Source: Methanobrevibacter sp. | GTDB lineage: Archaea; Methanobacteriota; Methanobacteria; Methanobacteriales; Methanobacteriaceae | DNA: 64,000 nucleotides | Assembly (NCBI RefSeq): GCF_017940815.1 | Contig: NZ_JAGAXX010000013.1 | Coordinates: 1 to 64,000 of the forward strand | Direction: 5' to 3' | Shown: positions 1 to 64,000 of the stretch, one piece after another | Numbering within the stretch: position 1 is the stretch's first letter | Layout of the letters: each line of letters opens with the position of its first letter | Made by a program: the position numbers and the translations under genes | Notes under the pieces: model-generated | The model's database searches: none | The model's input: the letters and a program-made list of their open reading frames with translations, nothing else | What the model was told of the DNA's origin: nothing

Positions 1-369
1 ATATCACACAATTTAAAACGAATATACAATGAAACAATACAAAATGAGCTCATACACCATGAAAACAAACAAAATACCTAAAAATAATAATAAATTCAAA
101 AAAAAATTTTTAAAAAAATAATTAATTTTGAGTCGTCCTCATTTTAGAAAAATTTTTAATTAAATTGCTTTGCCCCAACATTATTGTTCTAAATTTGAAA
201 AATTGATTTAAAACCGTAAAATTGTATTTACTTAACAATATTTCGTTTAAAAAAATATTTGAAAATACTGCAAGCCTTGTTAGATAAATTTAAATAGTAG
301 GCAGACCAATTTAAAATTAAATCAAATAACCATGTTTAAATGCCACGAAAAATATCAAAAGGTGTTATA
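1..369. other. AT-rich upstream region with promoter
   Basis: This stretch is strongly AT-rich and holds no convincing gene. A TATA-like box TTTAAATA lies at 289-296, about 80 nt before the chosen start of the first gene. The Shine-Dalgarno sequence AAAGGTG is at 358-364. No repeat or structured element stands out. Confidence 0.5.
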
Positions 370-1227
370 ATGAGCGAAATTAACGATCTTGCATATTTTT
401 TAAATTCAATTAAAGACACATTGCCATGCAATAATGAGAAAGAACTTGAAGAAAAAATCAATCATGACAAAGACTTCAGAATTAAAGTTCAAAAATTGGT
501 TTACTTGTCCAAACTCTTTGGATGGGACAACACTTACCACTTTAACTTTCATAAAAGGGGACCCTACTCCATTGAGCTTAGTGACGATTACAGAAATATT
601 CCAACACTAAAAAAGGACAATGACTTTAATTTTAAATTGGATTCATTTAAAGAGTTCATTGAAAACGGAGATACGGAATATCTTGAAGCCCTATCCACAA
701 TCATTTATTACTGTAACAAGATTAAGCCGATTGAAATTGACAATGAAATTATTGCCGTATTGACCTATCTAAAACCCAATATATCCAAGAAGGTCATTGA
801 ATCAGCGCTTAAGAAAATAAATAATTTCAATTTACTAAATAAATTGGAAGTATATGATTCAAAAAAAACTATCACTGATGAAATTGTTTTGGATAAAATT
901 AAAGGACTGCAGGACATATTTGAAAATTTCGAGGAATGCAGCAATAAAACATTAATTTTAGGGTCTCTTGATTATCTGAAAATAGCCCTCAAAAAGGAAA
1001 AATTAAACGTCAATGAAAAGACCAGATTTCTATGTGCCATCTACAGTTATGTGGATGAAATAGAGCATTATTATTTCAGAAATTACAAACTGTCCAAATC
1101 ATTCTCAAATTATGATTTAAGCGCGATTGATGAAAGTTTTATTAAACTACAGCAATTCATATCCGACTTAAATGTAATTCCACGATTATATGATGAAGAC
1201 ATTGACTTAAATGTCTTCTATAAATAA
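370..1227 (+). CDS. YwgA-like protein of unknown function
   Basis: About 285 residues. The segment KVQKLVYLSKLFGW followed by FHKRGPYSIELSDD resembles the (K)LQKLVYL...GPYS signature of the YwgA-like and wider Panacea/SocA-like proteins; this is a pattern resemblance, not a search result. The rest is a charged, mostly helical protein without membrane segments. The reading frame opens at an ATG at 340, but the ATG at 370 is preferred because AAAGGTG lies 5-6 nt before it. The gene is followed after 12 nt by a PIN-domain gene with a strong Shine-Dalgarno, so the two are probably co-transcribed. Proteins of this class are sometimes antitoxin-like partners, which would fit the neighbour, but the function is unproven. 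Confidence 0.6.
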   Translation: MSEINDLAYFLNSIKDTLPCNNEKELEEKINHDKDFRIKVQKLVYLSKLFGWDNTYHFNFHKRGPYSIELSDDYRNIPTLKKDNDFNFKLDSFKEFIENGDTEYLEALSTIIYYCNKIKPIEIDNEIIAVLTYLKPNISKKVIESALKKINNFNLLNKLEVYDSKKTITDEIVLDKIKGLQDIFENFEECSNKTLILGSLDYLKIALKKEKLNVNEKTRFLCAIYSYVDEIEHYYFRNYKLSKSFSNYDLSAIDESFIKLQQFISDLNVIPRLYDEDIDLNVFYK

Positions 1228-1239
1228 GGAGGATTTGCA

Positions 1240-1854
1240 ATGAATCAGCTAAAAGATATTGACACCATCACCTATGACACAATGCTAATTATTTATCAGT
1301 GCTTTAACATTAAACACCATCAACTTATTGAATATGCCAACAAAACACAAAGATTAACTGAATTTCTAGTGAAAAACAATGCAGAGATTGTGGTACCTGA
1401 ATTTATAATTAATGAAATTAAAAACAAGGAAATCAGAAAAATAACTAATGAATTCATTAAATCAAAGCAACTAGCAAACCTTCCAAAAAATCCTGATCAG
1501 GCATTTATCCTAGGAATAGAATTCAAGGTTAAAATGAAACTATCTAGATTGCAAACGAAGGAATGGTTCACTGTCATCATTTACCAGCCTCCTGAAAAAT
1601 ATATTGACCAAATCTATGAATTTTTTAAAGAATTGAAACATCACCCTAATGTAAATGAATTCCTAAAGCTAAAAAACAGAAGAGATACAATACCTTCATT
1701 TGAGGATATGGCAATAATCGCCTTTTCTAAAGAGATGAAAATTCCAATAATATCAAATGATGCTGATTTGACTTTCTTTTCAAATGAACTATGTGAAAAA
1801 GGATTATCAGACAAAATATTCAACTTAAGCGAATTAGAAATTTATAATAATTAA
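1240..1854 (+). CDS. PIN-domain protein, probable ribonuclease
   Basis: 204 residues. The acidic residues expected of a PIN nuclease can be placed: an Asp in the N-terminal strand (ITYDTMLIIY), Glu in VPEFIINEIK, Asp in EDMAIIAF and Asp in ISNDADL near the C-terminus. The family cuts single-stranded RNA using Mg2+ or Mn2+ and includes VapC toxins as well as rRNA-processing enzymes. At 204 residues it is longer than a typical VapC (about 130). AAGGAGG sits 8 nt before the ATG, the strongest ribosome-binding site in this part of the window. It forms a two-gene unit with the YwgA-like gene. Whether the pair is a toxin-antitoxin, a defence module or housekeeping is not known. Confidence 0.65.
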   Translation: MNQLKDIDTITYDTMLIIYQCFNIKHHQLIEYANKTQRLTEFLVKNNAEIVVPEFIINEIKNKEIRKITNEFIKSKQLANLPKNPDQAFILGIEFKVKMKLSRLQTKEWFTVIIYQPPEKYIDQIYEFFKELKHHPNVNEFLKLKNRRDTIPSFEDMAIIAFSKEMKIPIISNDADLTFFSNELCEKGLSDKIFNLSELEIYNN

Positions 1855-1873
1855 TGCAGTCAAACCTTTAACC

Positions 1874-2410
1874 ATGATTGAAGTTGAAGTAAAGGCAAGA
1901 ATCGACAATTTTGATGAAATGGAAAGTAGACTAAACAATATTGGTGCAGTCAAAAGTAAAACAGAATTCCAGGAAGACATCTACTTTGCAAGCCCAATAG
2001 TGGATTTTGCAAAAACCGATGAGGCATTAAGAATTAGAACAACTGACAATGACATCTTCATAACCTACAAGGGACCTAAGCTCAACAGCGAGGCCAAAAC
2101 AAGAAAGGAAGTTGAGATGAATATCGAAAGTGCCGAAAAGGCAAAGGACATCTTTGAGGAAATCGGATTTAAGGAAGCAAGAACTGTCAGGAAAAGCCGA
2201 CAATACTACACTTATGAGAATTTCGAAATATCACTGGACGACGTTGAAGGCCTTCCACCATATATGGAAATAGAAATAGCCCTTGAAGACAATAGCGATT
2301 ACGATGAAGCCCAAGGCGAAATATTCAAGTTGTTTGAGAAATTGGGCATCACCGATGGGTTTGAGAGAACTTCATACATGGAACTTTTAGAAAATTTAAA
2401 TACTGAATAA
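1874..2410 (+). CDS. CYTH-domain protein (class IV adenylate cyclase-like)
   Basis: 178 residues, the usual CYTH length. The N-terminal EVEVKA carries the ExExK signature, and later strands show RIRTTD, TYKGPK and the acidic EIEIALED typical of the triphosphate tunnel. The family includes CyaB-type adenylate cyclases, thiamine triphosphatases and tripolyphosphatases; archaeal members are usually annotated cyaB but most are of uncertain substrate. It starts 19 nt after the PIN gene without a clear Shine-Dalgarno and precedes aksA by 38 nt. The enzyme should be cytosolic and Mg2+ dependent. Confidence 0.8.
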   Translation: MIEVEVKARIDNFDEMESRLNNIGAVKSKTEFQEDIYFASPIVDFAKTDEALRIRTTDNDIFITYKGPKLNSEAKTRKEVEMNIESAEKAKDIFEEIGFKEARTVRKSRQYYTYENFEISLDDVEGLPPYMEIEIALEDNSDYDEAQGEIFKLFEKLGITDGFERTSYMELLENLNTE

Positions 2411-2448
2411 CTACTAATATTAAATATTAAATTTAAGAAGTGATAATT

Positions 2449-3612
2449 TTGCAATATTTTATAAGTCATTATAACAAGGAATGTGAATTGACATTTCCTG
2501 AAGATATTACTATTTATGATACAACATTAAGAGACGGTGAACAAACCCCTGGCGTTTGTTTCAGTTTTGATGAAAAATTGGAAATTGCAAGAAAACTGGA
2601 TCAATTTAAGATACATCAAATTGAAGCAGGTTTTCCAATAGTGTCTGAAAAAGAAAAGGAATCAGTTAAGGCAATAGCAAATGAGGGCCTTGACGCGACA
2701 ATCCTTGGTTTGACCAGAACAAAACCTGAAGACATCGATGCCGCTCTTGACTGTGATGTGGACGGTATCATTACATTTGTCGGAACTTCCGACATCCACT
2801 TGGACCATAAGATGCACATCACAAGGCAAGATGCAATCAACCTATGTGAAACTGCAGTGGATTACGCTAAAGACCATGGACTGTTCGTTGCATTTTCAGC
2901 GGAAGATGCTACAAGAACAGATATCGAATTCCTGAAACGTATTTACGGCAAGGCTGAAGAGTGTGGAGCTGACAGGGTACATATCGCAGACACAACCGGA
3001 GCAATAACCCCTCAAGGTATTGACTATCTGGTTAAGGAACTTGTCAAAGACTTGAAACTTGACATTGCAGTTCACTTACATAATGATTTCGGATTGGCTG
3101 TGATAAACTCCATCGTTGGTGTTTTGGCAGGTGCAAAAGCAGTTTCAACAACAGTCAACGGTATTGGTGAGAGAGCAGGTAACGCTTCACTTGAAGAGCT
3201 CATCATGGCAATGAAAATCCTATACGGCAAGGATTACGGATTCAAGACAAAATACATCAAGGAACTATCCGAACTCGTGTCAAAAGCAAGCGGATTGCCA
3301 ATCCCTTACAACAAGCCAGTTGTCGGAAACAACGTATTCAGACACGAATCAGGAATTCATGTTGATGCGGTAATTGAGGAGCCATTATGCTACGAGCCAT
3401 ACCTCCCAGAACTTGTCGGACAAAAACGTCAATTAGTGCTTGGTAAACATTCCGGATGCAGAGCAGTAAGGGCAAAATTGAACGAATGCGAACTTGATGT
3501 CACTAATGAAGAGCTCATTGAAATCGTAAGACAAGTCAAAAAGCAAAGGGAAGAAGGAAAATACATTAACGACCAAGTGTTCAGGGAAATCGTTAAAAAT
3601 ACCAAGAAATAG
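2449..3612 (+). CDS. aksA: homocitrate synthase family protein (AksA)
   Basis: About 387 residues of the isopropylmalate/homocitrate/citramalate synthase family. YDTTLRDGEQTPGV is the acetyl-CoA acyltransferase signature, VHLHNDFGLA supplies the metal-binding His pair, and GERAGNASLEELI is the second family signature. The C-terminal regulatory domain of LeuA is absent, as in AksA and NifV. In methanogens AksA condenses 2-oxoglutarate with acetyl-CoA to homocitrate, the first step to the 7-mercaptoheptanoyl chain of coenzyme B. The adjacent homoaconitase-type gene supports this over leucine or isoleucine synthesis. The frame opens at a GTG at 2440, but that GTG is part of the AAGTGAT Shine-Dalgarno, so the TTG at 2449 is the better start. 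Confidence 0.85.
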   Translation: MQYFISHYNKECELTFPEDITIYDTTLRDGEQTPGVCFSFDEKLEIARKLDQFKIHQIEAGFPIVSEKEKESVKAIANEGLDATILGLTRTKPEDIDAALDCDVDGIITFVGTSDIHLDHKMHITRQDAINLCETAVDYAKDHGLFVAFSAEDATRTDIEFLKRIYGKAEECGADRVHIADTTGAITPQGIDYLVKELVKDLKLDIAVHLHNDFGLAVINSIVGVLAGAKAVSTTVNGIGERAGNASLEELIMAMKILYGKDYGFKTKYIKELSELVSKASGLPIPYNKPVVGNNVFRHESGIHVDAVIEEPLCYEPYLPELVGQKRQLVLGKHSGCRAVRAKLNECELDVTNEELIEIVRQVKKQREEGKYINDQVFREIVKNTKK

Positions 3613-3621
3613 GTCATGATC

Positions 3622-4875
3622 ATGAATATTACTGAAAAAATACTTTCATCAAAAGCAGGCCATGAGGTGACCCCTGGAGAAATCATTGAAATCCCAGTCG
3701 ACCTTGCAATGTCACACGACGGGACAAGCCCGCCTGCAATCAAGACATTTGAAAAAATAGCTGAAAAGGTATGGGATTCCGAAAAGATAGCAATCATCTT
3801 TGACCACAACGTTCCTGCAAACACAATCGGTTCGGCGGAGTTCCAAAAGGTTTGCCGTGAGTTCATCAAAACCCAAAACATTACTAAAAACTTCATTCAT
3901 GGTGAAGGAATCTGCCATCAGGTAGTTCCTGAAATGGGTTTGGTTGAACCTGGAAAAGTCATTGTCGGAGCTGACTCACACACATGTACCTATGGTGCAT
4001 TCGGAGCGTTTTCAACAGGTATGGGTGCCACTGACCTTGCAATGGTTTGGGCAACCGGTAAAACCTGGTTCATGGTTCCTGAAGCTATCAAAATGGAAGT
4101 TACAGGCGAACTCAATCCATACATTGCCCCTAAAGACATTATTCTAAACATTATAGGAGAAATAGGAATAGCCGGTGCAACCTACAAGACTGCAGAGTTT
4201 TGTGGAGAGACCATCGAGAACATGGGCGTTGAAGGAAGGGCAACCATGTGTAACATGGCTATTGAAATGGGTGCAAAAAACGGTATAATGGAACCGAATA
4301 AGGAAGTCATTAGCTACATCTGTCAAAGAACCGGCAAAAGCGAATCAGAATTGAACATCGTTAAATCAGATGCCGATGCGGAATATGAAAAGGAAATGCA
4401 CTTTGACATAAGTGACTTGGAACCTCAAATCGCATGTCCAAATGACGTGGATAACGTGAAAGGAATCTCAAAGATTGAGGGAACCTCAATTGACCAATGT
4501 TTGATTGGATCATGCACCAACGGAAGATTGTCCGACCTGAAGGATGCTGCGGAAATCTTGGAAGGAAACACAATCGACGACAGCATCAGACTATTAATAT
4601 TGCCAGCTTCAAGAGAAATTTACCAGCAGGCCATTCACGAAGGCTACATTGATACATTCATAAACGCAGGAGCAATCATCTGCAATCCTGGTTGCGGACC
4701 ATGTCTCGGAGGACACATGGGAGTGTTAAGCGAAGGCGAATCATGCATATCCACAACCAACAGGAATTTCAAAGGCAGAATGGGAGACCCTGCTTCTGAG
4801 GTATACTTATCTAACTCCAAGGTGGTTGCGGCATCCGCACTCACAGGAGTTATTACCAATCCAAAAGACTTATAG
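3622..4875 (+). CDS. aksD: homoaconitase / isopropylmalate dehydratase large subunit
   Basis: About 417 residues, the length of methanogen HacA/LeuC subunits. The three Fe-S ligand cysteines are in IGSCTNGR and PGCGPCLGGH; ADSHTCTYGAFG is also typical. With a small subunit encoded elsewhere it isomerises homocitrate (or isopropylmalate) via a dehydrated intermediate. Substrate choice in this family is set mainly by the small subunit, so the large subunit alone cannot decide between coenzyme B and leucine synthesis; the neighbour aksA favours coenzyme B. The ATG at 3622 is preferred over the one at 3616 because AGGTCATGATC precedes it at normal spacing. Confidence 0.85.
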   Translation: MNITEKILSSKAGHEVTPGEIIEIPVDLAMSHDGTSPPAIKTFEKIAEKVWDSEKIAIIFDHNVPANTIGSAEFQKVCREFIKTQNITKNFIHGEGICHQVVPEMGLVEPGKVIVGADSHTCTYGAFGAFSTGMGATDLAMVWATGKTWFMVPEAIKMEVTGELNPYIAPKDIILNIIGEIGIAGATYKTAEFCGETIENMGVEGRATMCNMAIEMGAKNGIMEPNKEVISYICQRTGKSESELNIVKSDADAEYEKEMHFDISDLEPQIACPNDVDNVKGISKIEGTSIDQCLIGSCTNGRLSDLKDAAEILEGNTIDDSIRLLILPASREIYQQAIHEGYIDTFINAGAIICNPGCGPCLGGHMGVLSEGESCISTTNRNFKGRMGDPASEVYLSNSKVVAASALTGVITNPKDL

Positions 4876-4884
4876 GTGATTTGA

Positions 4885-5448
4885 ATGGTACAAGACAAAA
4901 ACGAAGCAAACAAGCGACTAATCGAAAAAATTAACGACCTTGAAAAGGACTACGGTCAGGAATTTTCAAACACACAAAAAATACTGCTAACAACAGACGG
5001 ATCAATCACTGCAATTCTGGACGTTTTATATGGCAAAATCACATTGGACACCATAGACCAACATCTGGAAGATGCAGACGCAGAACGTGCCAAACTAGTG
5101 AATGTGAATGAGGGCGATGAAATTAACTTCAGGGAAGTCTTAATGCATAAGGATGACCAGCCTTTAATATATGCCATTTCACATGTTCCATTGGGAAGAT
5201 GCACAAAGGAAGTGTGCAATGATTTGCTCAGGGCGGACATACCAATAGGAAGAATCCTTAAAAATTATCATATAGAGTCAAGAAGAGAAGTCAACAACAT
5301 ATTCATTGAAAGGCCAAACGACAAATTAAAAGAAATGTTCGGCACAGACGAAGACTTCCTGGCTCGTGATTACGTCATAATCAACAATGATGAGATATTA
5401 ATGTGGATTAAGGAAATGTTCCCTGTAAGCTATTTTACTGAAATATAG
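4885..5448 (+). CDS. chorismate lyase-like (DUF98) protein
   Basis: 187 residues. The central ISHVPLGRCTKEVCNDLLRADIPIGRIL and the later REV(N)NIF segment match the archaeal DUF98 / chorismate pyruvate-lyase-like family as I know it. In methanogens a 4-hydroxybenzoate made from chorismate is thought to feed methanopterin synthesis, so that role is likely but inferred here. The Shine-Dalgarno AGGTGAT overlaps the stop codon of the preceding dehydratase and the gene is followed by fen after 8 nt, so aksA, aksD, this gene and fen look like one operon. Confidence 0.7.
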   Translation: MVQDKNEANKRLIEKINDLEKDYGQEFSNTQKILLTTDGSITAILDVLYGKITLDTIDQHLEDADAERAKLVNVNEGDEINFREVLMHKDDQPLIYAISHVPLGRCTKEVCNDLLRADIPIGRILKNYHIESRREVNNIFIERPNDKLKEMFGTDEDFLARDYVIINNDEILMWIKEMFPVSYFTEI

Positions 5449-5456
5449 GTGAAAAA

Positions 5457-6440
5457 ATGGGTGTAAAACTAAAAGATATAGTTGAACCGGAAAATATCAA
5501 TTTCAAGGACTTGGAGGGAAGAGTGGTATCAATCGATGCATTCAACACACTTTACCAATTCCTATCAACAATCAGACAAAGGGACGGAAGACCTCTGACA
5601 GATGAAAACGGAAATGTTACATCACACTTGAGTGGAATCTTATATCGTAACTCCTCAATGATTGAAAAGGACATAAAGCCCATCTATATCTTTGACGGTA
5701 AGGCACCTGAACTTAAAAGCGAAACCCAGGCAAAAAGAAGGGAAGTGCGTGAGGAATCCGAAAAGATCTTCAAGGAAGCCCTTGCCGAAGGAGACACCGA
5801 AAAGGCAAGAAAGTATGCGATGAGGTCATCCAAACTATCTCCTGAGATAATCGAATCATCCAAAAAGCTTCTGACACTTATGGGAATACCATATGTTGAG
5901 GCGAAAGGTGAAGGTGAAGCGCAGGCAGCTTATCTTGTTGCAAACGGTGACGCATATGCCGTGGCATCACAGGATTACGATTGCCTTTTGTTTGGAGCCA
6001 AAAGGGTTGTAAGAAACCTTGCAGTCAACTCAAACCTTGGAAATCTCGAATACTACCAGCTTGACAAGGTGTTGAAACAATTAAACGTCACACGCGAAGA
6101 GCTGGTTGACATGGGAATCCTTATCGGTACCGACTTTTGCGATGGACTTAAGGGAGTCGGAGCAAAGACCGCTCTCAAGTTAGCCCACAAGGGACAGCTC
6201 AAGGAAAAAATAGCTGAGCTTCAAAAGGAATCCACACATGACCTTGACGAGGTCCGTGACATTTTCCTGAAGCATAACGTGAATACCGATTACAAAATAG
6301 ACTGGGGAAAACCGGACAAGGAAAAACTAATCGAATTCATGTGCTATGAACATGGATTTTCAGTGGAACGTGTAAGCAAGGCATCAGATAGGCTTAAAAA
6401 TTTAAATTCCTCACAGGGAAGTCTTGACGCCTGGTTTTAA
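5457..6440 (+). CDS. fen: flap endonuclease 1
   Basis: 327 residues, normal for archaeal FEN-1. The N domain begins with GVKLKDIV and holds SIDAFNTLYQFLS, followed by IYIFDGKAPELK. The I domain has EGEGEAQAAYLV, SQDYDCLLFGA and ILIGTDFCDGLKGVG (helix-hairpin-helix). These carry the acidic metal ligands. The C-terminus QGSLDAWF is a PCNA-interacting (PIP) box. The enzyme removes 5' flaps in Okazaki-fragment maturation and repair. AGGTGA lies 5 nt before the ATG. A 9-bp hairpin follows the stop. Confidence 0.95.
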   Translation: MGVKLKDIVEPENINFKDLEGRVVSIDAFNTLYQFLSTIRQRDGRPLTDENGNVTSHLSGILYRNSSMIEKDIKPIYIFDGKAPELKSETQAKRREVREESEKIFKEALAEGDTEKARKYAMRSSKLSPEIIESSKKLLTLMGIPYVEAKGEGEAQAAYLVANGDAYAVASQDYDCLLFGAKRVVRNLAVNSNLGNLEYYQLDKVLKQLNVTREELVDMGILIGTDFCDGLKGVGAKTALKLAHKGQLKEKIAELQKESTHDLDEVRDIFLKHNVNTDYKIDWGKPDKEKLIEFMCYEHGFSVERVSKASDRLKNLNSSQGSLDAWF

Positions 6441-6453
6441 AATTAAAAAAAAG

Positions 6454-6476
6454 TTTAGAAGAAAAAATCTTCTAAA
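6454..6476. terminator. bidirectional hairpin between fen and PH-protein gene
   Basis: TTTAGAAGA and TCTTCTAAA pair perfectly around a five-A loop, between two convergent genes and touching the stop codon of the minus-strand gene. Confidence 0.6.
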
Positions 6477-7144
6477 TTACTCCATTTTCTTAGCAATCTC
6501 ATCGACAATGACTTTAGCGTTTTCAACTCTTTTTTCCGCTTCAGATATCTCCAGCTGATTGAAGATGTCATTATATATGGATTGACCATCACGAATGAAT
6601 CTGAATTTGAATTTAGATGAGGTTGTTGCTATCTGAACAGTACCATACCCTATAAGTCTTCCGATTAGACCGCTACTGTATGAGACAGAATCAATCTTGT
6701 TTAACGGGGACTGCATTTGAGTAATTGAAATCAATCCACATTTACCGAACACTCTCTTGTTGGTCAAGATTAGGTCATTTGTCTTATATCCTATGAATCT
6801 GATGATAAGCCAAATCAAACCAACGATTGTGAATATATTGAAGAATCCCAGTAATGCGAAAAAAAATCGAAATAATACCAATAAGACGCCTCAATTAAAA
6901 AATTAATAATCCCAAACAGGATTCCCAAACCAAGAATAATTCCAGGAACTATTAGACAGCCCTCATGGATTTGAGAATGCCTAATGATTTCTTCCCCGTC
7001 CATCATGTCGATATTATATTCTGAAAAAATGTGAGAATCGTTGGCGTTATTAGGTTTAGATTCACCAGCTTTTGTTCCACATTCATTGCAGAATACAGAT
7101 CCCTCTTCCAATTCGGCACCACAATTTTTACAAAATTTTGCCAT
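6477..7144 (-). pseudogene. zinc-ribbon / PH-domain membrane protein, frameshifted
   Basis: The first part (6815-7144) begins MAKFCKNCGAELEEGS and continues with CNECG, a double-CxxC zinc ribbon, then a membrane helix (VPGIILGLGILFGIINFLI). The second part (6477-6881, other frame) has no start codon of its own worth using. It continues with a hydrophobic helix (FTIVGLIWLIIRFIGY) and LTNKRVFGKCGLISI...SGLIGRLIGYGTVQI, the bacterial PH-2 (YdbT-like) pattern. One extra base in the run of eight A at 6859-6866 (T on the coding strand) would join them into a protein of about 222 residues. It may be a true pseudogene, a sequencing slip, or ribosomal -1 frameshifting on the U run. The function of such proteins is unknown. 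Confidence 0.7.
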
Positions 7145-7194
7145 TTAATCACCGAATAAATATATATTAATACTACTATTTAAACAATGACAGA

Positions 7195-7845
7195 CTAATA
7201 CGGAGGAAAGTCTTCGCCAAATACCTTTTTTGCATATTTAACTGCCAAGTCAACCTGATCAGCGTAATCTATCAACATCTGTTTTTCAAAATATTCACGT
7301 GAAGGTGACTTTAAAATCAATTTAAGCAAGTTCTCATATGTTTTTATAGCCAAATCCTTGTTGAAATCATATTTTTCCACAAGTTCAGGAGTCAATTTTT
7401 CAAAACATGGAAATTCCAATGTCTTGCAAACCGTATCTGTTGAAAAATACGTCATTCTTATCAAAGGAGAAACTGATGAGACAAGCACATGATTTCCAAG
7501 CTCTATCAATGGAGGGATTCCTGTGCGATTGTACCTTTCCATTGAGGTCAGCTTCCCATAATTCTTAAGGTTGAAGCAGTGCAGTTCTGTATAGAAATCA
7601 GGTTCAAAATATTCAATAAGATTTAAAATCTTCTGGCCGAGCTCTGTTTCATAGTATTCCTTTTCAATTGTTGAAATATATGGTGTCTTGTCGAAATTAT
7701 AAAAATAGAATTGGCCCTCTGAGAGATCCTCTTCCTTAATTCTCTTGATGAATTTCAAGGAGGTCAATCCCTCGTTTCCATGGACGCCCCCAATAAACAA
7801 TTTGGTTGGTCCGCTGCCATTGTCAATGTACTTAAAAAAAGACAT
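7195..7845 (-). CDS. DUF2119-type zinc hydrolase-like protein
   Basis: 216 residues. FIGGVHGNEG matches the HxxE zinc motif of carboxypeptidase/succinylglutamate desuccinylase-like enzymes, and TELHCFN could supply the third ligand. I recognise the whole as the methanogen DUF2119 family, whose substrate is unknown. It starts 27 nt after ahcY on the same strand, but a hairpin with an eight-T run lies in that gap, so it depends on read-through or a cryptic promoter. No Shine-Dalgarno is evident before the ATG. Confidence 0.7.
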   Translation of the reverse strand: MSFFKYIDNGSGPTKLFIGGVHGNEGLTSLKFIKRIKEEDLSEGQFYFYNFDKTPYISTIEKEYYETELGQKILNLIEYFEPDFYTELHCFNLKNYGKLTSMERYNRTGIPPLIELGNHVLVSSVSPLIRMTYFSTDTVCKTLEFPCFEKLTPELVEKYDFNKDLAIKTYENLLKLILKSPSREYFEKQMLIDYADQVDLAVKYAKKVFGEDFPPY

Positions 7846-7848
7846 ACT

Positions 7849-7884
7849 AAAAAAAAGTTTTGAGAAGGAAATCTATGTTCCTTC
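7849..7884 (-). terminator. terminator after ahcY
   Basis: On the minus strand GAAGGAA and TTCCTTC (7864-7884) form a 7-bp stem that includes the ahcY stop codon. After seven bases there is a run of eight T (plus-strand A at 7849-7856). Confidence 0.65.
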
Positions 7885-9123
7885 TTGCCAATTTGCCAAG
7901 TAAGCTTTTTGTTTGTCAGATAATGAATCGATTTCAATTCCCATAGCGTCGAGTTTCATGCTTGCTACAGTGTAGTCGATTTCATCAGGTGCTTTGGTTA
8001 CACCTACAGGCAAATCATTTTCTAGGATGTGTTTTGCGGATAATGCTTGTACAGCAAAACTCATGTCCATGATTTCAGCAGGGTGTCCTTGTCCACGTGC
8101 AGCGGAAAGGTTTACTAAACGACCATCAGCCAATAAGTATATTTTTCTGCCATCCTTGGTTGTGAACTCTTCGATACTTTCACGAACTTCTTTAACGCCT
8201 GTTGAAATAGCTTCAAGGTCTGGTCTGTTGATTTCAACATTGAAGTGTCCGGAGTTTGCAAGCATACATCCGTCTTTCATGTATTTGAAGTCATCACCTG
8301 AGATGATGTCTGCGTTACCTGTTACAGTAATGATTAAGTCGGATTGTTTTACTGCTTCCCTTATGGTCATTACACGGTATCCGTCCATTCTTGCTTCAAG
8401 TGCTCTGATCGGATCAACTTCTGTAACAATTACGTCTGCTCCGAGACCTGCTGCTCTGAGTGCAAGTCCCCTTCCACACCATCCATATCCACAGACAGTT
8501 ACGGTTTTTCCTGCAATTACCATGTTGGTTGTTCCCATGATAGCGTCAAAACTTGATTGACCGGTTCCGTAACGGTTGTCAAATAAATATTTTGTGTAAG
8601 CGTCATTTACTGCAATTACAGGGAATTTCAATGCGCCGTCAGCATGCATTGCCTGTAACCTGTGAACACCAGTTGTTGTTTCTTCACATGCACCTTTGAT
8701 GTGGCTTAATAATTCTTTTCTTTCATTGTGAAGAACCATAATCATGTCTGCTCCGTCATCAATGATTATGTCAGGCTTGTGGTCAAGTACCATGTTGATT
8801 GTTTGATAGTATTCCTCATCGTCTTGTTCTCTCCAACCGTAAACGTTCAATCCTAAGTCAGCCGCTCCTGCAACTGCATCGTCATGAGTGGATAAAGGGT
8901 TACAGCCAGTCATAGCTACTTCAGCACCACCAGCCATCAAGGTCAAACCTAAGTTGATTGTTTTAGGTTCCAAATGTAAGCATGATCCGATTGTGATTCC
9001 TTTGAACGGTTGGGTTTCCAAATACTCCTTTTTAATAGATTCTAAAACAGGCATGTGTTTTTGAACCCATTCGATTTTTCTTACACCTTCAGGTGCAAGT
9101 GACATATCTTTAACTTTGCTCAT
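7873..9123 (-). CDS. ahcY: adenosylhomocysteinase (S-inosylhomocysteinase in methanogens)
   Basis: 416 residues, typical for archaeal SAH hydrolase. The NAD-binding region TVTVCGYGWCGRGLA has the GxGxxG pattern, and SCLHLEPKT, GCNPLSTHD and NDAYTKYLFDNRYGTGQS are family segments. It cleaves S-adenosylhomocysteine, or in methanogens preferably S-inosylhomocysteine after deamination, to recycle the product of methyltransferases. The protein is cytosolic. The gene has its own promoter region upstream, with DUF2119 downstream beyond a terminator. Confidence 0.93.
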   Translation of the reverse strand: MSKVKDMSLAPEGVRKIEWVQKHMPVLESIKKEYLETQPFKGITIGSCLHLEPKTINLGLTLMAGGAEVAMTGCNPLSTHDDAVAGAADLGLNVYGWREQDDEEYYQTINMVLDHKPDIIIDDGADMIMVLHNERKELLSHIKGACEETTTGVHRLQAMHADGALKFPVIAVNDAYTKYLFDNRYGTGQSSFDAIMGTTNMVIAGKTVTVCGYGWCGRGLALRAAGLGADVIVTEVDPIRALEARMDGYRVMTIREAVKQSDLIITVTGNADIISGDDFKYMKDGCMLANSGHFNVEINRPDLEAISTGVKEVRESIEEFTTKDGRKIYLLADGRLVNLSAARGQGHPAEIMDMSFAVQALSAKHILENDLPVGVTKAPDEIDYTVASMKLDAMGIEIDSLSDKQKAYLANWQEGT

Positions 9124-9292
9124 AATATCATCATCATAAAATTATTTATTAAATAAATTTTTGACTTTAAATATTAATATAACTTTTTATGGATTAAAAA
9201 TATTTTTTCAAAAAAAGATTTCAAACAAGCCAAAAAACATCAAAAAACAAAAACTTTAAATGTAATGATTGAAATATATATATTTGTTAGAT

Positions 9293-9402
9293 GCCGGGGT
9301 GGCTCAGCTGGTTAGAGCGCACGGCTCATAGGGTAATATAGCAGTGCTCTAGCGTATTCCTGGGATACCGTGAGATCGCGGGTTCGAATCCCGCCCCCGG
9401 CA
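9293..9402 (+). tRNA. elongator tRNA-Met (CAT) with 36-nt intron
   Basis: The acceptor stem GCCGGGG (9293-9299) pairs with CCCCGGC (9395-9401); D stem GCTC/GAGC, anticodon stem CACGG/CCGTG and T stem GCGGG/CCCGC are all perfect. The CAT anticodon is 9327-9329 and the intron is 9331-9366, after position 37. CTCA (9325-9328) pairs with TGGG (9361-9364), leaving three-base bulges 9329-9331 and 9365-9367, a canonical bulge-helix-bulge for the splicing endonuclease. The mature length is 74 nt and CCA is not encoded. The anticodon stem lacks the initiator GGG/CCC pairs, so it is the elongator. An 11-nt piece of the intron is complementary to the 3' trailer. Confidence 0.95.
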
Positions 9403-9511
9403 TCCTAAATCCCAGGAATTTATCCATCTAACACTATTTTTTAAAACTTATTTTTCAAATCATAACAATTTTATAGTCATTTTTACAAATTTTACCATTA
9501 GAGGATTTGAA

Positions 9512-10678
9512 ATGATATATAATACACTTGGAAAGACCGGTCTTGAGGTTTCAAGGCTAGGTTTTGGGACAATGAGATTGCCAACCATCGGTTCCAATGA
9601 CAATATCGATGAGAGCGAAGCGTCAAAAATGCTCAAGTATGGAATTGAAAATGGAATCAACATTATTGACACCGCTTACCCTTACCATGCGGAAGGTTTG
9701 GACGGTGAAGGAAACAGCGAAATATTTCTAGGCAAATTTTTAAATGAAAACAGCTTAAGGGACGAGATTATTCTCCAGACAAAATCCCCCTCATGGCTGA
9801 TAGAACAACATTCTGATTTTGACTATTATCTTGACGAGCAGCTTGAAAGGCTTCAAACAGATTATATTGACATTTACCTTCTTCATTCATTGAACGTTCC
9901 CGATTGGGAAAAGGTGAGGGACCTGAATGTATTTGACTTTTTAGACGATGCCCTTTCATCCGGCAAAATAAAGCATATCGGTTTTTCCTCACATATCGAG
10001 GTCGATTACCTGATAGAAATCATTGACGAGTATCCTAAATGGGAAGTTGCAATGACCCAGATGAACTATCTGGACGAATACTACCAGTCAGGAGTCATGG
10101 GACTTGATTTCCTAAAGCAAGTCAATATGGGAAGCATGATTATGGAACCTCTCCGTGGAGGAAGACTTATCAACAACATTCCTGATGAGGTCAATGAATT
10201 GTGGAACATGGCTGAAGTCAAAAGGACCCCTGTCGAATGGGCATTCCAATACCTGTGGAACAGGGATGATGTCGATTGCGTATTCAGCGGAATGAACAAT
10301 CTTGAACAGGTAAAGGAAAACGTTAAGATTGCATCAACAGAAGACATCATTTCCGAAAACGATCAGGAAATCATACGTGAAGTTGCAAGAACATACAGGA
10401 CTTTTTTAGGCAATGACTGCACCCGTTGCGGCTATTGCATGCCTTGTCCTCATGGAGTGGACATCATAAACTGCCTAACAGAATACAATATTGCCCACAT
10501 GATGGGAGACCCTAAGGCAAGTGCAATGCAGTATTTCAGCCAAATTGACGATGATTCAAGAGCAGACAGCTGTGTTCAATGTATGGAATGCATTCCGTTT
10601 TGTACTCAAATGCTGAATATTCCAGAAGAGCTTCAGAAAGTTTATGAGTACTTCGGCAGCGAATTTGACCATTTCTGA
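9512..10678 (+). CDS. aldo/keto reductase with C-terminal [4Fe-4S] domain
   Basis: 388 residues. The N-terminal two thirds is an aldo/keto reductase barrel (GKTGLEVSRLGFGTMRLP, IIDTAYPYH, IDIYLLHSL, IGFSSH). The C-terminal third has CTRCGYCMPCPHGVDI and CVQCMECIPFC, which should bind iron-sulfur. Such fusions are common in anaerobic archaea and clostridia; the electron partner and substrate are unknown. GAGGATT precedes the ATG. The gene stands alone and ends at a strong hairpin with T-run. Confidence 0.88.
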   Translation: MIYNTLGKTGLEVSRLGFGTMRLPTIGSNDNIDESEASKMLKYGIENGINIIDTAYPYHAEGLDGEGNSEIFLGKFLNENSLRDEIILQTKSPSWLIEQHSDFDYYLDEQLERLQTDYIDIYLLHSLNVPDWEKVRDLNVFDFLDDALSSGKIKHIGFSSHIEVDYLIEIIDEYPKWEVAMTQMNYLDEYYQSGVMGLDFLKQVNMGSMIMEPLRGGRLINNIPDEVNELWNMAEVKRTPVEWAFQYLWNRDDVDCVFSGMNNLEQVKENVKIASTEDIISENDQEIIREVARTYRTFLGNDCTRCGYCMPCPHGVDIINCLTEYNIAHMMGDPKASAMQYFSQIDDDSRADSCVQCMECIPFCTQMLNIPEELQKVYEYFGSEFDHF

Positions 10679-10720
10679 TTTGACCCACTAAACATGAGGT
10701 CAAATTTTTTATTCTTTTTT
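10678..10720 (+). terminator. terminator of the aldo/keto reductase gene
   Basis: ATTTGACC (10678-10685) pairs with GGTCAAAT (10698-10705), starting at the last base of the stop codon. The stem is followed by T6 and, after a short interruption, another T6. Confidence 0.75.
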
Positions 10721-10837
10721 ATATTGTTTTGAACAATTAAGCATTAAAAATTAAATTTATACTAATTTTATTTACTAAAAAAAATAAAACTTCTGATTTT
10801 ATATATCAAAAATAACAGATTACAATATATATAAAGA

Positions 10838-10845
10838 TTTATATA
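10838..10845 (+). promoter_or_regulatory. TATA box of glnA
   Basis: TTTATATA sits about 80 nt before the glnA start. Transcription would begin near 10870, next to the NrpR-type operator. Confidence 0.55.
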
Positions 10846-10872
10846 CTACGAGTTGGAAATATAAATTCAATA

Positions 10873-10886
10873 GGAAGATGTTTTCC
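10873..10886 (+). promoter_or_regulatory. NrpR operator upstream of glnA
   Basis: The sequence is GGAA, six bases, TTCC, an exact match to the NrpR operator GGAA-N6-TTCC known from Methanococcus nitrogen genes. It overlaps or directly follows the predicted transcription start. A weaker partner, GGAA (10855-10858) with TTC one base out of register (10866-10868), lies just upstream, like the paired sites at other methanogen glnA promoters. The next gene encodes NrpR. Confidence 0.85.
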
Positions 10887-10924
10887 GACTATTATTTTTA
10901 AACTAATAGTGGAGCTTGATTTTG

Positions 10925-12280
10925 ATGAGTGACATACCAGAAGAAAAAATCGAAAGAATCACAGAGCAAATGAAAGAGGATAACATTAAGTTTATCCGTT
11001 TACAATTCGTTGATATTAATGGTACAGTAAAAACTATTGTTATTCCATTCAATGGCGAAGACATGAATGAACTATTTACCGAAGGAATGCTATTTGACGG
11101 ATCATCCATTGCAGGATTCGTTGGAATAAACGATAGTGACTTAGTTTTAAAACCTGACATTGACACTTATTCCAGATTATCATGGAGACCAGAAGAATCC
11201 GCAACATGCAGATTCATATGTGACGTCTGGACAGCAGACAACGAACCGTTCATTGGAGACCCAAGAGGATTGCTTAAAAAATCCCTCAAGCACATTGCAG
11301 ACATGGGATTGCAATACAACATCGGTCCGGAACCTGAATTCTTCATCGTGGACATCGATGAGAATGGATACCCAATGCCATATGATGAAGCAAGCTACTT
11401 TGACGTGGAACCTCTAGATAAGGGAACTGACTTCAGAAGAGAATTGACCTTGAATCTTGAAGATTTGGACTTTGAAGTGGAAGCTTCCCACCACGAAGTG
11501 GCACCAGGTCAAAACGAAATTGCATTCAAGTTTAAAGACGCACTTAAAACTGCAGATGCAGTAATTACATTTAAACAAGCTATCAAAGCGATTGTAGACA
11601 ACATGGCTACCTTTGACCAAATGGACTACAGAGTAACTTTCATGCCTAAACCATTCTTCGGAGTGAGCGGTAGTGGAATGCACTGTCACCAATCAGTATT
11701 CAAAGGCGATAAAAACTTATTCTCAAACCCCGACTCAGAAACTGGTCTTTCAAAAGATGCTCTCTACTTTATGGGAGGATTACTCAAACACGCCCCAGCA
11801 ATCACAGCAATTACAAATCCTATTGTAAACTCATACAAACGTTTAGTGCCAGGTTATGAGGCACCAGTATACAGAGCATACGGTCTAAGGAACAGATCTG
11901 CATTAATCAGAGTTCCTGCAGCACGTGGAAAAGCAACCCGTATCGAATACAGGTCCCCGGACCCTGCATGTAATCCATACCTCGCATTCACAGTAATGCT
12001 TGAAGCAGGTATTGACGGAATCGTCAACAAAATCGACCCAGGAGACCCTGTTGAAGTGGATCTTTACCAATTGACCGAAGAGGAAATTAAAGAAAGGGGA
12101 ATCAAAGTATTGCCAACCAGTTTATGGGAAGCATACCACTCACTTGAAGAAGACCCATTAATATTAAACGCTTTAGGGCCACACATCAGTGAAAAATTCC
12201 TAGAGCTCAAATACCAAGAATGGGACGAATACCGTGTCCAAGTATTCGGATACGAACAAAGAAAATATTTAGATATCTAA
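10925..12280 (+). CDS. glnA: glutamine synthetase
   Basis: 451 residues, type I. Seen are the beta-grasp DGSSIAGF, the metal/glutamate-binding GPEPEFFI and [17 protein letters not shown], the ATP segment [13 protein letters not shown] and [15 protein letters not shown]. It makes glutamine from glutamate, ammonia and ATP. I see no adenylylation motif of the bacterial GS-beta type, so transcriptional control by NrpR is the likely regulation. The frame opens with TTG at 10916; the ATG at 10925 is chosen, with GGAG at 10911-10914. The stop codon lies in an 11-bp terminator hairpin, so the following nrpR may be expressed at a lower level. Confidence 0.95.
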
Positions 12281-12311
12281 TCTAAATATTAATTTCTTAT
12301 TTTTTTATAAC
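12264..12311 (+). terminator. terminator between glnA and nrpR
   Basis: AATATTTAGAT (12264-12274) and ATCTAAATATT (12280-12290) form an 11-bp stem with a five-base loop that contains most of the glnA stop codon. A T-rich tract with T7 follows. Confidence 0.7.
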
Positions 12312-12322
12312 CGGAGCCCAAC

Positions 12323-14005
12323 ATGTCAGATTCAGAACCCCGAATGATAGAGATTTTGAGAATTTTAAGTCAGCAGGAAAAGCCTACAGGATCCAAGATG
12401 ATAGCTGATGAGCTGAAGGACAAGGGATTCAATTTAGGGGAACGTGCTGTAAGATACCATATGCAGATTCTTGATGAGAAAGGTTACACTGAAAGAAAGG
12501 GATACTCCGGCAGAGTGATTACAAACCTTGGTCGTGAAAAGTTAGAAAAAGGACTGATTTATGATCAAGTCGATTTCATTTATTCAAAATTTGAAGAAAT
12601 GATTTATTTGACTGACTTCAACTACATCACACAACAAGGAAATGTTGTAGTCAATACATCAACTGTTTATAATGAAGAGTCAATTGATATAATTAAAAGA
12701 ATTATTGAAAGTGGCCTTTCTGTTAGTCCTTACATTAATATAAGCAAAGGTAAAGTTGATGGGGAAATTGAAGTGACAACCTTATGCGGAACCACAATTG
12801 ATGGAATACTTCTCAATGAGGGAATAGCTTCACAACCATTGTACGGAGGACTGCTGAAAATCGAAGACAACACTCCAATAATATTCGAGGAACTGATTTC
12901 ATACAGGAAAACCTCACTCACACCACTCGATGCGTTTTCATCACCCAACAGGACATCAGTATTGGACGTGATTGACTCAGGAGCAGGGCTTATACCTGCA
13001 AACTTCAGACTTATACCAAGTATCGGAAGGGAAAAAACCATTGATGTCATAAATAAACTTGACAAAATAGGAATTGGAGGAGTAATTGGAATTTCAGATG
13101 AAAGCCAGGACATTTTAGGAATTCCAGTTCCTGAAGGAATGGTTGGAATAGCCCTTGTCGGAGGAATAACCCCATTCAGGGCAGTCCAGGAATCCGGTGA
13201 GGAAATCGACATAAAAATAGCTGAAGAAATAAGAAGCTTCAATACATTGACTCCAATCACATCAACAATTAAAAACAGTCTGAAGCCTGTCACACAGGCA
13301 GCACAGCCTAATGTATCATTTTTACTTTCAAAATCATGGAACTTAATCCAGCAGGTGAACTTTGACGTTGAAAAAAGAAAGGGAAACATCGTTTCAAATG
13401 TATCCTACCTTAAAAAGGATGACCTGGACAACGCACTGTCCATAATGGAAGACACATACAACAACGATCCAAAATACATCAATCCATACTACAAGATACT
13501 TGAACATCCTACTGACGATGACAAAATCGGTATCGCAACAATATGTAGCCTGAGCATTGATGGAATATTAATAAACAACGGAATAAGATGCACCCCAAGA
13601 TATGGTGGACTTCTGGAACTTACAGAACCGTCCCTATTCATTGAATTGATTTCCTACAACGGTTCAACAGTTGACCCTCACAAGATATTCATTGCAAAAG
13701 AAATGACCTCAATCACCCGTGACATGGGACCTAGAAAAATATTGGCCAGCTTTAAGGAAATCCCATACATATCCCGTGACTATTCAGTGAATCTGCTTGA
13801 CACATTGGATAAGATAGGATTGTCAATATATAAAATAGGAAAACCAAGGGAACTGACCTACAATGCAAAAGCAGATAACTATCACTTCGGTATCGTTGCA
13901 GGCAGTGGATTAAATACAATAGCTGCGGTTAGAGAAAAAGGCGTTGACATACACGTTAAGGCTATTGAAAAATTGATACCTTTTGAAAAGATGGACAGAC
14001 TGTAA
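12323..14005 (+). CDS. nrpR: global nitrogen regulator NrpR
   Basis: 560 residues. A winged-helix domain is at about 1-75 (ILRILSQQ...ERAVRYHMQILDEKGYTER), followed by two homologous NrpR (DUF128) domains. Each repeats a TLCGTTIDGILLNEGI / TICSLSIDGILINNGI segment, YGGLLxI/L and a C-terminal G(I/L)A/SG...TPxxAVxExG stretch. NrpR represses nitrogen-assimilation genes and releases DNA when 2-oxoglutarate binds. Single-protein two-domain architecture matches the family in Methanobacteriales and Methanococcus. GGAG precedes the ATG. The gene lies 42 nt after glnA, suggesting an autoregulated glnA-nrpR unit split by a terminator. Confidence 0.93.
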   Translation: MSDSEPRMIEILRILSQQEKPTGSKMIADELKDKGFNLGERAVRYHMQILDEKGYTERKGYSGRVITNLGREKLEKGLIYDQVDFIYSKFEEMIYLTDFNYITQQGNVVVNTSTVYNEESIDIIKRIIESGLSVSPYINISKGKVDGEIEVTTLCGTTIDGILLNEGIASQPLYGGLLKIEDNTPIIFEELISYRKTSLTPLDAFSSPNRTSVLDVIDSGAGLIPANFRLIPSIGREKTIDVINKLDKIGIGGVIGISDESQDILGIPVPEGMVGIALVGGITPFRAVQESGEEIDIKIAEEIRSFNTLTPITSTIKNSLKPVTQAAQPNVSFLLSKSWNLIQQVNFDVEKRKGNIVSNVSYLKKDDLDNALSIMEDTYNNDPKYINPYYKILEHPTDDDKIGIATICSLSIDGILINNGIRCTPRYGGLLELTEPSLFIELISYNGSTVDPHKIFIAKEMTSITRDMGPRKILASFKEIPYISRDYSVNLLDTLDKIGLSIYKIGKPRELTYNAKADNYHFGIVAGSGLNTIAAVREKGVDIHVKAIEKLIPFEKMDRL

Positions 14006-14016
14006 TTAGATTACAG
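14000..14016. terminator. convergent hairpin at nrpR stop
   Basis: CTGTAAT and ATTACAG flank TAG; both facing stop codons (nrpR and the minus-strand gene) lie inside the stem. There is no clear T-run, so termination strength is uncertain. Confidence 0.4.
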
Positions 14017-14296
14017 TAACTTCCACATCTTCACCATCTTTCGGATAATGGATAAATTCAATAATATCCTCTTCTACTTCATACACATCTATTTCTATTG
14101 TAGCTCCCAATGCACTTTCATCGAGAGAGACAAGCATTTTAAAACCTGGTTTGCCGAAATAATCAGAAAAGTCCATGTTCAAGACTTCTCCTTCTGCAAA
14201 AATCCTGTCGTAGGATATTTCAATTCCATCATGAATTTTAACATTTTCTTTCAAGTAATTTACAGCTTCTTCAGTGGTTAATTCAATATTTTTCAT
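14006..14296 (-). CDS. small acidic protein, paralogue 1 (unknown function)
   Basis: 96 residues when started at the ATG at 14296 (GAGGTTGAT 4 nt upstream) rather than the GTG at 14311. Strongly acidic, with no membrane segment. It aligns end to end with the gene at 14404-14694: EAVNYLKENVKIHDGIEISYDRIFAEGEVL here against ETVEYVRNNVYVGDVFEISYNRIFAPGEVL there. I do not recognise the family with certainty; it may be one of the methanogen-only DUFs (DUF2097 is one candidate). The two copies follow the fwd operon on the same strand. Confidence 0.7.
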   Translation of the reverse strand: MKNIELTTEEAVNYLKENVKIHDGIEISYDRIFAEGEVLNMDFSDYFGKPGFKMLVSLDESALGATIEIDVYEVEEDIIEFIHYPKDGEDVEVTVI

Positions 14297-14354
14297 AATA
14301 ATCAACCTCACTATTAAGTATTACTCTCATCATATAAAAATTGTTTGTATATTA

Positions 14355-14375
14355 TCGAACAAAAAAATTGTTCGA
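14355..14375. repeat. inverted repeat between the two small paralogues
   Basis: TCGAACAA and TTGTTCGA are separated by five A. On the minus strand it lies downstream of one gene and roughly 15-20 bp upstream of a TATA-like TTTTTATATG of the next, so it may be a terminator or a protein-binding site. Confidence 0.5.
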
Positions 14376-14403
14376 GGAAGCGTCAATAAATAAAAAAAGA
14401 GGA

Positions 14404-14694
14404 TTATAATACTTCTATTATAATTTCATCGTCATCGTGAATATGACGAATTTCGAGCAAGTCATCAGCAATCTCGTGCAAGTCAACTTCAACAGACTGA
14501 TTTAAGATTTCACCGGTCAATTGTAATCCTACTCTGAGACCTTCTCCAGTGACTTCATCTTCTTCAGTGAGACCTAACACTTCTCCTGGAGCAAAAATAC
14601 GGTTATATGAAATTTCAAATACATCTCCAACATACACATTATTTCTAACATACTCCACAGTTTCATCAAAAGTCATTTCTACTTCTTTGACCAT
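14404..14694 (-). CDS. small acidic protein, paralogue 2 (unknown function)
   Basis: 96 residues, the same length as its neighbour at 14006-14296 and clearly homologous (shared EISYNRIF/EISYDRIF and GEVL). It ends in a run of acidic residues (IHDDDEIIIEVL). No catalytic or metal motif is visible. It starts about 40 nt after the fwdC stop, beyond the operon terminator. The tandem arrangement indicates a local duplication. Confidence 0.7.
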   Translation of the reverse strand: MVKEVEMTFDETVEYVRNNVYVGDVFEISYNRIFAPGEVLGLTEEDEVTGEGLRVGLQLTGEILNQSVEVDLHEIADDLLEIRHIHDDDEIIIEVL

Positions 14695-14721
14695 ATTATC
14701 AACTCAAAATTATTTTAAAAA

Positions 14722-14752
14722 AAAGAAAAGAGAAGAGGAATTATAAATTCCT
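14722..14752 (-). terminator. terminator of the fwd operon
   Basis: AGGAATT and AATTCCT (14736-14752) form a 7-bp stem around three bases and include the fwdC stop codon. On the minus strand the stem is followed by a T-rich tract. Confidence 0.65.
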
Positions 14753-15607
14753 GTATTCTCTGATGGAAGTATATTCGTCGTCTAATTCGCCGTAGGAAGC
14801 TAATTTTTCTTTGTTTGCTTCAGCGCCTAAGTAAAGGTTACCTTTACCGTTGAGACCAATATCTCCAGTATAGTGAATATATTTACCTTCAAAGGTGGAT
14901 CCTTCAATTTCAGGATCTACTACGATACCATTGAGGACGAATCCTTCGAGTAATCTTCCGAGGAATCCGTGGATAACAATGTTACCGTTTTTCATTTGTC
15001 CACCAGGCCAACGGTTTACGTCACCGTCAATTTCAATGAGACCTTTGGTCATGTGAATACCAGCTAAGATATCACAGTTACCTTTAACGTGGATTTTACC
15101 ACCGGTTAAACATTCACCACATTGTTTACCAGCGTTTCCGCCGACAACAATTTCTCCACCAGTCATACCTCTCCATTCACCAATGTAAGAAGCACCTGTG
15201 AATTCTTTAGTGTTTCCTTCGATTTCAAGGTATCCGCCAGACATTTCTCTTCCTGCGTGAGCTGCTGCGTTACCTTTAACGAGAATGGAACCACCGGACA
15301 TTTCAGCACCAACGTGTAAATCTACACTGCTGTTACAAACGATGTCTCCACCGCTCATTTTACAACCTATGTATTTTACTCTGTTTAAGTCACCGTTTAA
15401 AATCATTTTAACTTCATCAGGTCCGTTAGCTTCTCCTTCTACGGTAATGTCGAAGAAGTCAGTGATTGGGAATCTTGAGTTTCCAATTGGGACTTGGTAT
15501 TTTGCGAAATCAGCTTCAGTCCAGGAGTAAATTTCATCTGGAATTAATTCATCGAATTCTAAAGCGATTGAAGAAGTTTTGATTTGATCAAATGTAATTG
15601 TTTTCAA
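14741..15607 (-). CDS. fwdC: formylmethanofuran dehydrogenase subunit C
   Basis: 288 residues built from about seven GxxMxGGxIxVxGNAxxxxG repeats ([47 protein letters not shown] and so on), the beta-helical fold also seen in the glutamate synthase C-terminus. FwdC is a scaffold subunit of the tungsten/molybdenum formylmethanofuran dehydrogenase, the first step of CO2-based methanogenesis. The frame opens with GTG at 15616, but that GTG is inside the Shine-Dalgarno GGGGTG, so a TTG at 15607 is the probable start. It is the last gene of the operon, 12 nt after fwdA. Confidence 0.92.
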
Positions 15608-15618
15608 ACTAAACACCC

Positions 15619-17331
15619 CTATTTACCTTCAACGTCTATTCTAATTGGGTTGGATACGTAGTGGTCGTGTACTGGGTAGTTTTCCCATTTGACTGAGTAG
15701 TATTGGGTGAAGAACGGCATGATGTTGTCGATAACTTTTTGCTCGTTTTGTTCCCATCCTTTTACGTTAACCCAAATGTTTTGACTTTCTTTAACTTTAA
15801 CAATTTCTTTGTCTTTTACTAAGATTTGACCATCTTTAATAGTGTATTGAGCAACATCGAAACCTTTTTCGATTTCAGCAGCTTGTTTGGATGGATCAAT
15901 TTCGTTAGGATTTATGTCATATACTGCAATATCTGCTCTGTAACCCGGAGTGAGTGCACCTCTGTCAGTGAATCCGTAGATTTTAGCAGGAGCAGCTCTT
16001 GTAATAGTTGCAATATCGTAGAAATCGTATTCTCTTTCAAGAGTAGGGAGAATAGTTCTTTTGTTAACCCATTTGTGAACTTCGTTTTCACACATGTCTT
16101 GTCTTTTCTCATTACTCATTAACCAAGAGATGATTCTTGGGTATCTTGTGAATGGACCTGCGTTAGGGTGGTCAGTGGTTAAACATACTCTCCATGGATC
16201 TTCGATTAACAAGAATAATTCAAGACCGATAGCCCATTGTAAGGTACTAACAGGACTTTTCTTGGAGTAGATACATGGGATGATACCTGCTGCAGTTTCA
16301 CATTCAATATCCTTGTTGGTCCATTTAAGACCGGATAATTTGAATAAGTCGTATTCCATAGGAGCGTCTGCAGTCATGGTAGTGGTTTCGTCGAAAGTTA
16401 CTTGACCAATATCACAAGTTATGTTGTCTTTTTTGTTGAAGTGTTTAGCAACTTCTTCAGCACCTGAAGTTACATCTTTCCAACTGTTACCTAAGTAAGA
16501 GTGGAATTGCAAGTGAGTCATGTGCATAACTTGGTCCCTAACTTCAGCTGCACCTTTACCTTTTTTAATACCGTCCATAGCGTCCATGGTTTCTAAGGTT
16601 GTAGGTACGTTACCTGGGTGTCCTAAGTCGTTAGGGTGAATGTGAATAGAGTGAGGCAAGTTTAACATTTCGTTAGCTTTTGCTAAAGCAATAACAACTT
16701 CTTTGGAAGTTACGTCAAAGTATGGTGCTTTATCATTGAAACCGTGTACGTTCATACCCCATCCCCATGCTTCACTTCCACATGGGTTTACGATTTTAAT
16801 ACCGTAACCTTTGGATATTTTTAACCATGCAGATACGAATGCTGCAATGTCTTCAATATTATTATCTTTTGCATATTCCATTACAAACCAGTTGTTACCG
16901 AATAATGGTAAAGCTGGGATGTCTAATTGTGGAATAGTTGCGATTTCTTCGTGAGTGTGTTTTGCTTCAAGAGGAGGCATAGCTGCTTCTACAACAGTAC
17001 CGTAACCTAATCTTGAGTATCTGTAACCGGTTGCAGGACAACTTGGAATGGAGAAACCAGATTCTGATCTTAATACTTTAGTTTTTTGAGTAACACCTCT
17101 TCTGGAATCTTCAGGTCTGTATAATCTTCCTACTACTAATTTAGGACCTGCAACGTGTGCGTGAGGGTCAACACCTGCTGGCATGACTATTTTATCGGTA
17201 ACGTCTAAGACTTTAGCATCAGCGGAAACGGAATCTACAATAATACCATCTTTAAACATGACGTCCATCTTTTCCCCGTTAACTTCGTTAGCTGGGTCGT
17301 AGACAATACCATTTTTAAGAATATATTCCAT
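15619..17331 (-). CDS. fwdA: formylmethanofuran dehydrogenase subunit A
   Basis: 570 residues, an amidohydrolase-fold protein. [10 protein letters not shown] holds the HxH metal pair, EAKHTHEE and [11 protein letters not shown] hold further His residues, THLQFHSY another and TTDHPNAGP the metal-binding Asp. In the enzyme complex FwdA joins formate to methanofuran in a binuclear metal centre connected by a tunnel to the FwdB site. The ATG at 17331 follows AAAGGTGAT closely and is chosen over an upstream in-frame start at 17367. The 5' end lies within 11 nt of the fwdB stop. Confidence 0.93.
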
Positions 17332-17341
17332 TATATCACCT

Positions 17342-18718
17342 TTATAGTGCGTTTGGATTTGGCACATATTTTGGAGCTACGTTTGGCTCTTCTCTGAGTT
17401 TCATTACTCTTTCTTTCAATTCACGGACAATCCATTCGTCGTCACGACAGGTTTCTGGTTTGTCGATTGCTTTTTTCATGTAGATAGGAACTCCATCCAT
17501 ACGGTAACTGGTACCAGCACATTCAACAGCAATAAATGAACCTGGTAATACTACGTCAGCGAGTTCGGTAGATGGACCCCAGTGGATATCGATTTGAATA
17601 ACTGGAATGTCAGCTAAGTGTTGGTTTGCTCCGTTAGGGAAGTGAGCACCTGGGTCAGCTGCAATAACCATGAAACAGTCTGGTTCTTTTCTTACTAATA
17701 AATCGATAGTGTTGGTTTCACCTAACATATATCTTGGGTAACCTCTACAGTAGTCAACACCGAAAGCAAATCCACATTCGAATGCCATGAAAATGTTGAA
17801 TCCGTTTACGTTAAAGTGACCTCTCATTGGAGTAAGACCCCATTTACTGTATTTGTTTAAGTCTTGTACCATTTTAATAGCGATATCAATGTTTCTTTGT
17901 TTTGATAAAGTGTGGGTTAAACCTAAACCGAAGAAGAGAACACCAAATTCAGCGTTTTTCATTTCTTCTGCTAATTCGTAAATGTCTTCTTTAGGAATAC
18001 CAGAAATTACGTCTTGGTATAATTCTTTTCCTCTGAGAACTGCTCTGATAGCGTTGTAGAAACCGTAGTCTCCGTTTTGTTCAAATCCAATCCATTTGTC
18101 TGAACATTTTGCGGTATCTGAGAATTTTGGATCCATGGTAACAACAGTTCTGTCGAATCTTCCTCTTTGTCTGAAGTATCCACGGCAGAATACAGCGTAT
18201 CTTGCCATGTGTCTTGGGTGAGAGTTCATAGCGTTACTTCCAGAGTAAACAATCATGTCAGCTCTGTTTTGAACTTCTCCTAAGGTTTGGATAGGGTAAC
18301 CTGCGTTTTGCACAGCTTGGAGAGAAGGACCGTGACAGATAGTAGCTTGGTTATCTAATACTGCACCGATGTATTCACCTAATGCTACTCCTTCTTTCAT
18401 ACATTCAGTAGAAGTTTCGGACCATCCGTAGAATACAGGTCTGATGGAATTAGCGATGTATTCAGCAGCTTTGTCTAAAGCGGTATCCCAGTCAACTTCT
18501 TTGAGTTCTCCGTTTTCATCCCTAATCATTGGAACAAGTAATCTTTGGTCCATATCTTCCATGATTTTACTTGCTCCTAATCTGCATGCGTGTCTTACTG
18601 CAACTACGTGATTGTCTTTAACTAAGTAGTCTAAGTCGTCACAGTTACAACCACAGAATGCACAGGTACAATTTTCAACAATGTAATCATAATCAGTTAC
18701 AGGTGGTTCATAAGTCAT
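17342..18718 (-). CDS. fwdB: formylmethanofuran dehydrogenase subunit B (W/Mo catalytic)
   Basis: 458 residues of the molybdopterin oxidoreductase family. An N-terminal [13 protein letters not shown] binds a [4Fe-4S] cluster. [10 protein letters not shown] carries the Cys that ligates tungsten or molybdenum, so this copy uses cysteine rather than selenocysteine. FwdB reduces CO2 to formate with low-potential electrons. The start at 18718 (ATG after GGAGTTGAT) is preferred over an upstream TTG. Its first codons overlap the 3' end of fwdD by 11 nt. Confidence 0.93.
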
Positions 18719-19277
18719 GATCAATCAACTCCTCCCATTTACGTCCGTGATAAACAGGTAATTCACCTAAAGATTCCATGTTTTCAACAACATCGTCATC
18801 TTCTTCATCAACGTATTTTTTGTATACCCATCTCATTAAGTCAGCCATGAGTAATACTTTTCTGTCGGTTTTTTCGACAGTACATCTGATTCCTTTGTAG
18901 GTAGGGTCAGAACAGCAGTAAGTGTCGTGACTTACAATGGTGTTAGCCCATGGTCCTTTACAAATGAATACAGTTCCTTCGTGAGGTGCATCTCTTGATA
19001 CTGCACAGTTTACTACTACTTCACCGAAGTCGGTTTTTACAAGTACGGTATCCCAGTTGTTTACACCTAATTTTGCCATATCTCTTGGATCCATGTAACA
19101 AGTACCTGAAGCGTTTTTGTACTCTTGTTTTAAGGTGGATCCTCTTTTTTTACAAGCACCTTGGTAGATATCTGATCCGGTGTTTAACATACATTTGAGT
19201 ACGTCAGTTGTTCCTTCACCAGTAATTTTTACATCAGGTACTACAGGTTTTTCTAAATAAGTATTAGCATAATGCAT
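18708..19277 (-). CDS. fwdD: formylmethanofuran dehydrogenase subunit D
   Basis: 189 residues; the C-terminal type molybdopterin-dinucleotide-binding domain, here as a separate polypeptide. [34 protein letters not shown] shows the typical beta-barrel pattern, followed by [13 protein letters not shown]. It is longer than the usual FwdD of about 130 residues because of a C-terminal acidic tail ([13 protein letters not shown]). GGGGGATT precedes the ATG. It is co-transcribed between fwdG and fwdB. Confidence 0.88.
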
Positions 19278-19289
19278 AAATTAATCCCC

Positions 19290-19520
19290 CTATTCTAACC
19301 ATATAGCATTTACTGGACAGAACATTTGGCATGTTCCACATTCTTCACATTTTTCAGGACTGAAAAGTTTGATGAATCCGTTTTCAACCATCATGATTAC
19401 TTCTTCAGTCTTAGCACCATTACCACCAGCGTTTTCTGGACTGATAGCAGCATTTACAGGACATGCAATTACACAAATCCCGCATCCTAAACAATTATCT
19501 TGATTAACTTTAAGTTCCAT
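19290..19520 (-). CDS. fwdG: formylmethanofuran dehydrogenase ferredoxin subunit G
   Basis: 76 residues with two [4Fe-4S] motifs, CLGCGICVIACP and CEECGTCQMFCP, separated by a longer linker than in ordinary 2[4Fe-4S] ferredoxins. FwdG passes electrons from FwdF to FwdB. AGGTGATT precedes the ATG, and the gene lies 8 nt after fwdF. Confidence 0.92.
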   Translation of the reverse strand: MELKVNQDNCLGCGICVIACPVNAAISPENAGGNGAKTEEVIMMVENGFIKLFSPEKCEECGTCQMFCPVNAIWLE

Positions 19521-19528
19521 CTAATCAC

Positions 19529-20626
19529 CTAATCTTTAATTGCATCTAAAGCTTCTTTCCAAGTAGTTGAGCTAATAGGTGTGTGGTCGATTTCAGTTCT
19601 GGTTACGGTAATTGCGCCGTTAGGACATGCTTTAGCACATGCTTTACATTTTACACAGTAATCATTGTTTGCAATTACGTGTTCCATTCTGGAACCAGGA
19701 CCTGAGGATACAGGGAATGCTAATGCGTTACATCCACAAATATCTACACAAGCTCCACAAGCTTGACATTTTTCATCGTCGATTTCAATAGAACCTTGGA
19801 ATGGTTTTTTGTGTTTAGCAGCGTCAGTTGGACATACTCCTTCACACCAGCCACAGAATACACAGAGTTCTGAGTCAATGATGGAGTTTCCTTTAACTAC
19901 AGCTTTTGAAGCGTCTAAGTCATATTCACCGTAGTTACATGCTCTACAAATTGCTTTGATAGCGTTGGTAGGACAGGATTTTTTACATACTAAACAGTAT
20001 ACACATGCATCTTTGTCGATAACAATGGATTCTTTTCCAGTTTCTTTATCAACAACGATTGCTTCTGCAGGACATAATTCTTCACATACACCACAGTAGA
20101 TACATTCGTTTTCGTCTACGTCGATTTCACCAGTTACTAAGTCAGCACGGTTTGGTAAAACTCTTTCGATAACGATTGCATCACGAGGACATGCGATTTC
20201 ACATCTTTTACAGTAAATACATTCATCATCATCAATTTCTGAGAAAGCGTTGTAATGAGGATATGCGTCGATTTCTTTGATTGGAGTGCCGTCAATAGTT
20301 AATACTAATGCATCAACAGGACATAATCCGGAGCACATACCACATAATACACATTTACTTTCGTCAATGCTAATTCTTTGAACATCAAAGTCTTCTTTGA
20401 AGTTTTGAGCAATCTTTTCGTGACCACTGAAGTAAACATCGTTTGAGATTCTGTGACGTGCGTCTACAGCAATTGCGTTTAAGGTAATTGCTTCAACAGG
20501 ACAAGTTGATTCACAAATCCCACAACCTAAACATACCTGGTCATTGAAAGACAAGTTTCTGACTTCTTCAGCAGATCTTGTAATGTCAAAGTTGTTGTCT
20601 TTAACCTCTTTTAAATTTCTAATCAT
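19529..20626 (-). CDS. fwdF: polyferredoxin subunit F
   Basis: 365 residues containing eight CxxCxxCxxxC motifs (beginning CLGCGICESTCP and ending CVKCKACAKACP), enough for eight [4Fe-4S] clusters. FwdF is the electron wire of the formylmethanofuran dehydrogenase complex and links it to heterodisulfide reductase or hydrogenase. The ATG at 20626 follows GGAGATTGA and is chosen over the TTG two codons upstream. It slightly overlaps the end of the HTH-ferredoxin gene. Confidence 0.92.
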   Translation of the reverse strand: MIRNLKEVKDNNFDITRSAEEVRNLSFNDQVCLGCGICESTCPVEAITLNAIAVDARHRISNDVYFSGHEKIAQNFKEDFDVQRISIDESKCVLCGMCSGLCPVDALVLTIDGTPIKEIDAYPHYNAFSEIDDDECIYCKRCEIACPRDAIVIERVLPNRADLVTGEIDVDENECIYCGVCEELCPAEAIVVDKETGKESIVIDKDACVYCLVCKKSCPTNAIKAICRACNYGEYDLDASKAVVKGNSIIDSELCVFCGWCEGVCPTDAAKHKKPFQGSIEIDDEKCQACGACVDICGCNALAFPVSSGPGSRMEHVIANNDYCVKCKACAKACPNGAITVTRTEIDHTPISSTTWKEALDAIKD

Positions 20627-21077
20627 ATTCAATCTCCAAAATTTTTATAGAATTAGTTGGGCAATCCTCGCTACATAGCTGACAACCGCAACATTGTATG
20701 GAGTCTGCATGCGCTTGCAATGATTCTAACTTAATAGCTTTCATTGTACATGCATTTACACATAAGCCGCAACCAATACAGGAATCTTCTATAATTACTT
20801 CGAAATCTCTTTCTCTGCAAATATTCACAATTTTTCGACTCTGTTCTGGTTCCTCAAATATTGCCTCGGCCATCCTTAGGAAATCTTTGGGACATAACTC
20901 GGTTATTGTCCTTGCAACATCGATTGAGTTCCAAGAAAGGTTTCTTCCATTCAGATAATGTGATATGGTAGACCTGTCAACACCAAGCTCGTCAGCAATT
21001 GTTTGATGACTTTCACCCGCATCTTTCAACTTGACCGCAGCCAAATATTTCAGACCAGATGCAATATGTTTCGGCAT
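20619..21077 (-). CDS. HTH-ferredoxin fusion protein, first gene of the fwd operon
   Basis: 152 residues. The N-terminal half is a helix-turn-helix (LKDAGESHQTIADELGVDRSTISHYLNG), the C-terminal half a 2[4Fe-4S] ferredoxin (CIGCGLCVNACT and CCGCQLCSEDCP). It takes the place of fwdH, the first gene of the Methanothermobacter fwdHFGDACB operon, but the DNA-binding half suggests it may sense the redox or iron-sulfur state and regulate the operon rather than only carry electrons. The ATG follows GGTGG. The gene starts a seven-gene operon, and a TGTGT-N7-ACACA dyad lies only 14 nt upstream of its start codon. Confidence 0.75.
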   Translation of the reverse strand: MPKHIASGLKYLAAVKLKDAGESHQTIADELGVDRSTISHYLNGRNLSWNSIDVARTITELCPKDFLRMAEAIFEEPEQSRKIVNICRERDFEVIIEDSCIGCGLCVNACTMKAIKLESLQAHADSIQCCGCQLCSEDCPTNSIKILEIEYD

Positions 21078-21090
21078 TTTGAACCACCAA

Positions 21091-21107
21091 TGTGTAATGA
21101 TAACACA
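21091..21107. promoter_or_regulatory. dyad site 1, TGTGT-N7-ACACA
   Basis: TGTGT (21091-21095) and ACACA (21103-21107) with a seven-base spacer, 14 nt upstream of the first fwd gene, in its leader or at its transcription start. Confidence 0.55.
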
Positions 21108-21168
21108 TATGTTTTCTTATATAAATATAGTTGCCTACTAGAATTAAATAGAAACTTTTATATATAAC

Positions 21169-21185
21169 TGTGGGAATACTACACA
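21169..21185. promoter_or_regulatory. dyad site 2, TGTGG-N7-ACACA
   Basis: Same 17-nt architecture with one mismatch (TGTGG). It abuts the TATA-like TTATATATAAAAG of the fwd promoter, on its upstream side as read on the minus strand. Confidence 0.5.
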
Positions 21186-21397
21186 AAAAATTTTTCTAAA
21201 ATTGATTAAAATTAAGATAGAAATAAATTAATAAATATAACTTACCCATTACATAAAAAATAATCCAATCAATTAATATAGATAAAATAAACTATTGTAA
21301 CTTCTCAAATATTAAAAAAAGAAAAAAAATCACTACAATTTTGTAATAAAAAATATAGTAAAAAGTATTACAAAAATGCCAAAAACCGACCTAAAAG

Positions 21398-21413
21398 TTT
21401 AGGTTAACCTAAA
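21398..21413. promoter_or_regulatory. 16-nt palindrome TTTAGGTTAACCTAAA
   Basis: A perfect palindrome, preceded by a third half-site ACCTAAA (21389-21395) so that two overlapping dyads exist. It lies upstream of the mobB promoter. Single AACCTAAAA half-sites recur near fdhC and fdhD. Confidence 0.5.
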
Positions 21414-21414
21414 A

Positions 21415-21431
21415 TGTGTAGTAACTACACA
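21415..21431. promoter_or_regulatory. dyad site 3, TGTGT-N7-ACACA (perfect)
   Basis: A 17-nt perfect palindrome apart from its central base, TGTGTAGT-A-ACTACACA. It lies 36 bp upstream of the likely mobB TATA box (ATATATAA at about 21467-21474). Confidence 0.6.
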
Positions 21432-21494
21432 TAATTCCGTTTAGAAATTTTTAATTAATACGAATGATATATAATATTATAAGGGGATTATAAA

Positions 21495-22532
21495 ATGAAG
21501 ATAGTATCTATTGTTGGTAAAAAAAATACCGGAAAAACTTCACTGACCGTGAAAGTTATTGAAGAGCTGACACGAAGGGGATACAATGTCGCTTCAATAA
21601 AGCATTCCCACCATTCAATAGAAATGGACAAGGAAAATACAGACACCTGGAAACACAAGCAGGCCGGTGCAAACCTGGTAGTTGGTGTGGGTTCAACAAC
21701 CTTTTTCAATGCAAGACAAGAAATGGACCTGAACAGGATACTGTACCTAATCAAACACATGGATGACTTTGATTTTGTAGTCATTGAAGGATACAAAAGC
21801 TACAACTATCCGAAAATCATCACTTCACCTAACGTGAGGGATGAATACACCATAAAGGAAGTTGATTCATTCACCATAGACGAGAAAGGCATTAGTGAAC
21901 TTGCAGATCTAATAGAAGAAAGAGGCCATGACATAGTTGACACACTCTTTGCAAACAATTGCGGATACAATGACGGCGAGACAATCGCATCAGAGATTAG
22001 AAACGGCAATCTAAAGGTTGATGATTTAGATAACGTCCAAGGCTATCTGTCAATAGATGGAAAAGTCGTTGGGTTAAACAGATTCGTAAGCGACTACCTG
22101 AAGCAAAGCGTGATGGGAGTCATAAACACCCTGAACCTTAAGGATTACGGTGTCGAAGACATTGGAAAGATAGAATTGGTAATCCCTAATGAAAATTCCC
22201 CTAAAAACCCAATAGATGCTGATTGTGAAATATTCATCAATAACAAGGCGATTCTGATTAATCACTTCACACGAAACATCGTTTCAAATTCCATAAAGGG
22301 AATGATCAATGCCCTCAAGACAGAAGATGATGTCAAGCTGATAGATATCGAGATTAAGAATATCGAGAACAATGAACTGGTCAATGCCGACATTGCACTC
22401 AAGACAAACGGCAATGATGTTGAGATTAATGAATTCACCCAGGGAATCCTAAAGGAAACAATTTTTGCAACAATCAACACGTTGAAGATTGATGAAGAGA
22501 TACATGAGATAAGAATTAAAGTGGAAGAATGA
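21495..22532 (+). CDS. mobB: MobB fused to a triple-repeat domain
   Basis: 345 residues. Residues 1 to about 165 are MobB, the GTP-binding partner of molybdopterin dinucleotide formation: P-loop [27 protein letters not shown] and [11 protein letters not shown]. Residues 183-345 hold three similar units of about 50 residues (183-232, 243-292, 298-345), each with a strand pair, an (N/E)xF motif, a helix ending in INTLK or INALK, and a final strand (IELVI, IDIEIK, IRIKV). I do not know this repeat elsewhere; it may bind cofactor, metal or a partner. GGGGATT precedes the ATG. moaA follows after 4 nt, and the fwd and fdh operons flank the pair, so the role in loading W/Mo pterin enzymes is well supported. 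Confidence 0.8.
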
Positions 22533-22536
22533 TAAC

Positions 22537-23466
22537 ATGCTAGAAAACGTTGTAAAAGACAAATATGAAAGACCGATTCTTTCACTAAGAATCACATTGA
22601 CAAACAGATGTAACGTTAACTGCCTATACTGCCACCATGACGGAATGGTCAAATCAAAGGATGAAATGACCGCAGACGAGCTATATACAATATGTAAAAT
22701 AGCCAAGAAGATTGGTGTGAGAAAAATCAGACTGTCCGGTGGAGAGCCATTGCTCAAAAAGGACATTGTGGAGATTGTTGAAAAAATCGCAAGCCTTGAG
22801 TTTAAGGACATTTCAATGACAACCAACGGAATTCTCTTGGAAAAATATGCTCAGGAGCTAAAGGATGCAGGACTTGACAGAGTTAACGTCAGCCTGGACA
22901 CACTCAACAGGGAAACATTTGAATTCATCACCAAAAAGGACTATCTTGAAGATGCCAAAAGAGGAATCCTTAAAGCTGTTGAAGTAGGATTGTACCCTGT
23001 AAAGATTAACATGGTCATAATGAAGGACATCAACCAGGACGAAATTGATGACATGTTCGAATTCTGTAAGGAAAACGACATTGTGCTTCAGCTGATTGAA
23101 TTGATTGAAAGTGAAAACTGCGATGACGACAAGTTCAGTGTGGACTATCACTACAAGCTAGACGATATCGAAAAAGAGCTGGCTGATATAGCTGATGACG
23201 TGCGAGAACGTGAATTTATGCAAGGCCGTAAAAAATATTACATTGACGGTGGAGAAATCGAGGTAGTTAAGCCTGTTGATAATGCTAAATTCTGCGCAAA
23301 CTGTTCCAGATTGAGAATAACACCTGACGGTAAAATCAAACCATGCCTGCTTAGAAACGACAATCTTGTCGAGCTGATTTCACATGTCCGATCTGGCGCA
23401 AGTGAGGATGAACTGGAAGAAATTTTCATAAATGGAATCAATAAACGTGAACCGTTTAATTCCTAA
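22537..23466 (+). CDS. moaA: GTP 3',8-cyclase
   Basis: 309 residues, radical SAM enzyme. [18 protein letters not shown] carries the SAM-cluster CxxxCxx[16 protein letters not shown] is the GGEP motif. The C-terminal [20 protein letters not shown] supplies cysteines of the second cluster. It starts molybdopterin synthesis from GTP; MoaC, encoded at 60891-61358 in this window, carries out the next step. It follows mobB by 4 nt and converges on fdhB. Confidence 0.93.
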
Positions 23467-23534
23467 TTATTATTTTTTTAATTGAAAATATAACAGTGTT
23501 AATTTAACATCTCAAAAAAAAGAAAAAGTTGGAA

Positions 23535-23553
23535 ATAAGGAAAGAATCCTTAT
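23535..23553 (-). terminator. terminator of the fdh operon
   Basis: ATAAGGA and TCCTTAT form a 7-bp stem around AAGAA that contains the fdhB stop codon. A pyrimidine tract with T8 follows on the minus strand (to about 23512). Confidence 0.65.
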
Positions 23554-24755
23554 AACCATTTAGCTTTGGATACATGGTCAGTGAATGGAAGTGGTTCGTC
23601 ACTACCCATACCTGGGACGTATCCGTAGATTTCTCTTACTTTGTTGTTTACGGTACTCCATACTTTAGCTACAGGGATTTCACATGGACATACTTCGGAA
23701 CATTGTCCACAGTTGGTACATGCGTCAACCATGTGTACTAAACGTGTTAAGTGGAAGAATGGAGCTGCAGGAGTGTATCCACCAGGTACCCATTCAGGAC
23801 CTTCAGCTTCGAGACAGCAGTCTTCACAGAAACATAATGGACATGCTTCACGACAACCGTAACATTTCATACATTTGGAGAATTCGTCTTCGTATTGGTA
23901 GAATACGTCAATGATGTCTCCAGTAGTACCTGCGTAATCAACTTCTTTTTTAGCTTGGGATTCTTTAAGCATGAAGTTGTTGATGTTTTCTCTGATTTTT
24001 ACACCTTTTTCGATAGGTTCAGCAGTTTCGATTAAACCAGCTTCAATAACTTTGTCTAATACGTCTGCACCTTTGTCTGAGAATACTTCAACAAAAGTAG
24101 CTTTACCAGCTAATTCTCCGATAACTCCCCAGTTACCTAAAGCTAAGTCAGCGTTGGAAGGGATTTTGAGATTACATCTTTGACAGTTTTCTCTTCTTCC
24201 CATACCTTGTTCTTCTAATTCATCGATTTTGAAACCTTTTTCACCATCAGCTGTTTCCATGATGAGTTTACCTTTTGCGATTTCTTCTTTGATAACATCT
24301 TTAGGATCTAATTCGTATACATCTCTAATCATGTTCATGGTTGGAACAGGTGACATAGTTCCACCACAGTTTACACCGATCATGATAACGTTATCTTCGA
24401 TGATTTTACCTTTTTTCATTAATTCACGGATGGTCATTGCATCACATGGTTTACATGCAACAGCAAGTTTCATGTATCTTGCACCATCTAAGTATTTGGA
24501 TACAAATTTAGCAATGTTTAAGGTACCACAGTGAATGGAACCTGCGGTTTTGATTACATCAGCAGGGTCAGTGATGAGAGTTGGTACACCATCATAAATA
24601 TCGTGACCTTGGGTTACACCAACGACACCGTCAACAATACCTTCTTCTAATAAGTATTTCATGATAGTGGTAACGACTCCACCGTACTCTCCTTTTTCTT
24701 TGATATCTTCAATAGCAGAGTATGCGTAGTACATATCATTAATTTTTGCGCTCAT
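23550..24755 (-). CDS. fdhB: F420-dependent formate dehydrogenase subunit beta
   Basis: 401 residues of the FrhB/FdhB family, which binds FAD, coenzyme F420 and iron-sulfur clusters. Cysteine motifs are seen at [10 protein letters not shown] (FrhB-type) and in the C-terminal ferredoxin domain, [16 protein letters not shown] and [16 protein letters not shown]. It passes electrons from FdhA to F420 and, in complexes with heterodisulfide reductase, to methanogenesis. AAGGAG precedes the ATG. The gene follows fdhA after 13 nt and ends the operon. Confidence 0.93.
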
Positions 24756-24768
24756 TTAAATCTACTCC

Positions 24769-26934
24769 TTATTTACCTACAGTCAAAGTGGTAGTTGACA
24801 TGTCTTCTGCTTTAATTTCAGTGTCAGTACCTTCTTTGTAAACTTCGCCTTTCATTTCTACTACTTCAGGGAGTTTTTCTACGTTAATAGCACAAGCTTT
24901 TAATTCAACCATTTTAGATTTAGGGTCGAAAGAATCGGAGTTGGTTAATACGTTAGCAGCACATTCTACGAAGTGCATTGGAATGTTTACAATACCTTCT
25001 CTGATGTCATCAGTTACACGAGCAGGGATTGCGATTTCTCCTCTTCTGGAGTAAGCTTTTACTACTTCACCGTTGATAATTCCTCTAGCTTCAGCATCTT
25101 TAGTGTTGATTTCAATGAAACCGGTTTTAACTTCGTTGTTTAAGGTTTCACATCTTCTGGTCATTGCTGCGTGGTAGTGGAACAAGATCCTTGTAGTAGT
25201 TAATAATAATGGGTATTCTTCATCTACGGTTTCAACAGGTCCTTTGTGTTCTAATGCTTGGAAGACACCTAAACCATCAGGGTGTGCGAATTTTTCTTTG
25301 TGCATTAATGGTTGACATGGGTCATCTTCGGAAGGACAAGGCCAGTGAAGCGCTTCAGGAGTGTCTAATCTTTCACGGTTCATACCTGCCATGATAGGAG
25401 CACATTCTCTGATTTCATCGAAGATTTCTTCAGCAGATTCGTAGTGGAATAATGGTCTTGGTACGCCCATTCTAACAGCGATTTCTTCCATAATCTTCCA
25501 ATCTAACATTGCGCCTTCAGGAGGTTCTTGTGCTTTGTGTAAGCATTGTACTCTTCTTTCACCACTGGTGAAGGTACCTTCTTGTTCACCCCAACCTGCT
25601 GCAGGTAATACAACATCAGCACATTGTGCAGTGTCGGTTAAGAAACATTCTTGTACAACTAACATTTCTAAGTTTGCAAGTGCTTCTTTTGTGTGTGCTA
25701 CGTCTGCATCAGAGAGAACTGGGTCTTCCCCGTGGATGTATAATACTTTTAAGTCACCAGCGTGAGCAGCGTTCATCATTTCTACTAAGGTTAAACCAGG
25801 AGTGGTTGGTAAGTTAACTTCGTAACCTTCTCCACTGTAGTAGTCGTTGAACCATGCGGTGGTTTCTGGGTCTTTAACTTTTCTGTAACCTACGTAATCG
25901 GAAGGTAATGCACCCATATCACAAGCACCTTGTACGTTGTTTTGTCCTCTTAATGGGTTTACACCAGTACCTTGTCTACCAATGTTACCAGTTAACATTG
26001 CGAGGTTTGCAGTGGACATTACGTTATCTGCACCGTGAGAGTGTTCGGTAATACCTAATGAGTATACGATAGCTGCTTTGTCAGCAGATGCGTATTCTAC
26101 AGCTAAGTGTTCAATTACTTCAGGTTTGATTCCGGTAATTTCGGAAGCCATGTCTAAAGTGTATTTTTGTACGGTTTCTTTCATTTCTTCGAAACCTTTG
26201 GTTCTGTTTGCAATAAACTCATCATCTTGTAAGTCTTTGTCGATGATGACTTTAATCATAGCGTTCATTAAAGCTACGTCAGTACCAGTTTCAAATTGAA
26301 CATATTCGTCTGCGATTTTAGCGGTAGGAGTGAATCTTGGGTCTAATACAACTAATTTAGCACCGTTTTGTTTAGCTTGGATTAATTTACGTCCAAATAA
26401 TGGGTGTGCTTCCATGTTGTTTGATCCAATACAGAAGATGTAGTCAGCTTCTTTAATACTGTCGAATCCGTTGGTCATAGCACCGGAACCGAAAGTGGTA
26501 GCTAAACCTGCTACAGTAGGACCGTGACAAATACGTGCACAGTGGTCTACGTTTTGAGTACCACAAGCTACTCTTGCTAATTTTTGAGTAATGTAAATGT
26601 TTTCGTTAGGTGAACGAGCACATGCGTAGAATCCAACTTTGTTTGGATCTTCGTCAGATACTTCTTTGAGTTTGTTAGCAACTAAGTCTAATGCTTCATC
26701 CCAAGAAGCTTCTCTGAATTCACCGTTTTCTTTTATTAAAGGAGTAGTTAATCTGTCTTCCCTATTAATAAATTGGTATCCAAAGTTTCCTTTTGGACAT
26801 ACTTTACCCTCGTTTACAGGGTGTCTTTTTAAAGGTTCTACACCAACGATTTTGCCGTCTTTGACTACAAAGTTGAGTCCACAACCAGTACCACAGTACG
26901 GACAGATAGTTGGTACATATTTAATTTCAACCAT
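24769..26934 (-). CDS. fdhA: formate dehydrogenase subunit alpha (W/Mo catalytic)
   Basis: 721 residues, molybdopterin oxidoreductase. The N-terminal CPYCGTGCG begins the [4Fe-4S] motif, completed by KVCPKG. The metal ligand lies in [13 protein letters not shown] and is cysteine, so no selenocysteine is used. The C-terminal barrel ([18 protein letters not shown]) binds the second pterin guanine dinucleotide. It oxidises formate to CO2. It is somewhat longer than many archaeal FdhA proteins because of a C-terminal extension ending LTVGK. GGAGATT precedes the ATG; the upstream gap to fdhC carries a terminator-like hairpin. Confidence 0.94.
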
Positions 26935-26968
26935 TTTATAATCTCCAAAATAATATATTATTTTTTAA

Positions 26969-27000
26969 ATAAATAAAAAAAGAAGCTTTAAAAGCTTCTT
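26969..27000 (-). terminator. intra-operon hairpin with T-run between fdhC and fdhA
   Basis: AAGAAGCTTT and AAAGCTTCTT (26980-27000) flank one base. On the minus strand a T-rich tract (T7 then ATTTATTT) follows directly. It could reduce fdhAB expression relative to fdhC. Confidence 0.65.
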
Positions 27001-27014
27001 ATGAATTTACTAGC

Positions 27015-27821
27015 TTAGTCTTTTAAGTAGGTGTACCAGTAGATACATGCTACGAAGACTGCTCCACCAATGATGTTACCAATAGTAACAGGTACTAAGT
27101 TGTTAACAATAATAGTACTCCAAGTTACGCCTTTTGCACCTAAGAACATACCTAATGGTATGAAGAACATGTTTGCAACACTGTGCTCAAATCCTATGGT
27201 TACGAAAGCCATAATTGGGAACCAAATACCAACGATTTTACCAATGATATCATCTGATGCGTTAGCTAACCATACAGCTAAACATACAAGCCAGTTACAA
27301 CCGATAGCCTTGATCATAGCTACGGTGAAAGGCATGGTTACTTTACCTTCAGCTACAGCAATAGCTTTTGCAGAAATAGCATAAGCTGGTGCGGATGCGT
27401 CAGTAGGAGTAATACCTCCCATGTATGCGAGAACGTATGCAACGAATAATGCACCTACAAAGTTGAAAATCCAACTTATTACCCAGTTTTTAGCGAGACC
27501 GCCAACAGATGCGGAACCGTCTAAAACACCGAGGGTCATGAACATTACGTTACCAGTGAAGAGTTCTGATCCTGCGAGAACCACAATGATCAAACCTACA
27601 GGGAACACTGCACCGAATACGAATTTTTCTAAACCTAATGGTGCGCCAGCTTTTAACATACCAGCACTAGCTACGACAGCTAATAAACCACCAAATGCAA
27701 TATATGCTCCTGCTAAGAAGGAGAGTAATATTACATTAACAATATTTGCAGAGTTTTTTGAACCAGCAGTTGCGGAAATCGCTTTCGCCGTGTCTACTGG
27801 ACTTTTAAAAGATGAACTCAT
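27015..27821 (-). CDS. fdhC: formate transporter
   Basis: 268 residues of the formate-nitrite transporter (FNT) family, with six hydrophobic helices. The family signatures are recognisable in [27 protein letters not shown] and [16 protein letters not shown]. It is a pentameric channel for formate in the membrane, giving substrate to FdhAB. It heads the fdhCAB operon. GAGGTTGAT precedes the ATG, and the promoter TATA (about 27916-27931, minus strand) is flanked upstream by an AACCTAAAA half-site at 27946-27954. Confidence 0.93.
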
Positions 27822-28463
27822 ATTATCAACCTCTTTTATTCCCTTTTTATTTATTTTTTATAATACTAATGAATCCCACAATTTAGTTCAAAGAGTATTA
27901 TGATACTATATTTGATTGTTATATATAAAAAGGGTTTGTCATTAGAACCTAAAAGAAATATTTAAATAGTACAAAGGAATAAAATTAAACATAATGATAA
28001 ATCATGATGGATTAAGTACACATCGTGTAAAACTTCTTTTTTTAACTAAATTTCAATAATTAATAAGTAATTTTTTTATTTTCAATGTGAAAATCGTCAG
28101 ATTTATGAAATTAAATAGTAGGATTCTTATTTTAGGAAATATTTAAAAAAAATATCTATGTGAAAGAATATTAATATCGGTGTTTTGTGGACTAAAAATG
28201 CCTAAAATTCACATCAATTCAAATTTTATAAAAATTAAAAATTAAAAATCGAAGTAACTATTACAAAAAAATTTAACCTAAAAATAAATTATACCAGTTT
28301 TTAAAAAAAAATATTTGAAATATTATCAAAAAAAGATGGAATATTAAATTTAATATCTACAAGAATCAACGAATGTAATTATATTTGATAATCGAAAAAA
28401 GTCAAATCTGATAAGTTAATTAACATGATAAATAATAATTTATTATATATTAGGGGGACTTTC
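27822..28463. other. long divergent spacer between fdhC and fdhD
   Basis: 642 nt, very AT-rich, no gene seen on either strand. Elements noted are AACCTAAAA at 27946-27954 and 28275-28283, a 13-nt dyad TACAC-ATC-GTGTA at 28017-28029, and TATA-like TTTAAATAGT at 27961-27970. The Shine-Dalgarno of fdhD is at 28452-28457. The length is unusual for this compact genome. Confidence 0.5.
28017..28029. promoter_or_regulatory. dyad TACAC-ATC-GTGTA
   Basis: A perfect 5-bp inverted repeat in the fdhC-fdhD spacer. Its half-sites are those of the TGTGT-N7-ACACA sites in the opposite orientation, so any relation is only suggestive. Confidence 0.35.
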
Positions 28464-29213
28464 ATGAAAATAGAAGAAATAGATGCAATAAACTTCAAAA
28501 ATGATAACGTCGAAAACGTCAGGGAAAAAGTCGTAAAGGATGAAACAATCACATTAACCATCAACGGAAACATATCACGTAGCTTATCTGCAATCGAGGA
28601 TTCACTCAAGGAGTTTGCAGTGGGATACCTATTCAACGAGAACATGGTGAAATCATTGGATGACATCAAAAAGATTGAAATCGACGGACCTCAAATCAAT
28701 GTTGAAATCGATGACACCTTGCTTAAAACAAACGAAACAGTGCTTTGTTCAGACTCAGCGGGAGGATGGAGAAGCAAGATTAAGGATGTCAATCCAGTCG
28801 AATCCGATTTTCAGGTGAATGTTCATGAACTGATTGACCGCATTGAAGAGCTGAAAAACAATGCTGAAATATGGCAGGCAACAGGAGGCACACACGTTGC
28901 AGGAATTGTATATGACGGCCAATTTGTAGTAAAAGAAGATGTAAGCCGTCACGTTGCAGTCGACAAGGTGATCGGATATGGAATTCTAAATAATTTTGAC
29001 CTGAAAAATTCATATGTGATATACAGCGGAAGGATGCCCGCAGACATGGTGATCAAGATGACAAGGGCAGGCGTTCCAATATTGGCATCAAACGCAGCTC
29101 CCGCCAATTCAGGATATAATATTGCAAAAAAAGGAAATATTACTTTGGTTGGATTCCTAAGAGGCCAACGCTGTAATATATATAATAATCAGAACAGAGT
29201 AATTTTTGACTGA
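28464..29213 (+). CDS. fdhD: formate dehydrogenase accessory protein FdhD
   Basis: About 249 residues. Typical segments are SLKEFAVGYLFNE, ATGGTHVAGIVYDG, EDVSRHVAVDKVIGYG, SGRMPADMVIKM and GNITLVGFLRGQR. In bacteria FdhD transfers sulfur from a cysteine desulfurase to the pterin metal of FDH through a CxxC pair. Here the corresponding place reads VLCSDSAGGW, with one Cys only; the sole other Cys is near the C-terminus. The ATG at 28464 follows AGGGGG and is chosen over the one at 28425. The gene converges with hxlB, and both stops lie in one hairpin. Confidence 0.88.
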   Translation: MKIEEIDAINFKNDNVENVREKVVKDETITLTINGNISRSLSAIEDSLKEFAVGYLFNENMVKSLDDIKKIEIDGPQINVEIDDTLLKTNETVLCSDSAGGWRSKIKDVNPVESDFQVNVHELIDRIEELKNNAEIWQATGGTHVAGIVYDGQFVVKEDVSRHVAVDKVIGYGILNNFDLKNSYVIYSGRMPADMVIKMTRAGVPILASNAAPANSGYNIAKKGNITLVGFLRGQRCNIYNNQNRVIFD

Positions 29214-29222
29214 AATTACTCT
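29196..29222. terminator. bidirectional hairpin between fdhD and hxlB
   Basis: AGAGTAATTT and ATTACTCT extended to a 10-bp stem with a seven-base loop; the fdhD stop codon and the hxlB stop both lie within it. Confidence 0.65.
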
Positions 29223-29806
29223 AAAACAGTGTGTCTTGCCTTTAAGTCACTTTCAGTTTGATGCATCTTTTCCATCAATTCTGAAACGATAGCATCCAAG
29301 AACACTAAAGTGGTCAATTCAAAAGCAGTACCTAATGGAGTTAATGAAGTATAATTACCATGTATTTGACGTTTGATATAATTTTCATCGTCTACTTCTT
29401 TTTTAGTTCTTCCTTTAACAAGAATATAACTGTCACATAATTGACCTAAGGTAGATTCAGGATAAGAAGTTAAAGCTAAAACTTTAGACCCTCTATTTTT
29501 TGCGATTTTAGCAGCAGAAACAATAGTATTAGTTTCTCCAGAACCTGAAATAGCTATAATACAATCATCTTCATAAATTGCAGGGGATATGGTTTCACCA
29601 ACCACATAAGCACTTAAACCTAAATGCATTAATCTCATTGCAAATGCTTTTGCAGCAAGGCCTGATCTTCCCGCTCCAGTAACAAAGATGTTTTTAGATT
29701 CAATAATTATGTCTTCAAATTTTTCAATAGCTTCTTCATCCAAATAGTCTTCTGCACTTTTTATGTTATCCAATATAGCATGAATAGAGGTTTTCATTAT
29801 TTCCAT
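29216..29806 (-). CDS. hxlB: 6-phospho-3-hexuloisomerase
   Basis: 196 residues, SIS (sugar isomerase) domain: IFVTGAGRSGLAAKAFAMRL, AISGSGETNTIVSAAKIAK and SYPESTLGQLCD. In methanogens the enzyme converts hexulose 6-phosphate to fructose 6-phosphate; run in reverse with hexulose-phosphate synthase it makes ribulose 5-phosphate and formaldehyde, replacing the pentose phosphate pathway. The synthase gene is not in this window. Two ATGs at 29806 and 29797 are possible. The gene diverges from the LysR/ModE-like regulator with only 58 nt between. Confidence 0.9.
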   Translation of the reverse strand: MEIMKTSIHAILDNIKSAEDYLDEEAIEKFEDIIIESKNIFVTGAGRSGLAAKAFAMRLMHLGLSAYVVGETISPAIYEDDCIIAISGSGETNTIVSAAKIAKNRGSKVLALTSYPESTLGQLCDSYILVKGRTKKEVDDENYIKRQIHGNYTSLTPLGTAFELTTLVFLDAIVSELMEKMHQTESDLKARHTVLE

Positions 29807-29864
29807 TTTTATCTAACCTATAAATCGATATTATTAATTATGATTACAATTTTATTTATAATTA

Positions 29865-30734
29865 ATGAAATTTGAAAGTAATGGTTTAATCAGTTTAGAG
29901 ATAAATGGTGAAATTTATGACTATAAACTATACCAAAGTTTAGAATCATTATCTCGAACTAATTCCCAACGAAAATCTGCAAAAGAGTTAGGTATTTCAC
30001 ATACTGTTTTTAATAGAAGATTACTTAAAGCAGAAGACAAATTAGGTGTTAAAATTAGACAAAAGGCGGGCAACGGAACTTTATTGACTCAAGAGGGTCA
30101 AAGCCTACTTGAGGAATTTAAGAAATATCTCATTCAAATTGAAAAGACATCCGATTTAAACATAGTTGGGGGACATATCAGCACTGGGCTTTTAGAAAGC
30201 ATCGACACACCATTCAATACAAATATTTACAGCAGCAGCGACGAGGATGCTTTTGAACTTGCAAAAAGAGGAGCTGTGGATATCCTGACACTGGATGACC
30301 CTTTGATTGCATATGAAAGAGACATAAATTTCATTCCAATAGCCTATGATTATCTTGTTTTGGTCTCAAGCCAGAATTCTAAAAAAATAGATAGCATTTC
30401 AGACTTAGAGGGACTGGACTTTGTAAATGTAAATGGATCAGCCCAAAGGCTTGCATGGACCAGCCTTAAGCATTATGATATCGAGTACAACATCAAGGAA
30501 AATGTGAAATCCCAATTTGATGCGTTCAAATTAGTTAGAAACTCAAAAAATCTTTATACATTCCTGAATGCAAGTTACTTCAAAGGAAATGAACTGTTGA
30601 AGTACGATACTCAACATGTAATCAGTATTGTAAAAGTTAACGAAGATAAACCTGAAGTCAATGAATTTGTCAGGTTTTTACTTAATGATGCTCATGAATT
30701 GATTGAAAAACAGGGCTTCACACCAATGGGATAA
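29865..30734 (+). CDS. LysR/ModE-like transcriptional regulator with ligand-binding domain
   Basis: 289 residues. An N-terminal winged helix-turn-helix (RKSAKELGISHTVFNRRLLKAEDKLGVKI...LTQEGQSLLEEF) resembles ModE and LysR. The C-terminal two thirds looks like a periplasmic-binding-protein fold (GAVDILTLDDPLIAYERDINFIPIAYDYLVLVSSQN, DLEGLDFVNVNGSAQRLAW), as in archaeal regulators that sense molybdate, tungstate or a small metabolite. It sits between the fdh/fdhD genes and a nucleoside kinase, which makes it a candidate to bind the dyads in that island; this is inference. No Shine-Dalgarno is seen and TTTATTTATA lies only about 10-20 nt before the ATG, so the mRNA may be leaderless. A 24-nt repeat begins at its stop codon. 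Confidence 0.7.
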   Translation: MKFESNGLISLEINGEIYDYKLYQSLESLSRTNSQRKSAKELGISHTVFNRRLLKAEDKLGVKIRQKAGNGTLLTQEGQSLLEEFKKYLIQIEKTSDLNIVGGHISTGLLESIDTPFNTNIYSSSDEDAFELAKRGAVDILTLDDPLIAYERDINFIPIAYDYLVLVSSQNSKKIDSISDLEGLDFVNVNGSAQRLAWTSLKHYDIEYNIKENVKSQFDAFKLVRNSKNLYTFLNASYFKGNELLKYDTQHVISIVKVNEDKPEVNEFVRFLLNDAHELIEKQGFTPMG

Positions 30735-30755
30735 TACTTTTCAAATGCTCTTGGA
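30732..30755 (+). repeat. 24-nt repeat, copy A, starting at a stop codon
   Basis: Identical over 24 nt to 42409-42432. It begins with the TAA of the regulator gene and contains CAAATGCTCTTGGA. The following 25 nt or so are also similar in the two copies (AT-rich TTAATATTA). Confidence 0.85.
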
Positions 30756-30911
30756 AAAAATGATTATTAATATTATTATATATTAAGTACCATCACTCAT
30801 ATTTGCACAGAAGTGCACTTTTGAATTTTCATATTATCACCAATATGAACTTTCAAAACATTAAATAATGATAAAAACCAATATAAAATTGAAATATTTA
30901 AAGGCGATATT

Positions 30912-31826
30912 ATGGCAAAAAACAGAGATTTACTAGCAATTGGTCACTCTGCTCATGATTACATTATTAGAGTACCTGAATTCCCAAAAGCTAACTTTTC
31001 AGCACCAATAACCAATATGAAAACCTTTAATGGTGGTGCTGCAGCTAATGTGGCTTGCGTTGGAGCAAAATTAGGTTTAAAAACTTCATTGGTTTCCGCT
31101 GTTGGTGGAGATTTTAAAAGAACCGAATATTATGAAAACATGCAAAACTTGGGCGTGGACACCGAATCATTAATTTTCGTTCCAGGTGAAGAGACTCCTA
31201 CCGCATTTGTTTTGACCGATGACAATGACGATCAAATCAGTTACTTCTATTGGGGAGCAGCTAAAGAATTTGCAAACAGTAAAATTCCAACAAAAGCTAT
31301 TGAAAATACTGAAGCTGTTCATTTAGCTACTGGTGACCCTGAATTCAATTGGAAATGTTCCCAGGAAGCAAAAGACCAAGACTTGCTTGTTTCATTCGAC
31401 CCCGGTCAAGACCTTGGAATGTATGACACCAAAAAATTGATTGATGTCATTGAAAATACAACCATCTTGTTCGGTAACCATCATGAAATTGAAAGGATTT
31501 TAGACGCTCTTGAAGTTGACTTGACCGGTTTAAGGAACATGGGACCTAAAATCATTGTAAAAACCTGTGGAGCTAACGGTTGTGAAATTTATTCAAATGA
31601 AGAAAAAATCAAGATTGATGCAATTCCTACTGAAGCTATTGACCCAACTGGAGCCGGAGATTCATACAGGGCAGGATTCTTATCAAGGTTCTTGAATGGA
31701 GAATCACTTGAAGAGTCCGCTAAATTCGCATCAACAGTTTCATCATTTATTATAGCCCATCAAGGTTGTCAAACAAATATGCCAACTTTCGATGAAGCAT
31801 TTGAAAAAATGAATGAATTCTATTAG
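30912..31826 (+). CDS. PfkB-family nucleoside kinase
   Basis: 304 residues. GGAAANVACVGAKLG is the PfkB signature 1 region, and IDPTGAGDSYRAGFL is signature 2 with the catalytic Asp. The segments ATGDPEFNWKCSQEA, SFDPGQDLG and GCQTNMPTFDE closely match, from memory, the Methanocaldococcus MJ0406 protein, a broad-specificity nucleoside kinase. It would phosphorylate inosine, guanosine or cytidine for salvage. AAGGCGAT precedes the ATG. Its leader contains two small hairpins (30804-30817 and 30829-30848). Confidence 0.8.
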   Translation: MAKNRDLLAIGHSAHDYIIRVPEFPKANFSAPITNMKTFNGGAAANVACVGAKLGLKTSLVSAVGGDFKRTEYYENMQNLGVDTESLIFVPGEETPTAFVLTDDNDDQISYFYWGAAKEFANSKIPTKAIENTEAVHLATGDPEFNWKCSQEAKDQDLLVSFDPGQDLGMYDTKKLIDVIENTTILFGNHHEIERILDALEVDLTGLRNMGPKIIVKTCGANGCEIYSNEEKIKIDAIPTEAIDPTGAGDSYRAGFLSRFLNGESLEESAKFASTVSSFIIAHQGCQTNMPTFDEAFEKMNEFY

Positions 31827-32056
31827 ATTTATTCTTTTTTCAACTTTACTTTATTTTTCTCAATATTTCTTTATTATTGTTATATCTGATTAAAAATTAC
31901 TATTTTTAAAAATTACTTTATTTTTGTCAAAATACTTTGAATCGAAGTTTATCCTACTAATTTAAATAGTATTAAATAAATATACATCATTATCAATTTG
32001 ATATGAGAAATTATTAAAATGAATTTGACTGTTTTAAATTATGATTGAGGGAAATT

Positions 32057-33355
32057 ATGACTCAAATAAGTGATGCAAAAAAAGGAATATTGACAGATGA
32101 AATGAAACATGTGGCAGAAATAGAAAATGTTTCAGAAGACTTTATATTAAAATCAGTAGCTGAAGGTACCATTGTAATACCAAGCAATGTAAACAGAGAC
32201 ATTGAAGCATCAGGTATTGGTGCAGGACTTAGAACAAAAGTAAACGCTACTGTTGGAACCTCAACCGATATCGTTGACTTCGATGAAGAGGTCTTAAAAG
32301 CACAAATTGCAATCGATAACGGTGCAGACTGTTTGATGGAACTCAGTATTGGAGGAGACTTGGATGTAATCAGAAGAAGAGTACTCGACATGTCTCCATT
32401 ACCAGTGGGATCAGTTCCTGTTTACCAAGCGGCAATCGAAAGCATCAGAAGAGACGGTTCCGTAATTTACATGGATGAAGATGACCTATTCAAAACCATC
32501 GAAAAGCAAGCAAAAGATGGTATTGACTTTATGGCTATCCACAGTAGTATCAACATTGAAACCTTGACCAGACTCAAAAGGCAAGGTCGTGTAACCGGTT
32601 TAGTATCCAGGGGAGGATCTTTCATGTCCGGTTGGATTGTTGAAAACGAAAAGGAAAACCCATTATACGAAAACTTCGATTATGTTTTAGAAATAGCAAA
32701 AGAGCATGACGTTGTATTATCCTTAGCAAATGGTATGAGAGCAGGATCCATTGCAGACTCAACAGACAGGGCACAAATACAAGAATTGATCATTTTAGGA
32801 GAATTAATTGACAGATCCCGTGAAGCTGGAGTACAATGTATGATAGAAGGACCGGGACACATTCCAATCAACGAGATTCCAACAAACGTTATGATTCAAA
32901 AGAAAATGTGTTCAAACGCTCCATTCTACATGTTAGGACCTATCGTATGTGACGTTGCACCAGGTTATGACCACATAGTATCTGCAATCGGTGCGGCATC
33001 ATCCGCAAAAGCTGGAGCAGACTTCATCTGTTACGTGACACCTGCAGAACACCTCGCATTGCCAAACCCAGATGACGTGAGAGAAGGAGTTATTGCAACC
33101 AAAATCGGAGCTTACGCAGGAGACTTAGCAACCGGCCAAGTTGACGGTTCACAAGACCTTGCAATGGCAGAAGCTCGTAAAAAACTTGATTGGGAAGCAC
33201 AATATGAATGTGCAATGTTCCCAGAGGCTGCACGTGCAAAAAGAGACCAAAGACCTCCTGAAGAAGAGGACACATGTACCATGTGCGGCAACTTCTGTGC
33301 GGTGAAAATCGTTAACGAATGGTTAGACCAATCAGACTCAGATTTAATCAAATAG
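32057..33355 (+). CDS. thiC: phosphomethylpyrimidine synthase
   Basis: 432 residues. Family segments [53 protein letters not shown] and the C-terminal [11 protein letters not shown], whose cysteines hold the radical-SAM cluster (CxxCxxxxC). ThiC rearranges aminoimidazole ribotide to the pyrimidine of thiamine. The ATG at 32057 follows GAGGGAA; the TTG at 32045 is rejected. I see no TPP riboswitch in the 230-nt leader region, so regulation is probably by a protein. A TATA-like AATTTAAATAGT is at about 31958-31969. Confidence 0.93.
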
Positions 33356-33373
33356 ATATTAATTTATCTATTT
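33350..33373 (+). terminator. terminator of thiC
   Basis: AAATAGATA and TATCTATTT form a 9-bp stem with a six-base loop; the stop codon is inside the left arm. T-rich sequence with T7 follows. Confidence 0.65.
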
Positions 33374-33478
33374 TCCTTCTTTTTTTAAAAGCATTCCAAA
33401 AAATAATGGGATTTATATATTACATCTTTAATACATATTAACATATCTAGTTTAGATATGCTAAAAAGGTGTATTAAA

Positions 33479-33985
33479 ATGAAAAAAATATTAATGGTAG
33501 GAGTAATTTTACTCGCAATTTGTGTATCCATCAGTGCAGTAAGTGCTGATGACGGATGGAGTTTCAGTTGGTCCTCAAGCGACAGCAGCAACTCCAATGG
33601 TGGCGAAATAAGTTTTGACAATGGAAAATTAAAAATTCAAGGTATTGAATTAAGCATCCCTGACGGATTTAAAGAAAATAAAAACGAAGAAAAATTAGCA
33701 GTAGACACTAACGATACAAACAACGCTAAATACTCCGCATGCGCATTCACTAATGGAGACAAAGACATCATTACAAAAGTATTCTTCATGGATGATAAAG
33801 AATTCGAGAATTTAACATCTAATGGTGACGGTTCCTCAATTGATGCAACAATGGCAGGAATCAAAGGAATTTTCTACCCAGACAAATATGATGATCAAAC
33901 CCCAACATTTGAATACATCAAAGATGGTAAAATCGTTGAAGTGAACGCACCAGACAACGAAACTATTGAAGCTGTAATCAAATAG
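33479..33985 (+). CDS. secreted protein of unknown function
   Basis: 168 residues from the ATG at 33479, which has AAAAGGTG 8 nt upstream; the frame opens at 33458. MKKILMVGVILLAICVSISAVSA is a clear signal peptide with probable cleavage after VSA. The mature part is polar and acidic, starts with a Trp/Ser-rich tract (DDGWSFSWSSSDSSNSN), and has no transmembrane anchor. The pattern ELSIPDGFKEN...FTNGDKDIITKVFF resembles small exported methanobacterial proteins that I cannot name. It stands alone, with its own terminator. Confidence 0.7.
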   Translation: MKKILMVGVILLAICVSISAVSADDGWSFSWSSSDSSNSNGGEISFDNGKLKIQGIELSIPDGFKENKNEEKLAVDTNDTNNAKYSACAFTNGDKDIITKVFFMDDKEFENLTSNGDGSSIDATMAGIKGIFYPDKYDDQTPTFEYIKDGKIVEVNAPDNETIEAVIK

Positions 33986-34020
33986 AGATAAATCAACATG
34001 ATTTATCTTTTTAATTTTTT
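33986..34020 (+). terminator. terminator of the secreted protein gene
   Basis: AGATAAATC and GATTTATCT (33986-34008) form a 9-bp stem with a five-base loop directly after the stop codon. T-rich sequence follows. Confidence 0.7.
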
Positions 34021-34097
34021 AAAACACCACCAACTATTTTTTAACAAAACCACAAAATAAGAATTATCTCCAACAAATCAATATCAAGGTGATAGTT

Positions 34098-35294
34098 ATG
34101 GAATCCATTCAGGACGCTTCAAAGGAAGAACTGATTGATACAATTGAATCTTTACAAGAACAAAACCAAAAAACTAAAGATGAATTAATGGAAAAACTTA
34201 GAAAGCTTGAAGGCGAGCAATTAAAATCAAACGTCAGCAATCGCCAACTGGAAGGAAAGATTAAAGAGCTGAAAGGTGAAATCAAGTCATTCAAGAAAAA
34301 TCCACTGATTCTTGCGACAATCACTGAAGTCTTTGATGACAACCAGGTGGGAATCAAGGGCAATGTCGGCCACGAGTTTCTTGTAACCTATCCAAAGTCA
34401 ATCAACACCGAACACCTTGAGCCTGGAGCAAGGGTGGCCCTCAACCAGAACACATTGACTGTTGTCAATGTCTTTCCAAAAAAGAAAGATGAGAACATAA
34501 CTGCAATGGAAATCGAGGAACGTCCAAACATCACATATGACGATATTGGAGGATTGAAATATCAGATTGTGGAGTTAAGGGAAACCGTGGAACTGCCTAT
34601 TAAGCACCCGGAAGTATTCGAGGAAATCGGAATAGATCCTCCAAAAGGAATACTCCTATACGGTCCACCGGGAACCGGTAAGACATTGCTTGCAAAAGCA
34701 GTGGCAAATGAGACAAATGCACGTTTCATAAAGCTTGTCGCTTCGGAATTTGTAAACAAATACCTAGGTGAAGGTTCACGTTACGTAAGAGAAGTGTTCG
34801 AATTGGCCCGTGAAAAGACCCCTGCAATAATATTCATCGACGAGATAGATGCAATAGGAACAAAAAGGATGGGAGACACAAGCGGGGCAGACCGTGAAGT
34901 GCAGCGCACATTAATGCAACTGCTTGCAGAACTTGATGGATTCGACTCACGGGGAGACATTGGAATAATCGGAGCAACAAACCGTCCGGACATACTTGAT
35001 GATGCCCTTCTCAGGCCAGGCAGATTTGACAGAACCATTGAAGTGCCGAACCCTTCAAAAAATGGAAGAAAACACATTCTTGAAATTCACACAAAACGCA
35101 TGAAGATTGACAAGGAAATAGACTTTGATAAAATAAGTGAAATCACCGAAGGATTTTCAGGAGCCGACCTAAAGGCGGTTTGTACCGAGGCAGGAATGTT
35201 TGCAATAAGATCAGCTAGGAAAAAGGTAATTACCAAAGATTTCCTAGATGCCATTGACAAAATTATAGATTCCTCAAAAATTGCCCTTAATTAA
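34098..35294 (+). CDS. pan: proteasome-activating nucleotidase
   Basis: 398 residues. An N-terminal coiled coil (about 5-65) is followed by an OB domain and one AAA+ domain: Walker A GPPGTGKT, Walker B IIFIDEIDAIG, sensor GATNRPDIL, arginine fingers in LRPGRFDR. PAN unfolds proteins and feeds the 20S proteasome. The C-terminus here is SSKIALN and lacks the hydrophobic-Tyr-X (HbYX) tail that opens the proteasome gate in characterised PANs. The ATG at 34098 follows AGGTGAT and is preferred over an upstream GTG frame start. Confidence 0.9.
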   Translation: MESIQDASKEELIDTIESLQEQNQKTKDELMEKLRKLEGEQLKSNVSNRQLEGKIKELKGEIKSFKKNPLILATITEVFDDNQVGIKGNVGHEFLVTYPKSINTEHLEPGARVALNQNTLTVVNVFPKKKDENITAMEIEERPNITYDDIGGLKYQIVELRETVELPIKHPEVFEEIGIDPPKGILLYGPPGTGKTLLAKAVANETNARFIKLVASEFVNKYLGEGSRYVREVFELAREKTPAIIFIDEIDAIGTKRMGDTSGADREVQRTLMQLLAELDGFDSRGDIGIIGATNRPDILDDALLRPGRFDRTIEVPNPSKNGRKHILEIHTKRMKIDKEIDFDKISEITEGFSGADLKAVCTEAGMFAIRSARKKVITKDFLDAIDKIIDSSKIALN

Positions 35295-35371
35295 ATAATA
35301 TTTTTATATTACAAAAAACAAAGATTATTTTATTATAAAACTTATTTTTATTATTATAATGGAGAATACAG

Positions 35372-36955
35372 ATGACACATTGGATTGAAAATGTAGCTAT
35401 TGAACTAGCTAAAAGAGACACAGAAGAGCATGTTATTGCAAGTGGAACCTCTATTTCAGGTTCTATTCACATTGGAAACTCATGCGACATATTTGTAGCT
35501 AACGGAATTGGAAAAAAATTAAGGGAAATGGGAAAGAAAGCTAAAACTATATGGATTGCAGATGACCACGATCCACTCAGGAAAGTCCCATATCCATTAC
35601 CTGAATCTTACGACAAATACTTAGGAATGCCATACTCAATGATTCCATGCCCAGACGGTTGCTGTGCAAACTTTGTGGAACACTTTGAAAAACCGTTACT
35701 TTCAGTCATGGACGATTACGGCATTGAAATGGAAACCAAATCCGGTTTTGAAATGTACAAAAGCGGAGTTTATAATGACTATATTAGAACTTCCCTTGAA
35801 AGAGTGGATGAAATCAAGGAAATCTTCAACCAATACAGAAGAGAACCTTTAGCAGATGATTGGTTACCATACAATCCTATTTGTGACGAATGTGGACGTG
35901 TAAATACAACTTACGCTTACGATTACGACGGAGACATCATCAAATACAGATGTGAATGCGGACATGATGGTGAAATGGATATTAAATCCGGAAACGGTAA
36001 GCTCACATGGAGAGTAGAATGGGCAGCTAGATGGAAAATCTTCGGTACCACATGCGAACCTTTCGGAAAAGACCATGCAGCAAGTGGAGGATCATACGAT
36101 GTAAGTAGCGTGATTTCAGAGAAAATCTTCGATTATCCTGCACCATACCCAGTGCCATACGAATGGATTACCCTTGACGGTGAAGCAATGAGTAAATCCC
36201 ATGGAGTTTTCTTCGCTCCTGAAGAATGGCTCAAAATCGGACCTGCAGAAAGTCTTCATTACTACCTGTTCAGATCAAAACCAATGAAAGCAAAAGACTT
36301 CTCACCAAAAATGCCCTTCTTAGACTTTATCGACCAATTCGATACCGTTGAAAAAGTATTTTATGATGAAGTTGAAGCACCATCTGAAAAAGAAGGTAAA
36401 AAATTCAAGGAAATCTATGAAATCGTCCAAATGGAACCTGGAAGTCCTTTGCCTTTCAGACCACCTTTCAGATTCTTGGTTAACGCTTACCAAATAGCTG
36501 GTGACGACTTAGAAAAAATATTTGATATCCTTAAAAGAAACTCACAATTAACCAAAAGCTTCAAAGATAAAGAATTCGGTGACTTGACCGAAACTGAATT
36601 GGCCCAATACAGAGAAAGAGTTGACAACGTAATTTACTGGTTGGAAACCTATGCACCTAAATTCGTTAAATTCCAAGTGCAAGAGAAAAGCATACCAAAA
36701 TTACCATTGACTCCAGAGCAAGACAAGTTCTTGGCTGACTTGGCAGATTTAATGGAAACCACCGAGTTCACAGATGCGGCTGCATTGCACGATGCAATGT
36801 ATGAAATCCTAGAAGCTCAAGAATTAAAACCACAAAAAGGTTTCCAAGCTATTTATAAAATGATTCTCGGTCAAAAACAAGGCCCAAGAGCAGCATCATT
36901 CTTATTAAGTTTGGATAAAGACTTTGTTGTTAAAAGATTAAGAAAAGAAGCTTAA
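35372..36955 (+). CDS. lysS: lysyl-tRNA synthetase, class I
   Basis: 527 residues. [11 protein letters not shown] contains the HIGH-like motif and EAMSKSHG the KMSKS-like motif, so this is the archaeal class I LysRS rather than the class II enzyme. A zinc site is likely in [11 protein letters not shown]...YRCECGHDG. The C-terminal part is helical. It charges tRNA-Lys. GGAG lies 9-10 nt before the ATG. The gene is monocistronic between pan and the convergent GNAT gene. Confidence 0.94.
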
Positions 36956-36975
36956 TCTTTTTAATTTTTCTTTTT

Positions 36976-37353
36976 TTAAATTAAACTTTTAAATTCCTTT
37001 TTCATTAAAAGGTCATCTACAAACTGATAATCTAATTTTTCAAAAACCTCGATGAGAATATCCTCACGGCTGTCAAAGCTAACCACGACGCTTTTGAATT
37101 CATAATCCATGGCTATCTTTTCAAGCTGCCTTATTAGTTTATAGGAAATCTTCTCACGATTTTCGTATGAGTTTAAAAATAGTGTTGTTATTTCAGCAGA
37201 TTCCAAATCGTACACCTTAAAACTAGTGCAACCTACAATCTTTCCGAAACTGTTTAGAAGCAGAACCACCTGAGGATCGGTTATGTCACAACCAAAAGAT
37301 GAACACATTTCCTTAAATCTTTCATCCCTTTCATCTGTTACTATTATTTCCAT
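36976..37353 (-). CDS. GNAT-like N-acetyltransferase
   Basis: 125 residues. The fold pattern VVLLLNSFGKIVGCTSFKVYDLESAEITTLFLNSYENREKISYKLIRQLEKIAMD fits a GNAT domain, with the acetyl-CoA loop region (the usual RxxGxG) diverged to NREKIS. Substrate is unknown. The ATG at 37353 overlaps the stop codon of the upstream deaminase (ATGA) and follows GAGGTGA, so the two genes are translationally coupled. Confidence 0.6.
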   Translation of the reverse strand: MEIIVTDERDERFKEMCSSFGCDITDPQVVLLLNSFGKIVGCTSFKVYDLESAEITTLFLNSYENREKISYKLIRQLEKIAMDYEFKSVVVSFDSREDILIEVFEKLDYQFVDDLLMKKEFKSLI

Positions 37354-37823
37354 CATTTCACCTCAGTTGTATTTCCCACTTTTTTAAGTTCCTCATCCCA
37401 GATTTCGGAATTGTTGCAGCTGAATTGTAAAAACAAATCCCTGCATTTAATATCATTTAGTACTTTCACTTCCACATCATTACATTTAAGTAGGTTTTCA
37501 GCACCCATTAATGTTGTGTTTTCACCTATCACGACTCTAGGTATATTATACAATATTACAGCACCTGAACACATTGGACAAGGGGACAATGTTGTATATA
37601 GGGTGCATTTTATATAATCTTCATAATTAAGACGACCTGCATTTTCAATTGCATCCATTTCCGCATGCAACACCACCGAATCATTTTGAATCAGACGGTT
37701 ATGTCCTCTTGAAATTATTTCCCCATCCTTAACGAGAACGGCACCTATTGGGATGCCACCTTCACGTAAAGATATTTCTGCCTCCTTAATGGCCTCATCC
37801 ATATAATAATTATCGGAATTCAT
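37353..37823 (-). CDS. cytosine deaminase, yeast Fcy1-like
   Basis: 156 residues of the cytidine/deoxycytidylate deaminase superfamily. HAEMDAIEN gives the zinc His and the catalytic Glu, and TTLSPCPMCSGA the two zinc Cys. GGIPIGAVLVKDG, IPRVVIGENTTLMGAE and the C-terminal FL..SEIWDEELKKVG follow yeast cytosine deaminase (Fcy1) far more closely than tRNA adenosine deaminase, which is the usual alternative. It probably converts cytosine to uracil in pyrimidine salvage. It overlaps the GNAT gene by one base. Confidence 0.75.
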   Translation of the reverse strand: MNSDNYYMDEAIKEAEISLREGGIPIGAVLVKDGEIISRGHNRLIQNDSVVLHAEMDAIENAGRLNYEDYIKCTLYTTLSPCPMCSGAVILYNIPRVVIGENTTLMGAENLLKCNDVEVKVLNDIKCRDLFLQFSCNNSEIWDEELKKVGNTTEVK

Positions 37824-37828
37824 AAAAA

Positions 37829-37860
37829 AAATAAGTTAATAGATGAATGATTCATCTATT
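37829..37860 (-). terminator. terminator of the coiled-coil protein gene
   Basis: AATAGATGAA and TTCATCTATT (37838-37860) make a 10-bp stem around TGA, including the stop codon. A T8 tract follows on the minus strand just before the deaminase start. Confidence 0.7.
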
Positions 37861-38941
37861 TAAATCTGTTAAATAATCCTTTACTGGATTGTTTTTCTAA
37901 TGACTCTTCAAGTTTTGCCACTTGTTTTCTTAAATCAGAAATGGTTTTGCTTGATTCATTAGACAATTTATCATAACTGCTTTCCTTAACTTTGAGTTGA
38001 GTTTTAAGTGAAGAAATCTCTTCTTTTAATGAGTTAACCTCTTTTTTGCTTTTAGCGTCAACTTCTTCCTTATAGTTGCCTAAGTCAATAATTTCTGCTC
38101 TTAATTCGTCAACTTCACTGGAAAGTGATATGTTTTCTTTTCTTGCAGATGATAACTTGTCTTTTAAATCGTTGACTTCACTGGTTAACTTAGAGTTTTC
38201 ATTTTTAAATTTGTCGACGTCAGTTTTGTCAAGTTTATCTTGTAACTCGGAAACTTTAGATTCCAAATCGTCCTTAACTGAATCCATTTGGGATTCTAAC
38301 TTGTCTGCCCTTACCTTGTTAACAGCATTTTCCGCACCTATTTTTCCAATGGTGTTGCTTAAATCCGCATTGATATCCAATTGATCAAAGTATTTTCTTG
38401 AGGTTTTTTCAAGAGCATCAGTCAATTCATTCTTAAGGCGTTTGAGTTCTGCATTTTCCTTTTTGAGTTTTGGAATTACCTTGTTAGTCAAGTAGTTTAA
38501 TTCACTGGATTGGTTTGACAACTTTTTGTCCTTATCGTCCAATTTCTTTTTCAAGTCATCAACCTTTTTGGAGCTTGCTTTTTTAGAGGCCTTAGGTTTA
38601 TCTTCTACAGGCGCTTTAACTTCTTCAACAACTTCCTCTGCAGACTCTTCAACAACCTCTTCAGCAGGTTCTTCCTCTACGGATTCTTCCACCGGCTCAA
38701 CAGCAATTTCTTCTGCAGATTCTTCAACTACAGGTTCCTCAACAACCTCTTCAACAGGTTCTTCAACTACTTCTTCTTTTTCAACAACTGGTTCAGGAAC
38801 TTGTTTTGCAACAGGCTCGTCAGCTATTTTTTCAACTACTGGTTCTTCTTCTGTTTTACTTTTAGACTTATTTTTGAGTTTATCCAAATCCAATTTGATT
38901 TTACCGCCGTACATGGCGTTTATTGGTTTATCATTTGACAT
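37856..38941 (-). CDS. acidic-repeat and coiled-coil protein
   Basis: 361 residues. After a basic start (GGKIKLDLDKLKNKSK), residues of about 35-115 are a low-complexity Val-Glu-Glu-Pro repeat (EEPVVEE, EEVVEEP, ESAEEVVEE). A Lys/Ser-rich hinge follows (KPKASKKASSKK), then a long heptad coiled coil to the C-terminus (DDLKKKLDDKDKKL... SDLRKQVAKLEESLE) ending GLFNRFK. There is no signal peptide or membrane segment. A structural or filament role is possible, but no function is known. GGTGAT before the ATG at 38941 fixes the start. A divergent PolD gene lies 174 nt upstream. Confidence 0.65.
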   Translation of the reverse strand: MSNDKPINAMYGGKIKLDLDKLKNKSKSKTEEEPVVEKIADEPVAKQVPEPVVEKEEVVEEPVEEVVEEPVVEESAEEIAVEPVEESVEEEPAEEVVEESAEEVVEEVKAPVEDKPKASKKASSKKVDDLKKKLDDKDKKLSNQSSELNYLTNKVIPKLKKENAELKRLKNELTDALEKTSRKYFDQLDINADLSNTIGKIGAENAVNKVRADKLESQMDSVKDDLESKVSELQDKLDKTDVDKFKNENSKLTSEVNDLKDKLSSARKENISLSSEVDELRAEIIDLGNYKEEVDAKSKKEVNSLKEEISSLKTQLKVKESSYDKLSNESSKTISDLRKQVAKLEESLEKQSSKGLFNRFK

Positions 38942-39114
38942 TAAAATCACCATAATAGCAATATTAATATATTAATTCGACTACAAGTTACACTCTTAAA
39001 TTTAAATTTTAGAATATTTAAGTATTTATGAAAATTTAGCCTATCAAATATTATTAATATTATGAAAAACAATAGATTATATACTAAATTAATTTTGTAA
39101 CTTATGGCGATACC

Positions 39115-42100
39115 ATGGATTATTTTGATAGATTAGAAGCTGAAACCAATCACCTATACGATATAGCTAATGAGGCAAGGTCAAAGGGTTTTGATGTTGA
39201 AACAAAAACCGAAGTTCCTCTTGCAAAGGATTTAGCGGAAAGAGTAGAAGGGCTTGTAGGTCCCGAAGGTGTTGCAAAACGTATTAAGGAATTAGAGAAA
39301 GATATGGATAGGGAGTCCGTTGCTTTTGAAATCGCAGCTGAAATTGCAGACGGAACCTTCGCACTAACCGGCGAAAAGGCAAACTGGAATGAGGAGCAAA
39401 GATGTGACCAAGGTCTTAGGACCGCTCTTGCGATTCTTACCGAAGGGGTTGTAGCAGCACCCCTTGAGGGTATTTCAGACGTTAAGATTAAAAATAACTT
39501 TGATGGAACAAAATACATTGGAGTTTATTTTGCAGGACCGATTAGAAGTGCAGGGGGTACTGCTGCAGCACTTGCAGTACTTTTAGGAGACAAAATCAGA
39601 CGTGCAATTAACATTGACGAGTTCAAGCCTATTGAAGACGAAATCGAAAGATACGTGGAAGAAGTGGAGCTATACGAATCAGAAGTTACAAATTTACAGT
39701 ACTCACCAACACCAGAAGAAGTGAGATTTGCAGCAAATCACATTCCCGTGGAAGTTTCAGGAGAACAGACAGACCAAGTGGAAGTGTCCCACAGGGATTT
39801 GGAACGTGTCGAGACAAACAATATCCGTGGTGGAGCATTGCTTGCTATGGTAGAGGGAGTTATCCAGAAATCCAAAAAGATCAAAAAGATTTCAAATAAG
39901 TTAGGCCTTGACTGGGATTGGCTCGAGGAATACTCAAAGCCTAAGAAGAGCGACACTTCAGATGATGGAGATGACTCAGATGTCGTCAGCGAACCTAAAT
40001 ACATCCAGGACATCATTGGAGGAAGGCCTATTTTAGGATACCCTTCCGAAAAGGGAGCATTCAGATTGAGATATGGAAGGTCACGTAACACAGGTCTCGC
40101 TACAATGGGAGTTCACCCTGCAACAATGGCATTGCTTGAGTTTTTGGCTGTTGGAACCCAATTGAAGATTGAATATCCCGGCAAAGGTAACTGTGTTGTT
40201 CCGGTGGATTCAATTGAAGGCCCTGTGGTTAAGCTTAAAAACGGTGATGTGGTTGTCGTTGATTCAGTCCGTAAGGCTCGTGAAGTCAAAAAGGATGTTG
40301 TAGAAATATTATTCCTAGGAGACATGCTTGTCGCATTCGGTGAGTTTTTAAGAAACAACCAGCCACTGTACCCATCAGGATGGGTTGAGGAATGGTGGAT
40401 TCAATTGTTAATGAGAAGCGAAAAGTTCGACAAGGACAACACCGATTTGGACTTGCATGCACTCGAATACGATTATCTCCCTTCAATTGAAGCTTTCAAA
40501 CTATCAAAGGAATATGACATTCCTCTTCACCCTAAATACACATATTGCTATAATGACGTGACAATCAACGATTTAAATGAATTATATGATTTGCTTGAGG
40601 CATCAAAATCAACTTATAATCAAGATGAAGGAATCAAATTAGATTTGTCATACCCTAAAAGGGTCTTGGAGGTTATTGGAGTACCGCATATTGTCCGTGA
40701 CGGCAAAATAATCATAGACAAAGATCACTCCTACGCATTGCTTGTGACATTATCAAAAAGGTTGCCTGAGATGAAAACAACCCTTGAAGCTGTAAATGAG
40801 GTATCTCCAGTCAAGATTATCAATAAGGCACCTGCATACATCGGAACCCGTGTAGGTAGACCTGAAAAGTCAAAAGAAAGACTGATGAGACCTGCTCCTC
40901 ATGGATTGATTCCTATCGGAAACAACGGTGGGGCAAGAAGACTGGTTGCTACTGCAGCTAAAAAAGGAAGCATCAAGGTTGAAATTTCAAGACGAAAATG
41001 TACCAATCCAGAATGTGGAATAAGCTCATTCGGTTCACTTTGTCCTAAATGCGGACATCCGACTGAAATGGGAAAACCTGCAAACAAAAGCATTCCTCTT
41101 GCTGCCATGCTTAAAAAGGCATCTGACAACGTCAAGGTCAGAAGGGTTGATGAGGTGAAAGGTGTAGTTGGAATGATTTCCGAGTCCAAATTACCGGAAC
41201 CTCTTGAAAAGGGAATACTTAGGGCAAAACATGAAGTTTTCACATTCAAAGATGGAACAATACGCCACGATTCAACCGACTTACCGTTGACTCACTTCAT
41301 ACCAAGAGAAATTGGAGTCACAGTCGAGAAATTGCATGAGATGGGCTATGAGAAGGATTGTTACGGAAACCCTATTGAAAATGAAGATCAAATCATTGAG
41401 CTTAGAGTTCAAGATATCGTTATTTCAGACAATTGCGGCGAATATCTGCTCCGTACAGCCCAATTTATCGATGATGAACTTACCCGATACTATGACATGG
41501 AGCCGTTCTACAATGTTAAGGAGAAAAGCGATTTGATTGGGCACCTTGTTGCAGGCCTTGCGCCGCACACATCTGCAGGAGTGCTTGGAAGAATCGTCGG
41601 TTTCACCAAGGCTTTAGGATGTTACGCTCACCCTTACTTCCATTCCGCTAAACGTAGAAACTGTGACAGTGACGAGGATGCGGTAATGCTGCTTCTAGAT
41701 GCTTTGATTAACTTTTCAAAAACATACTTACCAAACACTAGAGGAGGAAGTATGGATGCTCCTTTAGTTTTATCTTCAAGAATCGACCCTGAAGAGATAG
41801 ATGACGAGTCCCACAACCTGGACATCTTTGAAAGATTCCCCGTGGAGTTCTACGAAAAGACATACAGCCCACTTAAGCCTGCTGATGTATTGGAATACAT
41901 CGACAACGTGGAAATGCATTTGGGAACCCCTCAACAGTATGAGGGACTGATGTTCTCCCACCACACATCAAACATTCATGCAGGACCGACCGTCTGTCTA
42001 TACAAGAGATTGCCTTCCATGAGGGAAAAGGTAGAAGCCCAAATTGCCCTTGCTGAAAGTATCAGGGCAGTTGACCAGAGAGGTGTTGTCGAAAAGGTAT

Positions 42101-42411
42101 TGACCTCTCATTTCTTGCCGGACATCATGGGTAACTCCAGGGCATTTTCCAAGCAAAAGGTAAGATGCACCAAGTGCGGTGCCAAATACAGGAGAATGCC
42201 ACTTACAGGAAAATGTTCCTGCGGAGGTAACTTAATCTTATCCGTTTCAAAAGGATCAGTTACCAAATACCTTGAAATTTCAAGAGATCTGGTTAACAGG
42301 TACCCCGTATCCCACTATTTAGAGCAACGTCTGGAAATCCAGGAGTTCGGTATCAACTCATTGTTTGAAAGTGACAAGTCCAAGCAGAGTTCACTTGATG
42401 TGTTCTTCTAA
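39115..42411 (+). CDS. polC: DNA polymerase D large subunit (DP2)
   Basis: 1098 residues, standard length without intein. Family segments YIGVYFAGPIRSAGGTAAA, RYGRSRNTGLATMGVHPATMA, AHPYFHSAKRRNCDSDEDAVMLLLD (with the catalytic acidic residues) and GSMDAPLVL are present. Zinc sites occur at CTNPECG...CPKCG and CTKCGAKYRRMPLTGKCSCGG. The C-terminus QSSLDVFF is a PIP box for PCNA. DP2 is the polymerase subunit of PolD; the exonuclease subunit DP1 is not in the window. A 24-nt repeat begins at the stop codon. Confidence 0.96.
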   Translation: MDYFDRLEAETNHLYDIANEARSKGFDVETKTEVPLAKDLAERVEGLVGPEGVAKRIKELEKDMDRESVAFEIAAEIADGTFALTGEKANWNEEQRCDQGLRTALAILTEGVVAAPLEGISDVKIKNNFDGTKYIGVYFAGPIRSAGGTAAALAVLLGDKIRRAINIDEFKPIEDEIERYVEEVELYESEVTNLQYSPTPEEVRFAANHIPVEVSGEQTDQVEVSHRDLERVETNNIRGGALLAMVEGVIQKSKKIKKISNKLGLDWDWLEEYSKPKKSDTSDDGDDSDVVSEPKYIQDIIGGRPILGYPSEKGAFRLRYGRSRNTGLATMGVHPATMALLEFLAVGTQLKIEYPGKGNCVVPVDSIEGPVVKLKNGDVVVVDSVRKAREVKKDVVEILFLGDMLVAFGEFLRNNQPLYPSGWVEEWWIQLLMRSEKFDKDNTDLDLHALEYDYLPSIEAFKLSKEYDIPLHPKYTYCYNDVTINDLNELYDLLEASKSTYNQDEGIKLDLSYPKRVLEVIGVPHIVRDGKIIIDKDHSYALLVTLSKRLPEMKTTLEAVNEVSPVKIINKAPAYIGTRVGRPEKSKERLMRPAPHGLIPIGNNGGARRLVATAAKKGSIKVEISRRKCTNPECGISSFGSLCPKCGHPTEMGKPANKSIPLAAMLKKASDNVKVRRVDEVKGVVGMISESKLPEPLEKGILRAKHEVFTFKDGTIRHDSTDLPLTHFIPREIGVTVEKLHEMGYEKDCYGNPIENEDQIIELRVQDIVISDNCGEYLLRTAQFIDDELTRYYDMEPFYNVKEKSDLIGHLVAGLAPHTSAGVLGRIVGFTKALGCYAHPYFHSAKRRNCDSDEDAVMLLLDALINFSKTYLPNTRGGSMDAPLVLSSRIDPEEIDDESHNLDIFERFPVEFYEKTYSPLKPADVLEYIDNVEMHLGTPQQYEGLMFSHHTSNIHAGPTVCLYKRLPSMREKVEAQIALAESIRAVDQRGVVEKVLTSHFLPDIMGNSRAFSKQKVRCTKCGAKYRRMPLTGKCSCGGNLILSVSKGSVTKYLEISRDLVNRYPVSHYLEQRLEIQEFGINSLFESDKSKQSSLDVFF

Positions 42412-42432
42412 TACTTTTCAAATGCTCTTGGA
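42409..42432 (+). repeat. 24-nt repeat, copy B, starting at a stop codon
   Basis: Identical to 30732-30755. It begins with the TAA of the PolD gene. The AT-rich stretch that follows, to about 42460, is similar to that after copy A. Confidence 0.85.
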
Positions 42433-42482
42433 CTTTTGATTTTTAATATTAATAATATAGTATATTTCATAGTACAATAATA

Positions 42483-42504
42483 TTGTTCGAATAAAGACGA
42501 ACAA
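42483..42504. promoter_or_regulatory. operator dyad 1 of nrdD, TTGTTCG-N8-CGAACAA
   Basis: A perfect 7-bp inverted repeat with an eight-base spacer, immediately upstream of the TATA box TTTATATA. Confidence 0.75.
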
Positions 42505-42512
42505 TTTATATA
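42505..42512 (+). promoter_or_regulatory. TATA box of nrdD
   Basis: TTTATATA, touching operator dyad 1. The predicted start of transcription near 42535-42540 falls at operator dyad 2, giving a leader of about 120 nt. Confidence 0.6.
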
Positions 42513-42539
42513 CTATAAAATTCTAAGTATTAATTAGAT

Positions 42540-42557
42540 GTTCGTATCAATACGAAC
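42540..42557. promoter_or_regulatory. operator dyad 2 of nrdD, GTTCG-N8-CGAAC
   Basis: Same half-sites and same eight-base spacer as dyad 1. The centres of the two are 55 bp apart, about five helical turns. Confidence 0.7.
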
Positions 42558-42595
42558 GATTTATTATACAAGTGATGACAAATAATTAATCTAGC

Positions 42596-42613
42596 TGAGA
42601 GTATGCTCTCTCA
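42596..42613 (+). other. small leader hairpin before nrdD
   Basis: TGAGAG and CTCTCA pair across six bases, about 50 nt before the nrdD start, in the probable 5' leader. A role is unknown. Confidence 0.4.
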
Positions 42614-42662
42614 ATTGGATAATAAATTTTTTTAATATAATTAGGAAAATGGTGTGAATTAA

Positions 42663-44981
42663 ATGGAAAAAATTTCAGAATTAGGAAATAATATGAATGA
42701 AACCGTTAAAATTAACGTAGAAAAGAATAACGGTATTAAAGAAAGATTCAGTTACGAAAAATTAGTAAAATCATTAGTAATGGTAGAAACCCCATTCTTT
42801 GAATCTGATAAAATCGTGGCTACAGTAGTATCTCAATTATACGATGGAATCAAAACCAAAGAAATCAAAAAAATTGTTCACGAATGTTTAGAAGACATCG
42901 ATCCTGAAATTGCAAACAAATACTTAGCAAGTACCCAATTAAAAGTACGTACTTCAAAAGACACTATTGAAGCATTCGACTTATCCAGAATCGCTAACAC
43001 CTTGATTGAAGAAACCGGTGCTAGCCAAGAAACTGCTTTTGAAATCGCTACTGAAACCTGGAAAGAACTCAAAAAATTAAATGTTGAATACTTGACCGCA
43101 CCTATGATCAGGGAAATGGTCAACACCAAATTGATTGAATACGGTTTAGAAGACTTAAGAAGCCGTTACACCCGTTTAGGTATCCCTGTATACAACATTA
43201 CCTCACTCATCGAAAACGGTAACAGGGACAACGCAAACATGATTCACAACCCTGAAAGTATTCACAAACATGTAGCGGACGAAGCATTAAAACAATACGC
43301 ATTATTAAAAATGTTACCAGCACACTTAGCAGACGCACACATGTCCGGTGACATTCACATTCACGATTTGGAATTCTTCGCAGGAAGACCTTTAAACTGT
43401 CTTCAACATGATATAAGAACTTTCATCAAATACGGACTTAAAGTTGACGGTACCGGTGACCACACCTCCATTGCAGGTGCACCAAATCACATGGAAACTT
43501 TAATGAACCACACTGGTGAAATCATGCTTGCAGCACAACAAAACATGTCCGGTGGACAATCAATGTCCCTCTGGAACGTATTTGTTGCACCATTTGCAAG
43601 AGGAAGAACCTATGATGAAATCAAACAAGCTGTTCAAATGCTTGTTTACAACTTAAATATGGCTTACGCAGCAAGAGGATCCCAAGTACCGTTCACAAGT
43701 ATGGCATTGGAATTCGGAGTTCCTGACTTCTTGAAAGAAGAAACCGCATACGGACCAAAAGGCCAAGTTGTAGGAACTTACGCTGACTTTGAAGAAGAAA
43801 CCAGATTAATCCAAAGAGCATTCACTGAAACATTACTTGCAGGAGACAATGAAGGTAAACCTCACTTATTCCCAAATACCATTTACACATTAAGACCTGA
43901 AACAATGACCAGTGAATACGAAGATGACCTCCGTTTAGTACACGAATTATCCGCAAAATACGGTTCATCCTACTTTGTAAACATGTTCCCAGAATACAGA
44001 GGCCAAATGGCAAACTACATGGGATGCAGAACCTGTTTACAAGACACCTGGACCGGTGACTGGGACAAAGACTGTTTAAGAACCGGTAACCTTGCATACG
44101 TAACCTTAAACTTACCAAGAATCGGATACCAATCCAAAGACGAAACCCAAGTATTCGAATACTTAGACGAATACATGGATTTAGCAGTTGAAACCTTAAT
44201 GCTCAGAAGAGAACAAGGATTAAAATGTTTAAATGATTTCCACATCTTACCATTCTTAAAACAAAAAGTGGGAGAAGAATCATACTACAGAATTGAAAAT
44301 TCAACATTATCTTTCGGTTTCGTTGGACTTAACGAAATGTTAACCTCATTATTCGGAGAAGGTATTGAAAACGCTGATTCAAACAAATTCGGTGTAAAAT
44401 GTATTGAATACATAAACGATAGAGCTAACCAGTTAAAAGATGAAACCGGACTCAGATGGTCTGTTATCCAAACTCCTGCAGAATCTACTGCTTACAGATT
44501 TGCAACTCTCGATAAAAAACAATTCGGAGACCAAGCAATCGTACAAGGTGAAGGAAACGCTAACTACTACACCAACTCATCTCACGTGCCAGTAGACACA
44601 GGATTATCCTTAATTGAAAAAATCAAAATTGAAGAGCAATATCACAGCATAACCTCTGGTGGACACATCTTCCATGCATTCATGGGAGAATCCTACTCAG
44701 ATCCAGATTCATTAATGAGTTTAACCCACAAAATTGCTCGTAAATCCGATATCGGATTCTGGGCTTACAGCTCAGCATTAAGTTTCTGTCTTAAATGTAA
44801 GACTTTAATGAAAGGACTGAACAATGTTTGTCCTACCTGTGGTGAAAGAGAAGATGTAGAATGGTATGACAGAATTACCGGTTACGTACAACAAGTTGGA
44901 CGTGCAAAATCTGCATCCGGTGGTTGGAACCCAGGTAAACGTCAAGAATTAATTGACAGAAGAAGATTCGAAGATAACTAA
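42663..44981 (+). CDS. nrdD: anaerobic ribonucleoside-triphosphate reductase (class III)
   Basis: 772 residues. An ATP-cone-like N-terminus (IKERFSYEKLVKSLVM) precedes the catalytic barrel. C-terminal CLKCKTLMKGLNNVCPTCG is the zinc site. RITGYVQQVGRAKSASGGWNPGKRQEL contains the glycyl-radical loop. It makes deoxyribonucleotides without oxygen and needs the activase NrdG, which is not encoded nearby. Dyads around the promoter show it is regulated at transcription. The ATG at 42663 has GGTG about 8 nt upstream; a second ATG at 42693 is less likely. Confidence 0.94.
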   Translation: MEKISELGNNMNETVKINVEKNNGIKERFSYEKLVKSLVMVETPFFESDKIVATVVSQLYDGIKTKEIKKIVHECLEDIDPEIANKYLASTQLKVRTSKDTIEAFDLSRIANTLIEETGASQETAFEIATETWKELKKLNVEYLTAPMIREMVNTKLIEYGLEDLRSRYTRLGIPVYNITSLIENGNRDNANMIHNPESIHKHVADEALKQYALLKMLPAHLADAHMSGDIHIHDLEFFAGRPLNCLQHDIRTFIKYGLKVDGTGDHTSIAGAPNHMETLMNHTGEIMLAAQQNMSGGQSMSLWNVFVAPFARGRTYDEIKQAVQMLVYNLNMAYAARGSQVPFTSMALEFGVPDFLKEETAYGPKGQVVGTYADFEEETRLIQRAFTETLLAGDNEGKPHLFPNTIYTLRPETMTSEYEDDLRLVHELSAKYGSSYFVNMFPEYRGQMANYMGCRTCLQDTWTGDWDKDCLRTGNLAYVTLNLPRIGYQSKDETQVFEYLDEYMDLAVETLMLRREQGLKCLNDFHILPFLKQKVGEESYYRIENSTLSFGFVGLNEMLTSLFGEGIENADSNKFGVKCIEYINDRANQLKDETGLRWSVIQTPAESTAYRFATLDKKQFGDQAIVQGEGNANYYTNSSHVPVDTGLSLIEKIKIEEQYHSITSGGHIFHAFMGESYSDPDSLMSLTHKIARKSDIGFWAYSSALSFCLKCKTLMKGLNNVCPTCGEREDVEWYDRITGYVQQVGRAKSASGGWNPGKRQELIDRRRFEDN

Positions 44982-45018
44982 ATGTTATCTTCTTCACACC
45001 ATTTTTTATTTTTCACCA
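44970..45018 (+). terminator. terminator of nrdD
   Basis: GAAGATAAC and GTTATCTTC (44970-44992) form a 9-bp stem; the TAA stop is in the five-base loop. T-rich sequence follows. Confidence 0.7.
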
Positions 45019-45141
45019 TCAAAAAAATTCGATACCAAAACTATTTCTCAAAAATCACCAAAAAACTAAAAGTATATTAATAGCATTAAACTAAAATTAT
45101 AATATTATCATATCACTGATGATAATTGTTATTTTCACATT

Positions 45142-45194
45142 CTATGTTACTAGTATTTATGGGCTATTTTAATACTAGGGCGCTGATAACATAG
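45142..45194. promoter_or_regulatory. long interrupted dyad upstream of the eL21 operon
   Basis: CTATGTTA (45142-45149) pairs with TAACATAG (45187-45194), and the adjacent CTAGTATT (45150-45157) with AATACTAG (45171-45178). The 16-bp stem has one 8-nt bulge, GGCGCTGA (45179-45186), and a 13-nt loop. It may be an RNA leader element or a DNA operator; a possible TATA (ATTTATA) lies right after it at 45195-45201. Confidence 0.6.
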
Positions 45195-45229
45195 ATTTAT
45201 ACCCAGACTACTGATTAAGAGGTAATATT

Positions 45230-45520
45230 ATGCAAAGATCAAGAGGATTAAAAAGTAGATCAAGAAAAAAAATGACCAAAGTACAAAGACCTGGAAGAAC
45301 TAACCCAATTACAAACAGACTCCAAAGATTTGAAGAAGGAGACTTAGTTCACATTACTATTAACCCATCCATCCAAAAAGGACAACCTGCACCTAGATTC
45401 CATGGTAAAACCGGTAAAATCACAGGTCAAAAAGGTAAAGCATACATTGTGTCCTTAAAAGATGGAAACAAAGCAAAAGAATTAATAGTAAGACCTGACC
45501 ACTTAAAATTACAAAACTGA
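45230..45520 (+). CDS. rpl21e: ribosomal protein eL21
   Basis: 96 residues, basic. [59 protein letters not shown] and the final [10 protein letters not shown] are typical of eL21. It belongs to the large ribosomal subunit. GAGGT lies 6 nt before the ATG. It is followed after 5 nt by rpo4, the usual archaeal gene order. Confidence 0.95.
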
Positions 45521-45525
45521 TTTCT

Positions 45526-45870
45526 ATGATTGGAAAAGAAATTATTGAAAGCGAACCAATTACAGGTTCTGAAGTTAAAAAAATACTTGAAGATTTTGCT
45601 GAAGACAATGAGTTAAATTATGAACAAAATCTTACATTAAACCACCTTGCAAGGTTTAAAAGATATTCTGCAGAAGATGCAAAAGAGATTTACGCTAAAC
45701 TTCAAGATGAATTTGGCTTAAGAGCTAAGGTCGCTGCTCATATTGTTGATTTGGTTCCACAAGACTTAGCTGACATGAGATTGATTTTTGCTAAAGAACC
45801 AAGTAAAACAGACAAAGAAGACATGGAAAAAATTCTTGAAATGTTAGAACAATATGATGTTGAAGAATAG
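45526..45870 (+). CDS. rpoF: RNA polymerase subunit Rpo4 (RpoF)
   Basis: 114 residues. VKKILEDFAEDNELNYEQNLTLNHLARFKRYSAEDAKEIYAKL and VDLVPQDLADMRLIFAKE fit the HRDC-like fold of Rpo4, which with Rpo7 forms the stalk of RNA polymerase that helps open promoters and bind nascent RNA. It follows eL21 closely, and its stop lies in a hairpin. Confidence 0.92.
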   Translation: MIGKEIIESEPITGSEVKKILEDFAEDNELNYEQNLTLNHLARFKRYSAEDAKEIYAKLQDEFGLRAKVAAHIVDLVPQDLADMRLIFAKEPSKTDKEDMEKILEMLEQYDVEE

Positions 45871-45896
45871 TATTTTTACTATTCCCCTTTTTTATT
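45865..45896 (+). terminator. terminator of eL21-rpo4
   Basis: GAATAGTA and TACTATTC (45865-45884) pair with a four-T loop; the TAG stop is in the left arm. CCCC and T6 follow. Confidence 0.65.
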
Positions 45897-46030
45897 ATTA
45901 TCCCTTATTTTTACTGAAAACCCTACTTTTTTTAGATATCTTTATTATACTTAAACTTTAAATTTATAAAGTAAGTTAATATTATGGTCAAATTATTATC
46001 ATAATATGAAACTGATAGTGAGTGATTAAT

Positions 46031-46657
46031 ATGGTTGATAAAAATAAAAATGAAAAAAGACCAGCAGTTAAAAAAGAAGAAAATGCTGTCGTGTTAGATT
46101 ACCTAAGTCGTGGCTATGTCACATCAGACATGTCCAAATTTGGTGGTAAACCTATTGCTCAAGCTATTGGTACAGAACAATTCACTTTACTTGAATTAGC
46201 TCCTAAAAGAGGTGTTGATTTAGAAATCCAAGATACTGTATACATCGGTAAAGGAAAAAGAGAAAAAATATACAGAGTGCTTGGAAAATTAGATTTTGAA
46301 AACCTGACTGCAACAAGTAGGATAGAACTTGATTATGCTATCCGTGACATTGTTGAAGCTAATGAGGAAAAATTCGTTGAATTTTTCAATACCGCCGGTT
46401 CAGTCAGTACCAGAATGCATTCACTCGAACTGATACCTGGAATCGGTAAGAAATATATGTGGGACATTATTAAAGCCCGTGAAGAAAAACCTTTCGAAAG
46501 TTTTGAAGACATTGCAGAAAGACTTCCAACATTGGCAGACCCTGCAGGAATGATTGTTAACAGAGTCAAACAAGAACTTGACACTACAACACCAAGAAGA
46601 GGCAAAAATAAATACTACATATTTACCCAGCCTCCAAGAGCTGCAAGAAGAAGATAA
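46031..46657 (+). CDS. DUF655 nucleic-acid-binding protein
   Basis: 208 residues. An OB-like region (AVVLDYLSRGYVT... YIGKGKREKIYRVLGKLDFENLTATSR) is followed by a helix-hairpin-helix (LELIPGIGKKYMWDIIKAREEKPFESFEDIAERLP). The family is conserved next to ksgA and rpo4 in archaea and is thought to act in translation or RNA metabolism; exact function unknown. The ATG at 46031 follows AGTGATT and is preferred. An 8-bp dyad (45979-45986 and 46000-46007) lies in its promoter region. Followed after 8 nt by ksgA. Confidence 0.85.
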   Translation: MVDKNKNEKRPAVKKEENAVVLDYLSRGYVTSDMSKFGGKPIAQAIGTEQFTLLELAPKRGVDLEIQDTVYIGKGKREKIYRVLGKLDFENLTATSRIELDYAIRDIVEANEEKFVEFFNTAGSVSTRMHSLELIPGIGKKYMWDIIKAREEKPFESFEDIAERLPTLADPAGMIVNRVKQELDTTTPRRGKNKYYIFTQPPRAARRR

Positions 46658-46665
46658 GTGATAAA

Positions 46666-47538
46666 TTGATTAGTGAAACATCCCAATCTTTATCCAAGGA
46701 AACAAAAGACATTTTGAATCAAAATGGTATAAAGTTAAATAAAAATCTTGGTCAGAATTATCTGATTGACAGAAACAAAAGAGACCAGATCATTAACTTT
46801 GGAGATATCTCAAAAGAGGATGTCGTCTTGGAGATTGGTACTGGTATTGGGACACTGACAATTGAGCTTGCCAAAAAAGCAAAAAAGGTAATAGCTATCG
46901 AACAGGACACGCAAATCTATGAAATATTAGCTAAACGACTTAAAAAAGAAAAAATAGATAATGTAGAGTTAATAAATGATGATGCGTTAAAAGTGGACTT
47001 TCCACAATTTAATAAAATCATCTCTAACTTACCTTATCAGATTTCATCACCAATCACCTTTAAATTCCTAGACTATGATTTTGATCTCGCTATTTTAATG
47101 TATCAAAAGGAATTTGCTAATCGCATGAACGGAGAGGTCGGAAGCAAAAACTATTCCAGGCTTTCAGCGATGCTTTATTTTAAATGCAATGTTGAGAAAC
47201 TGACTGATGTGAGTCAGGAAAGTTTCATTCCAAAGCCAAAAATCGATTCGAGCGTTGTTAAGCTAACCCCGAAGGAAAATCAAATTCCTGATGATGATTT
47301 TGAAACTTATTCCAAATTCACAAAGGCACTATTCCAGCACAGGAATAAAAAGATTAGAAACGCCCTGATTGACTCAAGACACATCATCAACAACATCGAC
47401 AAGAAAGTGCTGAAGAAAAGACTTAACGATATCGAGGATGATGAGCTCAACGATTATCTGTCCAAAAGGGTAATCGTTTTAAAGCCTGAAGAGATTCTTG
47501 AAGTGTCAAAGAAATTGAATCCTATCTTTAACGAGTAG
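46666..47538 (+). CDS. ksgA: 16S rRNA dimethyladenosine transferase
   Basis: 290 residues. GQNYLIDRNKRDQI, the SAM loop VLEIGTGIGTLTIEL, IEQDTQIYEIL and the catalytic motif ISNLPYQISSPITF are all present. It dimethylates two adjacent adenosines at the 3' end of 16S rRNA. The start is a TTG at 46666, placed 4 nt after AAGTGAT. Co-transcribed with DUF655 and the HemK-like gene. Confidence 0.95.
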   Translation: MISETSQSLSKETKDILNQNGIKLNKNLGQNYLIDRNKRDQIINFGDISKEDVVLEIGTGIGTLTIELAKKAKKVIAIEQDTQIYEILAKRLKKEKIDNVELINDDALKVDFPQFNKIISNLPYQISSPITFKFLDYDFDLAILMYQKEFANRMNGEVGSKNYSRLSAMLYFKCNVEKLTDVSQESFIPKPKIDSSVVKLTPKENQIPDDDFETYSKFTKALFQHRNKKIRNALIDSRHIINNIDKKVLKKRLNDIEDDELNDYLSKRVIVLKPEEILEVSKKLNPIFNE

Positions 47539-47543
47539 ATAAT

Positions 47544-48128
47544 ATGGCTGATTTTATTATAAACACTGACGATAACGTATATGTTCCAGCTGAAGACAGC
47601 TATCTTTTGGCTGACAATTTGGAAATCAAGTCCGGACAGAGCGTTTTGGAAATTGGAACCGGTTCCGGAATTGTTGCAATGTATGCCTCAAGGTTAACTG
47701 ATAGAATTACCGTGACAGACATCAACTTCGATGCTTGCGAACTTGCACGCAAGAACTTTGAGGACAACAACATTGAAAACATTGAAATCCTATTCGGCAA
47801 TCTGTTTGAGCCTGTTGAAAACAGAAAGTTTGATGTAATTTTATTTAATACTCCATATCTGCCAACCGAAGATGGTGATGTTATTGATGACACGCTAAAT
47901 TATGCATTCGATGGTGGACTAAATGGTAGGAAAGTCATCGACTTGTTCTTAGATGAAGTGGGAAATCACTTAAACGATGGTGGAATTGTCCAGCTGATAC
48001 AGTCTTCACTTTCAGGCAATGAGGAAACATTGGAAAAACTAGACAGATTAGGTTTCATTGCAGAGATAAAGGAATCTGAACATTTCTTTTTTGAAGACAT
48101 CACATTAATTAACGCTTACAAAATTTAG
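47544..48128 (+). CDS. HemK2/Mtq2-like methyltransferase
   Basis: 194 residues, class I SAM methyltransferase. VPAEDSYLLADNL and VLEIGTGSGIVAMYAS are typical of the archaeal/eukaryotic PrmC-like family that methylates release factor glutamine. The catalytic tetrapeptide reads NTPY instead of the more usual NPPY. Its partner in other organisms is Trm112. It begins 5 nt after ksgA, so it belongs to the translation operon. Confidence 0.82.
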   Translation: MADFIINTDDNVYVPAEDSYLLADNLEIKSGQSVLEIGTGSGIVAMYASRLTDRITVTDINFDACELARKNFEDNNIENIEILFGNLFEPVENRKFDVILFNTPYLPTEDGDVIDDTLNYAFDGGLNGRKVIDLFLDEVGNHLNDGGIVQLIQSSLSGNEETLEKLDRLGFIAEIKESEHFFFEDITLINAYKI

Positions 48129-48138
48129 AGGTAACAAC

Positions 48139-48300
48139 ATGGAAGAATGGAAAAAATCAATACTAATTGGAGCAATTTTGATAATACTTGCAATAGCATT
48201 TGCAATACTCAGAAAGGAAATCAATATATGGATAATTTTAATAATCGTACTAGCTGTCATTGACATCATAGTAGGATTAATGAGAAAAAAAGTTAGTTAG
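48139..48300 (+). CDS. small membrane protein, 53 residues
   Basis: A short gene just below the usual ORF cut-off. MEEWKKSILIGA is followed by two hydrophobic helices (about 8-23 and 30-47) with a short charged turn (RKEIN) and a basic end, GLMRKKVS. GAGGT lies 7 nt before the ATG. It starts 10 nt after the HemK-like stop and its own stop lies in an 8-bp hairpin, so the start, stop and signals are all coherent. Function unknown. Confidence 0.7.
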   Translation: MEEWKKSILIGAILIILAIAFAILRKEINIWIILIIVLAVIDIIVGLMRKKVS

Positions 48301-48317
48301 GAGAATTAGAATTCTCC
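48300..48317. terminator. bidirectional hairpin between the small gene and dapF
   Basis: GGAGAATT and AATTCTCC separated by AG; touches both convergent stop codons. No long T-run is present. Confidence 0.5.
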
Positions 48318-49166
48318 ATCAAATACAAGTTCTGCTGGGCCTTCCATGAAAGCGCCCAAAGCATCTTCTTTTTCATAAACATTGAATTTTAAGTCGCCAC
48401 CAGGCAAGTGAAGCAATATATCTTCATCAAACAATCCAAGTTTGAAACCTGAAATAGCAGTTGAAGTAGCACCAGTTCCGCATGCAAGGGTCACACCAGC
48501 ACCTCTTTCCCAAGTAATCATCTTACCTTCGTTTTTAGATATGACCTCCACAAAGTGGACATTGATTTTTTCAGGGAACACTTCATGAGCCTCAATAGCA
48601 GGACCATACTTGTTTATGTCAATCTCATCGACGTTGTCAACGAAAATGATTGCATGAGGGTTTCCTACACTGATTGCAGTCACGTTGAATGTGGTGTCGA
48701 TAACTTCAAGCTCATCGTCAAGGAACTCTTCCTTGTCGGATGTCATTGGAATTTCAGGAGTCTTGAATGTAGATGTTCCCATGTCAACTTTAAAGAGCAC
48801 AGGTTCGTCATCTTCCAAGGTGATTTCGATTGTCTTGATTCCTGCTCTTGTTTCAACAGTCATCTTTTCCTGTTTTAAAATACCTTTTCTGTAAACAAAG
48901 TCTCCAAAACATCTGATACCATTTCCACACATTTCAGCTTCACTGCCATCAGGATTGAACATTCTGTATCCTATGTCAGCCACTTCAGACGGTTCAACGA
49001 AGAGAACTCCATCACCACCGACACCGAAGTTTCTGTGGCATAATATTCTGCATGCTTCAGGTTTGTCAGCTTCAGGGATGACTTCCCCGTCAAACTCATT
49101 GATTATTGGGAAGTCATTTCCTATTCCGTGCATTTTTGAAAATTTTAATCCTTTTAAATATACCAT
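48306..49166 (-). CDS. dapF: diaminopimelate epimerase
   Basis: 286 residues. KMHGIGNDFPIINEF, EMCGNGIRCFGDFVY (first catalytic Cys) and ERGAGVTLACGTGATSTA (second catalytic Cys) are diagnostic. It converts LL- to meso-diaminopimelate for lysine synthesis. The ATG at 49166 is chosen over an upstream TTG. The gene follows lysA closely (10 nt) on the same strand, so they form a lysine operon. Confidence 0.95.
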   Translation of the reverse strand: MVYLKGLKFSKMHGIGNDFPIINEFDGEVIPEADKPEACRILCHRNFGVGGDGVLFVEPSEVADIGYRMFNPDGSEAEMCGNGIRCFGDFVYRKGILKQEKMTVETRAGIKTIEITLEDDEPVLFKVDMGTSTFKTPEIPMTSDKEEFLDDELEVIDTTFNVTAISVGNPHAIIFVDNVDEIDINKYGPAIEAHEVFPEKINVHFVEVISKNEGKMITWERGAGVTLACGTGATSTAISGFKLGLFDEDILLHLPGGDLKFNVYEKEDALGAFMEGPAELVFDGEF

Positions 49167-49176
49167 AGCAATCAAC

Positions 49177-50460
49177 TTATTTTAAATGTGGTGGAATGAT
49201 TTGTTTATCGTATAAGTCCTCGAAGGTTTCTCTTTCCCTTACTACATTGCATTCGCCGTCAGTCACCAATATTTCTGAAGCCAATGGTCTTGAGTTGTAG
49301 TTTGAAGACATGGTGAAACCGTATGCACCAGCGTTTAGGATAGCCAATACGTCTCCTTCTTCAACGTCAGGCATTGGCCTGTCACGTGCGAATAGGTCTC
49401 CGGATTCACATACGTTACCTGCAATGTCCACTTCTTGGGTGTTTTCAGCATCCATTCTGCTTGCATCCACAATGTGGTGGTATGAGTCATACATTGCTGG
49501 TCTTAAGAGGGTGTGGAAACCTGCATCTACACCGATGAATTTTCTGTAGCTTTGTTTTACACTGTTGACGGTTACGAGAAGTGCACATGCGTCAGCCACA
49601 AGGAATCTTCCAGGCTCGAGATACATTGTAGGGTTGCCCATATCGTATTGTTCGAGTTTTTCTTTGAATAATCCCACATTGACTTCTGCAAATTTGTCCA
49701 AGTCAACAACGTTTTCTTCAGGAGTGTATGGAACGCCCACACCTCCACCGAAGTCAACGAACTCAAAGTCGATTCCTGCTTCTTCGTGAACTTTTCCTGC
49801 GATGTCCATTGTGGATTCAATAGCCAATTTGAATGGTTCAGGGTCAAGAATACCTGATCCGATGTGGGAGTGCATACCGATTGGGTTGAATCCTAATTCT
49901 TTTGCCATTTCATAAACTTCAACAGCCTCATTATCCATGATACCGAATTTACTCATTACTCCACCGGTGATACAGTGGTCGTGGTGTCCTGCACCGACCA
50001 TTGGGTTTACTCTGAATGAGATTTTTAATCCTTCAGGATCAACCACATTAGCTAATCTTTTAAGTGCTGATACTGAGTCGATGTTTAATACTGCACCTTC
50101 ATCATGAACGAATTTTAGCTCGTCATTGGTAATGTTGTTACCTGTAAATAAGATTCTTTCGCCTGCAAATCCTAACATTTTTGCAATGTGGACTTCACCA
50201 GGTGAAACCGCATCAATACAGCAACCTTCAGATTCCAATATTTTCATTACTGCAAGGTTGGTATTAGCTTTACATGCATAGAATACTTTAAAGTCAGGAT
50301 AATATTTGGAGAAAGCTGAATAAAATCTGTTGTAATTGTCTCTTATTCTATTTTCATCCATTACATAGGTTGGAGTTCCGAATTCTTCTGCAATGTCAAT
50401 TGCATCTGCTCCACCGATGTCAAGGTGGTTTTTGTCGTTTACTTTAATATTTAAATCCAT
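49177..50460 (-). CDS. lysA: diaminopimelate decarboxylase
   Basis: 427 residues, PLP enzyme of the alanine-racemase fold. [16 protein letters not shown] carries the PLP lysine; [22 protein letters not shown] and [14 protein letters not shown] bind the phosphate and substrate; [11 protein letters not shown] carries the catalytic Cys. It makes lysine from meso-diaminopimelate. AAGGAG lies 8 nt before the ATG. Confidence 0.95.
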
Positions 50461-50525
50461 AATCTAAACTCCTTAAAAAAGTTACATTATGTATTTAGTT
50501 ATCTAGCTTAATCTATTTAAAACTA

Positions 50526-50999
50526 GTGAAGGAAGACGTTTTGCCGATTAAAAATCAAAAGATGTTTAAAAAAAGAGTTTTCAAATTAATAAATATGAAA
50601 CGAGATTACGGACTTACAATGCGCGGAATAATCAAAAACGAGAATGATGAGATTTTAATCCTGAAAAGGCATCCGAAAAGCAGAACCGACCCCGACACAT
50701 GGGAACTTCCTGGAGGCAAGGTCGAGAAAGGAGAATTCTTTGATGATGCGCTTGTGCGTGAAATCAAGGAGGAAACAAACCTTGACGGCAAGGCGGGAGA
50801 CCTTGCAATAGCCATACAGCACGATTATCCATATAAAAGAACCGTTCAGATGATAATGTATCTGGACGATGTTGAGGGCGAGTTTAAAATTAGCGACGAG
50901 CATACCGACGGAAAATATGCTTCAATCGATGAGATCAAGACATTGACATTGTCAAGCTGCCTTAAAAAAGTTTTGGAAAAAAAGAATTATGTGCTTTAG
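50526..50999 (+). CDS. NUDIX hydrolase
   Basis: Up to 157 residues. The NUDIX box is intact: GGKVEKGEFFDDALVREIKEETNL. The preceding MRGIIKNENDEILILKRHP fits the family start. Substrate is unknown; MutT-like nucleotide clean-up is one possibility. The start is uncertain: a GTG at 50526 gives a basic extension, while the ATG at 50595 gives a more typical length; neither has a clear Shine-Dalgarno. It converges with argD, their ends overlapping. Confidence 0.8.
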   Translation: MKEDVLPIKNQKMFKKRVFKLINMKRDYGLTMRGIIKNENDEILILKRHPKSRTDPDTWELPGGKVEKGEFFDDALVREIKEETNLDGKAGDLAIAIQHDYPYKRTVQMIMYLDDVEGEFKISDEHTDGKYASIDEIKTLTLSSCLKKVLEKKNYVL

Positions 51000-51016
51000 A
51001 GTATTTCATCTAAAGC
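50993..51016. terminator. hairpin at the overlapping nudix and argD ends
   Basis: GCTTTAGA and TCTAAAGC form an 8-bp stem with an eight-base loop; both stop codons lie in the left arm. Confidence 0.5.
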
Positions 51017-52156
51017 TTTTACGAATTGGTCAATTTCATCTTTTGTGATTGTCAATGGTGGAACGAATCTCAATACGTTTCCGGAAGTACAGTTGATTAA
51101 GAATCCTGCTTCACGGAGTTTGTCAACGTATTCAGCTCCAGGTTTGGTTAGTTCCACACCAACCATCAAACCTACACCACGAACGTCAGCAATGACTTCC
51201 TTATCTAATTTTTTGAGCTCTTCAATGAAGTATTCGCCGACCTCATTTACATTGTCGAGGATGTTTTCTTCATCAAATGTGTCAAGAACTGCGTTTGCAG
51301 CTGCACATACTAATGGTCCTCCACCGAAGGTGGTTCCGTGATCTCCAGGAACGAAAGCACCAGCTACCTTTTCGGTTGCAAGGATTCCTCCCATTGGGAC
51401 TCCTCCACCGATTCCTTTAGCCATTGTCATAATGTCCGGTTTGACTCCGAATAGCTCATAAGCGAATAGTGTTCCGCATCTTCCGAAACCTGTTTGAACC
51501 TCATCGACGATGAATACGATGTCCTTTTCGTTACAGATTTTTTCGATTTCTTTTAGGTATTCGATGTCTGGAACGTTGACTCCACCTTCACCTTGAACAG
51601 GCTCGACGATGATAGCTGCGGTGTTTTCTGTAATAGCTTCCTTGATTGCATCAATGTCATTGTATGGCACGTTGATGAAACCTTGTGGCATTACAGCCTT
51701 GAATGGCTCATGATATTCCTCATGACCTGTTGCCGCAAGGGTCATTATTGTTCTTCCGTGGAATGAGTCTACGGTTGATATGATTTCGCCTTTGCCTGTG
51801 TATTTTACAGCAAGCTTGATAGCTCCCTCGTTTGCCTCAGCACCACTGTTAGCATAAAATATTCTGTCGAAATCAGTTTTGTCGATTAACTTTTTAGCAT
51901 AAACCAATGCAGGCTCATTGTAGTAGATGCTTGAAATGTGTATCAATTTTTCAGCTTGGTCCTGAATAGCTTTGACTAAAGCAGGGTGATTGTGACCTAA
52001 GCAGTTAACTGCAATACCTGCAAACATGTCCAAGTATTCATTTCCGTCGATATCCCATACCTTAACACCTTCCCCGTGGTCGAGTACGATTGGTTGTCTG
52101 GTGAAAGTGTTAATGAAATAATCATCTTCAATTTTAATTAATTCTTGAGTATTCAT
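50996..52156 (-). CDS. argD: acetylornithine aminotransferase
   Basis: 386 residues, class III PLP aminotransferase. YANSGAEANEGAIKLA, SFHGRTIMTLAATGHEEY, DEVQTGFGRCGTLFA and MAKGIGGGVPMG (PLP lysine) are present. It acts in arginine synthesis and may also serve the N-succinyl-DAP step of lysine synthesis, which its position beside lysA and dapF allows. GGAGATT precedes the ATG. Confidence 0.92.
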   Translation of the reverse strand: MNTQELIKIEDDYFINTFTRQPIVLDHGEGVKVWDIDGNEYLDMFAGIAVNCLGHNHPALVKAIQDQAEKLIHISSIYYNEPALVYAKKLIDKTDFDRIFYANSGAEANEGAIKLAVKYTGKGEIISTVDSFHGRTIMTLAATGHEEYHEPFKAVMPQGFINVPYNDIDAIKEAITENTAAIIVEPVQGEGGVNVPDIEYLKEIEKICNEKDIVFIVDEVQTGFGRCGTLFAYELFGVKPDIMTMAKGIGGGVPMGGILATEKVAGAFVPGDHGTTFGGGPLVCAAANAVLDTFDEENILDNVNEVGEYFIEELKKLDKEVIADVRGVGLMVGVELTKPGAEYVDKLREAGFLINCTSGNVLRFVPPLTITKDEIDQFVKALDEIL

Positions 52157-52239
52157 TTTAATCTCCTAAATTGTTTAAACATTAATATTTTTGATTTTAT
52201 TAATAATAAATACTTCCTTGTTTAATCTTAAAAATATTT

Positions 52240-52515
52240 TCAAAATAGTTTATAATTATTTTTTCGAGGAATAATATCTATTATTTCAATTCGTTTGTTC
52301 TTTTCAGAAATATAGAAAATAATCCTATAATTACCAATTCGTGCACGGTGACATTTAGGGCATTTAACACTATTCAATTCAATGAATTCTGAACTATATG
52401 GATTTTTCAAGAGTTCATAATATTTTCTATTTATCCTTAATAGCAGTGGTTTATTGTTTTTATGTTTTTTGAAAAATTTTTTTACACGTTCATGTTCAAA
52501 AAGTTCATATGTCAT
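52240..52515 (-). CDS. RelE-family toxin
   Basis: 91 residues, basic. KKFFKKHKNNKPLLLRINRKYYELLKNPYSSEFIELNS and RARIGNYRIIFYISEKNKRIEIIDIIPRKNNY fit RelE/ParE. The RIGNYRIIF strand carries the Arg expected in ribosome-dependent mRNA cleavage. The unusual feature is a CPKC pair between the two halves (KCPKCHRARIG). It overlaps the antitoxin gene by 4 nt (ATGA). Confidence 0.8.
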   Translation of the reverse strand: MTYELFEHERVKKFFKKHKNNKPLLLRINRKYYELLKNPYSSEFIELNSVKCPKCHRARIGNYRIIFYISEKNKRIEIIDIIPRKNNYKLF

Positions 52516-52775
52516 TTTTTAAGCTCATTTTCTAGCTTTGAAATTCTTTTTTCTAAATCAGATAATGAAACTTTAGACACTCCTTCTAGGTTACCATTTT
52601 CGAATTTTTCTATTTCTTTGTTGTAAAATTCTGCTTCTTCATCAGAAAATTCTTCATTTTCATAATAATAATCAATTAAGAAGGATATAACATCATTAAA
52701 AGTTTCATTTTTTGATGCAAGCTCAGATAATAATTTATGAGTCTTTTCAGAAATTTTTATAGTTTTTGTCATCAT
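52512..52775 (-). CDS. antitoxin of the RelE-type pair
   Basis: 87 residues when started at 52775 (GGTGA 5 nt upstream; another ATG lies 3 nt further). MTKTIKISEKTHKLLSELASKNETFNDVISFLIDYY is the ribbon-helix-helix DNA-binding region as in archaeal VapB/RelB-like antitoxins. The acidic remainder should wrap the toxin. The 23-nt palindrome directly upstream is the likely autoregulatory operator. Confidence 0.82.
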   Translation of the reverse strand: MMTKTIKISEKTHKLLSELASKNETFNDVISFLIDYYYENEEFSDEEAEFYNKEIEKFENGNLEGVSKVSLSDLEKRISKLENELKK

Positions 52776-52789
52776 TAACTTCACCAATA

Positions 52790-52812
52790 TATAGTATACT
52801 CAGTATACTATA
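52790..52812. promoter_or_regulatory. operator palindrome of the toxin-antitoxin pair
   Basis: Arms of TATAGTATAC and GTATACTATA flank TCA, a perfect 10-bp dyad. It ends 14 nt before the antitoxin start, so antitoxin binding would block transcription start or TATA recognition. Confidence 0.75.
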
Positions 52813-53037
52813 AATAATTTTCCATTATTACCGGATAAAACACCAAATAACAATTAATATATAAAATAATCCATTAAATATAGTTTTTGTTATGAATAAA
52901 GTCAATATTACAAAGTAAATACAATTTTATAGCATAAAAACAATTTTTTAAAGAAAATATCAAAACCGTTACAATTCAAAAAGTATTTAATCATTAATGA
53001 TAATAGTAATAGTATTATTTAAAAATTAGGTGATAAA

Positions 53038-53469
53038 ATGAAAGTCGCTATAATCGAAACTGATAAAGGAAATATCGAATTAGAATTATTCCCAAACGAA
53101 GCTCCAGGAACTGTAGCTAACTTTGAAAAATTAATCAATGAAGGATTCTACGACGGATTAACTTTCCACAGAGTAATCCCTAACTTCGTGATTCAAGGTG
53201 GATGTCCTAAAGGTAACGGTACCGGAGGACCAGGTTACACAATCAAATGTGAAACCGAAGGAAACCCTCACAGACACGGAACTGGTGCTTTATCCATGGC
53301 ACACGCAGGTAAAGACACCGGCGGAAGTCAATTCTTTATTACCCACTGTCCACAACCACACTTAGACGGTGTTCACACCGTATTCGGACAAGTCATCAAA
53401 GGTCAAGATGTCGTTAACGCTATCCAACAAGGAGACGTAATGAACAAAGTGACCGTTGAAGAAAGATAA
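53038..53469 (+). CDS. peptidyl-prolyl cis-trans isomerase, cyclophilin type
   Basis: 143 residues. [52 protein letters not shown] and [15 protein letters not shown] are typical. The protein lacks a signal peptide and is cytosolic. It speeds folding at proline bonds. AGGTGAT lies 5 nt before the ATG. Codon use is rich in highly expressed forms. Confidence 0.95.
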
Positions 53470-53494
53470 TTCCTTATCTTTCAACTTCTTTTTT
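53462..53494 (+). terminator. terminator of the cyclophilin gene
   Basis: AAAGATAA and TTATCTTT (53462-53481) pair around TTCC with the TAA stop at the end of the left arm. T7 follows. Confidence 0.7.
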
Positions 53495-53499
53495 TAAAA

Positions 53500-55218
53500 C
53501 TAGTAACTGAATCTCACATATGACTTGTTGAATCCTAAAACATTAGAATAGTCAAATTCACAATTTTTTTGCTTTAATTTCCTAATTGTTTGAGATTCGT
53601 TGAATTCCTTATTGTTGAACGGATTGTAGAACTCACCATCATCGATAAAAAGAACCACTGCCTTGCCGTTTGCCATCCTTACGGTAATGTCAATCTGGCT
53701 TAGTGAAGAGTCCTGTTCAAAAATGTTTTCGCATATGCCGTCCACAGATGAGAAAAATAGCTGAGCATGATTCCCGAATATTGTCTCGATTTTTTCTAAG
53801 GTCTCATCCGGATAATTATCATTCCCCTTTTCATATGTGAAGTTCACAAGTTTGGAATCCTGAAGCATTAAAATGTCTTTGATTTCATTTTTATGACCCC
53901 TCTGAAGGCGCATTGCCATACCAAGATAAATTAAAAGAGGTATTGTTTCGGACAATAGGATTGCAATCCATATGCCGATTCCTCCAATTAAATGAGTCAA
54001 TATCAATGCCGCCACAATGGAAATCAGGAACTCTTCGCAAAATGTGATTGTAAATGAAATCCTGTTCTGTTCAATGGCCTGAGCATAGTTGGCCAAGAGA
54101 TAGGACATTGCCCGGCCAATCAATCCAAATGAGGTTATTCGTATTGCAAACGTAACGACGCCAACATATTCAGGATTGGTAATGTTGAATAACTTGATCA
54201 ATATCTCAGGATAAGCAAAGAAGATAACAGATATTGGAATGCTGACAATTAAAATCTGCTTTATTGATTTCCTTATTATGTATTGCACTGCCTTGAAGTC
54301 CATCTCCTTATAAAACACCGCCACAATCGGACTCATTGCCTTCATGATTCCGGACAAGACGATGTAGACGAATGTTTCGGAGTTGTCATATACAAGAAAC
54401 GCCAAAAGACCTGCAGCACCGTAATATGTGGAGCAAAGATATGTGAAGACAGCCATCTGGACTGAGAAGAATATCTTTCCGACAACCTCAGGAGTGTTTA
54501 ATATTATGGTTTTGAGGGACTGTAACACCTGTTTTATTTTCAATTTGGTAACTGAAACGAATTTGAAGGTACGGTTTTTATTGAAGAAATATTTTGAGAT
54601 ATACGCCATGCCAACAACATATCCCACAACTGTTGACAATGCAGCACCTTCAATGCCCATGTTGAATCCTTTCATTAACATGACGTCAAATATTAAGTTT
54701 GTCACATTAGCTATCAATACTGAATAGAAAGGCAATCTAGGATATCCGTCAGAACGGATGAAATATGAAATAACTATGATGAAACAATTCAACGGATAGA
54801 AAAACATCATTACATGCAGATAGCTTTTAGCCTGAATGTAAATGTTTTCAGGAGTGTTTAACAGATGCAATATATTGTCTGAAAAAACGAATATTGATGC
54901 AATATAAATCAATGAAATTGCAATGATTCCGAGAATAGAAACCGTGAAATAAAAATTTGATTTTTCCTCATCCAAGTCTGATTTTGCCCTTAATGCCAGC
55001 AGGCTACCTCCCTGACCAAACAGAATGTAAAAAATACCTGTAAAATAAAGCAAAGGAGATATTGAATTTACAGGAGCAAGCTTTGAGCCTCCAAGGATCA
55101 ATCCAATTAGGACTACATCAATTACCACCGCAATCTTTTCAGACATCACCATGAACATTGTAGGCAACAGCAACTCGTAGTACTTGTCCCTTAAAAACGA
55201 ATATTTCCTTTCCATCAT
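53500..55218 (-). CDS. MATE-family transporter fused to an ATPase-like domain
   Basis: 572 residues. About 1-445 is a 12-helix MATE transporter (ELLLPTMFMVMSEKIAVVIDVVLIG, the GxxGAALSTVVGY segment and the second-half repeat). The remaining 125 residues are soluble: VDGICENIFEQ...IDITVRMANGKAVVLFIDDGEFYNPFN looks like a degenerate histidine-kinase/anti-sigma-type ATPase fold, with an N-box-like ENIFE and a DDGE G1-like box. Such fusions occur in gut anaerobes. Substrate is unknown; the tail may regulate export. Two ATGs, 55218 and 55215, start the same frame. Confidence 0.78.
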   Translation of the reverse strand: MMERKYSFLRDKYYELLLPTMFMVMSEKIAVVIDVVLIGLILGGSKLAPVNSISPLLYFTGIFYILFGQGGSLLALRAKSDLDEEKSNFYFTVSILGIIAISLIYIASIFVFSDNILHLLNTPENIYIQAKSYLHVMMFFYPLNCFIIVISYFIRSDGYPRLPFYSVLIANVTNLIFDVMLMKGFNMGIEGAALSTVVGYVVGMAYISKYFFNKNRTFKFVSVTKLKIKQVLQSLKTIILNTPEVVGKIFFSVQMAVFTYLCSTYYGAAGLLAFLVYDNSETFVYIVLSGIMKAMSPIVAVFYKEMDFKAVQYIIRKSIKQILIVSIPISVIFFAYPEILIKLFNITNPEYVGVVTFAIRITSFGLIGRAMSYLLANYAQAIEQNRISFTITFCEEFLISIVAALILTHLIGGIGIWIAILLSETIPLLIYLGMAMRLQRGHKNEIKDILMLQDSKLVNFTYEKGNDNYPDETLEKIETIFGNHAQLFFSSVDGICENIFEQDSSLSQIDITVRMANGKAVVLFIDDGEFYNPFNNKEFNESQTIRKLKQKNCEFDYSNVLGFNKSYVRFSY

Positions 55219-55239
55219 AGTATATATTAAGTAGTTAAA

Positions 55240-55752
55240 TTATAAATAATCGACCATCTCTTCCATGCTTACGTTTCTGGAATGCAATGGGGAAGGCCTT
55301 GATTTCTCTGAAGGATATCCAATAGGAAGCAATGCGACAGTGACCATGTTTTCAGGAAGGTCAAAAAGCTCGTCCAAGACCCTTTTGTCATATCCCCTGA
55401 CCCATACGGAACCTATTCCAAGATCATATGCCTCAAGCATCATCTGTGTTGTTGCGATTACCGCATCGTCAAGGCCGGCATCGTGTCCGTCGACAGTTTT
55501 CCAGGATACACTTTTGTCATAACAGATTAAAAGCACTATTGGAGCGCCAAAGCAGTACGGTGTGAAATTTCTGATTTTTTCAAGACCCTCTTCACTTTTT
55601 ATTACAAAAACCCTTTGTGGCTGGAAATTGTTTCCAGTAGGTGCAACCTGTGCTGCCTTTAAAATCTTTTCAAGCTTTTCATCCTCAATTTCCCTGTCAG
55701 AATATTTTCTGACAGAATACCTTTCGCAAGCTAAATCTAAAAAATCTTTCAT
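55240..55752 (-). CDS. nitroreductase family protein
   Basis: 170 residues. ERYSVRKYSDREIEDEKLEKILKAAQVAPTGNNFQPQRVFVI is the FMN-binding start, and GIGSVWVRGYDK and PIGYPSEKSRP complete the family. It is a NAD(P)H- or F420-linked flavoprotein with unknown substrate. AAGGTGAAAC precedes the ATG. It is upstream of the MATE gene on the same strand (21 nt), so the two may be co-transcribed. Confidence 0.88.
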   Translation of the reverse strand: MKDFLDLACERYSVRKYSDREIEDEKLEKILKAAQVAPTGNNFQPQRVFVIKSEEGLEKIRNFTPYCFGAPIVLLICYDKSVSWKTVDGHDAGLDDAVIATTQMMLEAYDLGIGSVWVRGYDKRVLDELFDLPENMVTVALLPIGYPSEKSRPSPLHSRNVSMEEMVDYL

Positions 55753-55819
55753 TGTTTCACCTTAACAATTTGTCGTATACTATATTATACATTCTCAAAT
55801 AATAGCTTTGCCATGATAT

Positions 55820-57190
55820 CTAATTATCTGAAGCCTTTGCCTTGATTCCCACAAATGAGGCAAAAACAGATGCTATGCACAACACCACACAAATTATGCA
55901 AGTCACTTGACAGCTTTGAATCAATAAAGGATAGTACTGCCCAATAATCGGAACATCCCCCATGATAAAGGCAAACACCAGTGTCAAAATCCCCATACTC
56001 ATGGCCTGACCGACAGTACGCATTGTAGCGACAGCAGCCGAAGCGACTGAAGTGTCTTTCGGTGGAACCGAACCCATTATGACGTTCGTATTCGGAGGTG
56101 AGAACAAACCGAATCCCACACCATATATTATCATCGCCACTATTAAAAATTCCATTGAGGTGGTGGTGTCCAGCGATGAGAACAGGAACAATGATATTGT
56201 ACCCAATGCCATTCCAATGGCGGCCAATATTTGTGGAACAAATCTGTCTGACAGTCTACCTGCAATCGGAGCCAATACCACTTGACATAATGGTGCCACA
56301 AGAAGGATTATTCCCGCAGTCTGTGAGTCGAATCCCTTGATGTATTGCAAGTGATAATTGAGGATTGTTGTAACCGCATAAGTCGCCAAGTATGCGCAAA
56401 GTGATGCGAAATTTGCTGAGAGGAACTTATGGTTTTTGAAAAACCTGATATCGAACACCGGATATTTCTCTCTCAGCTCAATCAAAGCAAAAATCACAAG
56501 GATTATGACACCCAATATTGTCAGGATTATTCCCAGTTGAGTGTTTAGAATTGTGAATCCATACATGAAGAGCACTATTCCAATCCCATATGCAAATGAT
56601 CCTTTCCAATCAAGCGGAATGTTTTCAAATGAGGACCATTCATCATCGATTCTTGTCAGAAGCAATGCAAGAATTACAAATAGAAACGGCACACCAAACA
56701 ATACAACAGATCTCCAACCGAGATTGTAGTTCAGAATCCCTCCAATTACCGGAGACAATGACAAACCAACATAAACTCCAGTGATATTTATTCCCAATGC
56801 CTTTCCACGCTCTTCAGGCGGGAAAACATTTACTATCATTGCCATTGAAGTGACATTGATGAAGGCTAGGGAAATTCCCAAAATAAACCTGCATGCAAGG
56901 AACTGCTCCTGTGATGTGACAATGACATTGACTATGGAAATTATTATAAATAAGATAATGCTTATGTTTGTGACCTTCTTAAGACCATATTTGCCGGAAA
57001 TCTGACCAGCAGGAACGGACAATACCGCCACTACCAGCAAAAAGATGATGGTTACCCAGTTCTGAACAATATTGCTCATATGAAATTCAGTTGCAATGCT
57101 CGGAATTACAATATTGACTGCATTGACAGCAAAAACAGTGAAAAAAGACAATACAGTACAAATCAACAAGAGCAAATTTTTCTTTTCCAT
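55820..57190 (-). CDS. MFS drug-exporter-like protein
   Basis: 456 residues with about 14 hydrophobic helices, of the DHA2 (EmrB/QacA) type. Family hallmarks are ALDQTIVNVALP-like start (NAVNIVIPSIATEF), the GQISGKYGLKKV loop and RFILGISLAFINVTSMAMI. It would export hydrophobic compounds with proton exchange. Divergent from the solute-binding protein gene; 226 nt of AT-rich spacer lies between. Confidence 0.85.
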   Translation of the reverse strand: MEKKNLLLLICTVLSFFTVFAVNAVNIVIPSIATEFHMSNIVQNWVTIIFLLVVAVLSVPAGQISGKYGLKKVTNISIILFIIISIVNVIVTSQEQFLACRFILGISLAFINVTSMAMIVNVFPPEERGKALGINITGVYVGLSLSPVIGGILNYNLGWRSVVLFGVPFLFVILALLLTRIDDEWSSFENIPLDWKGSFAYGIGIVLFMYGFTILNTQLGIILTILGVIILVIFALIELREKYPVFDIRFFKNHKFLSANFASLCAYLATYAVTTILNYHLQYIKGFDSQTAGIILLVAPLCQVVLAPIAGRLSDRFVPQILAAIGMALGTISLFLFSSLDTTTSMEFLIVAMIIYGVGFGLFSPPNTNVIMGSVPPKDTSVASAAVATMRTVGQAMSMGILTLVFAFIMGDVPIIGQYYPLLIQSCQVTCIICVVLCIASVFASFVGIKAKASDN

Positions 57191-57416
57191 TAATGTTAAT
57201 ATATTAAAAATGAAGTTTATATATTTTTTAAAGCTTCAAATTGAAAACGAAAAATGGAACATAAATCTTAACCCCCCATTAATGAATACTTGATGCAATA
57301 TAATTTTACCAAATTATTAAAAACAATTCAAAATTTTAAATAATTAAATAAACAAATCTACTAATAGCATTTTGGAAAAAATAATTTTTCCCAATTTAAG
57401 GACATAGGTGTTCATA

Positions 57417-58250
57417 ATGACAATTAAAAAACAAGCAATTATCGCATTTGCAGCAATACTGATAACATTCTTAATTATCAATACTGCAAACGCAGAGGGA
57501 ATATTTAATTTTGGAAATGACAAGGAAACTACTGAAACAGACGACACACTAGTTGTTGGATTTAATAATCAATTCCCACCATTTACATACATTAATGACA
57601 ACGGTGAAGTTTCCGGATTTGATATGGACCTTGCAAAAGAGGTTTGCAAACGAAACAACTGGACATTCCAACCCCAACCAATTATTGACTGGAACACCAA
57701 GGAATTAGAACTTAACAGCAATGAAGTCGATTGCATCTGGTCAGAATTTACAATCAATGGAAGAGAAGACGATTATACCTGGTCAGAACCTTACTTCAAC
57801 AATAGCCAAGTAGTTATTGTGAAAACCGACTCCAACATTTCAAAATTAAGTGATTTAAAAGGCAAGAATGTTGAAGTTCAAGAGGGAAACTCAGTTTTGA
57901 AAACATTAGAGGAAAATAAAACCCTTAAAAACAGTTTTAAGCAACTTACTGAAGTCGACGAATATGACGTCGCCATGATGAATTTAGAATCCGGCGTCTG
58001 TGATGCAATCATTGCAGACAGCTGCATGGCAAATTATCAGGTCAGTAAAAATTCCAATGGAAATGATTATAAAATACTAGATGAGATTATTTCAGAAGAA
58101 CAGTACGGTATCGGGTTTAAAAAAGGCAATGATGAGTTAAAAAACCAGGTTCAAAAAACTTTAGACGAAATGTTTAAAGATGGAACTGTTGAAAAAATAG
58201 CTCAAAATTACACCGAGTATAAAATACCTGAAGGTATTAACAATCCCTAA
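57417..58250 (+). CDS. extracellular solute-binding protein (family 3)
   Basis: 277 residues. MTIKKQAIIAFAAILITFLIINTANA is a signal peptide. LVVGFNNQFPPFTYINDNGEVSGFDMDLAKEVCKRNN starts the amino-acid-binding fold, with NGREDDYTWSEPYF and SDLKGKNVEVQEGNSVLKTLE typical. It lacks a lipobox. It probably binds polar amino acids for an ABC importer; no permease or ATPase gene is adjacent. The ATG at 57417 (AGGTG 7 nt upstream) is preferred over the GTG at 57408. Confidence 0.87.
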   Translation: MTIKKQAIIAFAAILITFLIINTANAEGIFNFGNDKETTETDDTLVVGFNNQFPPFTYINDNGEVSGFDMDLAKEVCKRNNWTFQPQPIIDWNTKELELNSNEVDCIWSEFTINGREDDYTWSEPYFNNSQVVIVKTDSNISKLSDLKGKNVEVQEGNSVLKTLEENKTLKNSFKQLTEVDEYDVAMMNLESGVCDAIIADSCMANYQVSKNSNGNDYKILDEIISEEQYGIGFKKGNDELKNQVQKTLDEMFKDGTVEKIAQNYTEYKIPEGINNP

Positions 58251-58252
58251 TA

Positions 58253-58271
58253 GAGAAAAATAACTTTTCTC
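58253..58271 (+). terminator. hairpin after the solute-binding protein gene
   Basis: GAGAAAA and TTTTCTC form a 7-bp stem with a five-base loop, three bases after the stop codon. No T-run follows, so termination is uncertain. Confidence 0.45.
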
Positions 58272-58350
58272 CAACTTAAATTTTAAAAGTCAAGCAGACC
58301 TGTAAGTTCATCACACATTTCCTATACTCGTCTGATTTGAATCCTCAATG

Positions 58351-58818
58351 TTAAAATCCGAATGAATAACCTGCATTCTTACATACGCAATAGCGGCACA
58401 GTGACCTTTCATCCCTTATGCTCATGATTCTTGTCTTGCATTTGTATTCGCCGTTTTCCAAAAACACCTGGTCTTTTGCTGGACTTTCGCCAACCGGATG
58501 CAACGGCCTTTTTGCCATCAAGGCCAAGTAAAGTGAGATGTATTTTGTAAATTCCCTGGTTTCCTCATCCCCTCCGGCATAGGTATCGAAATAAAAGTTT
58601 ATGTCATTTTTGATGTTTTCAACCACACCATCCTTGATGTCGTAGTCTTCAGTGATATTTAGGGCAAAAATCTCGTCCCATGCTTCTGAATTGTATTTTG
58701 CAAGGCTTTTTGTCAAAGGATCCTTGTATCTGTCGTCAGTAACCTTGTTTCTTAAATATTCAATTGGATAATCCTTTAGATTTTCCCTGATTTCTGCAAG
58801 TAATTCGGTAGCTTTCAT
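58351..58818 (-). CDS. UPF0305 (DUF2115) protein
   Basis: 155 residues. I recognise the methanogen UPF0305 family from PLHPVGESPAKDQVFLENGEYKCKTR and the C-terminal CRYCVCKNAGYSFGF, whose three cysteines may bind metal. Function unknown. It lies downstream of ogg on the same strand. A same-frame stretch beyond its stop codon looks protein-like (see findings). Confidence 0.75.
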   Translation of the reverse strand: MKATELLAEIRENLKDYPIEYLRNKVTDDRYKDPLTKSLAKYNSEAWDEIFALNITEDYDIKDGVVENIKNDINFYFDTYAGGDEETREFTKYISLYLALMAKRPLHPVGESPAKDQVFLENGEYKCKTRIMSIRDERSLCRYCVCKNAGYSFGF

Positions 58819-58869
58819 AGTTAAAATAATGTATTTAATTACATAAGTGATTTTCTAAAAAAAGTAGAT

Positions 58870-59784
58870 TTATTTGAGTTTGCTCATCAAACCTGATTTT
58901 CTGGCATAATGGAACATGTACAGCTGAACATATCCAGCATTTTCACCGAACTCCTCCATTCCAAACTCACGGACTTTGGCAACACTAATATCCTTTCCGT
59001 CAAAGTACAAGTGTGAAACTATGCGTTTTATCCATACATCAGATGGAAAAGCCTCTCTGAAGTTAAATCCATAGAGTAATATGCAGTCAGCCACCTTCGG
59101 ACCCACGCCAGGAACCTTAAGAATGGTTTCAAATGCCTCATCATAACTCATTTTGAAAATTTCCTGAAGATTCATTTCATCTGTAAATAGCTCACTTGCC
59201 TTTCTCATGTAGGGCGCTCTATATCCTACGCCACAACTTTTAAGATTATTTGTGCACATTGAAATATCTTGAATATTTGACAAATCTAATTCATCTTCCT
59301 CATCCAAGTACACATTTACTAAGTCGCTACTTTTAGGAAAAGCATAGTAATTCCCATATTGATTTCCCCAATTCTGTTTCATGTGTGAAATAGATTTGGT
59401 CCACCTTTTGATGGAGTTGTTTGCAGAACAAATTGAGGATATAACGCACTCAAAAGGATCTGGAGCTAAAAAAAGTCTTAAACCATTGCAGAATTTTGAC
59501 ATTTCCTCAAGTTCTGCATGATTGTCAAGATATTTATAGAATTTATCCAAATCAAAGCCCAAGTCAAAAATGTAATTGAGCTTGTCAACAGCCTGTCTGT
59601 CTGAAATGTCACCGGAATAATCAAAATCCAAAAATTCTCCAGATTGTTTGACATTGAAAATCACAGGTTTGCCATCAATATCAACTACATTAGAAAAAGT
59701 ACCCTCAGCTTCACACCATGGAGGCTGTGAAGTCTGGCCCGATAACTGAGTCAATTCCAAGTCAATAGGTTTTTCAATAATCAT
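58870..59784 (-). CDS. ogg: 8-oxoguanine DNA glycosylase (Ogg/AlkA family)
   Basis: 304 residues. The helix-hairpin-helix-GPD motif is complete: [19 protein letters not shown] (with the catalytic Lys) and [12 protein letters not shown] (with the Asp). An N-terminal beta-rich domain ([16 protein letters not shown]) precedes it, as in Ogg1/AlkA-type enzymes. It excises 8-oxoguanine or alkylated bases. The start overlaps the hisF stop by 4 nt, so they are translationally coupled. Confidence 0.88.
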
Positions 59785-60605
59785 AAGCGAACAGCCACAT
59801 TATTTTCATTAAGGTATTCCTTTACTGTACCTATTGAATACTGGTTAAAATGAAATATGCTTGCCGCAAGAGCCGCTGAAACGTCAGTCTTTTCAAACAC
59901 TTCCAGGATATGCTTTGGCTCACCAACACCGCCACTTGCAATAACCGGAATGTCAACCGCATCATTGATTGCCTTATTCAATTCAATGTCATATCCGTTT
60001 TGGGTTCCGTCCCCATCCATACTGGTCAACAATACCTCACCGGCTCCCCGTTCCTGACATTCGACTGCCCATTGGATAGCATCTATTCCTGTAAACTCAC
60101 GACCGCCGTAAATGCTTGTGTCAAACCAGCAATAGCCTTTATCGGTTTCTATGACAGTTTTGTCTTTCGCATCATCAGGATGGTCAACATATCTTCTTTT
60201 GGCATCAATTCCAATGACCACAGCCTGAGAACCAACAACCTTTGAAGCTTCTGTGAGAAGTTCCGGATTCTTAATTGCTGCAGTGTTTGTTGAACACTTG
60301 TCCGCTCCTGCCTTGAGCATCTTGATGTAATCGTCAACTTTTCTTATTCCTCCGCCCACGCAAATCGGCATGAAAACGTTTTCAGTCAATCGGTCAATAA
60401 CGTCAGCCATGGTTGCACGGCGCTCATGTGATGCAGTGATGTCCAAAACAACTACTTCATCCGCTCCCTCTTCATAATAGCGTGTTGCAAGATCAACCGG
60501 GTTGCCTGCATATTTGATTTCCTTGAATTCAACCCCTTTAACGACACGACCTTCTGGAACCTGTAAATCACAATCTAGACAAGGAATAATTCTTTTGGTT
60601 AACAT
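59781..60605 (-). CDS. hisF: imidazole glycerol phosphate synthase subunit HisF
   Basis: 274 residues. [20 protein letters not shown] with the first catalytic Asp, [17 protein letters not shown], the second catalytic Asp in [15 protein letters not shown] and [13 protein letters not shown]. It closes the imidazole ring in histidine synthesis with HisH. The ATG at 60605 is chosen over an upstream TTG. The GTDxxxN-style insertion seen at 165-170 (residues [11 protein letters not shown]) is longer than usual. Confidence 0.93.
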
Positions 60606-60656
60606 GATAATCAAAGTTTATAAAAAAAGTAGTAAATTTTTGTTTAAGAAATATTC

Positions 60657-60818
60657 TTAAGCAGAATATCTTAAAACAAAACATAAAATTGCTAAAATAA
60701 TAACTGCAACAATAACATGCTCAGGTGAAAGTTTTGGACCTAAACTTTCTTCATCAAAGTATCTTACTAAACCCGCACCAGTTTGAGGCATGGAAATTTT
60801 GTTATCTTTTTTTGCCAT
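60657..60818 (-). CDS. secG: preprotein translocase subunit SecG (Sec61-beta)
   Basis: 53 residues, too short for most ORF lists. MAKKDNKISMPQTGAGLVRYFDEES is the archaeal Sec61-beta N-terminus; LSPEHVIVAVIILAILCFVLRY is its single membrane helix. It is the small third subunit of the SecYE channel. GGGAGA lies 6 nt before the ATG. It lies between hisF and moaC on the minus strand and has a TATA-like TTTATATATG about 60 nt upstream, so it may be a separate unit. Confidence 0.92.
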   Translation of the reverse strand: MAKKDNKISMPQTGAGLVRYFDEESLGPKLSPEHVIVAVIILAILCFVLRYSA

Positions 60819-60890
60819 AAATATTCTCCCATAAAATTTAATTCATAAAAAATAATTGAATATAATTATTTTTTTCATCATATATAAAGT

Positions 60891-61358
60891 TTAAATTTTC
60901 TCCTTCTTGATGACTTTAATGTCACTTATCCTAGTATCAGGATATTGTCCATCCTCATCTTTTTCAACAGCCTTTACCATATCCCATATTGTAAGCAAAG
61001 CAACGCTGACCCCGGTGATAGCCTCCATCTCCACACCAGTTTTACCCAATGTATTAACGGCACAACGTGCAATGATTTCATCCTTTTTCACCTCAAAGTC
61101 AAGCTCGATACCTGTCAACGCCAAAGGATGGCACAAAGGTATTATTGAAGAAGTGTTTTTAACGGCTTGAATTCCAGCGATTTGAGCAGTGGTCAATACA
61201 TTTCCCTTTTTGATTTCCTCATTTTGAATCAAATCAATTGTATGCTTATCTAAAAATATGCTTCCACTTGCAATTGCCCTTCTTTTTTGGTCAGGTTTCC
61301 CCCCGACTTCAACCATGTGTACTCCGCTGTCTGTTAAATGTGTAAATTCATCTGCCAT
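60891..61358 (-). CDS. moaC: cyclic pyranopterin monophosphate synthase
   Basis: 155 residues. MVEVGGKPDQKRRAIASGSI, the catalytic-region IPLCHPLALTGIE and TGVEMEAITGVSVALLTIWDMVKAVEKD identify MoaC. It converts 3',8-cyclo-GTP to cyclic pyranopterin phosphate in the same pathway as moaA at 22.5 kb. AAGTGAT precedes the ATG. It starts 4 nt after pus10. Confidence 0.95.
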   Translation of the reverse strand: MADEFTHLTDSGVHMVEVGGKPDQKRRAIASGSIFLDKHTIDLIQNEEIKKGNVLTTAQIAGIQAVKNTSSIIPLCHPLALTGIELDFEVKKDEIIARCAVNTLGKTGVEMEAITGVSVALLTIWDMVKAVEKDEDGQYPDTRISDIKVIKKEKI

Positions 61359-61362
61359 GTTA

Positions 61363-62568
61363 TCACTTCTCGCTTACTTCCAATACGTCCAACTGTGCGC
61401 AAACTGCATTAACGCCCAGTATCTCTGAAACGTTAGGCTGGCTTCTTCCCTCATCACCTGAAATCAGTTCTTTGATGTAGAGTCCGCCCTCTGTCTTGAT
61501 TTTCATGCTGAATGTCTTATCATTTATTATCTCATATGATAAGTCAAGCACATGTTTTACACGAACCATATCTGTTCGTCTTCTTAAAACCCTTAATGGA
61601 GTTTGCTGATTGATTTCACCTAACTCCAGCAAGCCTTTAAGTTTATCTTCATCATATGCTTCATCGCATTCCACGATTGCATTGTAAATTTTATAAGCAT
61701 CAGGAGAGGATTGCTTGATTTCAGCCTTTCTTGGCCTTTCACATAAATGCAGGTTGTGATATGAGGTCTTTCCCTCATTGATCTTATTGATTTCAGCTTC
61801 CAATTTAGGCAAGTCCAGGTTTCTGATTTTTGGCTCTTTTATCTCAAGGACAAATGGCCTTCCTGAGCCTAGCATCAATACGTCTATGTCCTCTCTTCCA
61901 GCTCCATGGAATTTTGCTTCCCGTCCTTTGGTTAACTTTAAAAAATGCTCGGATATTAACTCTTCAACGGACTCCGGATATTGTTTTCCAGTGAAATTAC
62001 ATTCCTCACAACCTCTTCCCTTACATTTGCTGCATGGCCATTTAGTTTGAGGAATTCCACGTTTAAGCTTGTTGTATTTTCCTTCAATGTATAATGGATT
62101 GATTTGAATGTTTACTTTTGGCTCAGAAATTAGGTCAATGTTAAAAACAATGTCCTGCCTTTCAAATTCCGCATCCTTGTCGTAACGCTCCCAAATTCCA
62201 AGACCTATTAGACGGTTGACTTCCTTTTTAAGGGTTTCAACATTCAAATTGAACTTTTCTGACAGTTCATCGTCACGGTTTCTGATATCCTTTGGAATCT
62301 GTGACCCGACTAAAAAAGTATCGAATTCAACACCCAATTGGTTGATTTTAGCGTCAATCTTTTCATACAAATCGTCATCCAACTTGTTGAAGATGTTATC
62401 ACAGATTACACAGTCAACATCGTCCAGATTGATATCCAATTCATCGCAGACCTTGTCTGCCCTTTCTATATTGTTGGTGCCTTCTATTGTTTTGGATAGC
62501 TTACGTCCAAGGCAATGCTTGCAGATCTTGCCATCAGTTTCATTTAAAATATCTTTTGCTAGTTTCAT
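61363..62568 (-). CDS. pus10: tRNA pseudouridine synthase Pus10
   Basis: 401 residues. The N-terminal CKHCLGRKLSK and CVICDN form the zinc site; a second Cys pair group is CSKCKGRGCEEC. FHGAGREDIDVLMLGSGRPFVLEIKEP holds the catalytic Asp. LRVLRRRTDMVR and GLYIKELISGDEGRSQPN are typical. Pus10 makes pseudouridine 54 and 55 in archaeal tRNA. It starts 2 nt after srp54. Confidence 0.93.
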   Translation of the reverse strand: MKLAKDILNETDGKICKHCLGRKLSKTIEGTNNIERADKVCDELDINLDDVDCVICDNIFNKLDDDLYEKIDAKINQLGVEFDTFLVGSQIPKDIRNRDDELSEKFNLNVETLKKEVNRLIGLGIWERYDKDAEFERQDIVFNIDLISEPKVNIQINPLYIEGKYNKLKRGIPQTKWPCSKCKGRGCEECNFTGKQYPESVEELISEHFLKLTKGREAKFHGAGREDIDVLMLGSGRPFVLEIKEPKIRNLDLPKLEAEINKINEGKTSYHNLHLCERPRKAEIKQSSPDAYKIYNAIVECDEAYDEDKLKGLLELGEINQQTPLRVLRRRTDMVRVKHVLDLSYEIINDKTFSMKIKTEGGLYIKELISGDEGRSQPNVSEILGVNAVCAQLDVLEVSEK

Positions 62569-62569
62569 A

Positions 62570-63913
62570 TTATCTATTCATGAATTGTCCCATCATACGG
62601 TTCATTGCACCGCTTCCAAGACGACCACCACGTTTTCCAAGTCCTTTCATGGTCTTTCTGGTGTTATTATAATATTTTAACAATTCCTTAACTTCACTTT
62701 CATCAACACCAGAACCCCGTGCGATTCTCTGAACCCTGGATTGCTTGATTATTTTAGGATTGAGCATCTCCTCTTCGGTCATTGAGGACATCATGATTTT
62801 GTATGAGTCAATCTTGTCCTCTGTCATTTTTGACGCTTCCTTGGTAATCTTGTTACCCATTCCAGGAATCATGTTGAGAACCTGCTGCATCGGACCCATA
62901 CTGTTCATCATCTCAAACTGGTTTTTCATGTCCATCAATGTGAACTTACCGGACATCATGTTTTTCATTGTCTTTTCGGCAACATCCTCATCGATGTTTT
63001 CCTCAGCCTTTTCGATAAGGGACTTGATGTCTCCCATACCCAATAGCCTTGAGATGAATCTTTCAGGGTCGAACAGTTCGAAGTCATCCACCCTTTCACC
63101 AGTACCGATGAACTTGATTGGAGCACCGGTTTCAGCCACAGCAGACATTGCGCCCCCACCTTTTGCAGAACCGTCCAATTTGGTAATGATGATTGAACCG
63201 ATATCGGTTGCCTGTGAGAATGCCCTTGCCTGTTCACCAGCTTGCTGACCGATGGTACCGTCAATTACAAGAATAGCCTCATTCGGATTGATGATGTTAT
63301 CCAATTCATCCATCTCAGCAATCAGGTCAGCCTCTTCCTTGTGCCTTCCTGCAGTATCGAAAATGATGACCTTACGGTTTTTAAACTCTTGCAAACCTTT
63401 TTGCGCTAAGTCCAAAGCATCCTTGTTGTTAGGATCACCATATAGCGGAACGTCCATCTCTTCAGTCAATTGCCTTAACTGTTCGTATGCTGCAGGCCTC
63501 CATGTGTCTGTACATACGACAGCAGGGTTGAAACCTTTTTTCTGCAGGTATCTGCACAACTTACCGATGGTTGTGGTCTTACCTGAACCTTGAAGACCCA
63601 AGAACAGAATCTTATATGGCCTGTCGTTGATGTCAAGGCCAGCAGCTTCACTGCCCAAAAGGTTGACCATCTCTTCATAGATAATTGTTATAACATGCTC
63701 TCTTGGAGTTATACCTTTAGGAGGTTCCTCTTCAAGAGCACGGCTTTCAATTTTTTTTGATAAATCTAAAACTAATTTAATATTAACGTCAGATTGAATT
63801 AAAGCACGTTGTATGTCCTTTACAACCTCTTTAATGGTTTTTTTATCAATAACTGACATTCCCACTAATTTTTTCATGGTATTAGTAAGATTTTCTCCTA
63901 AATTTCCGAGCAT
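62570..63913 (-). CDS. srp54: signal recognition particle 54 kDa protein
   Basis: 447 residues. The GTPase G domain shows [31 protein letters not shown] and [11 protein letters not shown]. The M domain is methionine-rich ([21 protein letters not shown]) and ends with MMGQFMNR. It binds signal sequences and 7S RNA to target proteins to the membrane. The ATG at 63913 follows AAGTGATT. It heads the srp54-pus10-moaC group. Confidence 0.96.
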
Positions 63914-64000
63914 AATAATCACTTGTAATAATAATTTATAAATTATATTAAAATATATTTATATTTATTAAGTGTTTAATAATTTTTTGTGTGAGAGATA

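Follow-up and report, generated by a model that had tools for sequence, protein, structure and literature searches.

MsvR, a redox-sensing V4R/HTH repressor of methanogens, has a published site of TTCGTA-N4-TACGAA, which spacing mutants relax to TTCG-N7-9-CGAA (PMC3729527). In its reduced state MthMsvR excludes general transcription factors from the fpaA and msvR promoters and thereby represses both genes; at PmsvR of M. thermautotrophicus the MsvR boxes overlap BRE/TATA, and at PfpaA the start site (PMC3729527). MaMsvR binds DNA in the reduced state only, and in M. acetivorans a copy of the motif within rpoK is left unbound, so the motif alone is insufficient (PMC3729527). In vitro work on MsvR has dealt mainly with the protein's own promoter and, in M. 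thermautotrophicus, with fpaA. The only literature found that brings together MsvR and ribonucleotide reductase (RNR) is a review that mentions the two separately.

The window, meaning the whole 64,000-nucleotide stretch of Methanobrevibacter sp. analysed here, carries two inverted dyads of GTTCG-N8-CGAAC upstream of nrdD (Table 1). Because nrdD is flanked by the gene for the DNA polymerase D large subunit upstream and has rpb4 among its downstream genes, there is no adjacent regulator gene. The best named relatives of this NrdD come from Methanobrevibacter genomes, mostly ruminant-derived. Class I and class II RNRs were not found in the source genome or in other genomes of its genus, and NrdD appears to be the sole RNR and the only source of deoxyribonucleotides.

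Table 1. Features of the nrdD promoter region and of the DUF2097 locus in the window
Feature	Position	Strand	Sequence or basis
Third operator, before DUF2097 gene	14343..14360	-	GTTCG-ATAATATA-CAAAC; kept in 22/30 genomes as GTTCG-N8-YRAA
TATA box of DUF2097 gene	14333..14338	-	TTTATA; sequence
DUF2097 gene	14006-14311	-	
Operator 1, MsvR-box type	42485..42502	+	GTTCGAATAAAGACGAAC; exact dyad GTTCG-AATAAAGA-CGAAC; relaxed published form TTCG-N7-9-CGAA; retained in double-site subclade
TATA box 1, upstream promoter P1	42505..42512	+	TTTATATA; sequence; genus-wide TATA linkage
Operator 2	42540..42557	+	GTTCGTATCAATACGAAC; GTTCG-TATCAATA-CGAAC; published MsvR box TTCGTA-N4-TACGAA inside, exact
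TATA box 2, downstream promoter P2	42561..42568	+	TTATTATA; sequence; aligned TTATAC element in relatives
Leader hairpin, near expected P2 transcription start	42597..42612	+	GAGAG-N6-CTCTC; covariation
nrdD, class III ribonucleoside-triphosphate reductase with ATP-cones	42663..44981	+	NRDD, E 2.6e-167

The two dyads, 55 bp apart as the earlier note has it, are real: in pattern searches, the method of all the genome-wide scans, the 2.03 Mb genome yields no other exact copy (8 further places appear when one mismatch is tolerated), and exact dyads are absent from shuffled sequences. Operator 2 matches the strict MsvR box letter for letter, and operator 1 corresponds to the relaxed form. The CGAAC arm of operator 1 takes the BRE position of TATA box 1. 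It had been supposed that the pair brackets one TATA box, and such an element does lie between the dyads, but a second TATA-like sequence directly 3' of the second dyad means that the repeating unit is an operator-TATA module, present twice.

Of the order's 131 genomes, 125 yielded an NrdD, and some 110 upstream regions were read. The earlier note had named a lack of conservation at nrdD in sister species as what would refute it, and the sites withstand that comparison, with at least one exact dyad in all 51 nrdD promoters read from the genus Methanobrevibacter (two in 31, one in 20) and a mean of 0.00 exact dyads in dinucleotide-shuffled upstream regions. Across these promoters constant arms enclose a variable N8 spacer. 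In each of 82 dyads of the genus (82/82) a TATA-like element starts 1-6 nt past the last base of CGAAC; thus the conserved unit joins a TATA box to an operator whose CGAAC arm lies over the BRE, and the double occurrence of this module at nrdD predicts two promoters. The proposal of paired operators at the nrdD promoter is thereby supported by the sites and by their genus-wide conservation. Where two dyads are present their spacing is 55 in 16 promoters, and otherwise 54 or 56-60 and once 79; strict helical phasing is thus not kept, and looping between the dyads gains no support.

Elsewhere in the order, near-perfect dyads lie next to the TATA box of nrdD in genera g6 (4/4) and g9 (6/7), CGAAC stands immediately 5' of TATA in g13 (4/4), several g12 genomes carry two same-direction copies of ACGAAC upstream of nrdD, and genomes of family f3 have ACGAACAGT(T/C)(T/C)C-like half-sites there. 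Genera g5, g7, g10 and g11 and family f2 have no site in the part of the nrdD upstream region that was read. Two g9 promoters (L092, L098) apparently contain two tandem operator-TATA modules, set wider apart than in Methanobrevibacter, from which it may be that the doubling has arisen more than once.

In the hairpin of the nrdD leader both sides have changed in 4 of the 5 pairs, 92% of cells are paired, and the covariation score was matched by 0 of 500 shuffles; compensatory variants across the genus are GAGAG/CTCTC, GATAG/CTATC and GACAG/CTGTC, and a few genomes with short leaders lack the hairpin. Its role may be to stabilise the 5' end or to regulate as part of the leader. A single tRNA is the only Rfam match in the window.

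The source genome encodes a clear MsvR of 256 residues, with an ArsR-type HTH (HTH_5) and a V4R domain by Pfam, that scores 308 bits against NCBIfam NF053755 (cut-off 220), and MsvR passes the cut-off in 120/131 genomes of the order. In the source genome msvR and a cobI-like gene stand tail to tail. In four other genomes of family f1, three of them within Methanobrevibacter, and in two Methanothermobacter-type genomes, msvR is accompanied by a cobI-like gene, by a flavodiiron gene in divergent orientation, or by both, the divergent gene pair being the arrangement published for M. thermautotrophicus. Five cysteines of the V4R region, including those of CX2CX3P, align with the Methanothermobacter-type protein. 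The three conserved V4R cysteines are present, and the CX2CX3H/P motif reads CFECKLLP, a proline form that has been described for other homologues (PMC3729527). The msvR promoters of the genus contain the same half-sites in 21 of 27 cases, here everted as CGAAC-N1-GTTCG whereas the published order is inverted, so the msvR and nrdD promoters of the genus differ in half-site arrangement. Family f2 has V4R proteins only, with neither a full-length MsvR nor an nrdD site, a co-absence that fits a link between the two, in a single lineage. Three genomes with sites (G073, G075 and G117) have no MsvR above the cut-off, possibly reflecting incomplete assemblies. In several genera with MsvR the part of the nrdD upstream region that was read holds no dyad, so the MsvR-nrdD link is not universal.

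Relaxed dyads followed by a TATA box occur at four places in the source genome, against 0 for a reversed-pattern control: nrdD, the DUF2097 gene, a HEAT-repeat gene on contig C59, and a site on contig C83. The HEAT-gene site is retained in 30/30 genomes and the DUF2097 site in 22/30, with a shuffled mean of <=0.1 for each; the conservation counts cover these two and nrdD. At the DUF2097 locus, reversed half-sites had been reported at 14355-14375, and CGAAC (14356-14360) and GTTCG (14370-14374) are indeed there, but relatives do not retain them in this order; what they conserve is the minus-strand dyad GTTCG-N8-CAAAC (14360-14343), followed by its TATA box. The C83 site (L383, around 1501-1526) consists of a GTTTG-like-N8-CGAAC dyad with TATATA, flanked by one gene for a NifB-like radical SAM protein and another that is methanogenesis-marker-like, both named by eye from translations, and its operator would sit just downstream of the TATA box for the NifB-like gene.

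Dyads also occur in two other settings. In at least 7 genomes a Cdc48-like AAA ATPase gene is preceded, at ~280 nt, by GTTCG-N8-CGAAC; the dyad mostly lies near the end of a prephenate-dehydrogenase-like gene and has no clear TATA link (L014, L015, L029, L150, L155-L158, about 1501-1518). In others a dyad stands between two copies of a AAAGTAGTAGATAATT-like repeat near ATPase/integrase-like genes, with varying spacers (L010, L023, L036, L152, L153), a combination that looks like a mobile or recombination element. Both groups were excluded from the core regulon because they lack a clear TATA link.

The most probable regulator of the nrdD operator pair is thus a known one, MsvR. The earlier note had suggested a new archaeal ribonucleotide-reductase regulator, a suggestion that finds no support here, since the motif is the published MsvR box, MsvR is encoded in the genome, and the sites also precede non-RNR genes. 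Directly observed are the sites, the way they are conserved and tied to TATA boxes, an msvR gene with the same half-sites in its promoter, and a small shared regulon. We infer MsvR binding at nrdD, the direction of control and redox as the signal at this promoter, and hold with good confidence that the dyads are MsvR operators governing two tandem promoters under like control, where reduced MsvR would hinder TBP/TFB and oxidation would raise transcription. With each operator directly 5' of its own TATA box and its CGAAC arm over the BRE, nrdD would have two tandem, equally controlled promoters. If these promoters work as that of msvR does in M. thermautotrophicus, a dimer of reduced MsvR bound to the box would stand in the way of TBP/TFB; oxidation of the V4R cysteines would alter or release binding, and nrdD transcription would rise. 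The caution raised by rpoK applies to the nrdD dyads as well, though these stand at a promoter, in AT-rich flanks, and are conserved.

The most likely form of control is redox-responsive repression, with MsvR occluding BRE/TATA, yet the published logic, in which the reduced protein represses, sits uneasily with an enzyme that a strict anaerobe cannot do without. Because NrdD is the sole RNR, repression in reducing growth could only be partial and would adjust a set point, not switch the gene off. Because NrdD appears to be the only source of deoxyribonucleotides, full repression in such growth is impossible, and activation has to be considered beside partial repression. MsvR might act as an activator at nrdD, recruiting TBP/TFB from just upstream of the TATA box. 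Archaeal TBP-recruiting activators can sit directly upstream of BRE/TATA, and the nrdD sites, directly 5' of these elements, occupy a possible seat of this kind in front of the only RNR, which is required in reducing growth. Recruitment of TBP is a defined activation mechanism (PMC3729527). It is nonetheless the BRE position itself that the CGAAC arm takes, and at the nearest characterised promoter, that of M. thermautotrophicus msvR, boxes overlapping BRE/TATA bring about repression by TBP/TFB exclusion, so that activation, while possible, is rather unlikely.

It is improbable that a different regulator sharing the MsvR half-site, whether the other V4R protein of this genome or an RNR-specific factor yet to be described, binds the nrdD dyads. 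The genome does contain a second V4R/HTH paralogue (G000:C33, 44% identical); many genomes with nrdD dyads, however, have one V4R protein only (G001, G002, G004, G007), and the half-sites are present in the msvR promoter and missing from the paralogue's own. Since the paralogue is missing from many dyad genomes and its promoter is without half-sites, it is not a better candidate than MsvR.

That the dyads are divergent NrdR boxes is scarcely credible. Paired boxes before an RNR gene are an NrdR-like arrangement, but the NrdR gene (TIGR00244) has no match in the source genome and the cut-off is passed by 1 of 140 genomes of the order, which already refutes the idea and agrees with the earlier view that the dyads are unrelated to NrdR; moreover, the MsvR box fits the sequence, and genes other than those for RNR have such sites too. 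Separately, proteins of ~92-108 residues that match the ATP-cone part of NrdR alone were seen in families f2 and f3 and in genus g15 (L237, L238 and similar), and these are possible stand-alone nucleotide sensors. That AT-rich promoter DNA produced these palindromes by chance, or that they are RNA hairpins (the P1 transcript could fold perfect 5 bp arms), can be dismissed by conservation, given fixed arms around a varying N8 in 51/51 promoters, none in shuffles, a constant position relative to TATA, and an operator 1 that lies upstream of its own TATA box and so would not be transcribed from P1.

With MsvR as the regulator, DNA-precursor synthesis in Methanobrevibacter is probably under redox control. 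What is new is the target: the sole RNR, which has the operator-TATA module in duplicate and belongs to a small conserved regulon. More tentatively, at somewhat less than even chances, MsvR may serve as the redox switch for the DNA-precursor supply of gut methanogens, acting on a sole oxygen-sensitive RNR through two MsvR-controlled tandem promoters that differ in set point; msvR, nrdD, DUF2097 and the HEAT-repeat protein would together make up a small conserved regulon. If so, the regulon members of unknown function, DUF2097 and the HEAT-repeat protein, would be new redox-stress proteins. An MsvR-type operator at the sole RNR offers a concrete physiological target for MsvR in gut methanogens, suggests a possible tie of DNA synthesis to oxygen exposure, and comes with a short list of conserved candidate MsvR targets, two of them of unknown function.

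Like the nrdD pair, bacterial NrdR box pairs place two operators before an RNR gene, although NrdR boxes are unlike the nrdD dyads in sequence and spacing. The operator of NrpR, GGAA-N8-TTCC, has short arms and a spacer of similar length but a different arm sequence; an NrpR gene lies within the window at 12323-14005. With boxes 2/3 of M. thermautotrophicus PmsvR and boxes A/B of M. acetivorans, the nrdD dyads share the inverted half-sites TTCGTA-N4-TACGAA, the AT-rich flanks, the placement at BRE/TATA, for which M. thermautotrophicus PmsvR provides the match in position, and the succession of CGAAC and TATA within a few bases. They differ from these PmsvR boxes in the looser spacer of operator 1 (TTCGAA..GACGAA), in a target that is nrdD rather than msvR or fpaA, and in the presence of two full operator-TATA modules in tandem.
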